Assembly: GCF_028649655.1 (NCBI RefSeq)
Contig: NZ_JAQSLN010000001.1
Location: forward strand, 248,001 to 312,000
Direction: 5' to 3'
Length of the DNA: 64,000 bases
Origin: Halobacteriovorax sp. GB3
GTDB taxonomy: Bacteria > Bdellovibrionota > Bacteriovoracia > Bacteriovoracales > Bacteriovoracaceae
Shown here: positions 1-64,000 of the stretch, piece after piece
Position numbering within the stretch: position 1 is the first letter of the stretch
Layout: every line of letters begins with the position of its first letter
Translations under genes and position numbers: made by a program
The notes under the pieces: generated by a model
Told to the model about the DNA's origin: nothing
The model's input: only the letters and a program-made list of their open reading frames with translations
Databases searched by the model: none

Positions 1-2
1 CA

Positions 3-233
3 ATTTGTGTTGTTCCTATGCTTTCTCAGGATCTAGATCAAAGAGAGATTCCTTGCTGGTCGTATTTCTGTCAAATATCAGACTCGACAACAAGTTATGG
101 TTCTTATTCGGGAGCAGTTCCCAATGAGAAAATTACTTGGGGCAAGCTAGAGGTTTCTACACCTAAGTTTATCATTGAATCTGATGCTAGCATTGTCGCC
201 CCACTTATCTTTGCCTATGTATTAGGACACTAA
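3..233 (+). CDS. 3' end of an unidentified gene (partial)
   Basis: The reading frame is open from the first complete codon of the window to a TAA at 231-233. The ATG at 18 has no ribosome binding site and the frame continues upstream of it, so this is most likely the C-terminal part of a longer protein that starts outside the window. The visible ~77 residues contain two Cys and a hydrophobic end (APLIFAYVLGH). I do not recognise a family. The next gene follows after an 83-base gap that contains a long inverted repeat. Confidence 0.55.
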   Translation: MCVVPMLSQDLDQREIPCWSYFCQISDSTTSYGSYSGAVPNEKITWGKLEVSTPKFIIESDASIVAPLIFAYVLGH

Positions 234-269
234 AGCGAGAATATTTCTCAAAACCTTGATACTATAACA

Positions 270-311
270 AGTCCTTGTTTTAATAGAGTGTACTCATTTA
301 AAACAAGGACT
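270..311 (+). promoter_or_regulatory. 14-bp perfect inverted repeat overlapping the methyltransferase ribosome binding site
   Basis: The arms are AGTCCTTGTTTTAA (270-283) and its exact reverse complement (298-311), separated by 14 bases. The right arm contains the likely Shine-Dalgarno AAGGA (305-309), 7 bases before the ATG at 317. A -10-like TATAAC lies at 263-268. In RNA the hairpin would hide the ribosome binding site; as DNA it would be a two-half-site operator at the transcription start. No T-run follows the right arm, so it does not look like a plus-strand terminator. Confidence 0.6.
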
Positions 312-316
312 CATCT

Positions 317-907
317 ATGTCTCATTTTAATCATGTCGCCAATACATGGGATTCAAACGAAAAAATACTTTTGATGCAAGATCTTGCTAAGAAGACAATT
401 GCTAAATTAAATATTCAAGAAAAGCTCTCTATTATGGACTTTGGCTGTGGAACGGGACTTTTTGGACTTGAATTTTCTGATTATATTCACAGTCTTGTTG
501 GGGTTGATACATCTGCTGGAATGCTAGAGGTTTTCAATGAAAAGACTAAAGGGCTTGAGAATATAAGTTCGAGAATGCTTAATTTAGAATATGAAACTCT
601 TGATCTAAAGTTTGATCTCATCATTAGTTCTATGGCCTTCCATCATCTTGAAGATCCAAAAAACATGATTGGTAAACTTCGTAATCTTCTAAATTCAGGA
701 GGGCAAATTGCTATTGTTGATTTAGAAAAAGAAGATGGTAGCTTCCATCCTGATCCTATTGCAATGGGCGTAAAACACTTTGGGTTTACGAATGATGAAA
801 TTGAATCTTGGGCCCAAGAACATGACATGTCTGTTCGAATTTCAACGATCAATACAAAAGAGAAAAATGAAAAAACCTACGATCAATTTTTAGCGGTTTT
901 CTCTTAG
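317..907 (+). CDS. class I SAM-dependent methyltransferase
   Basis: This 196-residue protein has a Methyltransf_11/25-like fold. The SAM-binding motif I is DFGCGTGLFG (about residues 41-50), the acidic motif II is VGVDTS, and the post-motif FHHLEDP is typical of small-molecule methyltransferases. The substrate cannot be read from the sequence. It is monocistronic: it follows an inverted-repeat leader and converges on the membrane-protein gene at 911 with a gap of only 3 bases. The start at 317 is supported by AAGGA at 305-309. Confidence 0.85.
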   Translation: MSHFNHVANTWDSNEKILLMQDLAKKTIAKLNIQEKLSIMDFGCGTGLFGLEFSDYIHSLVGVDTSAGMLEVFNEKTKGLENISSRMLNLEYETLDLKFDLIISSMAFHHLEDPKNMIGKLRNLLNSGGQIAIVDLEKEDGSFHPDPIAMGVKHFGFTNDEIESWAQEHDMSVRISTINTKEKNEKTYDQFLAVFS

Positions 908-910
908 TCA

Positions 911-2008
911 TTAAATTCTTTTTGCTAATGATTCCTCTAAGAGCTCTTTAAAATAAAGGGCATCTTCATTTGATTCAAAAGGCCAAAAACCAATTTTTGT
1001 TTCATTTGAAATCAATGTGACATTGGCATGTGGAAGGCCAGAGATTGATTTTATTAATTTAACTATTGATGGGATATTTGCAATTTCTACAGAATGGATA
1101 TCATCAATTTCTCTAATCTCTATACTTTTCTTTCTTGGAATAAGTCCACGATAGAAAACTTGCAGCGTTGTCTTTGTGATTTTCACTTCAAAACCAGTAT
1201 TGAAAGATAAAAGTAATCTCAGGACTGTGGCGAATATGGGGAGAGCAAAGAAAGCCGTGATGGCCAGTTCAAACTGCCAAGAATTGTTGATTCCTTTATT
1301 TAAAAAAATGAGCCATATTGGACAAATAAAAATTAGAAGATAAAGTATTGGCAAAAAGCTTGTTAGAAATTTACTTGCGTAGTGACTTGTAATCCTTGTT
1401 TCGTTTTGAATTTCTTTAATTTCAATATTACTCTTTTCCGGCCGACTAAGATTGAAAGTTCTTGATCTAAGTTTTTCAAGAAAAGCTTGATCAATTTGTG
1501 AAGGATCAAGGATTTCTCCACCTTCAACTTCATTTTTAAGGCGCACCTGACAACGTCTAGCAATCTTTTCAGCTCGCTCTCTAGATATAATATAATCTCT
1601 TGAGTAATTCTCTATTTTTATGGGCTTACCTTGATAAGGAATTAGTGTCAGAGGATAAACGGTGTAAGAAGAGTTTTTATTACTTCTAAGCTCGCTACTA
1701 ATATTGATATAATCAACTTTTGATAAATCAAAGTGCTTCTTATAAAGAGGAATGAGAAGTCCTAGATAGAAATATCCCTTTTTCCTCCTCGTATCGATAA
1801 CATAGCCTGAGCGACCTACCATAACAGTGGCACCTATCAGAATAAAGACTAGTGAAAAAGGAATTCCAACATAGAGAGTCGGTCTTTCGCCATTCCATTT
1901 TACAGAACTTTCGAGCATAGCATATAAAAAGAAACAGCCTGCAGCAAAGAAGGGAAGCCCAAAAAGTGCGAGGCAGCCTGTTGTTTTTTTTGATTCAATT
2001 GTACTCAT
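911..2008 (-). CDS. multi-pass membrane protein of unknown function
   Basis: This 365-residue protein has four predicted membrane helices in two pairs (about residues 12-31 and 47-65, then about 218-236 and 248-266). Each pair is followed by a soluble beta-rich stretch, the second containing KITKTTLQVFYRG and IEIREID. The pattern resembles membrane proteins with bacterial PH-like domains, but this is a fold-level impression only. The gene converges with the methyltransferase and lies 37 bases downstream of the LysR-type regulator on the same strand. Confidence 0.6.
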   Translation of the reverse strand: MSTIESKKTTGCLALFGLPFFAAGCFFLYAMLESSVKWNGERPTLYVGIPFSLVFILIGATVMVGRSGYVIDTRRKKGYFYLGLLIPLYKKHFDLSKVDYINISSELRSNKNSSYTVYPLTLIPYQGKPIKIENYSRDYIISRERAEKIARRCQVRLKNEVEGGEILDPSQIDQAFLEKLRSRTFNLSRPEKSNIEIKEIQNETRITSHYASKFLTSFLPILYLLIFICPIWLIFLNKGINNSWQFELAITAFFALPIFATVLRLLLSFNTGFEVKITKTTLQVFYRGLIPRKKSIEIREIDDIHSVEIANIPSIVKLIKSISGLPHANVTLISNETKIGFWPFESNEDALYFKELLEESLAKRI

Positions 2009-2045
2009 ATTTTATTTATCGGTTCTCTATTAAGCAGACTTAAAT

Positions 2046-2924
2046 TTATGAGAAGTCTTTTTTAAATTGAGTTCTAATAAAACTCCAAAGATCTTTTGAA
2101 ACAGGTCCAAAAGCATGATTGTGGTATTTTGCGAGATAGAGGGGGAGTATTGTTTTTTTAAGAGAGCTTAATTTTATTTCACTCAAGGACTTACTTTTAA
2201 GCTCTTTTGTAATCGAGCTTCTCTCAAGATGACCCCAACCATGTCCATTAAGAATAAGTTCTTTTTTTATCAAATGATCTGAAACAACCCACTGTGGAGA
2301 ATTAATAATCTGTTCAAATTGTGTTTTACTTTCTTTTTGAGATGTTGCTTTTACAATTATTTGAGGAACTTTCTCTAGTAGCTTTTTTGTTATTTTTTCA
2401 TTACCCGTAAGACTTTTTGAAATAACGGGAAGAAGGTGAATATTCCCAATTTTTGTATACTCAATATCCTTATGAGTGAGGAAGGGTGTTAAGGCCAATT
2501 GTGCTTCATTTGTAAGTAGACGCTCCTCACTGCCTCCTAAAACTTCAAAGTGCATTTGTAGTTGCGTTTCTAGGCAGCTCGACTTGAATTTATTAAGAAT
2601 AGAAAATATAAATTCCATAGGGCATAGGTAATCGATGGCCAGATTAATTTTTGCCTCTTTTCCCATGGCGTACTCCCTAGCGACTTTTTGAAATTGATCG
2701 ACTTCTTCTTGAATCGATAGGGCCTTTTGGTAGAGCGTGTTTCCTTGCTCTGTTAAAGTCATTCTATAAGAGTCTCTGTTAAATAGTATTATGCCAATTT
2801 CTTCTTCAAGATTTTTGATTGAAACGGAGAGGCTTGGTTGAGTTTTATTTACCTTATTTGCCGCGGCCCTTAAGCCGCCTTCTTGGGCAATTGCAATTAG
2901 TATTTCTATTTGATCTAAGGTCAT
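2046..2924 (-). CDS. LysR-family transcriptional regulator
   Basis: This 292-residue protein carries the N-terminal winged helix-turn-helix of the family (about residues 1-60; GGLRAAANKVNKTQPSLSVS is the recognition region) followed by a periplasmic-binding-like effector domain. The effector cannot be deduced. The gene is transcribed divergently from the pirin gene at 3031 with 106 bases between them, the usual LysR arrangement, so the pirin gene is the likely target. Confidence 0.9.
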   Translation of the reverse strand: MTLDQIEILIAIAQEGGLRAAANKVNKTQPSLSVSIKNLEEEIGIILFNRDSYRMTLTEQGNTLYQKALSIQEEVDQFQKVAREYAMGKEAKINLAIDYLCPMEFIFSILNKFKSSCLETQLQMHFEVLGGSEERLLTNEAQLALTPFLTHKDIEYTKIGNIHLLPVISKSLTGNEKITKKLLEKVPQIIVKATSQKESKTQFEQIINSPQWVVSDHLIKKELILNGHGWGHLERSSITKELKSKSLSEIKLSSLKKTILPLYLAKYHNHAFGPVSKDLWSFIRTQFKKDFS

Positions 2925-3030
2925 CTCTGCTCCCTATTATAATGATAGTTTAATTTTATCATCTTATTAATGAAATAATAATATTTTACTAATCTATAAC
3001 TCGTTATAATGAAATAAAAAAGGGGAATAT
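2925..3030. promoter_or_regulatory. shared LysR/pirin intergenic control region
   Basis: The spacer is very AT-rich. A consensus TATAAT lies at 3005-3010 for the pirin gene, whose AAGGGGA ribosome binding sequence follows at about 3020. On the other strand a TATAAT-like hexamer lies at about 2935-2940 just before the LysR start. No clear -35 hexamers are visible, which would suit activator-dependent promoters. Exact LysR box positions are not evident. Confidence 0.4.
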
Positions 3031-3744
3031 ATGACACATACACTACATAAGGCCAATACAAGAGGTCATGCTGAGATTGACTGGTTGAAAAGTGATCACA
3101 CTTTCAGCTTTTCTAGTTATTACGATCCCGATCGAATGAATTTTGGAACACTGCGAGTTATTAACGACGATATTATTGCACCATCAATGGGTTTTGGAAC
3201 GCACCCGCATCGCAATATGGAAATTATCTCTGTTCCTATTCGGGGTGCGCTAAAACATAAAGATACAATGAATAATGAATACGTCATTCGCAAAGGCGAA
3301 ATCCAGACAATGAGTGCTGGTCGAGGAGTTGCCCATAGTGAATTTAATGCTTCAGCAAGTGAAGAGGCTAATTTTCTACAGATATGGGTATTGCCTAAAA
3401 AGATGGAAGTTGAACCAAGTTATTCTCAAAAAGAGTTTGACCCAAAGGGCATGAAAAATAATTTTCAGTTGATTGTCTCTCCGGATGGACGCGATAATTC
3501 TGCGGCGATCAATCAAGATGCTTACTTTTCACAAGTTACTTTAGATGAGGGAAAAAAATTAACATATCAAAAGTACGAAAAGGATAATGGAGTCTATTTC
3601 TTTGTGATCAAGGGTGATGTTGAAGTTGATGGAGTAAGTCTTAAAGATCGAGATGGACTTGGTATTGAAGATATCGATAATATCGAGGTGAAAAGTTCTA
3701 AAGAAGCTGAGATCTTAGTGATGGAAGTTCCAATGCTCGATTAA
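3031..3744 (+). CDS. pirin-family bicupin (YhhW-like)
   Basis: This 237-residue protein has the pirin metal-site signature: THPHRNMEI supplies H58 and H60, and GRGVAHSEF supplies H102 and E104, the expected four ligands. Length and layout (N-terminal metal cupin, degenerate C-terminal cupin) match bacterial YhhW/YhaK proteins, some of which have quercetin 2,3-dioxygenase activity. The physiological substrate is unknown. It is transcribed divergently from a LysR regulator, and its stop codon abuts that of the convergent TetR gene. Confidence 0.88.
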   Translation: MTHTLHKANTRGHAEIDWLKSDHTFSFSSYYDPDRMNFGTLRVINDDIIAPSMGFGTHPHRNMEIISVPIRGALKHKDTMNNEYVIRKGEIQTMSAGRGVAHSEFNASASEEANFLQIWVLPKKMEVEPSYSQKEFDPKGMKNNFQLIVSPDGRDNSAAINQDAYFSQVTLDEGKKLTYQKYEKDNGVYFFVIKGDVEVDGVSLKDRDGLGIEDIDNIEVKSSKEAEILVMEVPMLD

Positions 3745-4332
3745 TTAAAGAACAAAATTTTTAAGAAAGAAATCCACTGTGATTTTCTTAATTCTCTGAA
3801 GGTCTAGGTCACTCTTGTTTTTTAGACCTAAGAGAACTGGCCAATAGATCTGTCCCTTTAAAAGAGAGTGGAATTGGTTCGCGATTTCATCTGCACTAAA
3901 TTCTTTTGTGATCGTTTTCTTCTTTTGCTGTGCTTCGATCCAGTTGATAAAAAGTAATTCTGATTGAGAAATTCGACTAAGTTCCTTCTCTGAAAAAACT
4001 TTGCCTTTTAAAAGTTCTCCAAAAGTGATTTTTGAAATTTTCAGAAAACTATCTGAGAGAGTAAATTCAATTTTGGCTTCAACGATCTGCTCAATAAGGT
4101 CTTTGATATCAAGGCCGTTTTCATAGTCGAATTGATAAACAGCTTCTATTCTATCGAGGATATAACCTACAAGCGCTTCATAGAGGTCTTCTTTACTAGG
4201 GTAATACTTGTAGAGGGTTCTCTTAGAGACTTCAGCTAGTTTTGCAATATTGTGCATCGATGCAGCCTCTAGGCCTTTCGCCAGGAATTCGTCAGTTGCA
4301 GCTAAGAGGATTTGTTCACTTTTTTTAGACAT
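3745..4332 (-). CDS. TetR-family repressor, probable regulator of the MBL lipoprotein
   Basis: This 195-residue protein has a TetR N-terminal DNA-binding domain: ILLAATDEFLAKG helix 1, then the helix-turn-helix ending in VSKRTLYKYYPSKEDLYEAL (about residues 28-50). The C-terminal half is divergent as expected for a ligand domain. It faces away from the gene at 4489 across 156 bases holding two near-identical 24-bp palindromes, one of which overlaps each outward TATACT hexamer. This is the standard design of an autoregulating repressor controlling a divergent target. Confidence 0.92.
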   Translation of the reverse strand: MSKKSEQILLAATDEFLAKGLEAASMHNIAKLAEVSKRTLYKYYPSKEDLYEALVGYILDRIEAVYQFDYENGLDIKDLIEQIVEAKIEFTLSDSFLKISKITFGELLKGKVFSEKELSRISQSELLFINWIEAQQKKKTITKEFSADEIANQFHSLLKGQIYWPVLLGLKNKSDLDLQRIKKITVDFFLKNFVL

Positions 4333-4362
4333 AAGTACCTAAAATCTAGAGGTTAATTTAGG

Positions 4363-4386
4363 AAAGTATACACCTGTGTTTACTTT
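4363..4386. promoter_or_regulatory. TetR operator O1 (24 bp, over the repressor gene's own promoter)
   Basis: A 24-bp near-palindrome with half sites AAAGTATACAC and GTGTTTACTTT. Its reverse complement differs from O2 at 4415-4438 by one base. The minus-strand hexamer TATACT (complement of 4365-4370) could be the -10 of the regulator's own promoter, so binding here would autorepress. No good -35 is visible. Confidence 0.8.
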
Positions 4387-4414
4387 TTTGTTGCATGAGA
4401 CATTAACCCGTTCT

Positions 4415-4438
4415 AAAGTAAACACATGTGTATACTTT
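4415..4438. promoter_or_regulatory. TetR operator O2 (24 bp, over the MBL lipoprotein promoter)
   Basis: A near-palindrome with half sites AAAGTAAACAC and GTGTATACTTT, nearly identical to O1 read in the opposite orientation. It contains TATACT at 4431-4436, a plausible -10 for the gene at 4489. Centre-to-centre distance from O1 is 52 bp, about five helical turns, so two bound dimers would lie on the same face of the DNA. Confidence 0.8.
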
Positions 4439-4488
4439 AGTGGGAACCGCGAAAGAATGCAAGGGAAAGCTCTATGGGAGGCCTTTAG

Positions 4489-5574
4489 ATGAATCTTAAA
4501 AATATTGCTATATCTCTCTCTTTTATATCAATGATAATCCTAGGATGTAGTGCGATGGACGCGAAAACTAAGAATGATAAAAATACAAAGAAACTTTCAA
4601 ACTATGACTATGATAAAGAGGTCTTTCTCAATAGAAAGCCTGGCATTATTGATGAAATGTGGAAGAGAAATATGTCAGTTAAAAGTATTTTTAGTTTTTT
4701 ATCTAAAGCAAAGGATTTAGAGCCTAAGAATCGCTTACCTGAAAATATTCCTGATTTAGCAGAGTTTTCTAAGAGAACTGAAGGTGTTCACTCTATATGG
4801 TTTGGCCATTCAACATTTCTTTTAAACTTTGAAGGAAAGTTGATTCTCATTGATCCTGTTTTTTCTGATAACGCTTCACCTGTGAGTTTATTTGTTAAGC
4901 GATTTCAAAGCCCTGTTGTCTCCCTAGAGAATTTACCAGAGATTGATTATATCGTTATTTCGCATGATCACTATGATCACCTAGATAAAGAAACAACAAC
5001 GTTTTTCAAAGATAAGCTGGTAACTTTTATAACTCCCTTAGGAGTTGGGAATCATTTGAAGAATTGGGGGATACCAACTGATCGAATTATTGAAAAGAAT
5101 TGGTGGGAGAGTCACGAAGTTGATGGCCTTCGCTTTATTGCAACTCCTGCTCAACATTTTTCAGGAAGAGGTTTATTTGATCGAAATGAAACTCTATGGG
5201 CCTCTTGGGTTATCCAGTCTGAGAGCTTTAATCTCTACTATAGTGGGGACTCTGGTTATGATGTCCATTTTAAAGAAATTGGAGATAAGTTAGGACCTTT
5301 TGATATTGCTTATGTCGAGAGTGGACAATATAACGAAAAGTGGGAAGAGGTACATATGATGCCTAAGGACTCTCTTCATGCCTATAAAGACCTACGAGCT
5401 AAGAAGTACTTTCCTGTGCACTGGGGGATGTTTGTCTTATCAAAACATGCGTGGAATGATCCAGTTTTACAATTACTTGATATGGCCGAGGCTGATACCA
5501 AATTTGTTATTCCTAAAATTGGTCAAGTCGTAAAACTAAACGATGAATTTAGTCTAAATCCATGGTGGAAATAG
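4489..5574 (+). CDS. MBL-fold lipoprotein of the NAPE-PLD/RomA-like family
   Basis: This 361-residue protein starts with a lipoprotein signal peptide (lipobox ILGC, lipidated Cys about residue 20), so it should be membrane-anchored outside the cytoplasm. The metal site is HDHYDHLD (about residues 159-166), followed by PAQHFSGRG, YYSGDSGYD and FPVHWGMF, the pattern of the NAPE-hydrolysing phospholipase D / UlaG-like / RomA branch. A phospholipid or phosphodiester substrate is plausible but not proven. GGGAGG at 4475-4480 supports the start. RomA genes in enterobacteria are likewise under a divergent TetR repressor. Confidence 0.85.
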   Translation: MNLKNIAISLSFISMIILGCSAMDAKTKNDKNTKKLSNYDYDKEVFLNRKPGIIDEMWKRNMSVKSIFSFLSKAKDLEPKNRLPENIPDLAEFSKRTEGVHSIWFGHSTFLLNFEGKLILIDPVFSDNASPVSLFVKRFQSPVVSLENLPEIDYIVISHDHYDHLDKETTTFFKDKLVTFITPLGVGNHLKNWGIPTDRIIEKNWWESHEVDGLRFIATPAQHFSGRGLFDRNETLWASWVIQSESFNLYYSGDSGYDVHFKEIGDKLGPFDIAYVESGQYNEKWEEVHMMPKDSLHAYKDLRAKKYFPVHWGMFVLSKHAWNDPVLQLLDMAEADTKFVIPKIGQVVKLNDEFSLNPWWK

Positions 5575-5649
5575 CTTCAATCAGCTTGTTGGAGCTCATT
5601 GTTCATAGTATAAGATTTTTATCATAAATAGAATCAAGTGAATGAATAG

Positions 5650-6333
5650 ATGAGCTGGCAACAAATTTGGAATGAGATATCTTTGATTGAGGGATGGCTA
5701 AATTATCCTGTAGCAAAGCTTCTTCACGAAAAAGCAAAAAGGGTTCCAAACGATTTGCCAATCGTTGAGATAGGTTCATGGAAAGGCCGATCTACAGTTC
5801 TTCTTTCTAAGTCTTCAACATCTTCAAAAGTCTATGCGATTGATCCTCACATTGGATCAAGTGAGCATCATGGACTATCGGAAAAACCAATCGATACTTT
5901 TGAAGAGTTCAAAAGAAACCTCAAAAGTGCTAATGTAACAGATAAGGTAATCGTTATTAGAAAAGCGTCTCGCGATGCTCTTGATGATATTCCAGATAAA
6001 ATTGGAATGCTATGGATCGATGGTTCTCACGAATATAAAGATGTCTATGATGACTTTAAACTCTGGTTTCCAAGACTTATAGAAGGGGGCCATGTTCTCT
6101 TTCACGATTCAAAGTGGCCGGGTGTAAAACAAGTACTTTGGGAAGAGTTGTATACAAGCTGTGAAGTTAGCTTTATTGGAAGAACAGAAGATACAACTTT
6201 TGCAAAGAAGAGAAGCCAAGCGAACCTTGTTGAGCGAGCTTATAATACTCTTGTTTTAAGACGTTATAAGAAGGCTCACCAGTTAAAACGTCTTAAAAGA
6301 AAATTGAAAAAACAAATTAAAAAATGGAAATGA
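5650..6333 (+). CDS. class I SAM methyltransferase (Methyltransf_24/CmcI-like)
   Basis: In this 227-residue protein, motif I is VEIGSWKGRST (about residues 39-49), AIDPHIG is the acidic loop, and LWIDGSHEYKDVYDDF followed by GGHVLFHDS is characteristic of Methyltransf_24 O-methyltransferases. The last ~30 residues are strongly basic (RLKRKLKKQIKKWK). The stop is followed after one base by the map start codon, so the two are probably co-transcribed. The substrate is unknown. Confidence 0.82.
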   Translation: MSWQQIWNEISLIEGWLNYPVAKLLHEKAKRVPNDLPIVEIGSWKGRSTVLLSKSSTSSKVYAIDPHIGSSEHHGLSEKPIDTFEEFKRNLKSANVTDKVIVIRKASRDALDDIPDKIGMLWIDGSHEYKDVYDDFKLWFPRLIEGGHVLFHDSKWPGVKQVLWEELYTSCEVSFIGRTEDTTFAKKRSQANLVERAYNTLVLRRYKKAHQLKRLKRKLKKQIKKWK

Positions 6334-6334
6334 T

Positions 6335-7111
6335 ATGATTGATTTAAAAAGTGAAGAGGATCTCGTTCTTTATCGTGAGACGGGGAAAATAGCTGGAGAG
6401 ATTTTAACTCGTCTAATCCCTGAGGTTAAGCCTGGCGTGTCGACTTACGATATTGCGAAATTAGCTGAAAAATGGATTCGTGAGGATTATGATGCGATTC
6501 CTTCATCGATTGGACAATACGATTTTCAATTTGCTCTTAACTCATCTATTAACCATGTCGTTTGCCATGGGGTACCTTCTAGAGATGAAATCCTTAAAGA
6601 AGGTGATATTGTTAATCTTGATGTCACTGTTAAAAAGCATGGCTTCATTGCTGATACTTCTCGCATGTATCTAGTTGGAGAGTGTAGCGAAGAGGCACAA
6701 AAGCTATGTCATGTGACAAGAGAGTGTTTAATTAAAGGAATTGAACAAGTTAAGGCCGGAAATACACTCGGCGATATTGGTTTTCATGTTCATAGGCATG
6801 CTACGAGAAATAACTATACAATCGTTAAAGAGTATTGTGGTCACGGTATTGGTCGAAATATGCACGAAGATCCACAAGTTCTTCACTACGGTAAAAAACG
6901 TAAAGGGCTAAAGCTTGAAAAGGGTATGGTTTTTACAATTGAGCCGATGGTGAATGAAGGAAGTTCACAGATTGAACATCTAGATGATGACTGGACTGTT
7001 GTGACAGTTGATCGCAAATTATCTGCTCAGTGGGAACATACGATCGTCGTGACTGATACTGGTTATGAGATTCTTACTCTGAGAGATGAAGAAAAAGACC
7101 TAGTGAAGTAG
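6335..7111 (+). CDS. map: type I methionine aminopeptidase
   Basis: This 258-residue cytosolic enzyme removes the initiator methionine from nascent proteins. The family's metal ligands are visible: NLDVTV and IADTSRMY give the two Asp, GHGIGRNMHEDP the His, FTIEPM and WEHTIVV the two Glu, and VCHGVP the substrate-site His. Length is normal for type Ia enzymes without the N-terminal zinc extension. It follows the methyltransferase by one base. It may be a second Map copy, because map often sits near secY or rpsB, neither of which is seen here. Confidence 0.93.
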   Translation: MIDLKSEEDLVLYRETGKIAGEILTRLIPEVKPGVSTYDIAKLAEKWIREDYDAIPSSIGQYDFQFALNSSINHVVCHGVPSRDEILKEGDIVNLDVTVKKHGFIADTSRMYLVGECSEEAQKLCHVTRECLIKGIEQVKAGNTLGDIGFHVHRHATRNNYTIVKEYCGHGIGRNMHEDPQVLHYGKKRKGLKLEKGMVFTIEPMVNEGSSQIEHLDDDWTVVTVDRKLSAQWEHTIVVTDTGYEILTLRDEEKDLVK

Positions 7112-7142
7112 TTTCAGTAACTTATGTAATATACTTTATTCA

Positions 7143-7194
7143 GACTCCATTGCCCCATTTTTTGGGAGGCGGTATCGTCGCCGTCAGTGGAGTC
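7143..7194 (+). promoter_or_regulatory. structured leader that pairs with a ribosome binding site
   Basis: GACTCCATTG (7143-7152) pairs with CAGTGGAGTC (7185-7194) to give a 10-bp stem with one G-U. Inside are two small hairpins: CCCA/TGGG (7154-7157/7163-7166) and GGCG/CGCC (7168-7171/7179-7182, loop GTATCGT). The result would be a three-way junction. The outer 3' strand includes GGAG (7189-7192), the likely ribosome binding site for the ATG at 7199. It is strikingly GC-rich for this genome and ends without a T-run, so a terminator for map is less likely than a riboregulator. Confidence 0.5.
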
Positions 7195-7198
7195 GTTG

Positions 7199-7606
7199 AT
7201 GATCAATATTATTTCAAAGGCATTTTCAAAAAAAATACTCTTTGTTCTTAGTTTAAGAGCTAGTTTTTATGTGTCTCTTTTCTTCAGTGTCGCGATCTAC
7301 TTATCATTCATTACCAGTATTATTCCTCAAACCATTGAGGCCCAAAGTTTTCACTTTCTGCCTTATCTCTCTTTGATACTCTGTTTTACAATGTATCATA
7401 AAAGTAAAAATATTGAGGATATTGAAGGACTAAGAAAGAATACAATCATCTCATGTCTTTCAATTCTTTTCTTTGTTCTCTTTCCAACAATGATCTATGG
7501 ATATACGTTCATTCCATTTTCTGAAGGTGTGTATTTTTACTTTTTCAGTTTTCTTTGTTCACTGGCTTTAATCTCTATTGTTGCTCTTTCAGCGATTTTT
7601 GTTTAG
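7199..7606 (+). CDS. small multi-pass membrane protein of unknown function
   Basis: This 135-residue protein has four hydrophobic segments (about residues 18-38, 50-65, 80-102 and 110-133). No family is recognised. I prefer the ATG at 7199 over the in-frame GTG at 7187, because GGAG at 7189-7192 is correctly spaced for 7199 and the GTG lies inside the leader stem. It follows map by 87 bases that fold into a three-way junction, which may regulate it. Confidence 0.55.
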   Translation: MINIISKAFSKKILFVLSLRASFYVSLFFSVAIYLSFITSIIPQTIEAQSFHFLPYLSLILCFTMYHKSKNIEDIEGLRKNTIISCLSILFFVLFPTMIYGYTFIPFSEGVYFYFFSFLCSLALISIVALSAIFV

Positions 7607-7687
7607 ATGATTTGCCTTTGCAAATTTTTCAATCAAAGAGAAAGTTTTTTCTCTTGAGGCTATGATGGGCCTATGAGGAGAGAGGTT

Positions 7688-8146
7688 ATGAGATCTAAAA
7701 TCAAGTTATTCGTTGTTGCACTATCTACATTAATTACAGTTCATGCTAAGGCTACATCACACGTAGAATACAGCTGTTTGAATGAGTTTATGCAACTTCA
7801 AAGAACTTTTGGAAGCTTATCAGCTGCAAAAGATATTCAATACTCAATTGATCATCTGGTTTATTCTCTAGAAGAAAAGAACAATTCAAATTTTTTATAT
7901 GATCTTCTTGTTTCAGATTTTGAGATTGAACAAAGAAAGATTGAAAAGACAAGAATTTCTAAAATCGTTTCATACAGAAATACGACTTACGTCATCGCAA
8001 AAAAGACTTATCATCAATGTCATAACTTCTATGCTTCTAGTGAAATTTCATACGAAGAAATTGAGGGGATGTTTGATGAAGAACTCGTTAGTTCTATTAA
8101 GAAATTTAAGACAACTGAGTTGAAATTACTTTTTGACCTAGATTAG
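7688..8146 (+). CDS. exported protein of unknown function
   Basis: This 152-residue protein has a Sec signal peptide (MRSKIKLFVVALSTLITVHA), and the mature part is mostly helical and charged, with two Cys (EYSCLNEF and YHQCHNFY) that could form a disulfide. An upstream in-frame ATG at 7673 exists, but AGGAG at 7676-7680 is well placed for 7688 and that start gives a proper signal peptide. It converges with hrpB, 6 bases apart. No family recognised. Confidence 0.6.
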   Translation: MRSKIKLFVVALSTLITVHAKATSHVEYSCLNEFMQLQRTFGSLSAAKDIQYSIDHLVYSLEEKNNSNFLYDLLVSDFEIEQRKIEKTRISKIVSYRNTTYVIAKKTYHQCHNFYASSEISYEEIEGMFDEELVSSIKKFKTTELKLLFDLD

Positions 8147-8152
8147 AGTTTT

Positions 8153-10675
8153 CTACTTTCTTTTAACTCTCAATGGTTCACTATTGATAGGATCTTCTGG
8201 CCAAAAGTGCTTCGGGTATCTCGCTTTAAGATCCTTTTTTACTTCTGGCCATGAACTCTTCCAAAACCCCATTAAATCTCCTATGACTTGCGCTACACGA
8301 TCGGCGGGGGAGAGTAGTTTCACTTTCAAGACGATCATTCCATCGCATATGACTGGATTTGATTTAATACCATAAAGATCTTGAATTCTTGCTCTGATAT
8401 AAGGAATTTCCTCATCGTAATGAACTTGGAAAGATTTGCTATTTTCCAATTTAATTAAATTTGGGGTTAATTCTTGAATCGTATAAAGATCTTGAGGCGA
8501 AAGCTGTTCTTCAATGAGGGTGCGGAGCTTTTTCTTTGCCAACTCTTCATAAGATAACTCTTCATCTATAATTGAATGAATGAAAAGCTCAAACATATCC
8601 CCTGTGAGTAGGGGGCACTGATGTGAGACTTCCAAATTATTTAATATCTCAACTTTTTGATTGTATAAATTGAGCTCATCTTCACTTTCAAAAGGCCATG
8701 GCCAGCTTTCGATAATAGCATAGATCAGATCTTGACCCTTTGCCACGACAGGGGGAAGCGCCTCCGATTTTATAACTAATCCTCCATATTTAGAGTTTTT
8801 TGTCAGGCTTAGGATTCCTTTTTTCGCATTCAAAACAGTTTCTCGCTCTTGCGAGAGAAGCGAGGATTTTTGATTTAAAAGATCATCGACTGAAATGCTA
8901 GAGGCAACATCTATTTTTGTTCCAATGGCGGCATTGGCCTTAGGATCTTCTGTTGCACTGAGAGCAATGACATAGTTGTGCTTAGAGTTTAATAGAGCAC
9001 TTCTTTTGGAGAGAACTCCTCCTCTTCCTAGACAGAGCTTATAGGTATCAAAACGAGCCTTTTTCGTTTTTGCCTCTCTTCGTTGTGCAACTCGATCACA
9101 AAAACCAGCGAGCAAGGCCTTTTTGAATTGTTGATGATGACAACTCTTCTTTTCTAAGTTCTTATCGATTGAAAGGCTATGTTTGAGACTTTCGTATAAA
9201 TCGAGGGCCCTTTTTGCTTTTTTAGTATCTAAATAAGAAAGAGGATAGTCGCTTAATTTCTTGTCATTAAAATGATAACTTTTTAAAAGATTGCACTGAA
9301 TTGTAAGGTCACAAGGTTCGTGATCATCGTCATGAAATTCACTCGTTCTCTTAAGAATAAAGTCTTCACTTATAATACAAATAGAAAGAAGAATATCATT
9401 GATATTGTCATCGTCTTTAGCCTCATAAAGCATAGAAGATAGTCGTGGATGAAGAGGAAGCTTTGCTAAAAAACGGCCCTTTTGTGTTATTTTTCCATTC
9501 TCTGTGGCATCTAAGAGATCTAATAGATCTAGAGCACGTTTTAGATTCCTCTCCTCTGGTTGTTCAAACCAGTTGAACTCAACGGGATCTATTCCAAAGT
9601 TCAAAAGATTCAATATATGATTTGATAAATCAACTCTCTTAATCTCTGGAGGTGTGAAATTCTCTCTTCTTGCATAGTCTGCTTGATCATACAGTCTGTA
9701 AGTCAGTCCACTTTCAATTCTTCCTGCTCGACCTGAGCGTTGAATCGCACTGGCCTTTGATATTTTACTTAATAAAAGTAGTGGCATTCCACTCCAAGGA
9801 GCAAAGCTTGCTCTTCTTTCTAATCCAATATCAATAACACCTGTTATGTTAGGAATAGTGAGTGATGTTTCAGCTATATTTGTTGAAAGAATGATCTTTC
9901 TATTGCTTCCTTTGAAGGCCCGATCTTGATCTTTTTTTGAAAGAGAGGAGTGAAGAGGAAGAATTTCAATATTTGGTGAAATATTATCTTTAAGCTCTCT
10001 TTCAATTTTTTTGATTTCTTTCATACCAGGAAGAAAAACGAGAATATTTTTTGAACAACGATGGTCTTCTAGCATTTGAACGATGGCCTCATTTGGCGAA
10101 ATCGTCATGTATTCAATATCTATTGGAAATGTTCTTCCCTTAATGTGAAAGACTTTGGGTCGACTGATAAATCTTTCTAAATTATCGGTCTCTAGAGTCG
10201 CTGACATGACGATTAGCTTGAGATCGGGTCTCGATGTTTTTTGTAAGTGAATTATTAAACTAAGTGCTAGGTCGGTGTGAATACTTCTTTCATGGAACTC
10301 ATCTAAGATGATTGTTCCATAATCTTTTAAACTTGGATCATTTCTTAGATAGGAAAGGAACAGTCCTTCTGTAATAAAGAGCAGTTCAGTGTTTTTATTG
10401 GTCTTTTTATCAAAGCGAATATGATGACCAACACGATCTCCAATCTTAGATTCGAGTATTTGAGCGCATCGACTAGCAGATAATTTTGCTGCCAACCTTC
10501 TCGGTTCAAGAACGAGCACCTTTTTATCTGTGTGTTCACAAATATAGGGAGGAAGACGTGTTGTCTTTCCAGCACCGGTTTCAGCCTTCACTAATAAGCA
10601 CTGATTCTTGTTCAATTCTTCGAGAATTTCAGCAAGAGAATCATCAATGGGAAATCTATCTGGTAAGAGTTTCAC
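8153..10675 (-). CDS. hrpB: ATP-dependent RNA helicase HrpB
   Basis: This 840-residue DEAH/RHA-type helicase has Walker A GAGKTT (about 34-39), the HrpB-typical motif II DEFH (about 125-128), motif III MSATLE, motif V STNIAETSLTI and motif VI QRSGRAGR, followed by HA2/OB-like and the HrpB C-terminal domain with the end signature FWKSSWPEVKKDLKARYPKH. Length matches the family (~820). HrpB proteins are widespread; in some bacteria they act in mRNA turnover, but the biological role is mostly unresolved. No obvious partner genes. Confidence 0.95.
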   Translation of the reverse strand: MKLLPDRFPIDDSLAEILEELNKNQCLLVKAETGAGKTTRLPPYICEHTDKKVLVLEPRRLAAKLSASRCAQILESKIGDRVGHHIRFDKKTNKNTELLFITEGLFLSYLRNDPSLKDYGTIILDEFHERSIHTDLALSLIIHLQKTSRPDLKLIVMSATLETDNLERFISRPKVFHIKGRTFPIDIEYMTISPNEAIVQMLEDHRCSKNILVFLPGMKEIKKIERELKDNISPNIEILPLHSSLSKKDQDRAFKGSNRKIILSTNIAETSLTIPNITGVIDIGLERRASFAPWSGMPLLLLSKISKASAIQRSGRAGRIESGLTYRLYDQADYARRENFTPPEIKRVDLSNHILNLLNFGIDPVEFNWFEQPEERNLKRALDLLDLLDATENGKITQKGRFLAKLPLHPRLSSMLYEAKDDDNINDILLSICIISEDFILKRTSEFHDDDHEPCDLTIQCNLLKSYHFNDKKLSDYPLSYLDTKKAKRALDLYESLKHSLSIDKNLEKKSCHHQQFKKALLAGFCDRVAQRREAKTKKARFDTYKLCLGRGGVLSKRSALLNSKHNYVIALSATEDPKANAAIGTKIDVASSISVDDLLNQKSSLLSQERETVLNAKKGILSLTKNSKYGGLVIKSEALPPVVAKGQDLIYAIIESWPWPFESEDELNLYNQKVEILNNLEVSHQCPLLTGDMFELFIHSIIDEELSYEELAKKKLRTLIEEQLSPQDLYTIQELTPNLIKLENSKSFQVHYDEEIPYIRARIQDLYGIKSNPVICDGMIVLKVKLLSPADRVAQVIGDLMGFWKSSWPEVKKDLKARYPKHFWPEDPINSEPLRVKRK

Positions 10676-10869
10676 AGGCCTATTATAGCGCGTTGTTGGC
10701 TAAATAATCTAGGGTAGCCTTTAAATTACAGTTGCTTTACGTGGTCTCTATCATGTTTTTCTTTGTAATAGTTTTTATCTATGGTGGTATCAATATTGGT
10801 GAATTCTATTTTTCAGTTCTCTCTATCAAAATGGCTAAACAGATAAGGCCTTTCTATAGGAGGAAAGAT

Positions 10870-12441
10870 ATGAAGGTTAAAAATATAGCTGCTTTGGCTT
10901 TGTCGGGATTATTAATCTCAACAGTAAATGCAAAAACGTTAACAAGAGAGACAGGGGCTCCGGTAGGTGATAACCAAAACTCAAAAACAGCAGGCGAGCA
11001 TGGTGGAGTTTTACTAGAAGATGCTCATTTAATTGAAAAACTAGCACGCTTCGACAGAATGCGAATTCCTGAAAGGGTTGTGCACCCAAGAGGTGTTGGA
11101 GCTCATGGTGTCTTTAGATCTTATGGGAATTTTGAAGATCTAACTAAGGCCTCACTCTTTAGTAGGAAAAATAAAAAAACAGACGTATTTGTACGATTTT
11201 CTTCTGTTATTCATTCAAAGGGCTCTCCTGAGACATTGCGTGACCCAAGAGGGTTTGCAACGAAGTTTTATACAGATGAAGGAAATTGGGACCTCGTAGG
11301 AAATAACTTACCAGTATTCTTTATTCGTGATGCTATGAAGTTTCCAGATATGGTTAATTCACTAAAGCCAGATCCTGTGACAAATAGACAAGATGCAAAT
11401 CGAATTTTTGATTTCATGGCCCACCATCCTGAAAGTATCCATATGTGGACACATTTATTTTCAAACAAAGGTACTCCTAGAACATTGAGGGGAATGGATG
11501 GAAATGGTGTCCATGCTTATAAATTTGTTAATGACAAAGGCGTTGTGAAGTATGTGAAGTTTAGATGGAAGTCAAAACAAGCTGACAAAGGTTATACTGC
11601 TAAAGAAGCAAGTGAAATGCAGGGAAAAGACTTTTCACATCTTACAAATGATCTTTATAGTTCAATTAAAAAAGGACAATTTCCATCTTGGGAGTTGGTA
11701 GGACTTGTTTTTGATCAAAAAGATTTTAGTAAGGTTGACTTCAATCCACTTGATGCAACAAAAGATTGGAAATGTGAAATGGCGGTAATCAAGTGTACGA
11801 ATCTTGGTATTATGACATTGAATAGAGTTCCAAAGAACTTTTTTCAATACTCTGAACAAGCGGCATTTTCTCCAGCAGTCTTTGTTCCTGGAATAGAACC
11901 TTCTGAAGATAGACTTTTACAGGGACGACTATTTTCTTACTCAGATACACAAAGATATCGCTTAGGAGTGAATTATCAGTACCTACCAGTAAACCGTGCA
12001 AAAGTTGAAATTAACACATTCGCTCAAGATGGGTCTTTAGCAACTTATGAAGCTGATAAAGAGCACATTAACTATCAGCCAAATAGTTTTGATGGAAGCT
12101 TGAATCGTGATAGAGGCTCAATGCATGAAGATACTCGTCAGAGATACAGTAATCATAAGCTCTCTGGAGAGACTCAGCAGAAGATGATTTCTAAAACATT
12201 GAACTTCAGACAAGCTGGTGAAACTTACCGCGCTTATAGTGACTTTGATAAAGAGCATCTAGTTAAAAACTTTTCTGGAAATCTAAATCAAGTAAAGAAT
12301 AAAAAGGTTGTTCAGCAAATGGTTGCTTATGCCTATGCTGCAGACGTTGACTATGGAACGCGATTAGCGAAAGCAACAAATACAGAGTTAAGTGTTGTTA
12401 AGAAAATTGCAAAGAAAGTAAATGACGATCCAAAAAAATAA
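10870..12441 (+). CDS. katB: periplasmic monofunctional haem catalase (KatB-like)
   Basis: This 523-residue protein starts with a Sec signal peptide ending STVNA, so it acts in the periplasm and breaks down hydrogen peroxide from outside. Catalase hallmarks: VVHPRGVGAHG (distal His about 72), the Asn region GNNLPVFFIRD, FMAHHPES, and the proximal haem Tyr in RLFSYSDTQRYRLG. The start at 10870 is fixed by AGGAGG at 10858-10863; the open frame back to 10732 lacks such a site and would bury the signal peptide. An ankyrin gene follows, as in the Pseudomonas katB-ankB operon. Confidence 0.95.
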   Translation: MKVKNIAALALSGLLISTVNAKTLTRETGAPVGDNQNSKTAGEHGGVLLEDAHLIEKLARFDRMRIPERVVHPRGVGAHGVFRSYGNFEDLTKASLFSRKNKKTDVFVRFSSVIHSKGSPETLRDPRGFATKFYTDEGNWDLVGNNLPVFFIRDAMKFPDMVNSLKPDPVTNRQDANRIFDFMAHHPESIHMWTHLFSNKGTPRTLRGMDGNGVHAYKFVNDKGVVKYVKFRWKSKQADKGYTAKEASEMQGKDFSHLTNDLYSSIKKGQFPSWELVGLVFDQKDFSKVDFNPLDATKDWKCEMAVIKCTNLGIMTLNRVPKNFFQYSEQAAFSPAVFVPGIEPSEDRLLQGRLFSYSDTQRYRLGVNYQYLPVNRAKVEINTFAQDGSLATYEADKEHINYQPNSFDGSLNRDRGSMHEDTRQRYSNHKLSGETQQKMISKTLNFRQAGETYRAYSDFDKEHLVKNFSGNLNQVKNKKVVQQMVAYAYAADVDYGTRLAKATNTELSVVKKIAKKVNDDPKK

Positions 12442-12446
12442 AGAGG

Positions 12447-12473
12447 AGGGGAGTTTCTCTCCCCTTTCTTTTT
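12447..12473 (+). terminator. intrinsic terminator or attenuator between catalase and ankyrin genes
   Basis: Stem AGGGGAG (12447-12453) and CTCCCCT (12459-12465) with loop TTTCT, followed by a T-rich run to 12473. It begins six bases after the catalase stop and ends 21 bases before the next start codon. This probably lets only part of the transcripts continue, giving much catalase and little ankyrin protein. Confidence 0.8.
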
Positions 12474-12494
12474 AAAGACAAAAGGAGAAATAAA

Positions 12495-13031
12495 GTGAAA
12501 AAAATAGTAATGGTCACGACACTTTTTATATCGCTTATTTCTATAACAAATGCCAATGAGACACTTGCAGAAAAAGTGAATCGAGCAGCTAAAGAGAATA
12601 ATGTTGCCTTAATGAAAGAGTATATTCGTTTAGGTGGAAATTTAGATATTCAAGATAAGAAGGGTTACACACCTTTAATTTTTGCATCCTATTATGGGCA
12701 TGAAGAATTAGTTTCTTTACTTTTAAAAAATAATGCAAATCCATGCAAGAAAGATAGTCGCGGAAATACGGCACTTATGGGAGCAATCTTTAAGGGCAAT
12801 GTTAAAGTTGCCTATAAATTAATGAAATCATCTTGCACAATTTCACAAAAAAATAATGCTAAACAAACCGCCCTCATGTATGCCTCGCTCTTTGGGAGAA
12901 AAGAAATAGCTAAAGAGCTCATGGCAAAGGGCTCGTCGGCCAATGAAATAGATGCAAACGGAGATTCGGCCATTAGCGTTGCAAAAAAACAAATGAATGG
13001 TGAAATGGTTCAAGTTTTAGAAAGTAAATAG
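12495..13031 (+). CDS. exported ankyrin-repeat protein (AnkB-like catalase partner)
   Basis: This 178-residue protein has a signal peptide (MKKIVMVTTLFISLISITNA) and about four ankyrin repeats from residue 25 to the end (GYTPLIFASYYGHEELVSLL; GNTALMGAIFKGNVKVAYKL; QTALMYASLFGRKEIAKEL). Single Cys residues at 84 and 114. In Pseudomonas aeruginosa the ankyrin protein AnkB is encoded beside katB and supports full KatB activity; the same order and periplasmic signals here suggest the same job. GGAG at 12483-12486 supports the start. Confidence 0.85.
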   Translation: MKKIVMVTTLFISLISITNANETLAEKVNRAAKENNVALMKEYIRLGGNLDIQDKKGYTPLIFASYYGHEELVSLLLKNNANPCKKDSRGNTALMGAIFKGNVKVAYKLMKSSCTISQKNNAKQTALMYASLFGRKEIAKELMAKGSSANEIDANGDSAISVAKKQMNGEMVQVLESK

Positions 13032-13032
13032 A

Positions 13033-13052
13033 AGAGAGATAATGATCTCTCT
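13033..13052 (+). other. intra-operon hairpin between the two ankyrin-type genes
   Basis: AGAGAGAT (13033-13040) and ATCTCTCT (13045-13052) form a perfect 8-bp stem with loop AATG directly after the first ankyrin gene's stop. No T-run follows, and AAGGAG for the next gene begins at about 13059. It may be an mRNA-processing or stability element rather than a terminator. Confidence 0.4.
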
Positions 13053-13070
13053 CTTAGTAAGGAGAACAAA

Positions 13071-13340
13071 ATGAAGAGTGTCATTGTTTTAACATTTTTA
13101 GCGCTTAGTTTTTCTTCAACTGCCCTAGCTGAAGGAATTAGAAAGTCTGAAAGAGATATTTTAACTGAAGAAATAAGTCGTGCGATCCAAGGGAATAATT
13201 TCGACTTTATTCGTAATCAAGTCCAAAGTGGAAGTGATTTAAGCCTCAAGGTGATTTTCCAACTCATGAGATCTAGTTGTAATCTACCTGGAGATAAAGA
13301 TGACTCACAAAGTGAAGACCCTGGATTTGGTAATAGATAA
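13071..13340 (+). CDS. small exported protein, shortened paralog of the ankyrin partner
   Basis: This 89-residue protein has a signal peptide ending STALA. Residues 33-59 (EEISRAIQGNNFDFIRNQVQ...) align with residues 26-52 of the preceding ankyrin protein, and residues 60-70 (KVIFQLMRSSC) with its residues 104-114 (KVAYKLMKSSC). About 51 residues are missing between these blocks, and the tail after the Cys is unrelated and acidic. It looks like a tandem duplicate that lost 1.5 repeats. A good AAGGAG ribosome binding site and intact frame suggest it is still expressed. Confidence 0.65.
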   Translation: MKSVIVLTFLALSFSSTALAEGIRKSERDILTEEISRAIQGNNFDFIRNQVQSGSDLSLKVIFQLMRSSCNLPGDKDDSQSEDPGFGNR

Positions 13341-13379
13341 GTTTGCTGATATCATAATCTTAGACTTAAGGAGTGACTC

Positions 13380-14147
13380 ATGACATCGGCATCGATTACT
13401 ATCTTTGGAATTCTTTTTGCGGGGATTGCAACAGGGCTTGGAGCTTTACCTCTCTACTTTAAAAAAGAATTTTCAAAGAAAACACTCGATGTTGGTCTCG
13501 GCTTTAGTGCTGGTGTCATGCTCGTCGCTTCTTTTATTTCTTTGATCATCCCTGGTATTGAGAACGCTCGTTCTCTCTATCAGTCCCAGCATGCTCCTTT
13601 ATTTGTTTTGGTTGGAATTATTCTTGGTTATCTCATGATTATTATGATTCATGAGTTTCTACCTCATGAACATCTTTTCAAAAAAACAGATATGAAGCAC
13701 GATCGAAAAATAAGTCGTGTTACTTTAATCGTCCTCGCCATCTCTCTTCATAATTTTCCAGAGGGGCTTGCCGTTGGAGTGGGCTTTGGTAGTGGCGATG
13801 TTTCTCAGGGATTAGGTTTAGCACTTGCGATTGCCCTTCAAAATATGCCAGAAGGACTTGTTGTCGGTATAGGCTTATTAAGTGAGGGATCCACTAAGAA
13901 CAGGGCCTTTATGATGGCCTTGTTATCAGGTCTTGTCGAACCTATTGCTGCGGCCATTGGCTACAGTGCAACTTACTTTTCGCAAATGGCGCTTCCTTTC
14001 ACTCTTGGTTTTGCAGGTGGAACAATGCTCTTTGTAATATGCCAAGAAATGCTTCCAGAAATTTTCAGACAAGGACATGAAAGAGACGCTACTTTTGGTG
14101 TAATCTTGGGTGTTGTTACAATGTTTATTATTGATTTTTATCTATAG
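13380..14147 (+). CDS. ZIP-family divalent metal transporter
   Basis: This 255-residue inner-membrane protein has about eight helices and the two ZIP metal-site signatures in helices 4 and 5: HNFPEGLAVGVGFG and ALQNMPEGLVVGIG. A loop with HEFLPHEHLF and MKHDRK could bind metal. Probable uptake of Zn2+, Mn2+ or Fe2+; specificity cannot be read. The start at 13380 has GGAG upstream. Next to an MntP-type exporter gene, so the two may adjust metal supply together. Confidence 0.88.
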   Translation: MTSASITIFGILFAGIATGLGALPLYFKKEFSKKTLDVGLGFSAGVMLVASFISLIIPGIENARSLYQSQHAPLFVLVGIILGYLMIIMIHEFLPHEHLFKKTDMKHDRKISRVTLIVLAISLHNFPEGLAVGVGFGSGDVSQGLGLALAIALQNMPEGLVVGIGLLSEGSTKNRAFMMALLSGLVEPIAAAIGYSATYFSQMALPFTLGFAGGTMLFVICQEMLPEIFRQGHERDATFGVILGVVTMFIIDFYL

Positions 14148-14179
14148 TATTTCTTACTGCCTTTTTGCTTCTTGACTGC

Positions 14180-14200
14180 ACTTACAAAGCTTATGTAAGT
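14180..14200 (+). promoter_or_regulatory. inverted repeat overlapping a candidate mntP promoter
   Basis: ACTTAC (14180-14185) and GTAAGT (14195-14200) are inverted around nine bases. A good -35 TTGACT lies at 14172-14177, with TAAGTT at 14196-14201 as a weak -10 after an 18-bp spacer. The repeat therefore overlaps the promoter, as expected for a metal-responsive repressor site, but the arms are short and no regulator is nearby. Confidence 0.3.
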
Positions 14201-14207
14201 TAACTCT

Positions 14208-14783
14208 ATGCTAGATTATTCACTACTATTAGAAGTCATTCTTGTTGGACTTGTTTTAAGTGCCGATTCTTTTTCTGCAGCTCTTGCAATGGGCCTTAGA
14301 AAGCATGATAAACAAGACGTTTTAAAATTTTCTTTTACCTCCGGATTTGCTGAGGGCCTTGTCGCCTTTGTTGGTGCAATTTCTGGAGTAACAATTGTTT
14401 CAAAATTCGATTTCATCGATCATTGGATTTCTTTTGTCCTCTTAGGTGCAGTTGCCCTTCACATGTTCTATGAAGGATACGAAGGATTAAAAGCTCATGA
14501 GGAACAGAAAGGGGATAGTAAACAATTTCATGGAATGATTAAAATTCTTTTGGTTTCCTTTGCTACGAGTTTAGATGCATTTGCTGTTGGTGTAGGACTT
14601 GGAACGACGGGGAAGCCTTTAGCTCCCTTTGTTCTTTCAATTTCTTTTTGGGCCTTTTTCTCAACAATTGCTGGAATGAGCCTTGCTCGTAAGGCCTCTG
14701 ATAAATTAGGCTCCATTTTTAATTTTCTCAGTGGTTTCATTTTATTAGGTCTTGCAATCAAATTCCTTTACGAAGGACTCTAG
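14208..14783 (+). CDS. mntP: MntP-family manganese efflux pump
   Basis: This 191-residue inner-membrane protein has six helices in two repeats, each with the MntP core acidic motif: VLSADSFSAALAMG near the N-terminus and ATSLDAFAVGVGLG in the middle. Length equals E. coli MntP (188). It exports Mn2+. In many bacteria mntP has a yybP-ykoY riboswitch, but only 60 bases separate it from the ZIP gene and no such motif is visible. Confidence 0.88.
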   Translation: MLDYSLLLEVILVGLVLSADSFSAALAMGLRKHDKQDVLKFSFTSGFAEGLVAFVGAISGVTIVSKFDFIDHWISFVLLGAVALHMFYEGYEGLKAHEEQKGDSKQFHGMIKILLVSFATSLDAFAVGVGLGTTGKPLAPFVLSISFWAFFSTIAGMSLARKASDKLGSIFNFLSGFILLGLAIKFLYEGL

Positions 14784-14863
14784 TCTGATTGTGATTTTTG
14801 ATAGTTAGACCAGTATTTTCGAGTATTCATTGACGATACGATTTGGCCTGTTACAATTAATAT

Positions 14864-15856
14864 ATGAAAAAGACGCTGGCCTTGATTCTTACATTTCTTT
14901 GTTTCACCATTCAAGCTTCGAATACGAAAAGTGAGGCGAGAGAATTTGAGCAGTGGAAGAAGTCCTATGCAAAATGGGCCGCTAAACATGGTATTCCAAC
15001 ATCTTTTTCTTTGAAAATCCTAAAAAACGTTACGATTGATCCCGAAGTCATAAAAAGAGATCGTAATCAAATAACTTCAAGTTCTAAAGTTGATTATCAC
15101 TCATTCATCGAAAGATGGTTAAGAGAAGATAATAAGAGAATCGTCGAAGGTAAGAAGTTATTAAAAGAAAACCTCGCGCTCTTAAAAAAAATAGAAAAAG
15201 ACTATGGCGTTGATAAGGAGGCCATTATCTCTCTTTGGGGCGTTGAGAGTTTTTATGGGAAAATTGTTGGTGATTACAATGTCGTAAGATCACTTTCTAC
15301 ACTTGCCTTTGAAGGAAGAAGAAGACGCTTCTACCAAATCCAATTAAATGCGGCCATGAGACTACTTCGTAAAGGACATGTGACTTTTGATGATTTCAAA
15401 GGGAGCTGGGCCGGAGCAACTGGACAGTGTCAGTTTATGCCTTCAAATATTCCTGTCTTTGGGCAGGATTATAATAAGGATGGAAAAATTGATCTTTGGC
15501 ACAGTAAGGAAGATATTTTTGCTTCTATTGCCTTTCTCTTGAAAAAGGCTGGATGGCAAAAAGGAAAGAGCATTGGCTCACTTGCAATAAAAACGAAGGA
15601 TGTCACTTTCAAACTTGATCGTTACCGCACTAAGAGCGAATATAATCAATTGGGTCTAAGAACTTTAGATAAGAAGAAACTTTATAATGAATCATGGTCA
15701 AAACGTAGGGCCGCAAGTATATCATTGCAAAATGCTCCTGTCGTTTTAAGAGGATCGAATTATGAACCTCTTTTAAAATGGAATAATTCAAGTTTATTCG
15801 CGGCCTTCAATATTCTAATTATGGATTCATTGAAAAAAGAAACTCTCTCAAAGTAG
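14864..15856 (+). CDS. MltB-type lytic murein transglycosylase
   Basis: This 330-residue protein has a signal peptide (MKKTLALILTFLCFTIQAS) and the SLT_2 domain. The catalytic Glu is E128 in LWGVESFYGKIVGDYNV, followed by AGATGQCQFMPSN and a DYNKDGKIDLWHSKEDI region typical of MltB. It cleaves peptidoglycan glycan strands to 1,6-anhydro products. There is no lipobox, so it should be soluble in the periplasm. In a predatory bacterium such an enzyme could also act on prey wall, but nothing here shows that. Confidence 0.92.
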   Translation: MKKTLALILTFLCFTIQASNTKSEAREFEQWKKSYAKWAAKHGIPTSFSLKILKNVTIDPEVIKRDRNQITSSSKVDYHSFIERWLREDNKRIVEGKKLLKENLALLKKIEKDYGVDKEAIISLWGVESFYGKIVGDYNVVRSLSTLAFEGRRRRFYQIQLNAAMRLLRKGHVTFDDFKGSWAGATGQCQFMPSNIPVFGQDYNKDGKIDLWHSKEDIFASIAFLLKKAGWQKGKSIGSLAIKTKDVTFKLDRYRTKSEYNQLGLRTLDKKKLYNESWSKRRAASISLQNAPVVLRGSNYEPLLKWNNSSLFAAFNILIMDSLKKETLSK

Positions 15857-15862
15857 AGAGAG
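15832..15862 (-). terminator. intrinsic terminator for the exported protein gene at 15880
   Basis: CTCTCTC (15843-15849) and GAGAGAG (15856-15862) pair around six bases. Read on the minus strand, the stem is followed by a T-rich tail (complement of 15832-15842). It overlaps the end of the convergent transglycosylase gene, including its stop codon. Confidence 0.65.
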
Positions 15863-15879
15863 CTTCATTGTATTTGGAA

Positions 15880-16506
15880 TTACTTGAGTGAAACTTTAAG
15901 GTTTTCTTTCTCTGATTCGATTTTTAGATGGACACGAAATTTACCAAGATTAGAGTAATCTGCTTGATCATTTCTTGTGATCTCTTTTCGAATGAACATA
16001 TCAATGGATGCATCAACAGTTTTTCCTTCTGATAGTTCTGTATCTGCTTGGTCAGAAATTAGTTTTTCAAGTGGGATTGATAGCTGAGCAACTTGATAGG
16101 CCTTATCAATTAAGGCAAGGTCATTGATAACTTCGTATTTACCGTCAACATAAGTTTTAAGTTTTGCTTGAAGTGTTTCAATTGTTAGGTCTTTTCCTGC
16201 TGGATCACCGATGAATACTTTTGTATTCACTGTTTTAAGAGGAGAGTAAGGAATAACCTTTGCTTGTTCATCTACCATTTCACATCTTTTGAAGAGTAGG
16301 GCAACACTCAATCTAACGACATTGTCTTTTGTCATCGAAACATGGACTGCCTTGGCACTGTACATTCCATTTCTATTGGCCATTGAAACTGTATCGTAAA
16401 ACTTTGAACAAGATGCAGTTGTCCCGTCACTAACTTTAACTGTTTTAAGGTCAGCAAAGGCTGAAATACTTGTTACAAGAATTAATGGAAAAATTAGCTT
16501 TTTCAT
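15880..16506 (-). CDS. exported protein of unknown function
   Basis: This 208-residue protein has a clear signal peptide (MKKLIFPLILVTSISAFA). The mature domain is beta-rich with two Cys (ASCSKF, KRCEMV). The frame extends upstream to 16554, but the start at 16506 is preferred because it begins at the signal peptide with AGAAGG just upstream. It has its own terminator, so it is a single-gene unit. No family recognised. Confidence 0.6.
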   Translation of the reverse strand: MKKLIFPLILVTSISAFADLKTVKVSDGTTASCSKFYDTVSMANRNGMYSAKAVHVSMTKDNVVRLSVALLFKRCEMVDEQAKVIPYSPLKTVNTKVFIGDPAGKDLTIETLQAKLKTYVDGKYEVINDLALIDKAYQVAQLSIPLEKLISDQADTELSEGKTVDASIDMFIRKEITRNDQADYSNLGKFRVHLKIESEKENLKVSLK

Positions 16507-16653
16507 AAATACCTTCTTCTTTATAGATTCTAAGAATTTACTCATACTATACATAAATTATTTGGTGCAAGGCTCTTGGCCATTATTACAGAGTAAAAAT
16601 AACCATATTTGTCGCTTTCAGCTCAAGTTAAGTGGTACAATACTGCTCAAGCT

Positions 16654-17349
16654 ATGAAGATGAAAAATGAAATAATATTAGGTATTAAGGCCATGTCACA
16701 GATTGTTCCTGGGGTGATTCCCTTTGGATTAATTATGGGAACTGTTGCCAGTAATGCTTCTTTAAATGTTGTCGAACTTGCAGGGCTCAATGTCTTTGTT
16801 TTTGCTGGAGCCTCCCAGCTCATTGCTGTAGATCTTATGACTAAAAATGTTGAGAGCTTTATTATCATCTTAACAGGACTTGTTATCAATCTGCGCATGA
16901 TGCTTTATAGCGCTTCGTTTTCTTCTCTTTTTAAAGAAAGTTCTCTCATTACTAAAACAATCGGATCATATTTTCTTACCGATCAAGCCTACGCCGTTTA
17001 TGTTTCCACTGATATTAGAGAAAAGACTAGAAACGAGAAAATTGTCTACTACTTATCGAGTGGTATTTTCATGTGGCTTTCTTGGAATTTCTTTGTGGCC
17101 CTAGGGTTTATCTTTGGAAATTTTGCACCAACCAGTCTCGCTCTCGATTTTGCTGTTCCACTGAGCTTTGTTGCTCTGATGATCCCCACTCTAAAAAACC
17201 ATAAGTACTATTATGTAAGTGCTTGCTCAGGACTTCTTTCAATTGTCTTTCATTCAATGCCATATAATTTAGGGCTTCTCGCTGCAGCTGGAATCTCTCT
17301 TTGTCTTGGTGCTTTTTTATCAAGAAAAAAGAAAGAGGAGAACAAGTGA
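16654..17349 (+). CDS. azlC: AzlC-family branched-chain amino acid exporter, large subunit
   Basis: This protein of about 231 residues has AzlC signatures GIKAMSQIVPGVIPFGLIMG and VFAGASQLIAVDLM, then NLRMMLYSAS and FFLTDQAYAVY-like segments (YFLTDQAYAVY here). Together with AzlD it exports branched-chain amino acids. The frame is open from a TTG at 16609; the ATG at 16654 (or 16660) gives the usual family N-terminus, but no ribosome binding site decides it. Its TGA overlaps the azlD ATG. Confidence 0.88.
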   Translation: MKMKNEIILGIKAMSQIVPGVIPFGLIMGTVASNASLNVVELAGLNVFVFAGASQLIAVDLMTKNVESFIIILTGLVINLRMMLYSASFSSLFKESSLITKTIGSYFLTDQAYAVYVSTDIREKTRNEKIVYYLSSGIFMWLSWNFFVALGFIFGNFAPTSLALDFAVPLSFVALMIPTLKNHKYYYVSACSGLLSIVFHSMPYNLGLLAAAGISLCLGAFLSRKKKEENK

Positions 17350-17672
17350 TGGATTCGACTTACTATTGGAGTATTGTTCTTATTCTTGGACTTGGAACAT
17401 TTCTAATAAGAGCTAGTTTCATTTATCTTTCAAAGTACTTGAATCTATCTGAAAGAGCTTTAGAGCTCTTTACTTTTATCCCTGCAGCCGTCTTTCCAGC
17501 TCTCTTTATTCCCATGGCCTTCTTCCACCAAGGGCAAGTGGAGTTATTTCATCAAAAAGAGCGCTTTATCGCACTTCTTATTGCTGTGGTTGTTTCATTT
17601 AAAGTGAGACACATTATTGGTACGATCCTTTGTGGACTCTTCTCACTTTATCTTCTGCAGGGTCTTTTTTAA
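17349..17672 (+). CDS. azlD: AzlD-family exporter, small subunit
   Basis: This 107-residue inner-membrane protein has about four helices with family features GLGTFLIRASFIYL and FIPAAVFPALFIPM. The ATG at 17349 overlaps the azlC stop (ATGA overlap), the classic translational coupling of this two-subunit exporter, and AGAGGAG lies just upstream inside azlC. The frame extends back to 17301, but that would put the start inside azlC without gain. Confidence 0.87.
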   Translation: MDSTYYWSIVLILGLGTFLIRASFIYLSKYLNLSERALELFTFIPAAVFPALFIPMAFFHQGQVELFHQKERFIALLIAVVVSFKVRHIIGTILCGLFSLYLLQGLF

Positions 17673-17755
17673 GAGTTTAAAAAACTATTTCTATTTCCAT
17701 AATTTCTATGCCATCATTTTAAAGTAATATTAGAGACTTACGGAGAGAGTCCCCT

Positions 17756-18460
17756 ATGAATGTTGCTTTTGTTCTCTTTGCTAGAACTCCTGGGTTAAAA
17801 CCAATCAGAAACCGCTTATCGCGAACGACTTCGAAAGATTTCGCAGAAGAATTCTATCTGCATTCTCTTGAGGCGACACGTGAGCTTATCCTTGAGATGT
17901 CTCATAACAATCCAGACATCAAACTGGTTTGGGCGGTAGAGGAAAAAGAGGGTCTTAAATCCGAGTTTTGGGGAGATTATCCCGTTCTTTTTCAGGGCGA
18001 TGGTGGGCTTGGAGATAAGCTCGATCGCGTTTATAAAAAGCTTTCAGCAGAGTTTGATGCCGTCTTTATGATGATGCCAAACACGGCTCAAATTGGTCCT
18101 GAAGTCTTAGAATTTGATATTTTAAACTTTCTCACAAGTGATTATGATTATCTTCTAGGAAAGACTGATCAAGGAGGATTTTATCTCTTTGGTGGAGCTA
18201 AGGCGGTTCCTTTTAGTACATGGATCAATGTTCCTTATAATTGTAGTATTACTTTTGATGAGCTCGACCAAGGCCTTTCTAAAAATGGTAAGGTTCTTCA
18301 TATCTCGGAGAGCTTTGGTATTCTAGAGAGAGATGATCTAGAAAACTTCAAGTCTGTGGATACTGATGGTTTCTTAGAGTCACAGGAAAAGCTTCATGAG
18401 TTAGTTGTCTCAACTGAGTTTAAAAAGCGGACTCTTGACGATATTGTCTATCTAAACTAA
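17756..18460 (+). CDS. DUF2064 (TIGR04282-like) nucleotidyl/glycosyltransferase-fold protein
   Basis: This 234-residue protein has the GT-A fold pattern of DUF2064: VLFARTPGLKPIRNRLS at the N-terminus, GDGGLGDKLDRVY in the middle, and LLGKTDQGGFYLFGG. Related proteins lie in cofactor or arsenosugar-type clusters, but the activity is generally unproven. The usual GTDCP metal motif reads MPNTAQI here, so catalysis may differ or be lost. Isolated gene with GGAGAG upstream of the ATG. Confidence 0.7.
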   Translation: MNVAFVLFARTPGLKPIRNRLSRTTSKDFAEEFYLHSLEATRELILEMSHNNPDIKLVWAVEEKEGLKSEFWGDYPVLFQGDGGLGDKLDRVYKKLSAEFDAVFMMMPNTAQIGPEVLEFDILNFLTSDYDYLLGKTDQGGFYLFGGAKAVPFSTWINVPYNCSITFDELDQGLSKNGKVLHISESFGILERDDLENFKSVDTDGFLESQEKLHELVVSTEFKKRTLDDIVYLN

Positions 18461-18588
18461 CGAAATTATTAAGTTTTAAGAGTGTCAAAAAAACAGTCAC
18501 TCTTGAAACTGTTACAACCATCGTGTCACAAATTCTCATCTTCTCTTATTAAATAGACTCATACTTATATTTTTGAGAGGAGTTTCAA

Positions 18589-18858
18589 TTGAGAACTATC
18601 GCACTTTTAGCAATAATGCTTTCTTCAAGCGCAACCTTTTCTATGGATTGCGAGATCGCAACAACGAGTCTAAAGACATATACTAACGATGCTATTGATC
18701 TTAAAAAGAATGAGCGTGAGCTTGAGGAATTAGAGAGTTTGACAACTGCTCAAGTCGATGAGCTAGTCTTTTTAAAAGGTCTTATTCAACGTAATGAAGA
18801 AAGGCTAAGAGCGGCTCAAGGTTATGTCGACCTTCTTGATTGTGAGTACGAAGATTAG
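18589..18858 (+). CDS. small exported coiled-coil protein, unknown function
   Basis: This 89-residue protein begins with TTG, supported by AGAGGAG (18576-18582) six bases upstream and by the signal peptide it creates (MRTIALLAIMLSSSATFS). The mature part is a Glu/Leu-rich helix (KKNERELEELESLTTAQVDE) bracketed by Cys near each end (MDCEIA and DCEYED), which could be disulfide-linked. The following gene overlaps its 3' end, so the two are probably co-translated. Confidence 0.6.
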   Translation: MRTIALLAIMLSSSATFSMDCEIATTSLKTYTNDAIDLKKNERELEELESLTTAQVDELVFLKGLIQRNEERLRAAQGYVDLLDCEYED

Positions 18859-19951
18859 AACAATTCTAGCTTTTCTCTTATTTCTTTTATTGAGTATCCC
18901 GCAAGTTGCTTTAGGACTTAGTTATCAATTTGAAAAAGAAGGTCTTATTCTTCTCGGCTCAAGTTGTAGCGAGCTCTTAAAAGCAAAGGACTCCCTTTGT
19001 TCATGGAGAGATAAAGTTGAAGGAAGAAAATCCTCTTCTGAAGGTCTCTTTCAGTGTGAGAAAAAGCGCGGCAAACTTCAGTTAAATGTTAACTCTTGTC
19101 TTCCAATATTTGTAAAACAATATCAAAATAAAAAAATCTATAAACATGGTCCCAATTGTTGGGGCACGGCCCTTTATCTTCAAAATATAATTAAAATTCC
19201 ACGTTTTATTTTTTCAAAAGAAGTTCGCTATTGGTTAGAAGAAACTCCTCTTTGTCGAAGGCTTGAAGTTGGGGAGAAGAAAAAGGCCGGTGACATTATT
19301 AATGTCTTTGGAAAAGAATATATTTTTCAAAAAGAAGATAATGTCGATAAAGACTTTTGGCAGGTCCTTTTTCCTGGGCGCTACCAAAGTGCAACTGTTA
19401 AAAAAGGCTATACAGGATTTCAACATCTACTACACTCAGAGATCTATTTGAATGAACACTTTTCCTTTGGAAAGATGTCTCCCAACAAAGAGGATCGCTT
19501 CACCTTTTCTCCGTTAAATGAAGTCTATGGCCGATCAAGGGACAAAGATTGCCAAGAAAGTCAATCGATTATACCGAATTATAGGGAATATGATGAAATT
19601 CCACGAACTGAGTATGGATCAAAATGCTCTTATTTTACTGAGGTCTATCGCTGTGATCAGGGCCAGTTAAAATTTCATGCAATAGCAAAAGAAAATGAAG
19701 AGTTTTTATCTTTGAATAAATCTCTCGATACAATTCATAAAAAATTATTTCAACTTATTTTTAGTCGCAAGCAAATATCTAGTAGTGATCTTCGCCACTA
19801 TGTCTCTTTTTCGAATAAGGTTTCAATGAAAGCTCTTAAAAAGCTTCAAAATGGAAATCTGTCGAAGGAAGATGAAATGCTTATTGTCCTCGTTTATTTC
19901 AGCGCTAATTCAATTCTTAAAACTTTAAACTTTCAAGAACTCATTGATTAA
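18824..19951 (+). CDS. exported protein with a possible papain-like Cys/His pair
   Basis: This protein of about 375 residues has a hydrophobic N-terminal export segment (IRTILAFLLFLLLSIPQVALG). The start is uncertain: ATG at 18824 or GTG at 18842, neither with a good ribosome binding site; both overlap the previous gene. HGPNCWGTAL and LLHSEIYL, about 90 residues apart, recall the Cys and His boxes of NlpC/P60-like or related peptidase folds. This is a motif-level guess; no family is recognised. Several further Cys occur. Confidence 0.5.
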   Translation: MSTFLIVSTKIRTILAFLLFLLLSIPQVALGLSYQFEKEGLILLGSSCSELLKAKDSLCSWRDKVEGRKSSSEGLFQCEKKRGKLQLNVNSCLPIFVKQYQNKKIYKHGPNCWGTALYLQNIIKIPRFIFSKEVRYWLEETPLCRRLEVGEKKKAGDIINVFGKEYIFQKEDNVDKDFWQVLFPGRYQSATVKKGYTGFQHLLHSEIYLNEHFSFGKMSPNKEDRFTFSPLNEVYGRSRDKDCQESQSIIPNYREYDEIPRTEYGSKCSYFTEVYRCDQGQLKFHAIAKENEEFLSLNKSLDTIHKKLFQLIFSRKQISSSDLRHYVSFSNKVSMKALKKLQNGNLSKEDEMLIVLVYFSANSILKTLNFQELID

Positions 19952-19982
19952 ATTAAAATAGAATCTCAATGAGGAGATCACA

Positions 19983-20813
19983 ATGAATTTTGAATCAATG
20001 ATTGGATTTGGTGTTGCCGGTAACTTTGCAGGTCACTTAGAACAAGCTCGAGAGGCAAAAGACTTTGAAAAGGTTGAAGTTGCCGAAGAAAATCAGCCAA
20101 AGGCCGTTTTTCCTTTCTATTTACCAAACAATATTACTGATAATAACTTGAAGATCATGCCAATCTCTTGTGATCAATTAAAATTTCCAGAGACTTCACA
20201 TGATGTTCAAATCGAGCCTGAAGTTGCTCTTATTTGTGACATTGAGTACGAAGGCGATCAAGTCGTTTCTTTAAATCCGATCTTATTTGGTGCCTATAAT
20301 GATTGTTCTATTCGAAGACCTGGAGCAAAGAAAATAAGTGAAAAGAAAAACTGGGGAGAGTGTTCAAAAGGGCTTTCTGATCAACTTATTCCGATTGATA
20401 CATTCAATGAAGGTGGGATCTTAGACCATTATCAAATTACTTGTTTTCATCGCGTTGATTCAGAACTTATACAATATGGAGAAGTGAGTGATGTTCTAAG
20501 TTATAGCTATTTTCATCAGAAACTACTCGATTGGGTGGTGGATCGTTTAAATTATCAAAAGAACGAGGGCCCTGCTGAGAATATCCACGATTATCTTATG
20601 CGTGCAGGAAGGCCTTCTCAGTGTCTTTTGAGTATCGGTGCTACTCGATATACAGAATATGGAAAGACAAACTTCTTATCGGTTGGGGATGAGAGTATTG
20701 TTGTTGTCTATGATAAGAGAAAATACTCTAATTTAGATATTTTAGAAAACTTAAAAAATGGAAACCACCAATTGGATGGAGCTTCATTTCTTGTTCAAAA
20801 GGTTGTTTCATGA
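19983..20813 (+). CDS. DUF5718-like cytoplasmic protein
   Basis: This 276-residue protein has no signal peptide. The N-terminus MIGFGVAGNFAGHLEQA and later RRPGAKKISEKKNWGECSKG and GRPSQCLLSIGATRYTEYG are features I associate with the DUF5718 family, whose function is unknown. GAGGAG at 19971-19976 supports the start. Its stop overlaps the next start by four bases (ATGA), so it is coupled to the small membrane protein downstream. Confidence 0.65.
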   Translation: MNFESMIGFGVAGNFAGHLEQAREAKDFEKVEVAEENQPKAVFPFYLPNNITDNNLKIMPISCDQLKFPETSHDVQIEPEVALICDIEYEGDQVVSLNPILFGAYNDCSIRRPGAKKISEKKNWGECSKGLSDQLIPIDTFNEGGILDHYQITCFHRVDSELIQYGEVSDVLSYSYFHQKLLDWVVDRLNYQKNEGPAENIHDYLMRAGRPSQCLLSIGATRYTEYGKTNFLSVGDESIVVVYDKRKYSNLDILENLKNGNHQLDGASFLVQKVVS

Positions 20814-21160
20814 AGTTATTTTTTAAATATCAGCTTAGTTACTTTGTGCTGCTTTTTCTAGTCTTTGTTTTACCTTTGGCACTCTTTTTTCAATTCTCAA
20901 CTTACCCGTTACCAATGATACAATACGTCTTCATTGGTGTCCTTTTTTGTACTCAATATGCTTTTTTTAAAGAGGCCAAGTTTAGAAAAAAAGTTGAAAG
21001 TAAAGTGAAAGAAGATCTACAGATAGAAACACAGAAGGTTCCTTCTTATCAACTTATTCAAAGAAGAATTGATGAGATTCTTAAAGGAAGGGCCCTCTCT
21101 ATAGGCCTTAATACATTTTTTATTCTTCTAATTATGCTTTGGTTTAATAAGTTTCAATAA
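20810..21160 (+). CDS. small membrane protein
   Basis: This 116-residue protein has three hydrophobic stretches (about residues 8-28, 32-47 and 97-113) with a charged helical linker between them (KFRKKVESKVKEDLQIETQK). It is translationally coupled to the DUF5718 gene by a 4-base overlap and converges on the glycosylase-like gene with a 17-base overlap. Function unknown. Confidence 0.6.
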   Translation: MKLFFKYQLSYFVLLFLVFVLPLALFFQFSTYPLPMIQYVFIGVLFCTQYAFFKEAKFRKKVESKVKEDLQIETQKVPSYQLIQRRIDEILKGRALSIGLNTFFILLIMLWFNKFQ

Positions 21161-21788
21161 AGCGATCCATTTCTTCTTTCCAAAGAAGACTACGCTTAAG
21201 CGGGTTACACCTTGTGGGTGTGGCCCAAAACCATACGTCGCTTTTTGCGTTTAATGACACTTCATTATTTTCAAAGAAGCTTTCAAGAAGATTGGTGATT
21301 CCTTTCTTACTTCGACACGTGAAAAAGAGGGGTGCTGTTTTTAAATATGCTCTAAATTTCCTAGGAAGTTTCTTTGTTATTAGCCTTCCTTTTTTGTGTG
21401 CATAAAATAAAACAGTATCAGAAGGGTCTAATTTATCTTTATTAGGAACATCGACGCTTTCTACAATATTTGTCATCGCAATAGAGTGCTTCTCAAGGAA
21501 CTGCTTCTTTTCTTTTAAGTCTAGTTTCTTGGGGTCTCTGTCGGGCTCAAAGAGATACTGAAGTACTTTCCAAAAATGATTGCGATTATTATTATAATAA
21601 AAGCAAGGTCCCGGATCTACTCCATCAATGGCTCTCGCATTTATTGATCCCATTGTTCCTAGAATAATGAGCTTTGGTTCTTTCTTTGGAAGAAAGAAGG
21701 GAATTTTATCTTCGTGTTTAACCATGATATAAGCATAGAGATGAGTTAATAGTTTTTCAAGTTCAGGTCTTTCATATGGTATTTGCAA
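21144..21788 (-). CDS. uracil-DNA glycosylase superfamily protein (Mug/TDG-like)
   Basis: This 214-residue protein has LIILGTMGSINARAIDG followed by CFYYNNNRNHFWKVL, the pattern of Mug/TDG-type glycosylases (GTMPG and YYxxxRNxFW), and WATPTRCNP near the end in the position of the minor-groove loop. It probably recognises damaged or mismatched bases, but the catalytic residue cannot be assigned. The start is uncertain: TTG at 21788 lies inside the opposite gene; the first ATG would be 21725. Confidence 0.6.
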   Translation of the reverse strand: MQIPYERPELEKLLTHLYAYIMVKHEDKIPFFLPKKEPKLIILGTMGSINARAIDGVDPGPCFYYNNNRNHFWKVLQYLFEPDRDPKKLDLKEKKQFLEKHSIAMTNIVESVDVPNKDKLDPSDTVLFYAHKKGRLITKKLPRKFRAYLKTAPLFFTCRSKKGITNLLESFFENNEVSLNAKSDVWFWATPTRCNPLKRSLLWKEEMDRFIETY

Positions 21789-22330
21789 TTATTTTTATTT
21801 TACTTGGTCTTATAATTTTGTATTTCGTTTATAGAAATTATAAAGTGAAGATCTCCCGCAAAGGGCATGTGAAATTCTACGAAAATAATCGAGAAGAATG
21901 GAATAAGATCTTAGAATCTGAATCTGAGATCTTTATGAAATTGCCGAGTGAACTAAAAGATAAACTTTTAAAGCATATGGCAACATTTTATCTAGAAAAA
22001 AAGTGGAAGAGTGACACCATAGAGAATGATAAAATTAAGATTTGCATGAGTGCTTGTCTCCCTCTTATCAATCGTAAAACGAATTACTATCCTAGTGTTA
22101 GTGAGAACTTCGAACATTTTGAGCTGTCTGATTGGTTCTCTTTCAATGCTAAGCAGTTTGAATTTGAATACGGGAAGATGGCCCTAAAAAATATGAATTA
22201 TGATTTCTCTGGTTATTCAAAGAGGTTTTTCTTCGAAGCTGATGAGTTATTTATAGATTGTCCAAGAAGCTATGAGTTTTTAAGGGCCTATTATGGACTA
22301 GACCCTAGAGAGTGGACTAGCGAAGATTAG
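21776..22330 (+). CDS. membrane-anchored M90/MtfA-like protein lacking the HExxH zinc site
   Basis: This 184-residue protein has one N-terminal membrane helix (residues 2-20) and then matches the MtfA layout: LPSELKDKLLKHMATFYLEKKW, ICMSACLPLINRKTNYYPSV, and a C-terminal RFFFEADELFIDCPRSYEFL ending YYGLDP. Active MtfA has about 250-265 residues and an HExxH motif between the second and third blocks; here that segment is only ~50 residues with no HExxH. It is probably a non-peptidase relative that binds a partner. Its 5' end overlaps the opposite gene by 13 bases. Confidence 0.5.
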   Translation: MVFAIIFILLGLIILYFVYRNYKVKISRKGHVKFYENNREEWNKILESESEIFMKLPSELKDKLLKHMATFYLEKKWKSDTIENDKIKICMSACLPLINRKTNYYPSVSENFEHFELSDWFSFNAKQFEFEYGKMALKNMNYDFSGYSKRFFFEADELFIDCPRSYEFLRAYYGLDPREWTSED

Positions 22331-22835
22331 AAAGAATAATCGAGATAAACTCACTCTTGCCATTTTGATAGGCCTCAGGACTCTCAGAGAACTGTCTCTG
22401 TAGAGCAACTTTTACTTCTTCGTATTGCTTAGCAACTTTTTCCTCGCGATTGAGGTATTCAACGAAATCTAAATGATCGAGAACCCTTGGGTCTTCTTTT
22501 TTCATAATATGAACATGGCACATATGATTGATTCCATCGGGAGCGTAGCGAACAAGATAAAGTCTATCTTTTAACCCATGCTCTCCTTTCCAAGAGAAGC
22601 CAGCGCGTTCAAATTCATCTTTAAACAGTTCAATTCCATCAAGAGTGTGCACGACACAGAGAACATCAAGAGTAGGCTTAGAAACAATCGACTCGATGGC
22701 CGTTGATCCAATGTGGAAATTTGAAACGAGGTTTGAACGTAGGATTTTTGATAGGGCCACAGACTCTTTTTCAAAAAACTTTTTCCAAACAGGACTATAG
22801 GGGACTAATTCGACTTTTCTCTTCATTAATATCAT
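22317..22835 (-). CDS. GrpB/UPF0157 family nucleotidyltransferase-fold protein
   Basis: This 172-residue protein has VPYSPVWKKFFEKE, the nucleotidyltransferase-type HIGSTAIESIVSKPTLDVLCVV and HMCHVHIM, as expected for GrpB-family proteins. The biochemical role is unknown, although the fold predicts nucleotide transfer. Start at 22835 or the ATG at 22826; no clear ribosome binding site. It overlaps the end of the M90-like gene by 14 bases tail to tail. Confidence 0.85.
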   Translation of the reverse strand: MILMKRKVELVPYSPVWKKFFEKESVALSKILRSNLVSNFHIGSTAIESIVSKPTLDVLCVVHTLDGIELFKDEFERAGFSWKGEHGLKDRLYLVRYAPDGINHMCHVHIMKKEDPRVLDHLDFVEYLNREEKVAKQYEEVKVALQRQFSESPEAYQNGKSEFISIILSNLR

Positions 22836-22940
22836 TTATCAGACACTTAGAGATAATGAAAGGATAAGTGAAAATAAGATAGATATTGCAAAACGAAGAG
22901 CTTTCATTTGACCAAAACTCTATTGAAGATAAGATGAGCT

Positions 22941-23726
22941 ATGTATAAAAAACTTCATTTTATTAGCTACTTAGCTCTACTGTTTTTTTCAATTAACGCT
23001 TTTTCTTTCGAGGAAAAATCCATTCGTGATGTCTATCAATACGAACTCACAAAAGGGGAGAGTTATCAGTGCTTTTGGTTAAGCGAAGTGGAGAAAACTC
23101 TTGTATGCTCATTTGCGGATATGTATCTAATGAATGATATCTTCTTAGGAGCAAGCCTATTTGTAGAAAACAAAGACCAACAGCTTCTAGATTTTGGAAA
23201 ACAAGAAGACTTTGAGCAATTTCTTCATTACCGAGACATCATTGGTGGCCATGACTTAAGAGGAGAGGACCTTCTTCTTTATAGAAAAACGCTCATAAAG
23301 AGTTGTCGTAAAAATATAGATGTCTGTGTAAATGACTCTGAAAACGCCTTTTTTAAAAAATATCTCGACAAGATTATTTTAGATCCTGATACCGTTGTGA
23401 TTAGCTATGTCGCAAAATCGCGAGATACCCTCGAACATGAATTTCATCACGCTCTTTATTTTCAAAATGATCACTATCGTTTAGTTGTTCAAGAGTTTTG
23501 GGAAAATGAACTTGATGAGAACACTCGTGAAGCTATTCGCCAACGTTTACAGGGAATCTATGACCGCAATAATGAAGATCTAATGATGAATGAGTTTCAA
23601 GCTTACATACTTTATAATTCTGATAAGGTGAATTACTTTTTCAATATTAATTTTATTGAAATACGTGAAATGTTTTTAGAAAGATTGCGTGTCGAAGGTT
23701 TAGAGAAGCTTCTGTTTCGAAATTAG
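22941..23726 (+). CDS. exported HExxH candidate metalloprotease
   Basis: This 261-residue protein has a signal peptide (ending SINAFS). EHEFHHALYF contains HEFHH (H166, E167, H170), the zinc-binding helix of gluzincin/metzincin-type peptidases, and NEFQAYI 48 residues later offers E218 as a third ligand. Four Cys in the first 130 residues may form disulfides. No named family is recognised, so protease activity is a prediction from motif and export signal only. Confidence 0.6.
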   Translation: MYKKLHFISYLALLFFSINAFSFEEKSIRDVYQYELTKGESYQCFWLSEVEKTLVCSFADMYLMNDIFLGASLFVENKDQQLLDFGKQEDFEQFLHYRDIIGGHDLRGEDLLLYRKTLIKSCRKNIDVCVNDSENAFFKKYLDKIILDPDTVVISYVAKSRDTLEHEFHHALYFQNDHYRLVVQEFWENELDENTREAIRQRLQGIYDRNNEDLMMNEFQAYILYNSDKVNYFFNINFIEIREMFLERLRVEGLEKLLFRN

Positions 23727-23791
23727 TTCAAGCTTTGTAAAAATGTGATTATACTTAAGACTCTTTTAGATGATACTAAGGAGTTCTTAAT

Positions 23792-24196
23792 ATGTTGGTC
23801 TTTTTTAGTTGGGTAATCGCTACCGTTGCAACGCTTGGAAGTCTATTCTTCAGTGAAGTGATGGAGTTTCCACCCTGTGCTCTTTGTTGGTATCAGCGAA
23901 TTGCAATGTATCCACTGGTTATTATTTTGATTATCGGCTTTTTAAAGAATGATCGAAATGTAACTTATTACGCCCTTCCAATGTCCTTTGTCGGTTGGTT
24001 CATCGCCCTCTATCATATTCTTTTGGCCAATGGAATTATTCCTGAAACGGCAGCTCCTTGTAGAGAAGGTGTTTCATGTTCAACAATTTATCTCGATTGG
24101 TTTGGTTTTATCACAATTCCACTTCTTTCTTTTGTGGCCTTTAGTGCAATCCTCGCTCTTTTAACTCTTTATTACAGGAGAACTCATGTTAAATAA
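23792..24196 (+). CDS. DsbB/BdbC-type disulfide oxidoreductase
   Basis: This 134-residue inner-membrane protein has four helices with the quinone-side CxxC (PPCALCWYQR, C29 and C32) and a second periplasmic Cys pair (APCREGVSCST). It reoxidises a DsbA partner with quinone. The size and CALCWYQR motif fit the short BdbC/DsbB-like group. The next gene, a DsbA-like protein, overlaps its 3' end by 11 bases. Confidence 0.92.
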   Translation: MLVFFSWVIATVATLGSLFFSEVMEFPPCALCWYQRIAMYPLVIILIIGFLKNDRNVTYYALPMSFVGWFIALYHILLANGIIPETAAPCREGVSCSTIYLDWFGFITIPLLSFVAFSAILALLTLYYRRTHVK

Positions 24197-24845
24197 GAAA
24201 ATCCTCGCTCTTTTTACTTTCTCTGTCCTATGTGCACTCTTTCTTGTCGGTGTGAAAGTCTATGATTCAATGGAGCAAGAAAAATTTGAAACAATGTCTA
24301 AAGAAAAAACACAACTCTTTGTCCGTGATTACTCGCCAGTCTTTGGAGATAAAGAAGCGAAAGTTACGCTCATTGAATTTCTCGATCCCGAATGTGAGAG
24401 CTGTCGTGCTTTCTATCCAGCAGTTAAACAATTGATGAAGTTTTACGAAGGAAAGTTAAAGCTTGTGGTTCGCTATGCTCCTTTTCATAGAAATTCCGTT
24501 CATGCAATCAAGGTTCTTGAAGCAACGAGAAAGCAAGACAAGTATTGGGAGTCGCTAGAAATTCTTTTTAAGTATCAACCTATGTGGGCCTCTCACCATG
24601 ATCCAAAACCAGAAAAAGTTTTTGATATTCTTCCTGATGTAGGGGTTGATATTGCTAAACTAAAGGAAGACATGAAAGATCCAAAGCTCGAAGAAATTCT
24701 TAAGCAGGAAGTTAGTGATTTAAAAATGCTTGGAGTTCGTGCAACACCAACATTCTTTGTTAATGGTAGACCACTTGAAAAATTTAGCTTCGATCACCTA
24801 AGAGAACTCGTCGATTCTGAAGTTAAGAAATTTTACAAAGAATAA
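24186..24845 (+). CDS. DsbA-like periplasmic thiol oxidase
   Basis: This 219-residue protein has an N-terminal membrane anchor or uncleaved signal (about residues 5-24). The thioredoxin-fold active site is DPECESCRAFYP (C70, C73), followed by a helical insert and the cis-Pro loop GVRATPTFFVNG. It introduces disulfides into exported proteins and is recycled by the overlapping DsbB gene. The many paired cysteines in exported proteins of this window would be natural substrates. Confidence 0.92.
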   Translation: MLNKKILALFTFSVLCALFLVGVKVYDSMEQEKFETMSKEKTQLFVRDYSPVFGDKEAKVTLIEFLDPECESCRAFYPAVKQLMKFYEGKLKLVVRYAPFHRNSVHAIKVLEATRKQDKYWESLEILFKYQPMWASHHDPKPEKVFDILPDVGVDIAKLKEDMKDPKLEEILKQEVSDLKMLGVRATPTFFVNGRPLEKFSFDHLRELVDSEVKKFYKE

Positions 24846-24849
24846 AATT

Positions 24850-25428
24850 TTAAAGAGAGAGCTGATTTTTTAACTCGAGGTAATCCTTAAAGTAAATATC
24901 GGCCCTCTCTTTAAAACTCTCATTGTCTTTTGTTAGAATAAGTCCCGCTTTCATACCCGCATTTCTTGCTGCCTCGATATCAAAAGCAAAGTCTCCAATA
25001 TAGATACATTCACAAGGTTCAAGGTTGTTGATCTTTGCTAAGTGAAGAAGTGCATCAGGTTTAGGTTTTGGAGGAAAGTCTTCTCTTGTAATCACATGAT
25101 CGACAACTAGAGAATGTTTTTTGATCATGAGTTCACTGCACTCCCTAGAGTTTCTTGTTAGAATGGCCGTCGGGTAGTTTTTTTCTTTAATAGAATTTAA
25201 AAATTCAATCACACCAAAAATGAGCTCTGACTCAATGGCTCCTTTTAGCTCGTGCTGATGAACGATTTCATGAGAGCGCTTAATATGATTTGGATCTGTG
25301 AGCGTATCAATATGTTCGAGAATGGGAACACCCTCTGGAAACGCTAAATCTTCTCTCATTAAGTCAAAATCTAGCTTTGAATCGACCAATGTGCCGTCTA
25401 AATCGAAAAAGAACCCTTTAATCTGCAT
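24850..25428 (-). CDS. HAD-family phosphatase (phosphoglycolate phosphatase-like)
   Basis: This 192-residue protein has HAD motif I FFFDLDGTLVDSK, motif II ILTRNSRE, motif III at PPKPKPD and motif IV YIGDFAFDIEAARNAG. The cap is small and helical (type C1). The substrate is probably a small phosphometabolite and cannot be assigned. A GGAGAC site precedes the ATG. It converges on the DsbA-like gene with a 4-base gap. Confidence 0.9.
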   Translation of the reverse strand: MQIKGFFFDLDGTLVDSKLDFDLMREDLAFPEGVPILEHIDTLTDPNHIKRSHEIVHQHELKGAIESELIFGVIEFLNSIKEKNYPTAILTRNSRECSELMIKKHSLVVDHVITREDFPPKPKPDALLHLAKINNLEPCECIYIGDFAFDIEAARNAGMKAGLILTKDNESFKERADIYFKDYLELKNQLSL

Positions 25429-25539
25429 GACTGTCTCCTTGAAATCATTCTAACTTAGGTTTTCTATTTGTCATAGGATTAACCGAACGCAAAGGGGTTC
25501 CGCCTTCGAATTGGCCACCAGAGCTGTTAAGCTAAGTTC

Positions 25540-25713
25540 ATGATAGAATTTAAAAACAAAAAGACAGAAGAAAAAGAAGTTAAATCAGGTTTAGAAAAAG
25601 AAATGGAGCTTTTAAAACGCCGTCGTAAGGAATTCGAAAAGCCTGAGCCTAAAAATCCACTTTCCTTTTTAAGAAAAAGTCTCTTAGAAGACTCATGCCT
25701 TTCGAAATTATAA
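25540..25713 (+). CDS. small basic/acidic helical protein (57 residues)
   Basis: The short frame runs MIEFKNKKTEEKEVKS... to ...SFLRKSLLEDSCLSKL and stops at 25711-25713. It is dense in Lys and Glu with one predicted long helix and a PEPKNPLSF linker. Codon choice resembles the neighbours, and it fills a gap that would otherwise be empty, but no good ribosome binding site is visible. It ends 8 bases before the convergent gene. Function unknown. Confidence 0.5.
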   Translation: MIEFKNKKTEEKEVKSGLEKEMELLKRRRKEFEKPEPKNPLSFLRKSLLEDSCLSKL

Positions 25714-25721
25714 TCGCATTA

Positions 25722-26168
25722 TTATAGGTAACATGTTGGAATCGCTACTTCTTCTACGTAGGCATTCCAACTTGCACGCCAGTGGTTGATATCGGCATTA
25801 ATTCCAAAAACTTGGAAAATCCATTCAACTTCTCTTAGTGTGTTGCCTTGTCTTACTGGAATTGAACGATCTCCACGTGATTGGTAGAGTTCGACGACGA
25901 TCTTAGGAGTGTGTTTAAACGCTTCCTTGTCAGCAAAAATATCGCGACAAGCGTCTTTTCCATTTAATTTGATATCAGCAATGATCTCTGCACGATCATC
26001 ATCAGATTGTTTGATATTTGATAATTCAAAGTTCAGCTTTCCCTCGGTTTTATCATGAATCTTTTTAAAGATCGTGTTTAGTGATTTCTCATTGAGAATA
26101 AATGCCGTTTCAGTGGCAAAGCTTTGATTCATTAGTACACAGAGTACGAGTCCCATTAGTAGTCTCAT
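25722..26168 (-). CDS. exported protein of unknown function
   Basis: This 148-residue protein has a signal peptide (MRLLMGLVLCVLMNQSFA). The mature domain has two Cys (GKDACRDIF and the C-terminal PTCYL), probably a disulfide. The frame extends to 26261, but AGGAAG immediately upstream of 26168 and the signal peptide fix the start there. No family recognised. Confidence 0.6.
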   Translation of the reverse strand: MRLLMGLVLCVLMNQSFATETAFILNEKSLNTIFKKIHDKTEGKLNFELSNIKQSDDDRAEIIADIKLNGKDACRDIFADKEAFKHTPKIVVELYQSRGDRSIPVRQGNTLREVEWIFQVFGINADINHWRASWNAYVEEVAIPTCYL

Positions 26169-26329
26169 GTTTCTTCCTTTTTTAGGTTTTTTAGGTAGGT
26201 CTATTGTCTCTGCTATAAAATAATGTTCATTTGATTTGTAAGAACTACTGAGGGTGTTCATTTCTTATACATATCTTAAGTTATTGAAATCTATTGCCAA
26301 GAGAGTCAAAGCTTCATTAAAATTTAAGC

Positions 26330-27418
26330 ATGAAAACAATGATCTTATCTATGACACTCTTTATTTCACTACTAACTCATGCTGATTCGGCATTTACGGC
26401 GAGCTCAAAATATCAATTGACCACCATTTTGGATGTGAAGGGAGTCATTTGGGGCCTCGATTTTTTAAATGAAAATGAGTTTCTTTATACGATTCGTGAT
26501 GAAGGAAAACTCTATCACTACAATATGAGAACTAAGAAGTCTCAACTGATCTATTCTCCAAAAGTTTATTCAAGTGGACAGGGCGGACTTCTCGATGTTG
26601 TCGTTTTAAAAAATGGTGAAATGACCTGGGTCTATTTAACAATGAGTATAGAGGAAAAAGGTCTCGCGACAACGGCACTTGTTCGTGGACAGTGGAAGAA
26701 GGACTCACTTGAAAATACAAAGAAAATCTTTGTGGCAAAAGTTTCAAGTGATACGACTCGCCACTTTGGCTCTCGAGTAGTTGTTGATGGAGATCAATTA
26801 TTCATGACAATCGGAGATAGGGGAGAGAGAGACTTTGCTCAAAAACTCACTCATCACAATGGTAAAATTCTTCGCTTAACTTTAGATGGAAAGGCCTTTA
26901 GTGGAAATCCATTTTCAAAAACTAAGGGTGCCCTCCCTGAGATTTGGAGCTATGGACATCGCAATCCACAGGGGATTGCCATGGACAGAGAATCGAAAAC
27001 TCTCTATAGCTGTGAGTTTGGACCAAGAGGAGGGGATGAGCTAAACCTCATCTCTAAGGGAAAAAATTATGGCTGGCCACTTATAACTTATGGCCGAGAG
27101 TACTGGGGTCCTTCAATTGGAACTTTTGAAAAAGAGGGGCTTGAGCAACCTCTGGCCTATTGGACGCCAAGTATTTCTCCCTCTGGGCTTGAACTTTACA
27201 GTGGAGATAAAATCCCTGAGTGGAAAGGCGATCTCTTTTTGGCCAATCTAAGTTCGAGGCATATAAGAAGAGTATCAATTAAGAAGGGGAAAGTGATCGA
27301 GCAGGAAAGCCTTTTTAACGATCTTAAAGAGAGAATTCGACAGGTTCGAACAGGGCCTGATGGTGCTCTTTACTTTTCAACTGACAGTGGAAAGATTATT
27401 CAGGTTTTAAAGAAATAA
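26330..27418 (+). CDS. PQQ-dependent soluble aldose sugar dehydrogenase-like protein
   Basis: This 362-residue protein has a signal peptide (MKTMILSMTLFISLLTHA) and the GSDH six-bladed beta-propeller signatures: WGLDFLNENEF, SGQGGLLDVV, SYGHRNPQGIAMD, CEFGPRGGDELNLI and NYGWPLITYGREYWG. The family oxidises aldoses in the periplasm with PQQ as cofactor. No PQQ synthesis genes lie in this window, so activity may depend on genes elsewhere or on external PQQ. It ends at a bidirectional terminator. Confidence 0.9.
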   Translation: MKTMILSMTLFISLLTHADSAFTASSKYQLTTILDVKGVIWGLDFLNENEFLYTIRDEGKLYHYNMRTKKSQLIYSPKVYSSGQGGLLDVVVLKNGEMTWVYLTMSIEEKGLATTALVRGQWKKDSLENTKKIFVAKVSSDTTRHFGSRVVVDGDQLFMTIGDRGERDFAQKLTHHNGKILRLTLDGKAFSGNPFSKTKGALPEIWSYGHRNPQGIAMDRESKTLYSCEFGPRGGDELNLISKGKNYGWPLITYGREYWGPSIGTFEKEGLEQPLAYWTPSISPSGLELYSGDKIPEWKGDLFLANLSSRHIRRVSIKKGKVIEQESLFNDLKERIRQVRTGPDGALYFSTDSGKIIQVLKK

Positions 27419-27419
27419 A

Positions 27420-27449
27420 AAAGGCTCCCATAAGGAGCCTTTATTTTTT
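27420..27449. terminator. bidirectional intrinsic terminator
   Basis: AAAGGCTCC (27420-27428) and GGAGCCTTT (27434-27442) form a perfect 9-bp stem with loop CATAA. A-rich sequence on the left and T-rich sequence on the right give it a T-tail in both directions. It separates the convergent sugar dehydrogenase and serine protease genes. Confidence 0.92.
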
Positions 27450-28213
27450 TAGAGTTGCTTTTCCCATTCAAGGCAGCTTCGAACAGCTTCACGAAAGATA
27501 TCATTCTTAAAGAGAATCGTTCCCATATTTCCAGAAGTCCCACTTTGACGACAACCTCCATGAGTGTGAATCCCAATAATCTTTTGTGATTGTTCATGAA
27601 TAATACTTGAGCCCGAATTACCACCCATCGTATCCACCCGATATTCAAAATAAGACTTATTAAACCATTTTCCCATTTTGATAATTTCACCAGTGTGAGT
27701 CTGTTGAATAAAGGCCTTGTCGCGATTTTCAGTGTCGTGACCATGACCAGTAATACGAATGATATCTCCTACTTCACCGTAGGGCTCAAGATGAACACCA
27801 TAGTGACCTTGAACTTCTCCTGGATATTTACCCGTGATTTCATTCTTTTCAATTTTAATCACGGCCCAGTCATTTCCCGCGCCCTGATCTTTGTAGCGAA
27901 GATAATCTTTTGAACGCAAGTATGTATCTTCTGGAGCTGAGGCAACTGGCAGGCCTTCATTATTTTCTGGCACATTAAAAGAGAGCTTCTCGAGTGCTCC
28001 AACACAGTGTCCTGCACTGACAGCACAAGATTTTCCAATCATTGTAACGGTACAACCAACAAGTTGACCTTTACTTGAGGCCCTCGCGATTTTCGGGTTG
28101 TAAGAAGGAATGCGATCATCATTCATCCCGCAGATCGTTTTATCATTGGCAAAAGTGTTTGCACCAGCAAGAGCACTACTTGCTAGTAAAAGAGTATAAA
28201 AGAAATGTTTCAT
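27449..28213 (-). CDS. exported trypsin-like serine protease
   Basis: This 254-residue protein has a signal peptide (MKHFFYTLLLASSALAGANTFA). The catalytic triad is visible as H69 (AVSAGHC), D115 (GNDWAVIKI) and S200 (GGNSGSSII). The DTMGGNSGSS context and CGMNDDR start resemble bacterial S1B/glutamyl-endopeptidase-like enzymes. Six Cys could pair as in chymotrypsin folds. Single gene; in a predator it could degrade prey protein, which is inference. Confidence 0.9.
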   Translation of the reverse strand: MKHFFYTLLLASSALAGANTFANDKTICGMNDDRIPSYNPKIARASSKGQLVGCTVTMIGKSCAVSAGHCVGALEKLSFNVPENNEGLPVASAPEDTYLRSKDYLRYKDQGAGNDWAVIKIEKNEITGKYPGEVQGHYGVHLEPYGEVGDIIRITGHGHDTENRDKAFIQQTHTGEIIKMGKWFNKSYFEYRVDTMGGNSGSSIIHEQSQKIIGIHTHGGCRQSGTSGNMGTILFKNDIFREAVRSCLEWEKQL

Positions 28214-28385
28214 CCTAAATCCTTGGATAGTTTTGTTTCTTTTAATTATTGAATGTCGGAGAGCACTCCGTCAATTTTTGATCGAAGATGATAGAATATG
28301 TTAATTAAGAAATCTTTTTACTTTCATTCGCAATTATCAGGTATCATGTATTTTTATGAATCGCTCTTAACTAAGTGGAGCTTTT

Positions 28386-29156
28386 TTGAATATCCAAATA
28401 AAATTTACAATTAAACTAAAAGAAAATAATGATAAGGTGTACTCGCAATTTCTTGTTGAGTTTGAACAATTTCTTTTTCCCACTAATTCGGCGCGTATTT
28501 TTACAGTACATACACCTTCTACTGAAGTTAACTTTCTAGAAGATTCAAATGAAGTTGAATGTCGACTTTTCCTAGAGGAACTAGAATGCCTCCATATTTA
28601 TTTTCTTCAATATCTTGTAAAAATCTGGGACAGTGAAATTTTCTATAAAGGCTCTAAAGTCGATGATTCAAAGCTCTTTACTTTCTTCATAGAGTCTCTA
28701 GGACATAATGATCATCCTGTTATTCTTGATCTCAAAGAAATCTATAAATTTAGTACAAGTGCTGTTGTTCATGATCCAAATTATCTAAGTGAAGATATCT
28801 TTGAAGCCTTTCCAATTATTAAAATAGGTGATCACAAATTTGAGACTTTTTACCATCCACTTCCTTGCTATAAAGGGGAAGCTTTTGAAAGATATCCTTT
28901 AGTTGCTGATGTTCATAATAAGAAGCTTCTTTCGCCAAATAGTCTAAAACTTTACGCTGAACTGGATTACATTGGTCGTGAAGGAAAAGGAATAGGTCGA
29001 ATTCTAGGAAGTTTTAAAAATTATTTCATTTTAGATTTTGGTGGAGTTAAAATTTTTTTTGATGGATTAGCGCATGAATTAAAAAGAGAAGATCTAAAAA
29101 TTGGTGCATTAGTCCAATGCGAATTTGATTTTCTCGGTTTAAAAAGTATTTTTTAG
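28386..29156 (+). CDS. cytoplasmic protein of unknown function
   Basis: This 256-residue protein has no signal peptide. It starts with TTG at 28386, supported by GGAG at 28377-28380. The last ~60 residues (GKGIGRILGSFKNYFILDFGGVKIFFD... GALVQCEFDFLGLKSIF) look like a small beta-barrel, perhaps OB-like, and the N-terminal half is mixed alpha/beta. No family recognised. It overlaps the convergent acyltransferase gene by four bases. Confidence 0.55.
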   Translation: MNIQIKFTIKLKENNDKVYSQFLVEFEQFLFPTNSARIFTVHTPSTEVNFLEDSNEVECRLFLEELECLHIYFLQYLVKIWDSEIFYKGSKVDDSKLFTFFIESLGHNDHPVILDLKEIYKFSTSAVVHDPNYLSEDIFEAFPIIKIGDHKFETFYHPLPCYKGEAFERYPLVADVHNKKLLSPNSLKLYAELDYIGREGKGIGRILGSFKNYFILDFGGVKIFFDGLAHELKREDLKIGALVQCEFDFLGLKSIF

Positions 29157-29956
29157 ATAACACTCTCATTAATTGCTTCAACAATCGGATAATAGTAAAG
29201 ATTGACCATCTCATAGCTTCTTTGCGCAAGTTCAGAGATCTCTTCATCTTTACTTGTAAAGATTTGAGCAGAAAGACTGAGGTGGGCCGTGATTTCATCT
29301 TGCTTTAATAGGTTCCAAAAATGAGGCAGAAAGCTCATGTCTCCATACCAGAATATTGTATCTCGATTAGAAACAGTGACGCTTTTTTGATTTAGCGAAG
29401 TGTAGTTAATTGTAATAGGAGTGATAGTAGACCCGCTATCAATAGCAGCCTTAAATAGAGGGCGCTTGAATCGCTTGATTTCCTCTCCATTAGTGCTCGT
29501 TGCTTCAGGGAAAATAATGACATTGAGACCTCCTTTAAGGGCATTTGTAATATCGACAATCTCATTGGAAAGATTTTTCTTCGACCTTCTTTCAACGTAG
29601 AGGCAGCCTCCAAGTTCACAAAGTTGACCGAGAAAAGGCATATTTCTCATTTCAATTGATGTTACAAAACAGCTAGGCCTAAATGCAGCAAGGATTAAGA
29701 TATCAACGTAAGAGAGGTGATTGGCCACGATCAGCTCTCCAGGGGTATCATCAATTTGATTAAAATAGTGTGGGGTATTGGATTTTATATTGATCATCCA
29801 AAGAAGAGCTTTTGCATGTAAAGAGAGAATCCTTGTTAAGGGAATTCTTGCTTTGTAGCGAGAGATCTTGGTTAGAAAAAGAAAAGGTAGCGTACTTATC
29901 CCATAGGAGAGTACTAAAAGAATAAAGCCTATAAAACGAACGCTCGCTTTTATCAT
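29153..29956 (-). CDS. olsA: 1-acylglycerol-phosphate-type acyltransferase (PlsC/OlsA-like)
   Basis: This 267-residue membrane-bound acyltransferase has the catalytic HX4D NHLSYVD (H80, D85), the acceptor-site FPEATSTNGE, and an N-terminal helix. In ornithine-lipid synthesis OlsA adds the second acyl chain to lyso-ornithine lipid. The assignment to OlsA rather than housekeeping PlsC rests on its 4-base overlap (ATGA) with the OlsB-like gene just upstream. Confidence 0.82.
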   Translation of the reverse strand: MIKASVRFIGFILLVLSYGISTLPFLFLTKISRYKARIPLTRILSLHAKALLWMINIKSNTPHYFNQIDDTPGELIVANHLSYVDILILAAFRPSCFVTSIEMRNMPFLGQLCELGGCLYVERRSKKNLSNEIVDITNALKGGLNVIIFPEATSTNGEEIKRFKRPLFKAAIDSGSTITPITINYTSLNQKSVTVSNRDTIFWYGDMSFLPHFWNLLKQDEITAHLSLSAQIFTSKDEEISELAQRSYEMVNLYYYPIVEAINESVI

Positions 29957-30789
29957 TTTGTAAAATACCTTCTTTTAAATCCTGAACTGACTTCCTTGAG
30001 ATTTAAAACCGTTAGAAAATCAATGCAGGCAAAATCATTATCAAGAGCTGGTAATCCCTCAATGCTTGCTCCCGCTACGATATAGCTTTTTAAAAGAGGC
30101 GGAAGAAGGTTTTTAACTTGCTCTGGGTTTTCTACTTCTAGTCCCTTGAAGTTCATTTTAAACTTTCCTATTGGGCGTATATTGAAATTATCTTCTAAAA
30201 GACTTTTCTCTTTTAAATAAAAACATAGATCAAAGGCCTTTTGTTTCTCTGTGATTTTTACGCTTGAGCAACCAAAGAGATAATCGGCCTGGACTTTCAT
30301 TGAGTATTGACCAATTCCTCGCCAAAGAAGATCAATGACGTTGCCATTTCTATGGCCCGCAGTGATACAGGCCCTTCCTAGTTCAACTTTGACACCTTCT
30401 TTTTCAAGAAAATTATCGAGGTTAAATTCACTTTGCGAATAGAAGTTGTGATGGAATTTTGAACAGATGACTCGGTAGGTTCCTACAATCGTCTCACTTT
30501 CTTTATCGATAATAATTAAGTGGTCACATCGATGATCGTATTCATCAACATCATAGATTTCATTTGTTTCACAGATATCTTGAAGAAAGTTCTCGTGGCG
30601 AAGTTTAAAGGCACCAATGAGTTCATCTAAAGATGTGGCCGTTTTAAGTCGATAATTTTTTGTTTCTAAGTCTAAAATGAGATGTGGTCGATAGGTGGCA
30701 AATCGCGGAGAAAGTCGAATTGAGTACTCTTCTATTGTATGTCCAAGACCTTCAAAAGCTTGAATTGAGTTAATTGTTAAAGTCGTCAT
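29953..30789 (-). CDS. olsB: ornithine N-acyltransferase (OlsB-like)
   Basis: This 278-residue GNAT-fold acyltransferase has DEYDHRCDHLIIID, IVGTYRVIC, VELGRACITAGHRNG and the C-terminal LPPLLKSYIVAGA... PALDNDFACIDFL, which match OlsB/haemolysin-like acyltransferases. OlsB moves a 3-hydroxyacyl chain from ACP to the alpha-amino group of ornithine, forming lyso-ornithine lipid. It overlaps olsA by four bases downstream and the M20 peptidase gene by 20 bases upstream, so the three form one operon. Confidence 0.82.
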   Translation of the reverse strand: MTTLTINSIQAFEGLGHTIEEYSIRLSPRFATYRPHLILDLETKNYRLKTATSLDELIGAFKLRHENFLQDICETNEIYDVDEYDHRCDHLIIIDKESETIVGTYRVICSKFHHNFYSQSEFNLDNFLEKEGVKVELGRACITAGHRNGNVIDLLWRGIGQYSMKVQADYLFGCSSVKITEKQKAFDLCFYLKEKSLLEDNFNIRPIGKFKMNFKGLEVENPEQVKNLLPPLLKSYIVAGASIEGLPALDNDFACIDFLTVLNLKEVSSGFKRRYFTK

Positions 30790-31999
30790 GGGATCTCCTT
30801 TCCTGTTTGGACTTTTCGTTGAGAGATACTAAGAAGTCCGATAGAGCTTGAGTCCTGCTCCATAGGGATTTTCTATCAATGTATTCCTCAGTTGTGTGTA
30901 GCTTTCCTCCAATGGGACCGAGCCCATCGAGAAGAAATTTATTTGGATGAGCAAAGTAATTGATATCAGCAGCACCACCTGCATGATTTAATGAAGGGCG
31001 GTGATATTCATATTTTTCAATTGCATTCAATAAAATCTGAGTCTCTTCAATGGATTGAGACTCGCTCATTGGTGGGCAATCATCTTCAATTGTGTAGATG
31101 AGCTGTCCCAACTTTTGAGAGTAAGGGCAGCTCACAGTTGTCTTTTGAATAATATCTTCAAAGGCCTTATGTAAAATTTCTCGGCATTCAAAACTTGAAA
31201 ACCGGGCATCAATTTTTGCAAAGGCCCTATCACAAATAGTATTAAAGCCCCCGTTTCCACCATGGAAACTTCCAACATTCATTCGCCTTTGATTTTCTTC
31301 ATCATTAAGAGAATGAATTTTTGAAATAATAAGACTTAAGTGGTGGGCCGCATTGATATAGTCATTTCCAAAGCGCCCAGAGTGGGCGGCAATTCCCGTT
31401 GCACAGAGATGGTACCAACGATTACCGCTTCTTTTATTGATGATGGAACCGTCCTGAAGAGCGGGCTCAAGGCCAAGGATATAGTCGGACTCTTTTCCCA
31501 TCCTAGAAAAGATCGTATGAAAACCAGTTGAACCCGTCTCTTCATTAGGTGAAATAACCACATTGAAATTGAGATGATATTTTTGATTGGATTGAAAAAA
31601 AAGATCTAGCGCTTTTAAGCAAAGAGTAACGCCTCCCTTATCATCCGCGACACCTGCTCCATGAATGAAGTGCTCACACTTTTTAAAAGGTGTCTTTTTT
31701 AGTGAGGCCACCACATCACTGTGAGCAATGAATGTAACAGTCTTATTGAGAGGGTGAGTGACTCTCTTTGCAATTAAGAGTGGCGCACTTTCAATTAAAG
31801 GATTTGAAATCATCTCAGTTTTAAAACTAAGTCTCTCAAACTCTTCTTTGAGTCGTAATTGTACCTTTTCAATCCCTTTAAGGTTCTTTACTTGTGAATC
31901 AATAGAGATGATCTCTTCCAAGAAATCTTCTCCAATGAAATCATTAAGGAAAAGGTCATTAGAAATCGGTGTGTGTGCTCTTTCTAAAATCAAATACAT
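30770..31999 (-). CDS. M20-family zinc peptidase/deacylase
   Basis: This 409-residue protein has metal ligands in TFIAHSDVV (His), GVADDKGGV (bridging Asp), PNEETGS (Glu) and a C-terminal GGKLHTTEEYI (His), with the dimerisation domain starting near GIAAHSGRFGNDY. It looks closest to the carboxypeptidase G2/ArgE-like group. No signal peptide. It overlaps olsB, and since M20 enzymes include acetylornithine deacetylase, supplying ornithine for the lipid is an attractive but unproven role. Confidence 0.85.
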   Translation of the reverse strand: MYLILERAHTPISNDLFLNDFIGEDFLEEIISIDSQVKNLKGIEKVQLRLKEEFERLSFKTEMISNPLIESAPLLIAKRVTHPLNKTVTFIAHSDVVASLKKTPFKKCEHFIHGAGVADDKGGVTLCLKALDLFFQSNQKYHLNFNVVISPNEETGSTGFHTIFSRMGKESDYILGLEPALQDGSIINKRSGNRWYHLCATGIAAHSGRFGNDYINAAHHLSLIISKIHSLNDEENQRRMNVGSFHGGNGGFNTICDRAFAKIDARFSSFECREILHKAFEDIIQKTTVSCPYSQKLGQLIYTIEDDCPPMSESQSIEETQILLNAIEKYEYHRPSLNHAGGAADINYFAHPNKFLLDGLGPIGGKLHTTEEYIDRKSLWSRTQALSDFLVSLNEKSKQERRSHDDFNN

Positions 32000-32086
32000 T
32001 CCTTATTAAATGTCTCTGATAATAATTAGAGCACAAAAATTGAGCTTTTTTTGTTATGAGTTGATGATCACTTTATTTAGATCTTG

Positions 32087-33112
32087 TTAGGCTTTTTTTA
32101 TTCCCATAATTGTTACTTCATTTTTATTAGCATTTAATTGCTTTAAAATAACATGGTAGGGAAGAGTTGGAATCTTCTCTTTAAATTCAGTTAAAACATC
32201 GTATCCATCGCTTCCTTGAAACTTAATCGTAAAAACAAATTGAGAGCAATGCTCACTAACAACCCAAGTATCAATTAATTCCAAAATTCTTTGAGGCGTA
32301 CAAATAATATCGGAAATCGCCCAATCAAGTGGCCTCTCTGTCTTATATTTGAAAGCATCGGCCTGAACAAATTCAACCATGGAATCGTTCATTAGGTCTT
32401 CTCGAAGTTCACTTCGATCGAGTGCAATAACTTTTGCGCCAGCTTGTCTTGCTATATAAGTCCATCCTCCCGGACAGGCTCCAAGATCGATGAGCGTTTC
32501 ATCTTTTAAGATGGGTCTTTCAAGGATGAGTTGAGCTTCAACAATTTTTTTGAAAGCACGCGATGGAGCTTTTTTATTGTCTTCAACATTATTAAAGCCT
32601 CCCACAAATGGAGAGAGAAGGCTTTTGTATTGAGGAAGATCTTTTTCTATGGTGATTGAAAGAACGACTTCACGACTTGGAAGAATCATAATTTGTACTA
32701 CAGAGCGATTGGCCTTCTTCTTTCTAGGGACGAAGATATTTTTCTTTCGAAGTTCTTTGATAATTTTTTCTTTAATGATTTCAGCGCGGCCAGTTTCTAG
32801 GACTCCGTACTTATTTGTTAAGCTAAAGACATCTAAGTTTATGGCCTCATTTTCTAGCGGTGCTTTGGCGATGAGTTCACTTGCTTCTTTTGCCTGTTTA
32901 GAGATTGATTCCTCTGTGAGCTTAGAAGTATTGATGAGGGCCGCTGTGGAAAAGGCAATATGAGTATCTTTTAAACTAATTTTGTCGTCGAGCTGGATGA
33001 CGGGGACACCACTGATTCTAGTGAGCTTCTCTTTAGAGCACTTGAGGGTTTCAAGAATTTCTTGTTCTAATGGTCCAACCCAATCCTTATTCTTAGCAAT
33101 AAAATAGTGCAA
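32087..33112 (-). CDS. RlmM-like 23S rRNA 2'-O-methyltransferase
   Basis: This 341-residue protein has an N-terminal THUMP-like region and a C-terminal FtsJ/RrmJ-type domain: motif I LIDLGACPGGWTYIA, ALDRSELRE, the catalytic Asp in LDWAISDI and Lys in FTIKFQG. E. coli RlmM modifies C2498 of 23S rRNA. The N-terminal half is quite divergent, so the exact target may differ. Single gene with an 87-base gap to the M20 gene. Confidence 0.78.
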   Translation of the reverse strand: MHYFIAKNKDWVGPLEQEILETLKCSKEKLTRISGVPVIQLDDKISLKDTHIAFSTAALINTSKLTEESISKQAKEASELIAKAPLENEAINLDVFSLTNKYGVLETGRAEIIKEKIIKELRKKNIFVPRKKKANRSVVQIMILPSREVVLSITIEKDLPQYKSLLSPFVGGFNNVEDNKKAPSRAFKKIVEAQLILERPILKDETLIDLGACPGGWTYIARQAGAKVIALDRSELREDLMNDSMVEFVQADAFKYKTERPLDWAISDIICTPQRILELIDTWVVSEHCSQFVFTIKFQGSDGYDVLTEFKEKIPTLPYHVILKQLNANKNEVTIMGIKKA

Positions 33113-33364
33113 AACTTCTCCCAGCTTTTATCTTGATCGATAGAGAAAACTTAACTGATTCGCCGCTTTTTTGCACGTACTAGGTAATGTCTATATGTGT
33201 CATCTTGTGCAGCGTAAGTGTATGAAATTACGATTGAAATCCAAGCGAAAAAGAGCCGATTTGGTGATAAATTTTCTCTATGGGGCGATAACTTTTAAAT
33301 ATTTCAAAGAGTCCGTGATTTCGGCGAATATAATTAACAAGATAATAACGCAAAGGAGTTATGA

Positions 33365-33931
33365 ATGAAAACTTTGATTAACACAACTGTGGAAGACTTT
33401 AGTGTACAAGCTTACCACAACGAAGACTTTAAAACAGTTACTCAGGAAGATCTAAAAGGTAAATGGTCTATCTTTTTCTTCTACCCAGCTGACTTTACTT
33501 TTGTTTGTCCAACTGAACTAGGTGACATGGCAGACAAGTATGAAGAGTTCCAAAAAATGGGTGTTGAAGTTTATTCAATTTCAACTGATACACACTTCAC
33601 ACACAAAGCATGGCATGACACATCAGATACAATCAAGAAGATCAAGTACCCAATGCTTGCTGACCCAACTGGTGCTCTAACTCGTGCATTTGGTGTTCAT
33701 ATTGAAGAAGAAGGTCTTGCTTACAGAGGGACTTTCCTAATGAACCCAGAAGGTCAAATTAAACTTGCTGAAATCCATGACAATGGAATCGGAAGAAATG
33801 CTGACGAACTTATGAGAAAAGTTCAAGCTGCTCAATTTATCGCTGAGCACCCTGATGAAGTATGTCCAGCTAAGTGGAAGCCAGGTGCGGAAACTCTTAA
33901 GCCAGGTCTTGATCTTGTAGGTAAGATTTAA
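33365..33931 (+). CDS. ahpC: alkyl hydroperoxide reductase AhpC (2-Cys peroxiredoxin)
   Basis: This 188-residue protein has peroxidatic Cys48 in ADFTFVCPTE and resolving Cys167 in EVCPAKW, both present. It reduces hydrogen peroxide and organic peroxides in the cytosol and is recycled by AhpF, encoded next. AAGGAG (33353-33358) fixes the start. The 252 bases upstream contain no other gene that I can support and presumably the promoter. A strong hairpin follows the stop. Confidence 0.97.
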   Translation: MKTLINTTVEDFSVQAYHNEDFKTVTQEDLKGKWSIFFFYPADFTFVCPTELGDMADKYEEFQKMGVEVYSISTDTHFTHKAWHDTSDTIKKIKYPMLADPTGALTRAFGVHIEEEGLAYRGTFLMNPEGQIKLAEIHDNGIGRNADELMRKVQAAQFIAEHPDEVCPAKWKPGAETLKPGLDLVGKI

Positions 33932-33959
33932 GAAGTACTTTTGAATAAAATGCAAATGA

Positions 33960-33985
33960 CTCAAGGCCTTCGGGCCTTGGGTTTT
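33960..33985 (+). terminator. UUCG-loop hairpin between ahpC and ahpF (attenuator)
   Basis: CAAGGCC (33962-33968) and GGCCTTG (33973-33979) pair around the very stable TTCG tetraloop. The stem extends by a G-U and a C-G pair to 33960/33981 and is followed by TTTT. It sits between the two genes and should stop or stabilise most ahpC mRNA, giving more AhpC than AhpF. Confidence 0.8.
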
Positions 33986-33999
33986 AAAAAGAGGTTTCT

Positions 34000-35547
34000 A
34001 TGCTAGATAGCGCAATTATTGAACAATTAAAGAGTGTCTTCGGTGCCATCGATAAAAAGATCGAACTTGTGGCCTATAAGTCTGAGGACCAAAAGCAAGG
34101 TGAGTTGGAGCAGATGCTCGAACAAATTGCTTCGACAAGTGATCTTATCGATTATGTTCAGCTTGAAGACGCTTCTGCTATTCCTCGTTTTTACTTAACA
34201 CACGATGGAAAAGAAAACGGAATCCGATTTGCTGGTATTCCTGGTGGGCATGAGTTTACATCACTCATTTTGGCCATTTTAAATTCAAACGGTAAAGGTA
34301 AATTGCCTGATGAACAAATTTTAACGCGAATTAAGAATTTAAAGGGTCCAATCGACCTTAAAACATATATTTCACTTTCATGTGAGAATTGCCCTGAAGT
34401 TGTTCAGGCCCTCAATATAATGAGTGTCTACAATGATAGCTTCACACACGAGATGATTGATGGAGCTTTTGCTGAGGATGAAATTCAACGATTAAAAATC
34501 CAAGGTGTTCCAAGTGTTATCGCTGAAGACAAGCTCTTTAGTTCTGGAAAAACGACGCTTATCGAACTTCTAAAGAAATTGGAAGATCAATACGGCAAGG
34601 AAGAATCTGCTCCAGTTAATAAAGACCTTGGAGAGTTTGATGTCGTTGTCGTTGGTGGTGGTCCTGCTGGAGCCTCTTCGGCGATCTACAGTGCGAGAAA
34701 GGGATTAAAGACAGTTATTATTGCTGAAAAAATGGGTGGTCAGGTTCAGGATACAAAGGGAATTGAAAACTTAATTTCTGTTCCTTATACAGAGGGACCA
34801 CAACTAGCAAACCAACTTGCAACTCACATTGCTGAATATGATATTAAAGTTCTTGAGCACAGAAGAGTTCAAGAGATTAGAAATGATAATTTGAAAATTT
34901 TAGAACTCGATAGTGGAGAGTTCTTGAAAACTAAGGCCCTCATTGTTGCCACTGGTGCAAAGTGGAGAGAGCTTGGGATTCCAGGTGAAAAAGAGTACAT
35001 CGGTCGTGGTGTCGCTTTTTGTCCACACTGTGATGGGCCTTACTACAAAGGTAAAGATATTGCTGTCATCGGTGGAGGAAACTCTGGGGTAGAGGCTGCC
35101 ATCGATCTTGCGGGGATTGTGAAGTCGGTGACGCTCTTTGAATTTATGCCTGATCTAAAAGCGGATGAAGTCCTCGTAAATAAATTGAAATCACTTTCTA
35201 ATGTGACAATTATTTCAAACGCGAGAACAAGTGAAGTTTTAGGAGATGGTGATAAAGTTGTCGCTCTTGAATACGAAGAACGCGAATCAGGTGAAATGAA
35301 AAAAGTTGAACTTGATGGAGTATTCGTTCAAATTGGTCTCAAGCCAAATAGTGAATTCATTAAAGATGTTGTTGAAGTCAATCGCTTTGGTGAAATCGTT
35401 GTCGATCAAAAGTGTCGTACAAATGTGAAAGGTATTTATGCGGCAGGAGATGTAACAACAGTTCCTTATAAGCAGATTATTATCGCCATGGGTGAAGGTG
35501 CAAAAGCATCACTTACGGCCTTTGAAGATCAAATGGTCTCCTCGTAG
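34000..35547 (+). CDS. ahpF: alkyl hydroperoxide reductase subunit F
   Basis: This 515-residue flavoprotein has a tandem thioredoxin-like N-terminal domain with CENC (C128, C131), then a thioredoxin-reductase module: FAD site VVVGGGPAGASSAIYSA, active CPHC at about 341-344, NAD(P)H site IAVIGGGNSGVEAA, and GIYAAGDVTTVPYKQI. It transfers electrons from NAD(P)H to AhpC. AGAGG precedes the ATG. It converges with a LysR gene, 2 bases apart. Confidence 0.97.
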   Translation: MLDSAIIEQLKSVFGAIDKKIELVAYKSEDQKQGELEQMLEQIASTSDLIDYVQLEDASAIPRFYLTHDGKENGIRFAGIPGGHEFTSLILAILNSNGKGKLPDEQILTRIKNLKGPIDLKTYISLSCENCPEVVQALNIMSVYNDSFTHEMIDGAFAEDEIQRLKIQGVPSVIAEDKLFSSGKTTLIELLKKLEDQYGKEESAPVNKDLGEFDVVVVGGGPAGASSAIYSARKGLKTVIIAEKMGGQVQDTKGIENLISVPYTEGPQLANQLATHIAEYDIKVLEHRRVQEIRNDNLKILELDSGEFLKTKALIVATGAKWRELGIPGEKEYIGRGVAFCPHCDGPYYKGKDIAVIGGGNSGVEAAIDLAGIVKSVTLFEFMPDLKADEVLVNKLKSLSNVTIISNARTSEVLGDGDKVVALEYEERESGEMKKVELDGVFVQIGLKPNSEFIKDVVEVNRFGEIVVDQKCRTNVKGIYAAGDVTTVPYKQIIIAMGEGAKASLTAFEDQMVSS

Positions 35548-35549
35548 CG

Positions 35550-36434
35550 TTATTTGAGGATTGTGCATAGATGGTGAAGCTTAGTAATTAGTTCTCTCTC
35601 GAGATTGCTAAGCTTCACCTTCGTTTTTGAAATTACTTTCAAATCAAATTGAAACTCATCATTAATTAAGTACTTCAGCTTTCCTTCCCTAACTTCTTTT
35701 TCAACAATAAATTGGGGCAAAAGAGCTATCCCAAGTCCTTTAAGAACCATTTCCTTGTGCGAGAGAAGGTTATTTGAAGAGTAGCGAATTTGGGTATCTG
35801 GATTTAACTCTTTTAATTTCTCTACAACGGGAAAGTTTGCTGAGCGCTTATTTTCAACTTCTTTCGAACCAATAAAAGAAGAGCGCACTTTGTGAGAGTG
35901 AAAGTATTCACTTGAAATAACGACTTTAAAGCGAAAGGCAAAGCGCTCGATGATTTTAATACCACTTACTTTTTTAGGAGAGTGGAAACTAAGAGCAAGC
36001 TTTAAAGAATCCTCTTTCATTTTCTGAATTAAATCTTCAATAGTAGCACTTTGAATAATTGGGCGAACATGAGGAAAGTCTTTTTCAACTTCTCGAATAA
36101 GCTCTGGCATGATCTCTGATGCGATAAGATCACTGCAGCCAAGTGAGTAATTCTCTTTTATCGGAAGCCCCTCATTTCTTGAAAACTCTGCGATTTGATC
36201 GATTCCTGCAAAAATCTCCTCACACTTTGAGAATATATATTCTCCCTCTCTCGTTAACTTAACTCCACGCCCGACTTTTTGAAATAGCTGAACCTGAAGT
36301 GATTGCTCAAGACTTTTAACATTCTTACTAATGGCCGGTTGTTGAATTAAAAGGTGCTTTGCAGCAATAGAGAAGCTCTCGTATTTAGCGACGAAGAAAA
36401 AATGGCGTAAGTTGTTGAGATTTATATATTCCAT
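35550..36434 (-). CDS. LysR-family transcriptional regulator
   Basis: This 294-residue protein has an N-terminal winged helix (YESFSIAAKHLLIQQPAISKNVKSLEQ). It lies beside ahpCF but lacks the paired regulatory cysteines of OxyR, so I would not call it OxyR. It is divergent from the exported EEP-domain gene at 36523, which is its likelier target. A 17-bp palindrome covers its own start codon. Confidence 0.9.
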   Translation of the reverse strand: MEYINLNNLRHFFFVAKYESFSIAAKHLLIQQPAISKNVKSLEQSLQVQLFQKVGRGVKLTREGEYIFSKCEEIFAGIDQIAEFSRNEGLPIKENYSLGCSDLIASEIMPELIREVEKDFPHVRPIIQSATIEDLIQKMKEDSLKLALSFHSPKKVSGIKIIERFAFRFKVVISSEYFHSHKVRSSFIGSKEVENKRSANFPVVEKLKELNPDTQIRYSSNNLLSHKEMVLKGLGIALLPQFIVEKEVREGKLKYLINDEFQFDLKVISKTKVKLSNLERELITKLHHLCTILK

Positions 36435-36443
36435 AATGGAATA
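36427..36443. promoter_or_regulatory. 17-bp perfect palindrome over the LysR start codon
   Basis: TATTCCAT (36427-36434) and ATGGAATA (36436-36443) are perfect inverted repeats around one base. The LysR start codon (36432-36434, minus strand) lies inside. It contains a T-N11-A core as LysR-type proteins prefer, and may be an autorepression site that blocks transcription from upstream of the gene. Confidence 0.5.
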
Positions 36444-36522
36444 GGTTAAGGTCTAATTATATATTATTCAATAACTTTTCTTATCGGTATCAATTCTCTA
36501 TAATTTTTACTAGGAGAAGAAC

Positions 36523-37332
36523 TTGAAACATTTATTGACCCTTTTATTATTTTTCCCAATACTCTCAAGCGCCCTTACTGTAACGAGTTTGAACGTTGAG
36601 TGGTATGGAAGAGGCGGACGAATTAACGGTGATTCTTCACAAGAATTTCGAGATCGTGAGATTGTTCAATTCTTAACTTCTGAGATTCCTGTGAGTGATG
36701 TTTATGTCTTTCAAGAAATTACTGATCCTGTGCGATTGGCCTCTCTTTTTCCTGCACTAAATTGTTCAACATATGAAGTAGAGAGCCAATCACACCAATT
36801 TGTCGTTATTTGTGCAAAAGAAGATATTGTAGAGTCTTTTGATGCCGAATTTGAAGTACAGCTAGGTCGGGGAGGACTTCGACCGGCCATGATTTTAAAC
36901 CTTAAAGAGAAGTCTACTTCTCAAGCAATCTCAATTGTAGGTCTCCACTTAAAAGCGGGCACAAGAGAAACCCAAACAAGACTTAATCAAATCGAAAAGC
37001 TTGCGAACTCGTTAAAGATTTCAAAAAAGAGTCTTATTATTGGTGATTTTAATACCTTTCCTTTTGATGTAACTGGTAATTGGAAAGATGATCATGAGCT
37101 GATGGAAGATATCCTTTCTCCTGTTGGTTACCAGCATATTGAAAATAGAGTAGCTACTTTTCTAGGGCGATTTCCAAAAACCTTAGATCGTGCGTTCTCT
37201 CGTGGACTAGAGATTCAATCTCTTCGTGTCTATGGACCTTGTCAAAAAGGCTCAGTACAAACCCCCTATCAAAACGAAAGATTTTACAATCGTAATATCT
37301 CTGACCACTGCGCTGTTCAAGTAAAGCTTTAA
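36523..37332 (+). CDS. exported endonuclease/exonuclease/phosphatase (EEP) family protein
   Basis: This 269-residue protein starts at TTG with AGGAG (36512-36516) six bases upstream and a signal peptide (MKHLLTLLLFFPILSSA). EEP active-site residues are visible: SLNVEW (Asn), VFQEI (Glu), GLHLKAG (His), IGDFNTFP (Asp, Asn) and SDHCAVQ (Asp, His). It may be an exported nuclease or phosphodiesterase. The cupin gene follows after 9 bases, and a LysR regulator is divergent. Confidence 0.85.
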   Translation: MKHLLTLLLFFPILSSALTVTSLNVEWYGRGGRINGDSSQEFRDREIVQFLTSEIPVSDVYVFQEITDPVRLASLFPALNCSTYEVESQSHQFVVICAKEDIVESFDAEFEVQLGRGGLRPAMILNLKEKSTSQAISIVGLHLKAGTRETQTRLNQIEKLANSLKISKKSLIIGDFNTFPFDVTGNWKDDHELMEDILSPVGYQHIENRVATFLGRFPKTLDRAFSRGLEIQSLRVYGPCQKGSVQTPYQNERFYNRNISDHCAVQVKL

Positions 37333-37341
37333 GGGGTACTC

Positions 37342-37623
37342 ATGAAAGATACATCATTTGGTAGAATGAGAACTCTTGATCTCAATGCGGATCTTTATAA
37401 ATTAGAACATCTTATCTTTGAAAGAGAAGGGAGATTTCATTCTCATTTAGAAGATGAGTATGTCTATGTCTTAAGTGGACAGGGTGTCATTGAAACGCCC
37501 AAAGAAAATATGGAATTATTGAGTGGGATGATACAAAAAATTCCCGCCAAAACGGCGCATAGAATGATTCCTGAAAGTGGAAAATCGCTTGAATGTCTTA
37601 TTTGGTATCGAAATCCGGTTTAA
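37342..37623 (+). CDS. single-domain cupin protein
   Basis: This 93-residue protein has motif 1 REGRFHSHLEDEYVYVLSGQG (two His and a Glu as metal ligands) and motif 2 IPAKTAHRMIPES (one His). AAGGGG lies just before the start. Probably co-transcribed with the exported EEP gene; the function of such small cupins is open. It overlaps the convergent AraC-type gene by four bases. Confidence 0.85.
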   Translation: MKDTSFGRMRTLDLNADLYKLEHLIFEREGRFHSHLEDEYVYVLSGQGVIETPKENMELLSGMIQKIPAKTAHRMIPESGKSLECLIWYRNPV

Positions 37624-38537
37624 AAGATAAGTTGAAGTTCACGATATCTTGATATGCTCATCTGCATTTCTTTTTTAAAGAAGCGTCGAAAGCTAACATC
37701 ATCGATAAAGCCTAATTGAAAGGAGATCTCTTTAATAGGGATCTTCTTTCCAATTAACTTCTTTGTTTCATAGAGACGGTAAGTTTTAAGAATCTCTCTA
37801 AATGAACAATCATATTTCTCTTTTAAGTAGCGTTGAAAACTTCTCTTAGACATTTTGTAATGATGTGAACATTCTTCGAGAGTGAATTGCTCTGGGTTTG
37901 CTCTAGAGAAATAGTCGTATAAAACGGGTCTTTTTTCATTCTCTTGGTATGTTGGTTGATATTCTCTAATCCCTGGTCCTTGCAGAAAGTGGTTAAATGA
38001 TCTTGCTACCTTGATTCCGTGAACCTTTTTGATAATAAAGCAGATGACATCGAGATAACTAAGAAGTCCTCCAGCGGTAACGAGTTTACCTTGTTCAATC
38101 AGTACGTGGTTAAGGGCCGGTTTAATATTTGGATATTTTTCTAGCAAATCATTTTGAAATATTCTGTGAGTCGTCGCTTTTTTTCCATCTAAAAGACCTA
38201 AGGATGCAAGCTTTAAAACGCCACCGCAACAAGCAATAACGTACTTTTTATCCGAAATGGCCCTGTGAATGAGATTCGCTTCTTTTTTCGTAGGAAGGTG
38301 AATATCAAAACTTGGAGGTAGAATGAGAAAGTCGACATTCTCTTTAGGAGATAATGGAGATTTTGATTGATTTGTAACTAGAAAGTCACTTTTATGAATT
38401 AATTTCTTCGCAATCATAAAGTGGTCGTAAAAACTATAGGTAATACTTTTAAGAGTATTTGAGTCATCTAAAATATGAATTCTTGTTGGCGTATATTGCA
38501 TAGATTGTGTTTTATGTGACAGTGCCCAATAGGTCAA
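37620..38537 (-). CDS. AraC-type regulator with DJ-1/PfpI (GATase-1-like) sensor domain
   Basis: This 305-residue protein has residues ~1-180 with a DJ-1/PfpI-like domain (VDFLILPPSFDIHL, YVIACCGGVLKLASLGLLDG with the nucleophile-elbow CCGG, and a TTHRIFQNDL segment) and residues ~205-300 with two AraC helix-turn-helix motifs (MSKRSFQRYLKEKY; IPIKEISFQLGFIDDVSFRR). This GlxA-type architecture senses a small molecule. It is divergent from the HD gene at 38571 and may control it. Confidence 0.88.
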   Translation of the reverse strand: MTYWALSHKTQSMQYTPTRIHILDDSNTLKSITYSFYDHFMIAKKLIHKSDFLVTNQSKSPLSPKENVDFLILPPSFDIHLPTKKEANLIHRAISDKKYVIACCGGVLKLASLGLLDGKKATTHRIFQNDLLEKYPNIKPALNHVLIEQGKLVTAGGLLSYLDVICFIIKKVHGIKVARSFNHFLQGPGIREYQPTYQENEKRPVLYDYFSRANPEQFTLEECSHHYKMSKRSFQRYLKEKYDCSFREILKTYRLYETKKLIGKKIPIKEISFQLGFIDDVSFRRFFKKEMQMSISRYRELQLIF

Positions 38538-38570
38538 GAAGAGATTAAATTGAGGGAAAAGGATTATAAT

Positions 38571-39272
38571 ATGAAAGAATTAGTTGCTCCCTCAAAGTGT
38601 TTTCTCGTTAAGAACTTAATCAAACATGAATTTAAAGAATCTCTTTTTAAGCTTTCAAAAATGATTCATCTAAATAAAGTAGATTATCTAAATGAAGATA
38701 TTTGGGAAATTCCAAAAAGCTCAAGAGTCGAGAAAATTCTTAACTTGGCCAATGAACTCTATGAACCAGCTCTTTTAAATCATGGACTTCGAAGTTATTC
38801 GTTTGGAAAGATGATGATGAAAGCAAATAATGAAAGAGTAGATGATGAAGTATTCTTTGTCGGTTCACTTTTGCATGATCTTGGACTTATGAGAGATTGC
38901 ACACATACAACATTTGAAGTCGCTGGAGCAAAGGAGGCCTGCTCTCATTGTAAGGATGATTTTGAAGCACGTGAGCTTGATCTGATTCATGAGATGATTA
39001 TGTACCATGATGCTATAGGGGTTGCTGAATCAAAGAGTTTAGAGCTTAAGTATCTTCACTATGGTGCGGGAATAGATGTTGCAGATCTTTGGACCCATCG
39101 ACTTCATGAGGAAAATTATAATGAAGTTTTTGAGCGCTATCCTGGAAAAAATCATATCTCAGTCATGATTGAACTTATGAAAAAGCGTATGAAAGACAAT
39201 CCAAAGATGTATCTTTCAACGCTTATTAATTTAGGGTTCTATGAAAAAATGAAATCTCATCGTCACGCTTAA
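38571..39272 (+). CDS. HD-domain hydrolase (cyanamide hydratase-like)
   Basis: This protein of about 233 residues has the HD signature HGLRSYSFGKMMMKA, GSLLHDLGLM (HD pair), HEMIMYHD and GIDVADLW, an order seen in cyanamide hydratase-like and other single-domain HD proteins. It probably binds a metal ion and acts on a small molecule or nucleotide. A TTG at 38550 is in frame, but AAAGGA at 38558-38563 supports the ATG at 38571. It overlaps selO tail to tail by four bases. Confidence 0.8.
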   Translation: MKELVAPSKCFLVKNLIKHEFKESLFKLSKMIHLNKVDYLNEDIWEIPKSSRVEKILNLANELYEPALLNHGLRSYSFGKMMMKANNERVDDEVFFVGSLLHDLGLMRDCTHTTFEVAGAKEACSHCKDDFEARELDLIHEMIMYHDAIGVAESKSLELKYLHYGAGIDVADLWTHRLHEENYNEVFERYPGKNHISVMIELMKKRMKDNPKMYLSTLINLGFYEKMKSHRHA

Positions 39273-40816
39273 GAGCTACATGAAAGCTGTGAGCAGCCAG
39301 CCGTTTTAAAGGCCCACTTGGGAGCTTTCTTAGGAAAGCTTTTAAGGTGCTTGTCACTATAAGGGTCTTTAAGGGCCTCTAGAAGTTGATCGAATGTCTC
39401 TCTCTTTCCTTGATTCAGTTCGCTAATGGCCTCGTGAAGAAGATAATTTCTTAATATAAAAGATGGATTGGATTTTTTCATTAACTTAAGAGAGCTATCA
39501 CTAAAATCTTTAAGAGAAAGATATTCTTTTAAGTAGGCCTTAATTAAAAGCTCATCATCAGATGAGATGTCTTTATAAGAAAATTCTTTGATTTCTTCAC
39601 GTGTGAGTTTATCGATGCTCGATTGATTATGAATCGTTTCAAGTAATTTAAAAAATGAAGTGTAATCGAATTCAAATTTTTCTAACACCTGAAGCGTTCT
39701 TTGAATGAACTCTGTTGATTTGTCACATTCTGTCAGTGAAAGTTTTTTGTGCATCATGAGTTCATATTTTCTATAAAAGATCTCTTGATATGATTGAAGA
39801 AGGGTCTTAATTTTGTCGTTATTCTTGTCTAATTTAAAAAGAGATTCAGCTAGCATCGCCAAATTCCAATAGACAACAGAAGGCTGTCTTCCATAGGCAT
39901 AGCGACGTCCAGGAAGATCTGTGGTATTGGGAGTAAAATTAAGATCAAATTTATCGAGCATAGAATAAGGGCCGTAATCGATTGTTAAACCGAGAATGGA
40001 CATATTATCTGTATTCATTACTCCATGAGTGAATCCGACTCTCATCCAATGAATAACCATATCGATACTTCGATGAAAGACCTCTGAATAGAATTTAAAA
40101 TGGGAGTCTTGATCCGAAGGGTCTATTTCTGGATAGTAATTTTCAATTGTATAAGTGACAAGAGAGCGAAGATTGTCGATCTCTCCTCGGGCAGCGAGTA
40201 ACTCGAAATTTCCAAAGCGAAGAAAGCTCTCGGCCATTCGGCAGACTACTGCACCTTGCTCGTAATCAGGATTTCCATCATAGAACATATCGCGAAGAAC
40301 ATCTTCACCTGTTAGGGTTAGACTTAATGCTCTTGTCGTTGGAACTCCTAAGTAGTGCATCGCCTCACTCATCAAAAACTCTCTTACAGATGAGCGTAGG
40401 ACGGCCTTTCCATCGGCCCTTCTAGAATAAGGAGTTCTTCCTGCGCCTTTTAATTGTAATTCCCATCGTTGATTCACTCCCTCAACTTCACCAAGAATAA
40501 TGGCCCTTCCATCTCCCAGTTGTCCGGCCCAGTGACCAAATTGATGCCCCCCATAGCAAAGAGAATAGTAGGGGATATTTTCATCGGGACTACCGGTTAA
40601 GATATCAATTGATCTTTGATCGAGTGAATCGATTTTAAGTTCAGACAACAACTCGCTAGAATATCCAATCAGTTTTGCATTGCTCGGCTGCTCAGGCTGA
40701 ATTCGAGCATAGAGCGCATTGTGTGTTTGTCTTGGCATAAAATTAATATCATCTTCACCTTGGAAATTCTCAGTGAATGGTGCCTTGAAGCTGAGGTCTG
40801 TTAATGTTTTTTTCAT
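39269..40816 (-). CDS. selO: SelO/YdiU pseudokinase protein AMPylator
   Basis: In this 515-residue protein the family core is plain: GGHQFGHWAGQLGDGRAI, QLKGAGRTPYSRRADGKAVL, REFLMSEAMHYLGVPTTRAL, and GVMNTDNMSILGLTIDYGP with the metal Asn/Asp. The C-terminal CSQLSCSS keeps Cys where other SelO proteins have selenocysteine. SelO transfers AMP to proteins of redox metabolism, which fits this peroxide-defence neighbourhood. Confidence 0.95.
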   Translation of the reverse strand: MKKTLTDLSFKAPFTENFQGEDDINFMPRQTHNALYARIQPEQPSNAKLIGYSSELLSELKIDSLDQRSIDILTGSPDENIPYYSLCYGGHQFGHWAGQLGDGRAIILGEVEGVNQRWELQLKGAGRTPYSRRADGKAVLRSSVREFLMSEAMHYLGVPTTRALSLTLTGEDVLRDMFYDGNPDYEQGAVVCRMAESFLRFGNFELLAARGEIDNLRSLVTYTIENYYPEIDPSDQDSHFKFYSEVFHRSIDMVIHWMRVGFTHGVMNTDNMSILGLTIDYGPYSMLDKFDLNFTPNTTDLPGRRYAYGRQPSVVYWNLAMLAESLFKLDKNNDKIKTLLQSYQEIFYRKYELMMHKKLSLTECDKSTEFIQRTLQVLEKFEFDYTSFFKLLETIHNQSSIDKLTREEIKEFSYKDISSDDELLIKAYLKEYLSLKDFSDSSLKLMKKSNPSFILRNYLLHEAISELNQGKRETFDQLLEALKDPYSDKHLKSFPKKAPKWAFKTAGCSQLSCSS

Positions 40817-40924
40817 AGGTTACACTTTCTTTTTAACTAAATTTTTTTCACTATAGCACATTAATCTCAATTCGTATGTTATTCCAAAATAGTATTATAA
40901 ATGCGAGTTAATAACGAATTTATT

Positions 40925-41809
40925 ATGAAAAACCTGAACCTCAATTACCTAAAAACATTTGTCGACTTGGCCAAGACATTGAACTTCTCAAAGACAGCAC
41001 AAAACTTGAGTGTCGCTCAACCAGCTGTTTCAAGGCAGATTAAGGAATTGGAAGCTCAGCTTGGGAAGAGTCTCTTTATTCGTGACAATAAGAAAGTTCA
41101 TCTCTCTTCAACAGGACTTATGCTTAAGCAGTCATTGACACCTTTACTTGAATCACTTGGTGAGAGTATTTCAATGGCCCTGGATAAAGAGGGAACAGTA
41201 AAAGGTCATATTAATTTCGCCTGTCCGCAAGAACTAGGTGAGCTTTTGGTAATTCCTATTATTAATCAATTTAGTAATCTCTATCCCGAAGTAACTTTCA
41301 ATATTCTGTTTACAAAGGCAAATGAAATTCCAGAGGCCCTCTTAAGAGGTGAAATTGATTTTGGCATTTGTCTGAATCCTCTGGATCATGAAAATTTAAA
41401 ATTCTATAAAGTCATTGACCAGGAATCGTATTTATTGACCAATAAGGAGAGTGAGAAAACGGGAGCCCTTAGAAAGCTTCGATATATTGGTTATCGAAAG
41501 AACGATCCTTTGATTGAAACATATATTCGAAAATTCTCTCCAAGAAGCTCTCTTTCTAAGATAGAAATGCCGATGACTATGAATTCTCACAAGGCCATCG
41601 TTGAATATATTGCAAGAACAAAAGATTACTATGCCGTTCTTCCTTATTATTCCGCTCCTGTCATTGAGGCCCTTAAAAGGAAAGATATTCGAGTGGCCAG
41701 TGAAAAGAAGCTAAAAGGAAGCCTCTATTTTGTGATGGTCGATCACGAATATACATCAGCAAAGAATCAATTATTTAAAGACTTCTTTATTAAAGAGATA
41801 AAGAATTAA
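40925..41809 (+). CDS. LysR-family transcriptional regulator
   Basis: This protein of about 294 residues has winged-helix NLNYLKTFVDLAKTLNFSKT then AQPAVSRQIKELEAQLG, followed by a LysR substrate domain. The frame is open from an ATG at 40901; 40925 gives the usual LysR beginning, but no ribosome binding site separates the two. Divergent from selO and convergent with the glutathione peroxidase gene, overlapping it by 4 bases, so it may control either. Confidence 0.9.
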   Translation: MKNLNLNYLKTFVDLAKTLNFSKTAQNLSVAQPAVSRQIKELEAQLGKSLFIRDNKKVHLSSTGLMLKQSLTPLLESLGESISMALDKEGTVKGHINFACPQELGELLVIPIINQFSNLYPEVTFNILFTKANEIPEALLRGEIDFGICLNPLDHENLKFYKVIDQESYLLTNKESEKTGALRKLRYIGYRKNDPLIETYIRKFSPRSSLSKIEMPMTMNSHKAIVEYIARTKDYYAVLPYYSAPVIEALKRKDIRVASEKKLKGSLYFVMVDHEYTSAKNQLFKDFFIKEIKN

Positions 41810-42339
41810 AGATTTCTTTCAATTGTCTTTCTTATCTCGCGACTCATTGGTCCCATCATCGAAGGGTATCTCTTGATGAGCTTTCCATTTTTATCAAATA
41901 AGAACTTTGTAAAATTCCATTCAATTTCGTTCTTCGTCGATTCTTTAACAAGATACTTATAGAGTGCGTGTTTTTTATCTCCAGTCACAATTGTCTTCGT
42001 CGTGATTGGAAAAGTAGCTCCATATTTTAGTCGACAAAACTTGGCAACGTCACTGTCATTTTCCGGCGTTTGTGAAGCAAAGTCATTTGAAGGAATTCCT
42101 ACAACTTCAAATCCTTTCTCTTTGTACTTCTTATAGAGCGCTTCGATATCATCGAGTTGTCCAGTTAGGCCACACCTTGTTGCAATGTTCACAATAAGAA
42201 GAGTTTTTCCTTTGAACTTAGAAAAGGGAAGTGATGTTCCATCTGTTTGTTTCATTTCAAAGTTATAGAGTTCTTGAGCAACGCTGTAACTTGAGAAGCA
42301 AAAGAGCGATATAAATACAGCTAATGATAACGTTTTCAT
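41806..42339 (-). CDS. exported glutathione peroxidase-family thiol peroxidase
   Basis: This 177-residue protein has a signal peptide ending SYSVAQ. The peroxidatic Cys56 is in NIATRCGLTG; FCRLKYGATFPI and EIEWNFTKFLFDKNG are the other family blocks. The usual NQF glutamine box reads PSNDFASQTP. No selenocysteine. It probably reduces peroxides in the periplasm together with the exported catalase; the electron donor is unknown. GGAG precedes the start. Confidence 0.9.
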   Translation of the reverse strand: MKTLSLAVFISLFCFSSYSVAQELYNFEMKQTDGTSLPFSKFKGKTLLIVNIATRCGLTGQLDDIEALYKKYKEKGFEVVGIPSNDFASQTPENDSDVAKFCRLKYGATFPITTKTIVTGDKKHALYKYLVKESTKNEIEWNFTKFLFDKNGKLIKRYPSMMGPMSREIRKTIERNL

Positions 42340-42517
42340 AAGTATCTCCAGAGTTTTGAGACCCTATATTACTCTAAAGAAGTCGCATTGCCATCTAAAA
42401 TATAATTGTTCGAATATTGACATAATTTATACTGCACATGGACTTACTAAGTAGTGGCAAATGGGAAAAATATGACTGATTTTTGATAGTTTTTTCAACG
42501 TGGTCTCGCGGTTTAGT

Positions 42518-44743
42518 ATGGGTCATAATAGAGGGATGAAGTTTTTATTTATTCTCTCTTTGTTATGTCTTGTTGATCAGTCTTTCGCTCTTGATAAGGT
42601 TAAGCTTTACTTAAAGTGGAAGCATCAATTTCAATTCGCAGGCTACTATGTCGCCTTGGAGAAGGGGTATTTTCGTGAAGAAGGACTCGATGTTGAATTG
42701 ATTGAAAGATCTAGAGACGTTGTACCAAAGGAGGTAATACATCAGCAAGCTGCTTCCTATGCGATTACTGACTCAAGTATCGTCTTAGATTATTTACAGG
42801 GGGCTCCTGTAACGATCGTAGCAAGTGTTTTCCAACATTCGCCTATTGTTTTAGCAACTAGAAAAGAAGATCAAATTACTTCACCGGCCCTTTTAAAGGG
42901 AAAAAAAGTGATGTTTCAAAAAGATGTCGATGATGCGGCCATTTTGACGATGTTTCAAACAGTCGATGTTTCTTTTGAAGATATCATTCATGTTCCTCAT
43001 TCTTTTAAAAATGATGACTTAATTAATAAAAATGTCGATGCGATCAGTATTTATTTAACAAATCAGCCTTATTACTACGCCAAAAAGGGAATTGAAATTA
43101 ATATATTGAAGCCCGACAATTATGGCGTTGATATGTACGGGGATATGATTATTACCACAACTAAAGAGGCGATTGAAAACCCTGATCGTGTTGAGGCCTT
43201 TCGGCGAGCGAGTCTTAGAGGTTGGAGTTATGCTCTTAATAACATCGAAGAAGTCGCTAATCTCATTCATTTAAAATATTCCAAAAGCAGTGAAGAACAA
43301 ATTATTTTTGAAGGAAAAGAGACGAAGAAAATGATTTTGCCTGATTACATTAAGCTTGGTTCTACCAGTGAAATGAGGTTAGAGAAAATTGCTAATATCT
43401 ATTCAAAAAGGCGAGAAATTGAAAGGGTTAGGGATCTTAAAGACATCCTTTTTGATAATATAAAAGACCGTTCCTTCTTATCAAATAAGACGATTCAATT
43501 AGTTCTCGCAGGATCATCATTATTTCTCTTTGTTACAATGACATTAGTCTTCTTAAATAGGCATCTTCGCAAGCTCGTTGATGATAAAACGAGAGAACTT
43601 GAAAAATTACATGCTCAAAAAGAGCAGTTCTTTTCTAATATGACTCACGAACTTCGAACTCCTCTCAATGGTGTTATTGGAGGAGTAGGGCTTCTAGAAG
43701 ATACCTCTCTCGATAGTAATCAAAGGGAGATCATTGATGTTATTAAATACTCGAATAAAGTTCTTCTCGATATCGTAAATCAGATTTTAGATTTATCTAA
43801 AATGGGAAGTCGAAAGTTTAAGCTAGTAGAGGAGCCCATTAATATATCCCAAGTATTAAAAAATGTATCAAGAGTGTATGACTTAATGGCGAAGGATAAG
43901 GGCATTGAATTTCATTTTGAAAAATCTCTAGAAGAAAACATAATTGTAAAACTCGATGAAATACGCTTCGTTCAAATTCTCAATAACCTTTTATCGAATG
44001 CAATTAAATTCACTGAGAAGGGTTTTGTTAAATTAATTATAAATTCAGAAAAAAGAGGCGATTCTCTCTTATTAAATGTTGAAGTTATTGACTCTGGTAT
44101 TGGATTGAATGAAGATCAAAAGAGTCATGTCTTTACTCCCTATAATCAAGCAGAAGGAATGGATTTTAAAAAATATGGTGGTACAGGACTTGGATTATCT
44201 ATTACTAAAGAACTTGTTGAAATGATGAACGGATTCATAGAAGTGGAAGATAATGATCTTGGTGGATGTTCTTTTAAATTTAATGTCGAATTTAAAGTCT
44301 GTGATAATGAAGAGGAAATGAAATTAGAGCAAATCCTTCTTACAAAAGAAGAGATTCAAAAGCTCGAGCTAAAGGCCCTTGTTGTCGATGATAATACAAT
44401 TAATCAGAAGGTTTTAAGTCGATACTTAGATCGTCTCCAAGTTCAAGTTGATTATGCAAGTAATGGTCAAGAGGCCATTGATAAAATTCTAGCGAATGAC
44501 TATGATCTCGTCTTTATGGATTATAAGATGCCTGTCATGGATGGTATTAAAGCAACTAAAGTGATTCGAGAATTTGACCAAGAAATTAAAGCTAAAACTT
44601 ATATTGTAGGCTGTTCTGCTAACATTCTTGATCACGACCGAGAGTATTTAAATTATCAAATGAATGATGCTATTGGTAAGCCAATCACTTCTGACAAGCT
44701 CCAGCAAGTCTTTACTAAATTTCATCAAGAAAAATTAGCTTAA
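42518..44743 (+). CDS. hybrid sensor histidine kinase with NMT1/THI5-like periplasmic sensor
   Basis: This protein of about 741 residues has, in order: signal or anchor, NMT1/THI5-like binding domain (LYLKWKHQFQFAGYYVALEKGYF... about 20-260), a membrane helix (IQLVLAGSSLFLFVTMTLVF, about 325-345), HisKA (FFSNMTHELRTPLNG, His about 377), HATPase_c (NLLSNAIKF; GGTGLGLSI) and a receiver domain (LVVDDNTIN, phospho-Asp about 666 in FMDYKMP). It probably senses a pyrimidine-like ligand. No DNA-binding partner is adjacent. Start uncertain: GTG 42500, ATG 42518 or 42536. Confidence 0.9.
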   Translation: MGHNRGMKFLFILSLLCLVDQSFALDKVKLYLKWKHQFQFAGYYVALEKGYFREEGLDVELIERSRDVVPKEVIHQQAASYAITDSSIVLDYLQGAPVTIVASVFQHSPIVLATRKEDQITSPALLKGKKVMFQKDVDDAAILTMFQTVDVSFEDIIHVPHSFKNDDLINKNVDAISIYLTNQPYYYAKKGIEINILKPDNYGVDMYGDMIITTTKEAIENPDRVEAFRRASLRGWSYALNNIEEVANLIHLKYSKSSEEQIIFEGKETKKMILPDYIKLGSTSEMRLEKIANIYSKRREIERVRDLKDILFDNIKDRSFLSNKTIQLVLAGSSLFLFVTMTLVFLNRHLRKLVDDKTRELEKLHAQKEQFFSNMTHELRTPLNGVIGGVGLLEDTSLDSNQREIIDVIKYSNKVLLDIVNQILDLSKMGSRKFKLVEEPINISQVLKNVSRVYDLMAKDKGIEFHFEKSLEENIIVKLDEIRFVQILNNLLSNAIKFTEKGFVKLIINSEKRGDSLLLNVEVIDSGIGLNEDQKSHVFTPYNQAEGMDFKKYGGTGLGLSITKELVEMMNGFIEVEDNDLGGCSFKFNVEFKVCDNEEEMKLEQILLTKEEIQKLELKALVVDDNTINQKVLSRYLDRLQVQVDYASNGQEAIDKILANDYDLVFMDYKMPVMDGIKATKVIREFDQEIKAKTYIVGCSANILDHDREYLNYQMNDAIGKPITSDKLQQVFTKFHQEKLA

Positions 44744-45265
44744 CTTTTCTCTTAGCCAAAGATTTACTTCTAAAAGAGCAACACTTGAGCCAAGAGCACC
44801 AAGTAACCACATTAGGCTCATTGTTAGATAGAGCTCAGCTCCAAAGAGGTAAAAACAACTAAGGGCCAATGAACTAATGGCAAGAGTTAAAAGGTATTTA
44901 GATTTTCTTAGGGACAATAATTCATTCGAATTCAATATTAGTCCTGCAAATAAACTTCCTGTTCCAAGAAAAATCGTTCCACATACCAACATACAAATTT
45001 TCATTCCATATGTATGGTGAATATAGTGATAGAACTCATGATTGTGAGTGAAACTCAGATTGAATTGAGGACAGAAAATTAGTGTTAACGTACCGATAAA
45101 ACCATGAACGAGAAGAAGTTTAGTAAAGAGAAGAGACTGGTTAACGTTCAAATCACCATGAATTCGACTGATAATTGAACCACTGAGGGCCTCAGGCACT
45201 TTCGCGCTCGATTGGTTGAAGTCGTTATATTCTTTATTGAGTGTCTTTTTATTAGTCATATTCAT
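44735..45265 (-). CDS. four-helix membrane protein of unknown function
   Basis: This 176-residue protein has an N-terminal ~45-residue cytoplasmic part, then four helices (about 46-64, 86-108, 120-140, 145-165). A His-rich loop FTHNHEFYHYIHHTYG lies between helices 1 and 2 and could bind metal, notable next to a metal-efflux operon. It is divergent from the efflux operon across a 175-base region with nested inverted repeats and overlaps the kinase gene by 9 bases tail to tail. No family recognised. Confidence 0.6.
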   Translation of the reverse strand: MNMTNKKTLNKEYNDFNQSSAKVPEALSGSIISRIHGDLNVNQSLLFTKLLLVHGFIGTLTLIFCPQFNLSFTHNHEFYHYIHHTYGMKICMLVCGTIFLGTGSLFAGLILNSNELLSLRKSKYLLTLAISSLALSCFYLFGAELYLTMSLMWLLGALGSSVALLEVNLWLREKLS

Positions 45266-45309
45266 CTCTACAAGTTGTTTCTACTTTATCATACGAACAG
45301 TAAAGCTCT

Positions 45310-45390
45310 TTTGTGACATAAAAAAGAAAAATAATTTTAAGTTATTGAATACATTGCCTTATTTTCTCAGGAGAAAATAATTGTCACAAA
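45310..45390. promoter_or_regulatory. outer inverted repeat in the cus intergenic region
   Basis: TTTGTGACA (45310-45318) and TGTCACAAA (45382-45390) are perfect 9-base inverted copies, centres 72 bp apart, flanking the 22-bp palindrome at 45359-45380. They lie in the divergent gap between the His-rich membrane protein and the RND efflux operon. Paired sites for a looping or cooperative regulator are possible. Confidence 0.4.
45359..45380. promoter_or_regulatory. 22-bp perfect palindrome upstream of the efflux operon
   Basis: TTATTTTCTC (45359-45368) and GAGAAAATAA (45371-45380) are perfect inverted repeats around AG, 60 bases before the first efflux gene. It does not look like the CsoR box at 51644, so a different regulator probably acts here. 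No T-run, so not a terminator. Confidence 0.55.
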
Positions 45391-45440
45391 TTTCATATCC
45401 TTTTCGTAGTAGTTAATGAAAACAACTGAAGGAATATGAA

Positions 45441-46640
45441 ATGCGTTTATTTTATTTAGTGTTCTTAATTTCTCATGCTTCTAGCGCTTATGATTTTCAA
45501 GAGGTTATTAAGAAAGTAGGAGACCACTCGAGCGTTAAAGAATTACAAGCTCGTTCTAATGAATTGAAAGAACAGGCAAGTTCCGCAAATTCCTGGGGTG
45601 ATCCCATGCTAAAACTTGCGGCTAAAAATTTTCCAAAAGATTCACTAAAAAAAAATGAAACACCCATGACTGGAATAGAAGTTGGGATTAGTCAAAAAAT
45701 CTCTCTCGTTCCAAAATATCATTATAGGGCCCAAGGTATTGAAGAACTTTCTCAATCGAAGGTATATGAGTCAAGTGATCTCAAAAGAAATTTAATCAAA
45801 TCACTTTGGTCAATTCTAATTGATAAAAAAAGAATTGAAAGTGAGCTTAGTATCTTCAAGGAGAATGCTAATTGGCTCAATAAGATGATCGCTGTTTCAA
45901 AGAAACTTTATAGCAATGGTAATCTTTCACAGCAGGCGTTGTTAGAACTTCAAATTAGACTTTCAGAATTAGACTCATCAATCAATAATAAGGCCATCGA
46001 GTTATCTCAATTGTCATCAAATTATCGTTACTTTTCTAATTTAGAGATGAGTAAGCTCAATGAAAAAACTATTCCATGGCAGATTTTAAAAAAGAATTCT
46101 GCTGGAAATGAAGATTTTAAAGAAAAATCAATACAACAAATACTAAAGGCGAGTGATCATAAAATTACTGCCGCGAAGTTAGATTTTATTCCTGATATGA
46201 CAGTTTCTTTCGGATACACAAAAAGGGCAAATATTGATGATCGAGGAGACTTTGTCAGTGCTTCCATCAGCTTTCCTATGCCATTTTCATCGAAGAAGTA
46301 TTCTAATCTCAATGCTGTAACGGAATCTAAAATTGCAGTTAGTAAGGCCTATCTAAATTATAAAAACTATAAAGAAGATCGACTTCGAAACTTTAATTTG
46401 GAAATTTCCAAACTTAAAAGTGAGTTAGATGTATTAAATAAGCGAACAGTCAAATTAGCGACAAGTTCTAAAGAAATTACAGCTAAATCATATCAGCTTG
46501 GAAGATCTACTTATTCTGAACTTCTGCAGTCAGAGCTTAATCTACAAAAAATTCTTCTAAGAAAGGCAAATTTGGAGGCCTTACTTTTAAAAAATTACTT
46601 AAGTTTAAAATATCAAAGAGGGGATACTCTACATGAGTAA
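45441..46640 (+). CDS. cusC: TolC-family outer-membrane efflux protein (CusC/CzcC-like)
   Basis: This 399-residue protein has a short signal peptide (MRLFYLVFLISHASSA). Two OEP repeats with long heptad helices (QALLELQIRLSELDSSINNKAIELSQL; SYQLGRSTYSELLQSELNLQKILL in the second half) are typical of a trimeric outer-membrane channel. It is the outer component of the RND metal pump encoded next, with an 8-base overlap to the adaptor gene. AAGGA precedes the start. Confidence 0.85.
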   Translation: MRLFYLVFLISHASSAYDFQEVIKKVGDHSSVKELQARSNELKEQASSANSWGDPMLKLAAKNFPKDSLKKNETPMTGIEVGISQKISLVPKYHYRAQGIEELSQSKVYESSDLKRNLIKSLWSILIDKKRIESELSIFKENANWLNKMIAVSKKLYSNGNLSQQALLELQIRLSELDSSINNKAIELSQLSSNYRYFSNLEMSKLNEKTIPWQILKKNSAGNEDFKEKSIQQILKASDHKITAAKLDFIPDMTVSFGYTKRANIDDRGDFVSASISFPMPFSSKKYSNLNAVTESKIAVSKAYLNYKNYKEDRLRNFNLEISKLKSELDVLNKRTVKLATSSKEITAKSYQLGRSTYSELLQSELNLQKILLRKANLEALLLKNYLSLKYQRGDTLHE

Positions 46641-48000
46641 GTTCGCAAAAATTATATTGATTAGTTTCATGGTTTCTCTTGTTTCTTGTTTAAAAGATAG
46701 CGTCGTAGAGTCAGAGCCTGCTGGTCACGAACATTCAAAAACAGAAGTTTATTATACGTGTTCAATGCACCCACAGGTTAGAGAGAATGAGCCTGGCAAG
46801 TGTCCTATCTGTCATATGAACCTCACCAAAGTAGAAGTGGAAAAAGGGACAGAACCAAAACAAGTAAAAGAAGAAGTTCAAAAAGAGCTATACCAATGTA
46901 AAGATTTTCCTGATGTAACGAGTGAAGTCGCTGGAGTATGCCCAATTGATGGAACACCTATGATTCCTATGATCAGATCAAAAGCTGCTAAAGTCGTTGC
47001 TAAATTAAAACTTAGAAAGGCGCAACTTCATCACTTTAAGCCAGAGGTCTTTCCTGTGACTTCAATGAAAATGAGTAAGAATATTCGTTTACTTGGTTCT
47101 GTTCTTCAATCTGAGGAAAAAGAAAGCAGTATTCCTGCAAGGATTAATGGTCGTGTTGAGAAAGTCTACGTGAAGTCGACAGGTAGTTTTATTAAAGCAG
47201 GTGACCTTGTTCTTGAGCTTTACAGCCCTAAGCTCATCGCTGCAGGAGAAGAGTATCTTCTTGCTCGTAAGAGTTATCTAAAAAATAAGTCAAACGAATT
47301 TAAAGACCTTATGAATCAATCGGAAGAAAGATTGAAATTATGGGGGATTCAGAAAGCGCAAATTGAAAGCTGGTATAAAAATAGCGAAGTACCAAGACAA
47401 ATTAAAATTTATTCTGATTCCACTGGTATCGTCCAAAAGAGAAGTGCCATCGTTGGAAAATATTTTAAAGAAGGTCAAAACTTCTTCGAGTTATCTGATC
47501 TATCAGATGTATGGGTTGAACTAGATGTTTACGAACAAGACTCAGGTGTTTTAAAGCTTGGACAAAGAGTCGAAATGGAGTTTAATGCTATTCCTGGAGA
47601 TATTCAAAAGGGTGAGATTGATTTTATTAGCCCAGTTCTTGACCAAACAACTAGAACATTAAAAGTTAGAACAACAATTAAAAACTCGCTTGGTAGATTA
47701 AAGCCTGGAATGATTGCAAGTGCCACTTTGAAGCTTGATTTTGAAGGAATGCCACTCGTTGTTCCAAGAAGTGCTGTCATAGATACAGGAAAAAGAAAAG
47801 TTGTATGGGTTCAAAGTGATGAGAGAAGTTATCAGGCCAAAACTATTTTAACTGGTGTTGAGTCCGAAGGTTATGTTGAAGTAAAAGAGGGTTTAATAGA
47901 GAATGAGAAAGTTGTTGTAGAAGGAAGTTTTCTTCTCGATGCTCAGGCTCAGCTCTTTGGCGGATATGAAGACTTTAATCAATCTGGAGAGTCTAAATGA
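46633..48000 (+). CDS. cusB: RND efflux periplasmic adaptor with heavy-metal-binding domains (CusB-like)
   Basis: This 455-residue lipoprotein (lipobox LVSC) is anchored to the inner membrane. A His-rich tail is followed by a heavy-metal-binding domain (YTCSMHPQVRENEPGKCPIC, then HM) and a second, degenerate copy (YQCKDFPDVTSEVAGVCPID). The rest is a CusB/MFP adaptor: barrel-sandwich halves around a shortened helical hairpin, ending LDAQAQLFGG. It hands metal ions to the pump. Its end overlaps cusA by four bases (ATGA). Confidence 0.92.
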   Translation: MSKFAKIILISFMVSLVSCLKDSVVESEPAGHEHSKTEVYYTCSMHPQVRENEPGKCPICHMNLTKVEVEKGTEPKQVKEEVQKELYQCKDFPDVTSEVAGVCPIDGTPMIPMIRSKAAKVVAKLKLRKAQLHHFKPEVFPVTSMKMSKNIRLLGSVLQSEEKESSIPARINGRVEKVYVKSTGSFIKAGDLVLELYSPKLIAAGEEYLLARKSYLKNKSNEFKDLMNQSEERLKLWGIQKAQIESWYKNSEVPRQIKIYSDSTGIVQKRSAIVGKYFKEGQNFFELSDLSDVWVELDVYEQDSGVLKLGQRVEMEFNAIPGDIQKGEIDFISPVLDQTTRTLKVRTTIKNSLGRLKPGMIASATLKLDFEGMPLVVPRSAVIDTGKRKVVWVQSDERSYQAKTILTGVESEGYVEVKEGLIENEKVVVEGSFLLDAQAQLFGGYEDFNQSGESK

Positions 48001-51000
48001 TTCAAAAGCTCATTGAATATACAATTAAAAATAGAGTCTTCGTCGTCATTGTTTTTGTCTTTATAGCTCTTTTTTCTGTCTATAGCTTAAAGACTGCAAG
48101 AATCGATGCTATTCCTGATATTGGAGAAAATCAGCAAATCGTTTTTACTAAGTGGGATGGTCGATCACCTAAGGATGTTGAAGAGCAAGTTACTTATCCT
48201 TTAAGCATTCTTATGCAGGGAATTCCAGGTGTAAAAAATATTAGAGGAATCTCTGCTTTTGGTTTCTCTACAATTTATGTGATTTTTAAAGATGATGTTG
48301 ATTTCTATTGGAGTCGATCGCGAGTCTTAGAAAAACTGACAAGTGCTAAAGAAGAACTCCCTACAGGCGTTAATCCTAAGATGGGACCAGATGCAACGGG
48401 TCTTGGTCAAATTTATTGGTATACTCTAGAGAATAAAAAAGATAACCCTAGGCCTAAGTCTCTCTCTGATCTTAGGACCATTCAAGATTTTTATGTGCGC
48501 TATTTACTTCAAGGAGTAGAAGGAGTCAGTGAAGTTGCCAGTATTGGTGGCTTTGTTAAAGAGTTCCAAATTGACGTGGATCCACAAAAACTCTTTGCCT
48601 ATGATACTCACTTTAGTGCGCTTATTAAGGCCATTAAGGAAAGCAATATCGATGTTGGTGCTGAAGTAATTGAAGATGGTGACAGAGAGTTTATTGTCAG
48701 AGGGAAAGGTTTCTTTAGGTCTCTATCTGATATTGAAAATGTCGTTATCAACATTAAGAAGGGTATCCCTATTCGTGTTAAGGATGTCGCGAGTGTTGGA
48801 ACTGGACCTGGCTTTAGACGAGGGGCCCTTGATAAAAATGGCGTAGAATCAGTGGGTGGTGTTGTGACGATGCGCTTTGGCGAAAACCCCAAAGAAGTCA
48901 TCGAGAAGGTAAAAAAACGATTGGAAATTGTGAAGCAGGGGCTTCCCTCCGGAGTCGATCTTGTTCCATTTTATGACCGCACAGAGGTGATTGAAAGAAC
49001 GATTGGTACTGTTTATCGTGCATTAACTGAAGAGATTATCATTACTGTTTTTGTTATTCTCTTCTTCTTATTTCACTTTAAGTCATCTGTGTTGGTTTCT
49101 TTGACGCTTCCCTTTGGTGTTGGAATTAGTTTCATTCTAATGAAATTACTAGATATCGATTCTAATGTTATGAGTTTATCAGGGATGGTTATTGCGATTG
49201 GATCGATGGTTGATATGGGGATTATCATGACTGAGAATATTTATTCTCATCTCTCAGAAAATCCACACTCTTCAAAAGAAGAAAAAGTTCAAATAGTAAA
49301 AAACGCTGCTAAAGAGGTCGGTCCTGCAATTGTGACCGCAGTTGCAACAACTATTATTACTTTTCTTCCTGTCTTTGGTCTTGAAGGTAGTGAAGGTAAG
49401 CTATTTGGTCCTCTAGCATGGGCAAAAACACTCGCCATGCTTGGTGCTGTTATTGTTGCGATTTTTCTTGTCCCTTCGCTTTCCATTTATTTTTTAAAAG
49501 GGGATTTGAAGCCTGTAGAAAAAAATAAAGTTAGCCGAACGATTATTAATTTCTACGAACCTGCTTTGAATTGGGTATTATCAAATAGAAAAAAGTTTCT
49601 TGTGCTACCACTCATTTTACTCCTTTTTGGTGGTTTCTCTTATTCAAAGCTTGGAAAGGAATTCATGCCTTCTCTAAATGAAGGAGAAATTCTCTACATG
49701 CCGGTGACAACGCCTGATGTCTCTATGACTAAAGCGAGAGAACTACTTGCATACACAGATAAAAAGCTTAAAGAACACCCTCTTGTTGAAAATGCCGTTG
49801 GAAAATTAGGGCGAGCTGATACTGCAATTGATCCAGCTCCTGTTGCTATGTTTGAAACCGTTGTGAAATTAGTGGATGAATCGAAGTGGCCTGCGGGAAT
49901 GACGATTTATAACATCATGGAAGAACTCGACCAGCATCTTCAAGTTCCTGGTTTAGTAAACGCATGGCTTTTCCCGATTGAAAATAGAATTGCGATGATT
50001 TCAACAGGTATTAAAACACAAATTGGAATTAAAGTTTTTGGAGAAGGTCTTAAGACTCTCGAAGATATTGCAGCAAAAGTTGCTAAGGAAGTTGAGTCGA
50101 TTGATGGTGCCTACGGTGTCTTTGCCGAAAAAATCACAGGTAAACCTTATATTGAATTTGATATTGATAGAGTAGCAGCAAGTCGATACGGAATTAATAC
50201 TGGAACTGTTAACCAGGTTCTTCAAACTGCTATTGGTGGAATGCCTATTGGTCAGTACTTTGATGGAAGAAAGAGATTTCCAATTAGGGTGAGATATAAA
50301 AAGGAATTGAGAGATCGTATTGATGAACTGAAGAAAGTTCTTGTACCGAGCCCACTTGGACAACATATCCCAATCAGCCAGCTCGCTAAAATTGAAGTTG
50401 TCACTGGACCAGCTGTTATTCAATCCGAAAATGGTCTTCTACGCTCTCTAGTCTTATTAAACGTTAGGGGACGTGATCTCGTAGGCTTTGTTGAAGAGGC
50501 AAAGGTAAAAGTAGAGTCAAATGTTGAGTTACCTCATGGTTATTCTCTTCATTGGGCGGGCCAGTATGAGAATCAGGTACGATCTAATAAACGACTTTTA
50601 ATGCTTATTCCACTGGCCTTAATGATCAATCTTGTCATCATTTACTTAGGTCTCAAGAACTTTAGAAATGCAGCGATTGTCTTTAGTGCTATTCCTGTTG
50701 CTCTTTCTGGTGGTTTGATCCTTTTATGGGTTGGCGGATTTAATACTTCTGTTGCCGTTTGGGTTGGCTTCATTGCTCTTTTTGGTATTGCTGTTGATGA
50801 TGGTGTCGTCATGATGACTTATTTGCAAGAAGAAATGAAAAAGCACAAACCTGATAGTTGGCAAAAGCTTAAAGATTGTATTCTTCAGGCCGGCAAAAGA
50901 AGAATTCGTCCTCTTGTTATGACGACAACGACAACGATCATAGCACTTTTACCGGTTATGTGGTCTACGACAACGGGGAGCGAAGTCATGAAGCCTATGG

Positions 51001-51110
51001 CCATTCCTGCTCTTGGAGGGATGCTCGTAGAATTAATTACTCTTTTTATTGTACCTGTTACATTCTCATATTTTGAACAAAAACGTATTCAAGGAGAACA
51101 AAATGTTTAA
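47997..51110 (+). CDS. cusA: heavy-metal RND efflux pump (CusA/CzcA-like)
   Basis: This 1037-residue inner-membrane proton antiporter has twelve helices and two large periplasmic loops. Family markers: ARIDAIPDIGENQQIVFTKW, GIPGVKNIRGISAFGFS, MVIAIGSMVDMGIIMTENIY in TM4, and FGIAVDDGVVMMTYL in TM10. The Cu(I)/Ag(I) branch (CusA) is favoured by the copper operon just downstream and the DUF3347 partner, but Zn/Co/Cd export cannot be ruled out from the sequence alone. Confidence 0.93.
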   Translation: MIQKLIEYTIKNRVFVVIVFVFIALFSVYSLKTARIDAIPDIGENQQIVFTKWDGRSPKDVEEQVTYPLSILMQGIPGVKNIRGISAFGFSTIYVIFKDDVDFYWSRSRVLEKLTSAKEELPTGVNPKMGPDATGLGQIYWYTLENKKDNPRPKSLSDLRTIQDFYVRYLLQGVEGVSEVASIGGFVKEFQIDVDPQKLFAYDTHFSALIKAIKESNIDVGAEVIEDGDREFIVRGKGFFRSLSDIENVVINIKKGIPIRVKDVASVGTGPGFRRGALDKNGVESVGGVVTMRFGENPKEVIEKVKKRLEIVKQGLPSGVDLVPFYDRTEVIERTIGTVYRALTEEIIITVFVILFFLFHFKSSVLVSLTLPFGVGISFILMKLLDIDSNVMSLSGMVIAIGSMVDMGIIMTENIYSHLSENPHSSKEEKVQIVKNAAKEVGPAIVTAVATTIITFLPVFGLEGSEGKLFGPLAWAKTLAMLGAVIVAIFLVPSLSIYFLKGDLKPVEKNKVSRTIINFYEPALNWVLSNRKKFLVLPLILLLFGGFSYSKLGKEFMPSLNEGEILYMPVTTPDVSMTKARELLAYTDKKLKEHPLVENAVGKLGRADTAIDPAPVAMFETVVKLVDESKWPAGMTIYNIMEELDQHLQVPGLVNAWLFPIENRIAMISTGIKTQIGIKVFGEGLKTLEDIAAKVAKEVESIDGAYGVFAEKITGKPYIEFDIDRVAASRYGINTGTVNQVLQTAIGGMPIGQYFDGRKRFPIRVRYKKELRDRIDELKKVLVPSPLGQHIPISQLAKIEVVTGPAVIQSENGLLRSLVLLNVRGRDLVGFVEEAKVKVESNVELPHGYSLHWAGQYENQVRSNKRLLMLIPLALMINLVIIYLGLKNFRNAAIVFSAIPVALSGGLILLWVGGFNTSVAVWVGFIALFGIAVDDGVVMMTYLQEEMKKHKPDSWQKLKDCILQAGKRRIRPLVMTTTTTIIALLPVMWSTTTGSEVMKPMAIPALGGMLVELITLFIVPVTFSYFEQKRIQGEQNV

Positions 51111-51591
51111 AACAATGATGTTAAGTTTAGTTGTAATGATTACAAGTTTTGGATCATTAGCAAAAGAAAGAATTTCTCTTTCTAAGAAAGAAATGAAAGA
51201 AATTGTTGAGGTTTTGAAGTTGAATGAAACGCTTCATGCTTCATTTTTTAAGTATGATGGAAAAGAGGTCGAAGCGGCAGCTACAAAAGTAAAAATGGCG
51301 ATTGATAAAATTAGCAATAAAGATGTGGCCAAACTTCTTACTTTTTCAAAAACTAAGTTAAGTGAAATGAAGAGCACTTCTAAAAGAGAAGCTAATAATG
51401 AAGCTTATAATCTTGTTTCTATGGCCTTGATTCATGTGGTGAACTCTTATGATGTTGGAAAAGAGTACAACGCTTATTCTTGCCCAATGGTTAAGAAGAA
51501 GTGGGTACAAAACTCCTCTAAGATGGCAAAAGTACATAATCCCTATGCTCCTAGAATGCCGCATTGTGGATCACAAGATTCAAAATACTAA
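51103..51591 (+). CDS. exported DUF3347-like copper-associated protein
   Basis: This 162-residue protein has a signal peptide (MFKTMMLSLVVMITSFGSLA). The C-terminal block YSCPMVKKKWVQNSSKMAKVHN then PYAPRMPHCG, with two Cys, Met and His, is typical of DUF3347 proteins that accompany copper efflux systems. AAGGAG (51090-51095) inside the end of cusA fixes the start at 51103, eight bases before the cusA end, so it is the last gene of the pump operon. It may be a periplasmic copper-binding partner. Confidence 0.8.
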   Translation: MFKTMMLSLVVMITSFGSLAKERISLSKKEMKEIVEVLKLNETLHASFFKYDGKEVEAAATKVKMAIDKISNKDVAKLLTFSKTKLSEMKSTSKREANNEAYNLVSMALIHVVNSYDVGKEYNAYSCPMVKKKWVQNSSKMAKVHNPYAPRMPHCGSQDSKY

Positions 51592-51595
51592 AGAG

Positions 51596-51620
51596 AAGGG
51601 TCCATATAGGGCCCTTTTTT
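51596..51620 (+). terminator. intrinsic terminator of the cus operon
   Basis: AAGGGTCC (51596-51603) pairs with GGGCCCTT (51609-51616; one G-U) around ATATA and is followed by TTTT. It starts five bases after the DUF3347 stop and separates the pump operon from the CsoR-controlled operon. Confidence 0.88.
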
Positions 51621-51643
51621 ATTGCATTTAGCTTAAAATAAGC

Positions 51644-51660
51644 ATACCCTGTGGGGGTAT
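51644..51660. promoter_or_regulatory. CsoR operator of the copZ-copA-csoR operon
   Basis: ATACCC (51644-51649) and GGGTAT (51655-51660) are perfect inverted repeats around TGTGG, giving the C-tract/G-tract palindrome typical of CsoR/RcnR-family sites. It ends 13 bases before copZ. Since csoR is the last of the three genes, the operon is probably autoregulated: CsoR leaves the site when it binds Cu(I). Confidence 0.88.
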
Positions 51661-51673
51661 AGAAGGGGGCGAT

Positions 51674-51886
51674 ATGAAAAGCTTTTTGTTTAATGTTGAA
51701 GGTATGACATGCGGTGGTTGTAAAAGCAAGATCGTAAATAAGTTAGAATCACAAGTTAAAACTATTGAAGTCGATCTAGATGATAAGACTGTTAAGGTTT
51801 CTTCTGAAACTCTATCAGGAATGGCCATCAAAAAAGAGATCGAAGAACTTGGCTTCACTATCACTAAAATGAGTAAGACGGATTAA
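51674..51886 (+). CDS. copZ: copper chaperone CopZ (HMA domain)
   Basis: This 70-residue single HMA domain has the Cu(I) motif GMTCGGCKSKI (two Cys). It carries Cu(I) to the CopA ATPase. Its TAA overlaps the copA ATG (TAATG), so they are coupled. First gene after the CsoR box. Confidence 0.93.
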   Translation: MKSFLFNVEGMTCGGCKSKIVNKLESQVKTIEVDLDDKTVKVSSETLSGMAIKKEIEELGFTITKMSKTD

Positions 51887-54060
51887 TGGAAACATTAGCG
51901 CTAAAAATTGAGGGCATGAGCTGTGCAAGCTGTGCCTCTTCAATTGAGAAAAGTATTTCTAAAATTAATGGAGTACTTTCATGTTCAGTCAATTACGCAA
52001 CTGAAAAAGGTTATTTCGAGCTTGATAATGAATCACTCGTCGAAACTATTCAAACCGAAATAATAAATCTAGGTTACTCTTTTCAAGAAGGGAATGAATC
52101 CTCTAAAGATGCTAATGGTAAGGATGAAAACCTTAGAAAGTTTTTGATTTCAATTATTTTATCAATAGCTCTTTTTATTTTTGCAATGTGGCCTTTAATG
52201 AATTGGCCAGATCAGAGAACAAATTGGTTTATTCAATTAATTCTTGCAACTCCTGTGTGGCTTTGGATTGGGTCTCGCTTTCAAAAATCTGCACTTAATT
52301 TCTTTTTAACGGGTAAGTCCAATATGAATACTTTAATTGGTATTGGGACTACAGCTGCTTTCGTATATAGTTCATTCATAACTATCTTTCATGAGTTATC
52401 AGTAAATTTAGGATTAACACAAAAGGTACATTTTGAAGCTGTTGGCTTTATTATTTCTTTTGTTTTTCTTGGACAATATTTTGAAGAAAAGGCCAAGAAG
52501 AAAACGAAAGAAGCCCTGAATTCTCTTTTTAAGCTTAGCTCTAAGAAGGCCTTTGTAAAAAGAGGTGATGATTTTATAGAAGTCGATATATCTAAGGTTC
52601 AGGTTAATGATACTATTCGAGTAAAGCCTGGAGAAAAATTTCCTGTTGATGGAAAAATTACTAAGGGTGAATCAAATATTGATGAAGCAATGATTACAGG
52701 AGAGCCCATTCCTGTATCAAAGAAAATAGGGGACTCACTCTTTGCTGGAACAATTAATGGAGAAAGTGTCATTGAATATAATGCAACCAAAGTCGGCGGA
52801 GATACTTTTCTATCTCAGATCGTTAAGTTTGTAGAAACGGCTCAAAGTTCGAAGCCACAGATTCAAAGATATGCAGATAAAATTAGCTCAGTTTTTACTC
52901 CTGCTGTCTTAGTCATTTCTGTGATCACTTTCATTATGTGGTTCTTTTTTGGTCCTGAGCCAGTTTGGGGCAACGCAATCTCTAACTTTATCGCCGTTCT
53001 TGTAATTGCATGTCCTTGTGCTCTAGGACTTGCTACACCAACAGCAGTTGTCGTTGCAACGGGAAGAGCATCTTTAAAGGGTCTACTGATTGGTGGAGGC
53101 GAGGTTATAGAGAAGGCACAAAATATTGATGCCATCATTTTTGATAAAACAGGAACTCTCACTGAAGGGCGACCATCGGTTATCGACTATATCTGTACAA
53201 TTAATCATGACAAGGTTCTCTTTGATGTTGCTTCAATCGAACAATTTTCAGAGCACCCACTTTCTAAAGCGATACTAAACTTTTATCAACAAGAATCAGA
53301 TAGACCGTTAGATGAGCCTGATCTCTTTGAAGTTATCAAAGGAAAAGGTCTTGTTGCTGATCTAAATGATGATGAATTCGTTATTGGTAATATGAGTTTA
53401 ATGAAAGACCACAAACTTGATGTTCCATCGGCTCTTTCATCACAACATATCGGTAGTACTGTTTATGTAGCAAAGAACAAAGAGGTTATTGCTTTATTTG
53501 TCATAGGTGATCAGATAAAAAAACAAGCGCTCGACTCTATTTCTAAAATTAAAGATATGGGAATACAAACTTGGATGATTACTGGAGATAATGAAGCTGT
53601 TGCTCAAGATGTTGCCAATGAGCTTGGTATTGACCATTTCATGGCCAACGTATTACCACTAGATAAATCGACTGCGGTTGAGTCTCTACAAAAGAAAGGG
53701 CTTAAGGTCGCTATGGTAGGAGATGGTATCAACGATGCTCCAGCTCTTTCTAAGGCAGATCTTTCTCTGGCCATGGGGACTGGAACAGATGTTGCGATTA
53801 ATGCTGCTGATGTGACAATTGTTCATGGAGATATTTCAAAGGCGCTAGATTTTATTATTCTTTCCACAAAGACAATGAAAGTGATTAAAGAAAACCTCTT
53901 TCTATCGATGATTTACAACACTCTTCTCATTCCCATTGCTGCTGGTGTACTCTATCTATTCGGTGGACCCTTAATGCCGCCAGTTCTTGCAAGTGTGGCC
54001 ATGGCCCTGAGTAGTATTTCAGTCGTTAGTAATAGTTTAAGAATTAGGAAGTTTATTTAA
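51886..54060 (+). CDS. copA: Cu(I)-exporting P1B-type ATPase CopA
   Basis: This 724-residue protein has one N-terminal HMA domain (GMSCASCASSIEKS), eight membrane helices, the actuator loop TGEPIPV, the ion-binding CPCALGLATP, phosphorylation site DKTGTLTEG, SEHPLSKAI, and the hinge GDGINDAPALSKADL. The last helices carry YN and MALSSISVV, matching the Cu(I) subgroup. It exports cytosolic copper to the periplasm, where CusCBA can expel it. TAATG overlaps at both ends couple it to copZ and csoR. Confidence 0.96.
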   Translation: METLALKIEGMSCASCASSIEKSISKINGVLSCSVNYATEKGYFELDNESLVETIQTEIINLGYSFQEGNESSKDANGKDENLRKFLISIILSIALFIFAMWPLMNWPDQRTNWFIQLILATPVWLWIGSRFQKSALNFFLTGKSNMNTLIGIGTTAAFVYSSFITIFHELSVNLGLTQKVHFEAVGFIISFVFLGQYFEEKAKKKTKEALNSLFKLSSKKAFVKRGDDFIEVDISKVQVNDTIRVKPGEKFPVDGKITKGESNIDEAMITGEPIPVSKKIGDSLFAGTINGESVIEYNATKVGGDTFLSQIVKFVETAQSSKPQIQRYADKISSVFTPAVLVISVITFIMWFFFGPEPVWGNAISNFIAVLVIACPCALGLATPTAVVVATGRASLKGLLIGGGEVIEKAQNIDAIIFDKTGTLTEGRPSVIDYICTINHDKVLFDVASIEQFSEHPLSKAILNFYQQESDRPLDEPDLFEVIKGKGLVADLNDDEFVIGNMSLMKDHKLDVPSALSSQHIGSTVYVAKNKEVIALFVIGDQIKKQALDSISKIKDMGIQTWMITGDNEAVAQDVANELGIDHFMANVLPLDKSTAVESLQKKGLKVAMVGDGINDAPALSKADLSLAMGTGTDVAINAADVTIVHGDISKALDFIILSTKTMKVIKENLFLSMIYNTLLIPIAAGVLYLFGGPLMPPVLASVAMALSSISVVSNSLRIRKFI

Positions 54061-54338
54061 TGAAAGGTGCAAATCATAAAGCATTGTTAAATCGTATTAA
54101 AAGAATTGAGGGGCAGGTTCGAGGTTTGGCCAATATGGTTGAATCAGAAAAATATTGTATCGATATTCTGACTCAAATAAAGGCGCAAAGAAGTGCTTTG
54201 AAGTCCTTAGAACTTGAGATTTTAGAGAATCATCTTCATCACTGTGTAAAAGAGGCCATCGACTCTGGAGATAATGATGTTGTTGATGATAAGATTAATG
54301 AAGTTTTAGAGATTTTAAAGAAGAGTTCTAAATCATAA
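54060..54338 (+). CDS. csoR: copper-sensing repressor CsoR
   Basis: This 92-residue all-helical DUF156 protein (KALLNRIKRIEGQVRGLANM) has Cu(I) ligands C33, H58 and C62, with exactly the C-x24-H-x3-C spacing known for copper-responsive CsoR, rather than the nickel RcnR pattern. It binds the palindrome at 51644-51660 without copper. The copA stop overlaps its start (TAATG). Confidence 0.93.
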   Translation: MKGANHKALLNRIKRIEGQVRGLANMVESEKYCIDILTQIKAQRSALKSLELEILENHLHHCVKEAIDSGDNDVVDDKINEVLEILKKSSKS

Positions 54339-54356
54339 AAGTTGCTAGGAAGAGTT

Positions 54357-55253
54357 ATGAGTACAATACTTGAATCTATTTTTGAACTAAACCAAGTAAA
54401 AGAGCTTAAAGAAGCCTTGAAAGTGAATAGGCCATTTGTGGCCCATAATCTTTCTTTCATTCATGATGTTCTCTCTAAAAAGGCACATCTTCAGTCTTTG
54501 CCTTCTTTGATCAATCAATGGCCAGCAAAGGTTGATGTACACCTTCCAGATGCTTCTGATGAAATTAGTACTCTAGAAGTCAATTCAACAGACGCTTATA
54601 AAATGTATCTCAATAAAATGGGCCTACTTTTTAATCATATTGAAAGATATGATGATGAGTATAACGAATTACTCTTTGCTTTTATGATGGCGCTTGGTTT
54701 TTCCAAGCAATCTTTTGCTCGTGCTTTGGTATATGCGACACCTGAAGGTGGAGGAACTGCAACTCACTTTGATCAAAATATTAATCTTATTTTTCAATTA
54801 AAGGGAAAAAAGAGATGGTGGATTGCTCAAAATGAAACATTTATTAATCCACTCACTAGACACACGCTTCATCAAGAATTAGATCCAGAGTTAGCCTCTT
54901 ATCAAGAAGCACCTCTACCTGAAAAAATGCCTGAAGATGCACAAGAGATCCTCTTAGAAGCGGGAAGCTTTCTTTTTCTTCCCAGAGGTTGTTGGCACAA
55001 GACGAGCGGGGAAGAAGATGCGTTGGCCCTCAATTTCACTTATACAGTACCTACTTGGATTGATCTTTTTGGTGCTGCTATTAGAGGTCGTTTGAGTGGT
55101 GATCCTAAATGGCGTGAAAGTGCTATTGGCTTTGATGATTTGAACACTTCCAGCGAAGCCGAGAAAAAATTTGATGAGTTACTTGATGAATTTAAGAGTG
55201 AGTTTACACACTGGCAAGCCGCTCAGATTCTTGGTGTTACTGAAGGAAATTAA
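54357..55253 (+). CDS. JmjC/cupin_4 Fe(II)/2-oxoglutarate oxygenase-like protein
   Basis: This protein of about 298 residues has the iron site ATHFDQNINL (His and Asp about 137/139) and a distal His in PRGCWHKTSG, with the FQLKGKKRWWIAQN strand typical of ribosomal-oxygenase (YcfD/RoxA-like) JmjC proteins. Such enzymes hydroxylate ribosomal proteins; the target here is unknown. The start at 54357 is supported by AGGAAGAG, 18 bases after csoR, so it probably belongs to the copper operon. Confidence 0.82.
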   Translation: MSTILESIFELNQVKELKEALKVNRPFVAHNLSFIHDVLSKKAHLQSLPSLINQWPAKVDVHLPDASDEISTLEVNSTDAYKMYLNKMGLLFNHIERYDDEYNELLFAFMMALGFSKQSFARALVYATPEGGGTATHFDQNINLIFQLKGKKRWWIAQNETFINPLTRHTLHQELDPELASYQEAPLPEKMPEDAQEILLEAGSFLFLPRGCWHKTSGEEDALALNFTYTVPTWIDLFGAAIRGRLSGDPKWRESAIGFDDLNTSSEAEKKFDELLDEFKSEFTHWQAAQILGVTEGN

Positions 55254-56101
55254 ATTCCGATTTTTTGAAAATTCAAATTTCGATATTTTTTCTGTAAATC
55301 TAGTGGTAATTCATCCACAAGGGATTCAACATAGGATTTTTGTACCAAGGGATCACTTAGGCATTTATTTATTTTTTCTATAACATCACTAGATTGAGCG
55401 GAACAAAGAGCATAGGCTTTAATTGGTCCCATTTCAGTATTTTCCCTTAGAAGAAGATAGCTAAATTCATTTCTTTCTGTTACCGATAGATTTCTCACGT
55501 GATGAATAAAGCTCACTGGATATTCGAAAAAGAAGTCAAATCTCTTTTGGTGAAGCATCTTATAAAAACCAACGGGATCAACGGCATTTCTTTTTAGAAC
55601 ACGATTTTCATATTTTTTAATCAACTCATTGACTTGTTCACCATAAGTACCCTTTTCGACCATACCTCCAATAAGAGATGTTTTTCGAAAGAGAGTTTCA
55701 AGTGATACCTTGTTATTCTTTCCTTTAAACTTCGCTTCATCTTCTTTTCGAATAACAATAAAAGCATTAGGAATCGTAAAAACAAGTTTTGAGATATGTT
55801 TGTCTGGATGAACTTTAGGCTCTGTTCCAAGGGCGGGGAGACAGTAGATACTCTTCTTACTGTCGAGAAACTTAAAAATTCTTGGAAAGCTACTCTGACC
55901 CAGTTCTACATGCTTATAGCCTTCAAGACATTGTTTAAATTGCTTTAAAACGATATCTCCAAACCCTTTATGATTGCTCTGATAAATTGGGGGATAGTCA
56001 AAGGTCATCCAAGTAATAACTTGATCTTTTGCAAGGGTACTTGAGTTAGCAATTACTCCTGTAAGAAAAAAAATGAATGGGATAATTGCGTTGCGAAGCA
56101 T
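55250..56101 (-). CDS. exported solute-binding protein (SBP_bac_3-like)
   Basis: This 283-residue protein has a signal peptide (MLRNAIIPFIFFLTGVIANS). The fold pattern WMTFDYPPIYQSN... GFGDIVLKQF... KLVFTIPNAFIVIRKED resembles family-3 periplasmic binding proteins and the related TIGR02285 group. No transporter genes are adjacent, so it may serve as a stand-alone sensor or scavenger. It converges on the JmjC gene with a 4-base overlap. Confidence 0.7.
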   Translation of the reverse strand: MLRNAIIPFIFFLTGVIANSSTLAKDQVITWMTFDYPPIYQSNHKGFGDIVLKQFKQCLEGYKHVELGQSSFPRIFKFLDSKKSIYCLPALGTEPKVHPDKHISKLVFTIPNAFIVIRKEDEAKFKGKNNKVSLETLFRKTSLIGGMVEKGTYGEQVNELIKKYENRVLKRNAVDPVGFYKMLHQKRFDFFFEYPVSFIHHVRNLSVTERNEFSYLLLRENTEMGPIKAYALCSAQSSDVIEKINKCLSDPLVQKSYVESLVDELPLDLQKKYRNLNFQKIGI

Positions 56102-56178
56102 AGAAAAAGAATACTATTAGGGGGATGCAATTATCAATTTTTTTTTACAATCTGAAAGATAGATCATGTATTAAGGAA

Positions 56179-56850
56179 TTAAATCTCTGTAAAAATTAAT
56201 TCTTTAGGCATTTCATCTTCAAGAATTTTGTATAATTCAGCTTTTCTTTTAAATCGTGGTGTTAGCCAATTATTAATAGCTATTTCATTTAGAAGTATAG
56301 GGCTGCGATGGTGTCCTGCTTCGCGAACTTCTCTACGAGCATCTTTTGTAAGAAGGGAAAAGCTATTAATGATCTCATTAGGATCTTGTGGATTAATCCA
56401 ATGATCCCAGATTCCTGCTGCAAAGAGAAGTTCTTGCTGATTCTCTAATGAGAAATGACCTTCTCTTTTCTTTTGCCCCTCTTTTTGTACCCATTCGTAA
56501 AATGAAAGGATAGGGACAATGCAATGAAATTTACCAAAGAGATTTTTATATGTTTTTCTTTTTTCTATTGTTTCTATTTTTGCATTGTAAGTTTTAATTT
56601 CTTTTTTTCGTCCTGTTTGATGATCAATCATTGTGTAACGATTTTCTTTTGAGAAATTTGGGAGAAGATTAAAGCGAAGAGGAACAATTTCCCTTTGATC
56701 ATTTCTCCAAATTATTGAGGGAGCATAGTGGTTTGTGAACTTTCTTTCTTCTAAGCGAGATAAAATTTCAAAAGTCTTATCACTCATGTGAGCATTCATG
56801 AGTTTAGAGAGCTTTTTTATATCTTGAGGCGAAGTGAATGAGAAACACAT
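56179..56850 (-). CDS. SRAP-domain protein (YedK/HMCES-like abasic-site crosslinker)
   Basis: This 223-residue protein has the catalytic Cys2 directly after the start Met (MCFSF), NHYAPSIIWRND, PILSFYEWVQKEGQKK (active Glu) and EAGHHRSPILL (active His). The family forms a thiazolidine link with abasic sites in single-stranded DNA and shields them. The start is certain because Cys2 must be exposed. Single gene, 77 bases from its neighbour. Confidence 0.93.
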   Translation of the reverse strand: MCFSFTSPQDIKKLSKLMNAHMSDKTFEILSRLEERKFTNHYAPSIIWRNDQREIVPLRFNLLPNFSKENRYTMIDHQTGRKKEIKTYNAKIETIEKRKTYKNLFGKFHCIVPILSFYEWVQKEGQKKREGHFSLENQQELLFAAGIWDHWINPQDPNEIINSFSLLTKDARREVREAGHHRSPILLNEIAINNWLTPRFKRKAELYKILEDEMPKELIFTEI

Positions 56851-56929
56851 AATCCATCCTTTTACTCATTATACACTAGTTGACCGTTGATTGGTTGATT
56901 GAGACAATTTAATAAATATTGGAGATAAA

Positions 56930-57349
56930 ATGATTACATCAATCTTTATGGGTTTTTTAACTTTACTTTATATTAGAATTACTTTGTATGTGATTGCAAA
57001 AAGAAAGCAATATCAAGTCCTTTACGGTCCTGGTGAGAATTCACAGATCGCAGGGGCCATTGCTTCACATTCTAATTTTGTTGCTTATGTTCCAATACTC
57101 ATTTTACTTATGTATTTTGTAGAAGTTGTTGGAAAAGCGCCAGGGTGGTTAGTTATTCCATTTGGATTGGCCATTTTCATTGGACGTTGTTTACATTTTC
57201 AAGGACTAAAAGAAAATGATGAACAGTTGAGTCAGCAAAGAGAATTAATTTTAAAAAAGCGTATTATGGGTATGAAGTTGACAATTTTTTCGATGATTGG
57301 TCTTTCTATATTAGCGATTGTATTGCCTATTAAGGAACTCTTCTTTTAA
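56930..57349 (+). CDS. MAPEG-family membrane protein
   Basis: This 139-residue protein has four helices with the MAPEG motif GAIASHSNFVAYVPILILL (Asn-Phe-x-x-Tyr-x-Pro) and GRCLHFQGL. Bacterial members resemble microsomal glutathione transferases, but glutathione use is not proven for most. GGAG before the ATG. It converges on the MBL gene with a 4-base overlap. Confidence 0.87.
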   Translation: MITSIFMGFLTLLYIRITLYVIAKRKQYQVLYGPGENSQIAGAIASHSNFVAYVPILILLMYFVEVVGKAPGWLVIPFGLAIFIGRCLHFQGLKENDEQLSQQRELILKKRIMGMKLTIFSMIGLSILAIVLPIKELFF

Positions 57350-58140
57350 CCAAAGTAATTGTGCTTTTCAAAATTCTTGAACACTCGTTTAACGACTTGA
57401 CGGTGGTTTACTGCTTCTCTTGGAGCATTTAGAATAAATTTCTCGATTTCGCTCGTGCCTATCTTCGCTTCACCTCCATGGGCGAGAAGGTAATTCTCTA
57501 TTTCTAATTTGAGATAACGACGGAGTGAATCTCTATAAATATCAGGATAATTGACAGGATAGGGTGAAACGATTTTTTTTCGAATCTTAATTATATTATC
57601 TGCAATATAAGCCGTTTTTGATTTTTCATGCCAAAGGGTCAAGTCACAATCGGTGTGACCTGGGCAAAAGAGAGCTTTCCAGTCAGGGAAAAAGGGAAGT
57701 TGATCACCATCACTTAAATGAAAGTCTATGCTGATTTTCTTAGGAAAACGAATGGGGCGTTTTTGTTTTTTCATTTTCTTAGCGACATAATGAGTGAGAA
57801 AGAGGTCAATCTCATATTTTAAATGTCCTAGAAAACCCTTGTACCAAGAATTAACTTTTGGGTGAGCTGCAATGTGACAGCCCCACTTGCTTTTTAAGAA
57901 AGAAGCTGCTCCCGCATGATCTGGGTGCATATGGGTCACTACAACTAGTTTTAAGCAATCAAGGCTGAGTTTGAGATCATTTTTGATAAAGCTTTCAATT
58001 GTTTCGATGTCTGCACGCGAGCAGCCATCGAGAAGGGCCAATTGATTGTCTTTCTCAACGAGATAGATTGACTGAATATATCCTTTAAGATGATGAATTT
58101 TCACTCTCTTACTATAACTTAATGTCTGAAATCTTGCCAA
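57346..58140 (-). CDS. metallo-beta-lactamase-fold hydrolase
   Basis: This 264-residue protein has zinc-site motifs THMHPDHAGA, FCPGHTDCDLTLW and a terminal AHGG, typical of glyoxalase II-like hydrolases, with an inserted helical segment (LTHYVAKKMKKQKRPIRF). The cytosolic thioester or ester substrate cannot be deduced. Single gene. Confidence 0.85.
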   Translation of the reverse strand: MARFQTLSYSKRVKIHHLKGYIQSIYLVEKDNQLALLDGCSRADIETIESFIKNDLKLSLDCLKLVVVTHMHPDHAGAASFLKSKWGCHIAAHPKVNSWYKGFLGHLKYEIDLFLTHYVAKKMKKQKRPIRFPKKISIDFHLSDGDQLPFFPDWKALFCPGHTDCDLTLWHEKSKTAYIADNIIKIRKKIVSPYPVNYPDIYRDSLRRYLKLEIENYLLAHGGEAKIGTSEIEKFILNAPREAVNHRQVVKRVFKNFEKHNYFG

Positions 58141-58219
58141 TAGTCGTAGTGTTCGGTTTCAACTCTTTTACAGAGTGTGTCCATGGAGAGTATAATTTAA
58201 TCTCAAAAAAGGACGTTTT

Positions 58220-58417
58220 ATGATTAAAATTATTCTCACATTAGTAGTGACTTTTTTAATTTCTGTTCCCTTTTTCTCAACACCTGTTGGGGAACAACTT
58301 TATCATTCGTACCAAGAAACTGATCTTCATAGAACTATCTACTGTCAATATGTAGAGTGGTTTGGAGTAGAAGGTTTTGATAAATTAAAATTTTATTTAC
58401 GCTGTAAGTTACAATAG
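58220..58417 (+). CDS. small exported or membrane-anchored protein
   Basis: This 65-residue protein has a hydrophobic N-terminus (MIKIILTLVVTFLISVPFF) followed by a short polar domain with two Cys (IYCQYVEW, YLRCKL). AAGGAC lies seven bases before the ATG. It ends eight bases before sbcD, so it could share that operon, but its function is unknown. Confidence 0.5.
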   Translation: MIKIILTLVVTFLISVPFFSTPVGEQLYHSYQETDLHRTIYCQYVEWFGVEGFDKLKFYLRCKLQ

Positions 58418-58424
58418 GTGCTAA

Positions 58425-59570
58425 GTGAAAATATTGCATACATCTGACTGGCACATTGGACGCCAGCTTCATGGTATTTCCTTACTTGAAGATCAAAGAC
58501 ATATTTTAAATGAAATATTTAATCTTTGTAAGAATAAGAGTGTAGAGGTTCTTCTTATTGCTGGTGATATTTACGATCGTTCTGTTCCTCCTGCAAATGC
58601 AGTCGAGCTTCTTGATCAATTTCTGACGAAAGTAAAGAGCGAATTAAATATTCCTGTCATCTTGATTTCTGGCAATCATGATGGACCAGAAAGGTTAGGC
58701 TTTGGCTCAAATCAAATGAAAAATAGTGGCCTTCATATTGTTGGACCACTCCAAGAAAATATTACGCCAACTATTATAAGCGATGAATTTGGAGAAGTTT
58801 TCTTCTATGGACTTCCTTACGCAGATCCTGTCCAAGTTCGAGATAAATACAATGTTGATTTCAAAAATCACGATGAGGCCATGGGTCACTTAGTCTCTTT
58901 GGTTAAAGATGACTATTCAAAGAGAAAACAGGAGAGGACTGTTGTTCTATCTCACTGTTTTATCGACGGAGCTGAAGAATGTGAGTCTGAAAGACCACTT
59001 TCTATTGGTGGTGCAGATAGAGTCTCTTATAAACACTTTGAAAGCTTTAATTATACGGCCTTGGGTCATTTACACGGAAGACAGTTTAAGGGAAAGGAAA
59101 ATATTCGTTACAGCGGAACACCGCTTAAATATTCGTTTTCAGAAACAAAACATAGGAAGAGTGTCACTCTCGTTGATCTTAAAGAAGATGGCTCAATTGA
59201 ATTTGAGCAAATCGAACTTAGCCCACTTCGTGATCTACGTGTGATTGAAGGTGAATTAAATGATATTTTAGAAGCTGCTAAAAGTGATCAGCATAGAGAT
59301 GACTATATTATGGCGAGAATTCTCGATAAACATGCCATTTTAGACTTAATGGCTAAACTAAGGGCCGTATATCCAAATACGTTACATCTTGAGCGCCCAT
59401 CATTGTCTTCAGATCACAATATAGAGCTTAGAAAAGAGAATTTGAAAAAAAGTGAATTCTCAATGTTTCAAGATTTCTTTGAACAAGTACTCGATGAAAA
59501 AATGAATAAGCAGCAGCAAGAATATATGGAAAGTGTTATTAACGCACTTCATGGGGAGACTCGAGAGTGA
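58425..59570 (+). CDS. sbcD: exonuclease subunit SbcD (Mre11-like)
   Basis: This 381-residue protein has the phosphodiesterase motifs HTSDWHIGRQLHG, AGDIYDRSVPP, ISGNHDGPERLG, VLSHCFIDG and LGHLHGRQ, all with metal ligands intact. With SbcC it cuts hairpins and protein-blocked DNA ends. GTG start with AGGTG upstream. It overlaps sbcC by four bases. Confidence 0.96.
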   Translation: MKILHTSDWHIGRQLHGISLLEDQRHILNEIFNLCKNKSVEVLLIAGDIYDRSVPPANAVELLDQFLTKVKSELNIPVILISGNHDGPERLGFGSNQMKNSGLHIVGPLQENITPTIISDEFGEVFFYGLPYADPVQVRDKYNVDFKNHDEAMGHLVSLVKDDYSKRKQERTVVLSHCFIDGAEECESERPLSIGGADRVSYKHFESFNYTALGHLHGRQFKGKENIRYSGTPLKYSFSETKHRKSVTLVDLKEDGSIEFEQIELSPLRDLRVIEGELNDILEAAKSDQHRDDYIMARILDKHAILDLMAKLRAVYPNTLHLERPSLSSDHNIELRKENLKKSEFSMFQDFFEQVLDEKMNKQQQEYMESVINALHGETRE

Positions 59571-62500
59571 GACCAATCCAATTAGAAATGTGTGCTTTTG
59601 GACCTTTCAAAGATACGCAGATTGTTAATTTTCAAAAATTAGGAGAGAACCCATTATTTCTCATTAATGGGCAAACAGGTTCTGGAAAAACGACTATTCT
59701 CGATGCTATTTGCTTCGCTCTTTATGGTTCTGCGACAGGCGTTGAGCGCGATGTTCGAGAAATGCGTTGCCACCTTAGTGATCCAAAAGTTGAAACCTAT
59801 GTGAATTTAACATTCACGCTAGGCCAAACGACCTACCTTGTTGAGAGAAAGCCTGAGCAAGAAGTTCAAAAGAAAAGAGGTGATGGCTTTACTAAGAAAT
59901 CTTCAGACGCAGCTCTATATGAGATTGGTCGAGAAAAGAAGTTAATCGCAAATAGAACTAAAGAAGTTAGTCAGTTCATTGAAGATCTAACGGGACTTAG
60001 CGTCGTCCAGTTTCGACAAGTAATGGTTCTTCCACAAGGAAAGTTTAGAGAACTTCTCATCGCTGATTCAAAAGATAGAGAGCAGATCTTCTCAAAATTA
60101 TTTCAAACATATTTTTATTCAAAGATTGAAAAAGATTTAGATTTCAAAGCAAAAGATATCCGAGTTAAGAGAAAAGAGTTTGAAAATAAGATTGTTGGTA
60201 GTTTAGAGACTCTTTCTGTTGAGAATCTTGATGAGTTACAAAAGCTCACAAAAGATCTCGCTCCAGAGCTTGAAATTTTATTTAAAGAGAAAGAAAAACA
60301 GAAAGATGAATTTAAACAATGTGAAAAAGATTATCAAAGCGCATTAGCTCTCGATAAGAATATTACAGATCTTTCTAAAACAGAAATTGAATTAAAAAAT
60401 CTTCAACTTAAAAAAGAAACAATCACTCAAGACCAAGCAACTATTAAAGAGATTGAACAGGCCCTTGAATTATCATCTGATTATACTAGTTATATTAATT
60501 TAGAAAATAAGTCCTCTAAGGACCTCCTTTTATTTGAAGAAATTTCTCATCTTTTTGGAGAACTTGCTGTAAAAAAAGAAGAATTTTCTAAGCAATACGA
60601 TAATAAAGAATTACTTGAAAAAGAAGTTGAAGCCTTAAGTGCGAAAAGAGAGACTCTTGCCCGTTACTATGAACTTCAGCTTTCAATAATTAAAGAGAGT
60701 AATGAAGTCGAAGTTAAGACGAAGGAACGGGATAAATTACTGAATGCTCTTGAAAAGGATAATGAGAAAAACTCCAATCTAATTATTCAGTTTGAAGATC
60801 TTAATGAACAAAAGAAAAATCATAGCGCATATTTTGAAGCAAATAAAAAAGAAGATCTTTTAAAACATGAATTTTCTTTAAAAGAAAAGAAGTCTATTTT
60901 TGAAAAAGTGAATCTCCTTAATAAAGAGATACAAAATAAAAATGATCAACTTGCAAAAAATAAAAATGAAACGCTCTTACAAAAAGAATGTGTTGATAAG
61001 GCGACGAAACTTTTAAAAGAGTTACAACTTAAATGGCATAGAGCTCAAGCGTCACTTTTAGCAAAAGATTTAGAAGAGAACACTCCTTGTCCTGTATGTG
61101 GTTCTAAAGATCATCCTGCACCAGCAATTATCGAAGAGCAAGTTCCTAGTGAAAGTGAGATGCAGGAGTGTGAGCGCATATTACAAAAAGAGCTTGCAAA
61201 TCTAGCTCGCTTGGAAACTCAGGCGAGTGTTCTTAGAAGTGAGATTGAAGGGCTTTCAAATGAAAGGAAAGCTCAGCAAGATCTTCTTGGCGCACTTAGT
61301 ATAGAAGAATATCAAGAACAAATGAACGATATTAAAAGTCGACTCACTGAATTTGATGAATTTGAGATAAAATCCAAGAAACTGCAAAGTGATTTAGAGG
61401 CTCTTTCTCTTAAAAAAGAAGCGCTACAAAAAGAAAGAGAAACGATTGTTATTAAAGAATCAAAATTAGCAAGTGAAATTGAATTATTGAATAAAGGAAT
61501 AGATGACAAGAAGGAAAAAATTCCAAGCGAATACGATGGACTTGAATCTATTAAAGAGAAGGGATTAGAAGTTAAGTCCTTACTTGATCGAAAGAAGAAT
61601 GATCTTATTCATTTAGAAAAAGAGGCCCAGGAAATCAATGTGAACTATGCTAAAGCTCTTGAAAATCGCACATTGCGCGAGCAAGAGTTACAAAAAACTA
61701 GAGCACAATTGAAAGAAGCAAAAGAGACTTGGCTTTCGAAATTTTCAAAGAGTACTTTTGAAAGTGAAAATCACTTTAGTGAAACATTAAATAAGAAATC
61801 GATGCTAGAACAGCTAAGATCTGATGTTCAGTCCTATAAGACACAATTAAAGCTTTTAGAATCGAGTAAGGTTCGTCTAGAAGAAGAGATCAAGGGGAAA
61901 GAAAAACCTGATCTAGGTTCTCTCGAAGCTAAACTTTCTGCTTTAGAAGAGGCGAGTATTAAGAGCTTTGATTTATGGAGTGAAACGAAACGACGTTTTG
62001 ACTCTTTGACTGATGGCCTTAAGAAGTTAGAAGGAAATTTAAAGACACTTGATAGTTTAGAGCATGAGTATAAAGTAATTGGAACTTTAGCTGATGTTGC
62101 TAATGGGAGGGTGGGAAATAAGATTTCTCTCCAACGATTTGTTCTATCTGTTCTCTTAGATGATGTCCTTCTTGAGGGATCACATCGCTTAAAGCTCATG
62201 AGTAAGGGGCGTTATGAACTTATTCGTAAACTTGATCGAGCTAAAGGAAATAAGGCCTCTGGGCTAGAAATTGAAATTAATGATATGCATACCGGTAGGA
62301 TGCGATCGGTATCAACTCTCTCTGGTGGGGAGAGTTTTATGGCCGCCTTGGCCTTGGCCTTAGGACTTTCCGATGTCGTGCAAGCTTACTCTGGTGGAAT
62401 AAAGCTAGATACTCTTTTCATTGATGAAGGTTTTGGCTCGCTCGACCCTGAGTCTTTAGACTTGGCCTTAAGAACATTAATTGATCTTCAATCAAGTGGA

Positions 62501-62611
62501 CGTATGATTGGTCTAATCTCTCACGTTGAAAGTCTCAAGGAACAAATGTCCAAGAGAATTGATGTAAAAGCAAGTAAAGAAGGAAGCCAGGTAGAGGTTG
62601 TTAGCTTTTAA
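59567..62611 (+). CDS. sbcC: exonuclease subunit SbcC (Rad50-like ATPase)
   Basis: This 1014-residue protein has Walker A GQTGSGKTTILDAI (about 35-48), two long coiled-coil arms joined at the zinc hook CPVCGSKDHP (about 507), and the C-terminal ABC signature TLSGGESFMAALALALG with Walker B TLFIDEGFGSLDPE. Complete by comparison with family length. GTG start overlapping the sbcD stop (GTGA), so the complex is made in fixed ratio. Confidence 0.96.
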   Translation: MRPIQLEMCAFGPFKDTQIVNFQKLGENPLFLINGQTGSGKTTILDAICFALYGSATGVERDVREMRCHLSDPKVETYVNLTFTLGQTTYLVERKPEQEVQKKRGDGFTKKSSDAALYEIGREKKLIANRTKEVSQFIEDLTGLSVVQFRQVMVLPQGKFRELLIADSKDREQIFSKLFQTYFYSKIEKDLDFKAKDIRVKRKEFENKIVGSLETLSVENLDELQKLTKDLAPELEILFKEKEKQKDEFKQCEKDYQSALALDKNITDLSKTEIELKNLQLKKETITQDQATIKEIEQALELSSDYTSYINLENKSSKDLLLFEEISHLFGELAVKKEEFSKQYDNKELLEKEVEALSAKRETLARYYELQLSIIKESNEVEVKTKERDKLLNALEKDNEKNSNLIIQFEDLNEQKKNHSAYFEANKKEDLLKHEFSLKEKKSIFEKVNLLNKEIQNKNDQLAKNKNETLLQKECVDKATKLLKELQLKWHRAQASLLAKDLEENTPCPVCGSKDHPAPAIIEEQVPSESEMQECERILQKELANLARLETQASVLRSEIEGLSNERKAQQDLLGALSIEEYQEQMNDIKSRLTEFDEFEIKSKKLQSDLEALSLKKEALQKERETIVIKESKLASEIELLNKGIDDKKEKIPSEYDGLESIKEKGLEVKSLLDRKKNDLIHLEKEAQEINVNYAKALENRTLREQELQKTRAQLKEAKETWLSKFSKSTFESENHFSETLNKKSMLEQLRSDVQSYKTQLKLLESSKVRLEEEIKGKEKPDLGSLEAKLSALEEASIKSFDLWSETKRRFDSLTDGLKKLEGNLKTLDSLEHEYKVIGTLADVANGRVGNKISLQRFVLSVLLDDVLLEGSHRLKLMSKGRYELIRKLDRAKGNKASGLEIEINDMHTGRMRSVSTLSGGESFMAALALALGLSDVVQAYSGGIKLDTLFIDEGFGSLDPESLDLALRTLIDLQSSGRMIGLISHVESLKEQMSKRIDVKASKEGSQVEVVSF

Positions 62612-62844
62612 TCTTCACTCTTGTGTGATCCATCACAAAAGGGAGCATTCATCGTTTTTTTGCACATGCAAAGACTGAAGCTCCCAGATTTCTGTGCTAC
62701 GAATTTTATCGGTGAAAAGTCTGTCCCCTTATGTGAGCCATCACAGAATGGCTGCTTCTTTGAGAGCTTACATTTACACCAAAAGTAGGTTTTCCCTTCT
62801 TCTAATTCGACTGTTATTGGTCGTGAAAAATTGTCTTCTTTCAT
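62608..62844 (-). CDS. double CDGSH iron-sulfur protein
   Basis: This 78-residue protein has two complete CDGSH motifs: WCKCKLSKKQPFCDGSHKG and CMCKKTMNAPFCDGSHK, each with the three Cys and one His that hold a 2Fe-2S cluster. It is thus a tandem, single-chain version of the mitoNEET-type fold, as in several bacteria. Probable role in electron transfer or iron-sulfur/redox sensing. GAGG precedes the start; it overlaps the sbcC end by four bases, tail to tail. Confidence 0.9.
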   Translation of the reverse strand: MKEDNFSRPITVELEEGKTYFWCKCKLSKKQPFCDGSHKGTDFSPIKFVAQKSGSFSLCMCKKTMNAPFCDGSHKSED

Positions 62845-63022
62845 GAGGGCCTCCTCATCTAATTATGCGCCTCTTTGCTTGTGAATATGGCCTAATTCTA
62901 GCTTTTGAAGTACTGTTGTGTCGTGATTTCAGATGTTTAGATCGCGGTGATTTGGGAACACTTTTCAAATTTAGTGACAGAAGTTCAGGATTTCGATAGA
63001 TAAGCATTACTAAGGAGCTTAT

Positions 63023-63637
63023 ATGAGAATCATTCTACCAACAATTCTTACTTTATTATCCTTTTCTGCATTTGCAGCATCTACAACAGTGCGCCCATTT
63101 GAAATTGAGTTCGTTGTTCAAAAAGATCTCGATGTTCAAGGTTCTGTGAAGATGTCTTGTCGCTATGAAAAAATTGTTTTTAGTGATTCTTCGGAATATG
63201 AAGCGACATATGAAGATCATTCATTGAATGTTTCGACAGAACCATTAGATTCTCAGTTTAAAAAAGTGACTCTAAGTCTTGAACAGACAAAGTCTATGGA
63301 AGTTACAGGAATTTTTAAGCCTACTAAAGGATGCTATTCGAATCTCAAACTTGAATTTAAAAGTTCTCTTTACGCAATTGGGTGGGCAAATCAATTTCAT
63401 AGAGCAATCCAATTTGATCTTGGAACTGATTATTTTTATCAAGAGGGAGATCGTTCATTTGATCTTTCTGATTTTTCTAACCAATATGAAATGAAAGAGT
63501 TTTCATTTTTCTATAAAGCTGTAGGGAATTCTCAAGTAAATGTTTTTCTCTATGTTGATGGTAAGAGAGACCATGAAATCTTCTCAAAAAGTGCCGCAAT
63601 TGACCCTAAAACCAAGATGCCATATCGATTACAATAA
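63023..63637 (+). CDS. exported beta-rich protein of unknown function
   Basis: This 204-residue protein has a signal peptide (MRIILPTILTLLSFSAFA). The mature part is beta-strand-rich with two Cys (MSCRYE, KGCYSN) that could pair. AAGGAG precedes the ATG. Its stop overlaps the next start (TAATG), so they are coupled. No family recognised. Confidence 0.65.
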   Translation: MRIILPTILTLLSFSAFAASTTVRPFEIEFVVQKDLDVQGSVKMSCRYEKIVFSDSSEYEATYEDHSLNVSTEPLDSQFKKVTLSLEQTKSMEVTGIFKPTKGCYSNLKLEFKSSLYAIGWANQFHRAIQFDLGTDYFYQEGDRSFDLSDFSNQYEMKEFSFFYKAVGNSQVNVFLYVDGKRDHEIFSKSAAIDPKTKMPYRLQ

Positions 63638-64000
63638 TGATCAATAAGAGGCAGTATAATAAAAAGAAAATTCTAGGGTTAATCAAAACCTATCATGCAA
63701 AGAGTCGCCAAAAAGAGCGAGCTGTCACAGACTCTAAACTCAAAGAGATCCTTTCAAAGGGCAGTTACGAAGATACTTACGAAGGTGATATTGTTGTTAA
63801 GTTTCAAGGCTATCTCGTCTATATAACAGAGGAGCCTGCGCTCATAAAGACAGTCGTTGCACCAGAAAAAGCTCCAAAGAAGATTAAAGCATTCGATACA
63901 GGCCTTGCTGAGGATATAAAATTAAAACTCAACCTTAGTTCAAAATCTGATGACTCTAAAGACAGTTATCAGTTGGAAGAGGATGAGGATGTTAAAGAAA
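63637..64000 (+). CDS. DUF4258-like protein, 5' part (continues beyond the window)
   Basis: The frame starts at ATG 63637 and is still open at the window edge, at least 121 residues. YHAKSRQKERAVTDSKLKEI and the following beta strands resemble the DUF4258 fold found in toxin-like and RNA-related proteins, and the later part is acidic and low in complexity (DSYQLEEDEDVKE). No signal peptide. TAATG overlap with the exported protein gene upstream suggests co-expression. Confidence 0.5.
   Translation, partial: MINKRQYNKKKILGLIKTYHAKSRQKERAVTDSKLKEILSKGSYEDTYEGDIVVKFQGYLVYITEEPALIKTVVAPEKAPKKIKAFDTGLAEDIKLKLNLSSKSDDSKDSYQLEEDEDVKE

Follow-up and report, generated by a model that had tools for sequence, protein, structure and literature searches.

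The window analysed here, meaning the whole 64,000-nucleotide stretch of DNA at positions 248001-312000 of contig C1 in the genome of Halobacteriovorax sp. GB3 (G000; 3.6 Mb, 9 contigs), carries on its plus strand a gene for type I methionyl aminopeptidase, map (6335..7111; TIGR00500, 303.5 bits), followed co-directionally by two orphan genes. The first of these (7199..7606, plus strand), recognised as an open reading frame (ORF) and by hydropathy and a codon test, would encode a hydrophobic protein of 135 aa. The second (7673..8146, plus strand) is an ORF of 157 aa assigned to no family in the family search, and its product is present in one of 39 genomes, namely its own. The map stop codon (7111) and the ATG at 7199 are separated by 87 nt, and a predicted RNA stem at 7143-7194, beginning 31 nt past the stop, covers the ribosome binding site of the first orphan gene. 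Directly after that gene, at 7610-7629, a short weak stem and T-run (ATTTGC-CTTT-GCAAAT-TTTT) can be read, possibly a weak terminator. The genome contains a second map gene (G000:C3:851162-851920), 47% identical to that at 6335-7111, and additional copies also occur elsewhere, with two in G001, a member of the same genus, two in G065 and three in G027.

The 7199 ORF is likely a real gene, likely rather than certain because its synonymous codons fit the genome while its overall codon score and positional GC are poor. Its in-frame synonymous codon score is 0.087, against 0.058 +/- 0.043 for real genes, and tops the other five frames. The overall codon score is 0.02, about 1.5 SD under the genes of the genome, with one reverse frame scoring higher (0.05), and the three codon positions differ little in GC, which is not so in map. 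The product has hydrophobic segments at approximately residues 13-46, 83-107 and 117-135 (Kyte-Doolittle), and its single-sequence AlphaFold model is all-helical and poor (pLDDT 63.5, pTM 0.39). Searches of Pfam, NCBIfam, PDB sequences, phages and viral contigs returned no family or relative, PHROGs gave a single match (E 0.48), and the genome_contigs collection and up to 368 genomes of the phylum contained no credible relative. Three weak matches, in its own genome (E 0.0026, three internal stops), in G032 (E 0.0047, one stop) and in G251 (E 8.8e-4, no stop), were put down to chance, given how low they score and how many genomes were searched. The lack of credible relatives, together with the overall codon score, the competing reverse frame and the flat positional GC, favours the view that the stem has no function, having arisen by chance or being in decay, and that the ORF behind it is unexpressed or no real gene. 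This is distinctly improbable, since the in-frame synonymous score is as good as that of real genes, the ATG is well spaced from its Shine-Dalgarno sequence (SD), and the fold is seldom equalled by shuffled sequences.

The predicted structure consists of a 10-bp closing stem, GACTCCATTG/CAGTGGAGTC, enclosing two small hairpins. The closing pairs join G7143-G7152 to C7185-C7194 and include one G-U. The 5' arm (7143..7152, plus strand; from sequence and folds) contains the anti-SD CTCC at 7145-7148, which is the partner of the fully paired SD GGAG at 7189-7192 in the 3' arm (7185..7194, plus strand; from folds and SD pairing probability). The inner hairpins, both from the folds and on the plus strand, are formed by CCCA and TGGG (7154..7166; pairs 7154-7157/7163-7166) and by GGCG(G) and (T)CGCC (7168..7182; pairs 7168-7171(72)/7178(79)-7182). 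Sequence and folds agree with the sequence-only reading, which had described a 10-bp closing stem, two inner hairpins and GGAG in the outer 3' strand. The ATG at 7199 follows the SD with a 6-nt spacer, and an in-frame GTG at 7187, an alternative start of the same ORF, would itself sit inside the stem. A second possible SD within the element, GGGAGG at 7165-7170, was rejected because by reading no start codon lies at proper spacing.

In a 65-nt window the minimum free energy is -26.3 kcal/mol (z -3.6), and in a 114-nt window -32.7 kcal/mol (z -4.0); in each case one dinucleotide shuffle in 200 is equally stable. The GC content of 7143-7194 is 58%, whereas the surveyed genomic DNA has 37%. The fold model gives an SD pairing probability of 1.00 and a cost of 10.8-11.5 kcal/mol for opening the SD. 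An RNA thermometer was considered and rejected, the modelled SD pairing remaining at least 0.997 up to 65 C. By its predicted structure, the element belongs to the general kind of RBS-sequestering stems.

Comparison with relatives revealed no counterpart. The sequence of 7143-7194 is single copy in its own genome, which excludes a dispersed repeat (REP/MITE-like). A DNA search of 129 genomes of the family found no relative of the stem, the other matches being short and at chance level, and a covariance model built from the single sequence found no credible structural relative in the same genomes; its seven weak matches beyond the own copy, in six genomes (E 0.026-0.61 per genome), are sequences without the fold and were judged to be chance. 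The closest relatives of map are in Bacteriovorax sp. DB6_IX (86% over the best segment), a metagenome-assembled genome (MAG) labelled uncultured Oligoflexia (85%) and G001 (85%). In three map orthologues (L006 of G001, L045 and L050; 85-86% identity), other genes lie downstream and no comparable stem is present 3' of map: the best 65-nt folds there reach -11.2 (L045) and -12.0 (L050) kcal/mol, and in L006, inspected by eye, the next ORF begins a few nt past the map stop. Among ten map loci examined, folds of -19 kcal/mol or lower occur in L046, L051 and L062 (-28.4 in L062), with no visible sequence resemblance to the stem at 7143-7194. The hrpB homologue of G001 is approximately 16 kb from map, so the map-hrpB interval is variable. 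In the closest map orthologues the fold is thus not kept downstream of map instead of upstream of the orphan gene, a possibility raised earlier. With no sequence or structure relative in the 129 genomes, and with the orphan protein lacking credible relatives beyond its own genome, the idea of a conserved RNA is unsupported. The fold is a real structure, ordinary in kind and unconserved as far as tested.

The branched form with two inner hairpins, the locally high GC and the position of the SD in the outer stem speak for a conditional switch, in which a ligand, protein or small RNA would open or stabilise the lock (riboswitch-like or sRNA-controlled). The other evidence makes this unlikely. The Rfam 15 covariance models give no match in the window at gathering score, and at E<=10 the region 7080-7260 yields only four snoRNA/SmY matches, all far below gathering and none meaningful. 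The best structure with the SD open is 11-14 kcal/mol worse in the model than the closed fold, and no ready two-state switch is thus visible. The orphan gene offers no hint of a ligand, and the family genomes hold no relative of the stem at the level of DNA or of the structure model. No evidence was found that the stem senses a ligand, and both the suggestion of a ligand-responsive RNA and the riboswitch reading gain no support from these results.

The strength of the stem was placed in context by surveying gene starts and gaps in sampled DNA of the own genome (approximately 1.26 of 3.62 Mb; L126-L145, L154-L193 and the window), of G001 (approximately 1 of 3.7 Mb; L194-L251) and of G003, a member of another genus of the same family (0.4 of 3.4 Mb). 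Genes were called by a simple, heuristic and uncurated ORF rule (ORFs of at least 70 aa, keeping the longest and placing the start by SD and ATG). For SD-opening cost, coverage of the SD by gap hairpins and enriched k-mers, genes were retained when they had an ATG start and an SD of at least four bases, giving 604 of 1203 genes in G000, 418 in G001 and 135 in G003. The start at 7199, with a cost of 11.5 kcal/mol, ranks 12th among the 604 genes of its genome. In an earlier, looser pass its fold energy ranked second of 234 (from 432 genes), and among co-directional gaps of 40-200 nt its hairpin energy ranks fourth of the 273 in the two same-genus genomes together and second of the 158 in G000. 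The view of a branched, GC-rich RNA over the RBS of a gene for a hydrophobic protein is accordingly borne out in silico, and the structure is stronger than those at nearly all comparable sites. The earlier count of two places in the window with an RBS in a long stem also holds, the second strong case being the ATG at 317. That start, of a 196-aa ORF, is preceded by an SD-hiding stem at 275-317 (AGTCCTTGTTTTAA.../...TTAAAACAAGGACT) with an opening cost of about 12.6-13.0 kcal/mol.

Across the genus, stems of this strength are over-represented. A cost of at least 9 kcal/mol was found for 37 of 1022 genes in G000 and G001, compared with about 7 in shuffles. By genome, the counts are 22 of 604 at a cost of at least 9 (4.6-4.8 expected from shuffles) and 17 at a cost of at least 10 (1.8-2.6 expected) in G000, and 15 of 418 (1.8-2.2 expected) and 12 (0.6-1.0 expected) at the same thresholds in G001; shuffle expectations differ slightly by run, as in the values of 2.6 and 1.8 for G000 at the higher threshold. 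The excess depends on the threshold, and is absent in G000 at a cost of at least 4 (154 observed, 160 expected). G003 shows no excess, with one of 135 at a cost of at least 9 (0.6 expected) and five against 7.8 expected at a cost of at least 6. The cost thresholds (9 and 10) and the gap limits (20-200 and 40-200 nt) were set after the first lists had been viewed.

The strong cases, with a cost of at least 9, have a characteristic setting. After removal of one whose context is unknown and of another within an operon-like pair, 35 of the 37 remain, and 29 of these follow a co-directional gene at a distance of 20-200 nt; among weak cases the proportion is 241 of 601 (Fisher p 6e-7). In G000 and G001, hairpins of -12 kcal/mol or lower in the gaps cover the SD in 38 of 121 cases, where uniform placement predicts 23.3 (21 against 12.2 in G000, 17 against 11.1 in G001), and G003 gives five against 1.9 expected, from few cases. 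T-runs accompany four of the 38 SD-covering hairpins and 30 of the 83 not covering the SD (p 0.004), and the strong SD-hiding stems of the genus are mostly not terminators. The k-mers enriched in the strong set are mainly anti-SD-like, as the way in which the set was chosen leads one to expect; together with the lack of a -10 box excess in the loops and the weak conservation between the two species, this speaks against a mechanism common to these stems. From 65 usable orthologue pairs between G000 and G001, the two in which the own-genome member has a cost of at least 9 were testable for conservation, and neither contains a convincingly conserved stem (costs 13.5 vs 8.9 and 10.1 vs 3.6).

These figures also bear on the interpretation of 7143-7194 as a 3'-end element of map, stabilising the mRNA end or marking processing or non-canonical termination, with overlap of the SD through crowding. 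Its position 31 nt past the map stop is typical of the set (median upstream stop-to-stem distance of 31.5 nt over the 38 SD-covering stems), and the strong stems of the genus do sit between co-directional genes. Against this stand the lack of a T-run on either strand, the poverty of SD-covering stems in T-runs, the coverage of the SD above the expectation for uniform placement, and the absence of such a stem from the three closest map orthologues, making this interpretation quite unlikely. An intrinsic terminator in particular was rejected, with no T-run after either arm on either strand and no terminator-like site in 6900-7900.

Transcription of the stem was considered in the same context. 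A promoter scan of 7060-7190 gave a best score of 8 of 12, which random stretches taken from the window reach as well. The only candidate for a leader peptide is, by reading, an ATG-TAA at 7124-7129, and was rejected. With no evident promoter, and with only 31 nt between the map stop and the stem, the element may be intercistronic rather than a leader; of the earlier description, the covering of the RBS stands, and the term leader calls for caution.

RBS-occluding stems are known from several systems. In Bacillus subtilis, an RBS hairpin dampens translation of sigG, and when transcription reads through from the upstream operon the RBS is hidden by a long stem, for which 20+ bp are proposed (PMC5942855). 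RBS-sequestering hairpins are described in T4 gene e, soc and I-TevI and in phage Aeh1 mobE (PMC2988022); I-TevI escapes its stem because this forms only on transcripts from upstream early/middle promoters. Intercistronic stem-loops of Salmonella mgtC-mgtB control translation of the downstream membrane-protein gene, and a translated short ORF, mgtQ, bears on the stems (PMC8092293). The structure at 7143-7194 resembles sigG in its (here predicted) occlusion of the RBS by an RNA stem, the phage hairpins in placing the RBS within a stable stem, and mgtC-mgtB in its intercistronic position before a membrane-protein gene. It is unlike sigG in being branched, showing no evident internal promoter, lying before an orphan gene, lacking conservation and being known in silico only; unlike I-TevI in having no evident promoter for a stem-free transcript; and unlike mgtC-mgtB in that by reading no short ORF with its own SD is seen in the 87-nt gap. 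By analogy, the lock would be a further example of a known form of control by RBS occlusion.

The sigG and T4 gene e precedents (PMC5942855, PMC2988022) and the co-directional upstream gene suggest a read-through guard, in which the stem would form only in map transcripts while a promoter within it would give a 5'-truncated, translatable mRNA. A poor promoter pair, TTGCCC-17-TATCGT, is present at 7150-7178, but the best promoter score is at chance level for the window, and -10 boxes between anti-SD and SD are not enriched in the strong set (13 of 37, against 10.8 expected). Transcripts with 5' ends at 7150-7180 still leave the SD paired in silico; since the SD pairs elsewhere when the 5' arm is missing, a guard with an internal promoter is disfavoured, and we consider it very unlikely at this locus. 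Three SD-hiding stems of G001, at L207 (~10079, minus strand), L196 (~14584, minus strand) and L245 (~13144, plus strand), carry an exact TATAAT within the loop or beside it; these make candidate read-through guards containing a promoter, even though -10 boxes show no general enrichment.

The preferred explanation, to which we assign a probability of about 0.5, is that the 87-nt spacer between map and the orphan membrane-protein gene contains a static translational lock, one of the over-represented set of stems in the genus. Because the gap shows neither a terminator nor a convincing promoter, transcripts of the map operon would extend into the 7199 gene. The RNA would fold at once, the 10-bp stem and its two inner hairpins burying the GGAG, as predicted in silico, and ribosomes would rarely initiate at 7199, leaving the protein scarce relative to Map. 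With the stem starting 31 nt past the map stop, no simple translational coupling is expected: by the usual ribosome footprint, a terminating map ribosome would be too distant to melt the stem. The fold with its capture of the SD, its high ranks for fold energy, hairpin energy and opening cost, and the excess and setting of strong stems in the two genomes speak for this explanation. The single copy of the stem and its lack of relatives count against it, as do the unconvincing conservation in the two testable orthologue pairs, the dependence of the excess on the threshold, its absence in G003 and the uncurated gene starts.

Taken alone, the stem at 7143-7194 is one unconserved case of a device already familiar. 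The genus-wide excess is a modest lead, and more interesting than the single stem; a limited literature search turned up no work that describes such stems for Bdellovibrio or Bacteriovorax. A speculative and rather doubtful extension is that intercistronic, non-terminator, SD-locking stems serve the genus systematically to set or switch the translation of genes lying behind a co-directional gene. The stem at 7143-7194 would then be one of them, and a trans-acting factor common to the set might open it at some point in the life cycle. If the excess does reflect regulation, post-transcriptional control would extend further in these bacteria than has been assumed.
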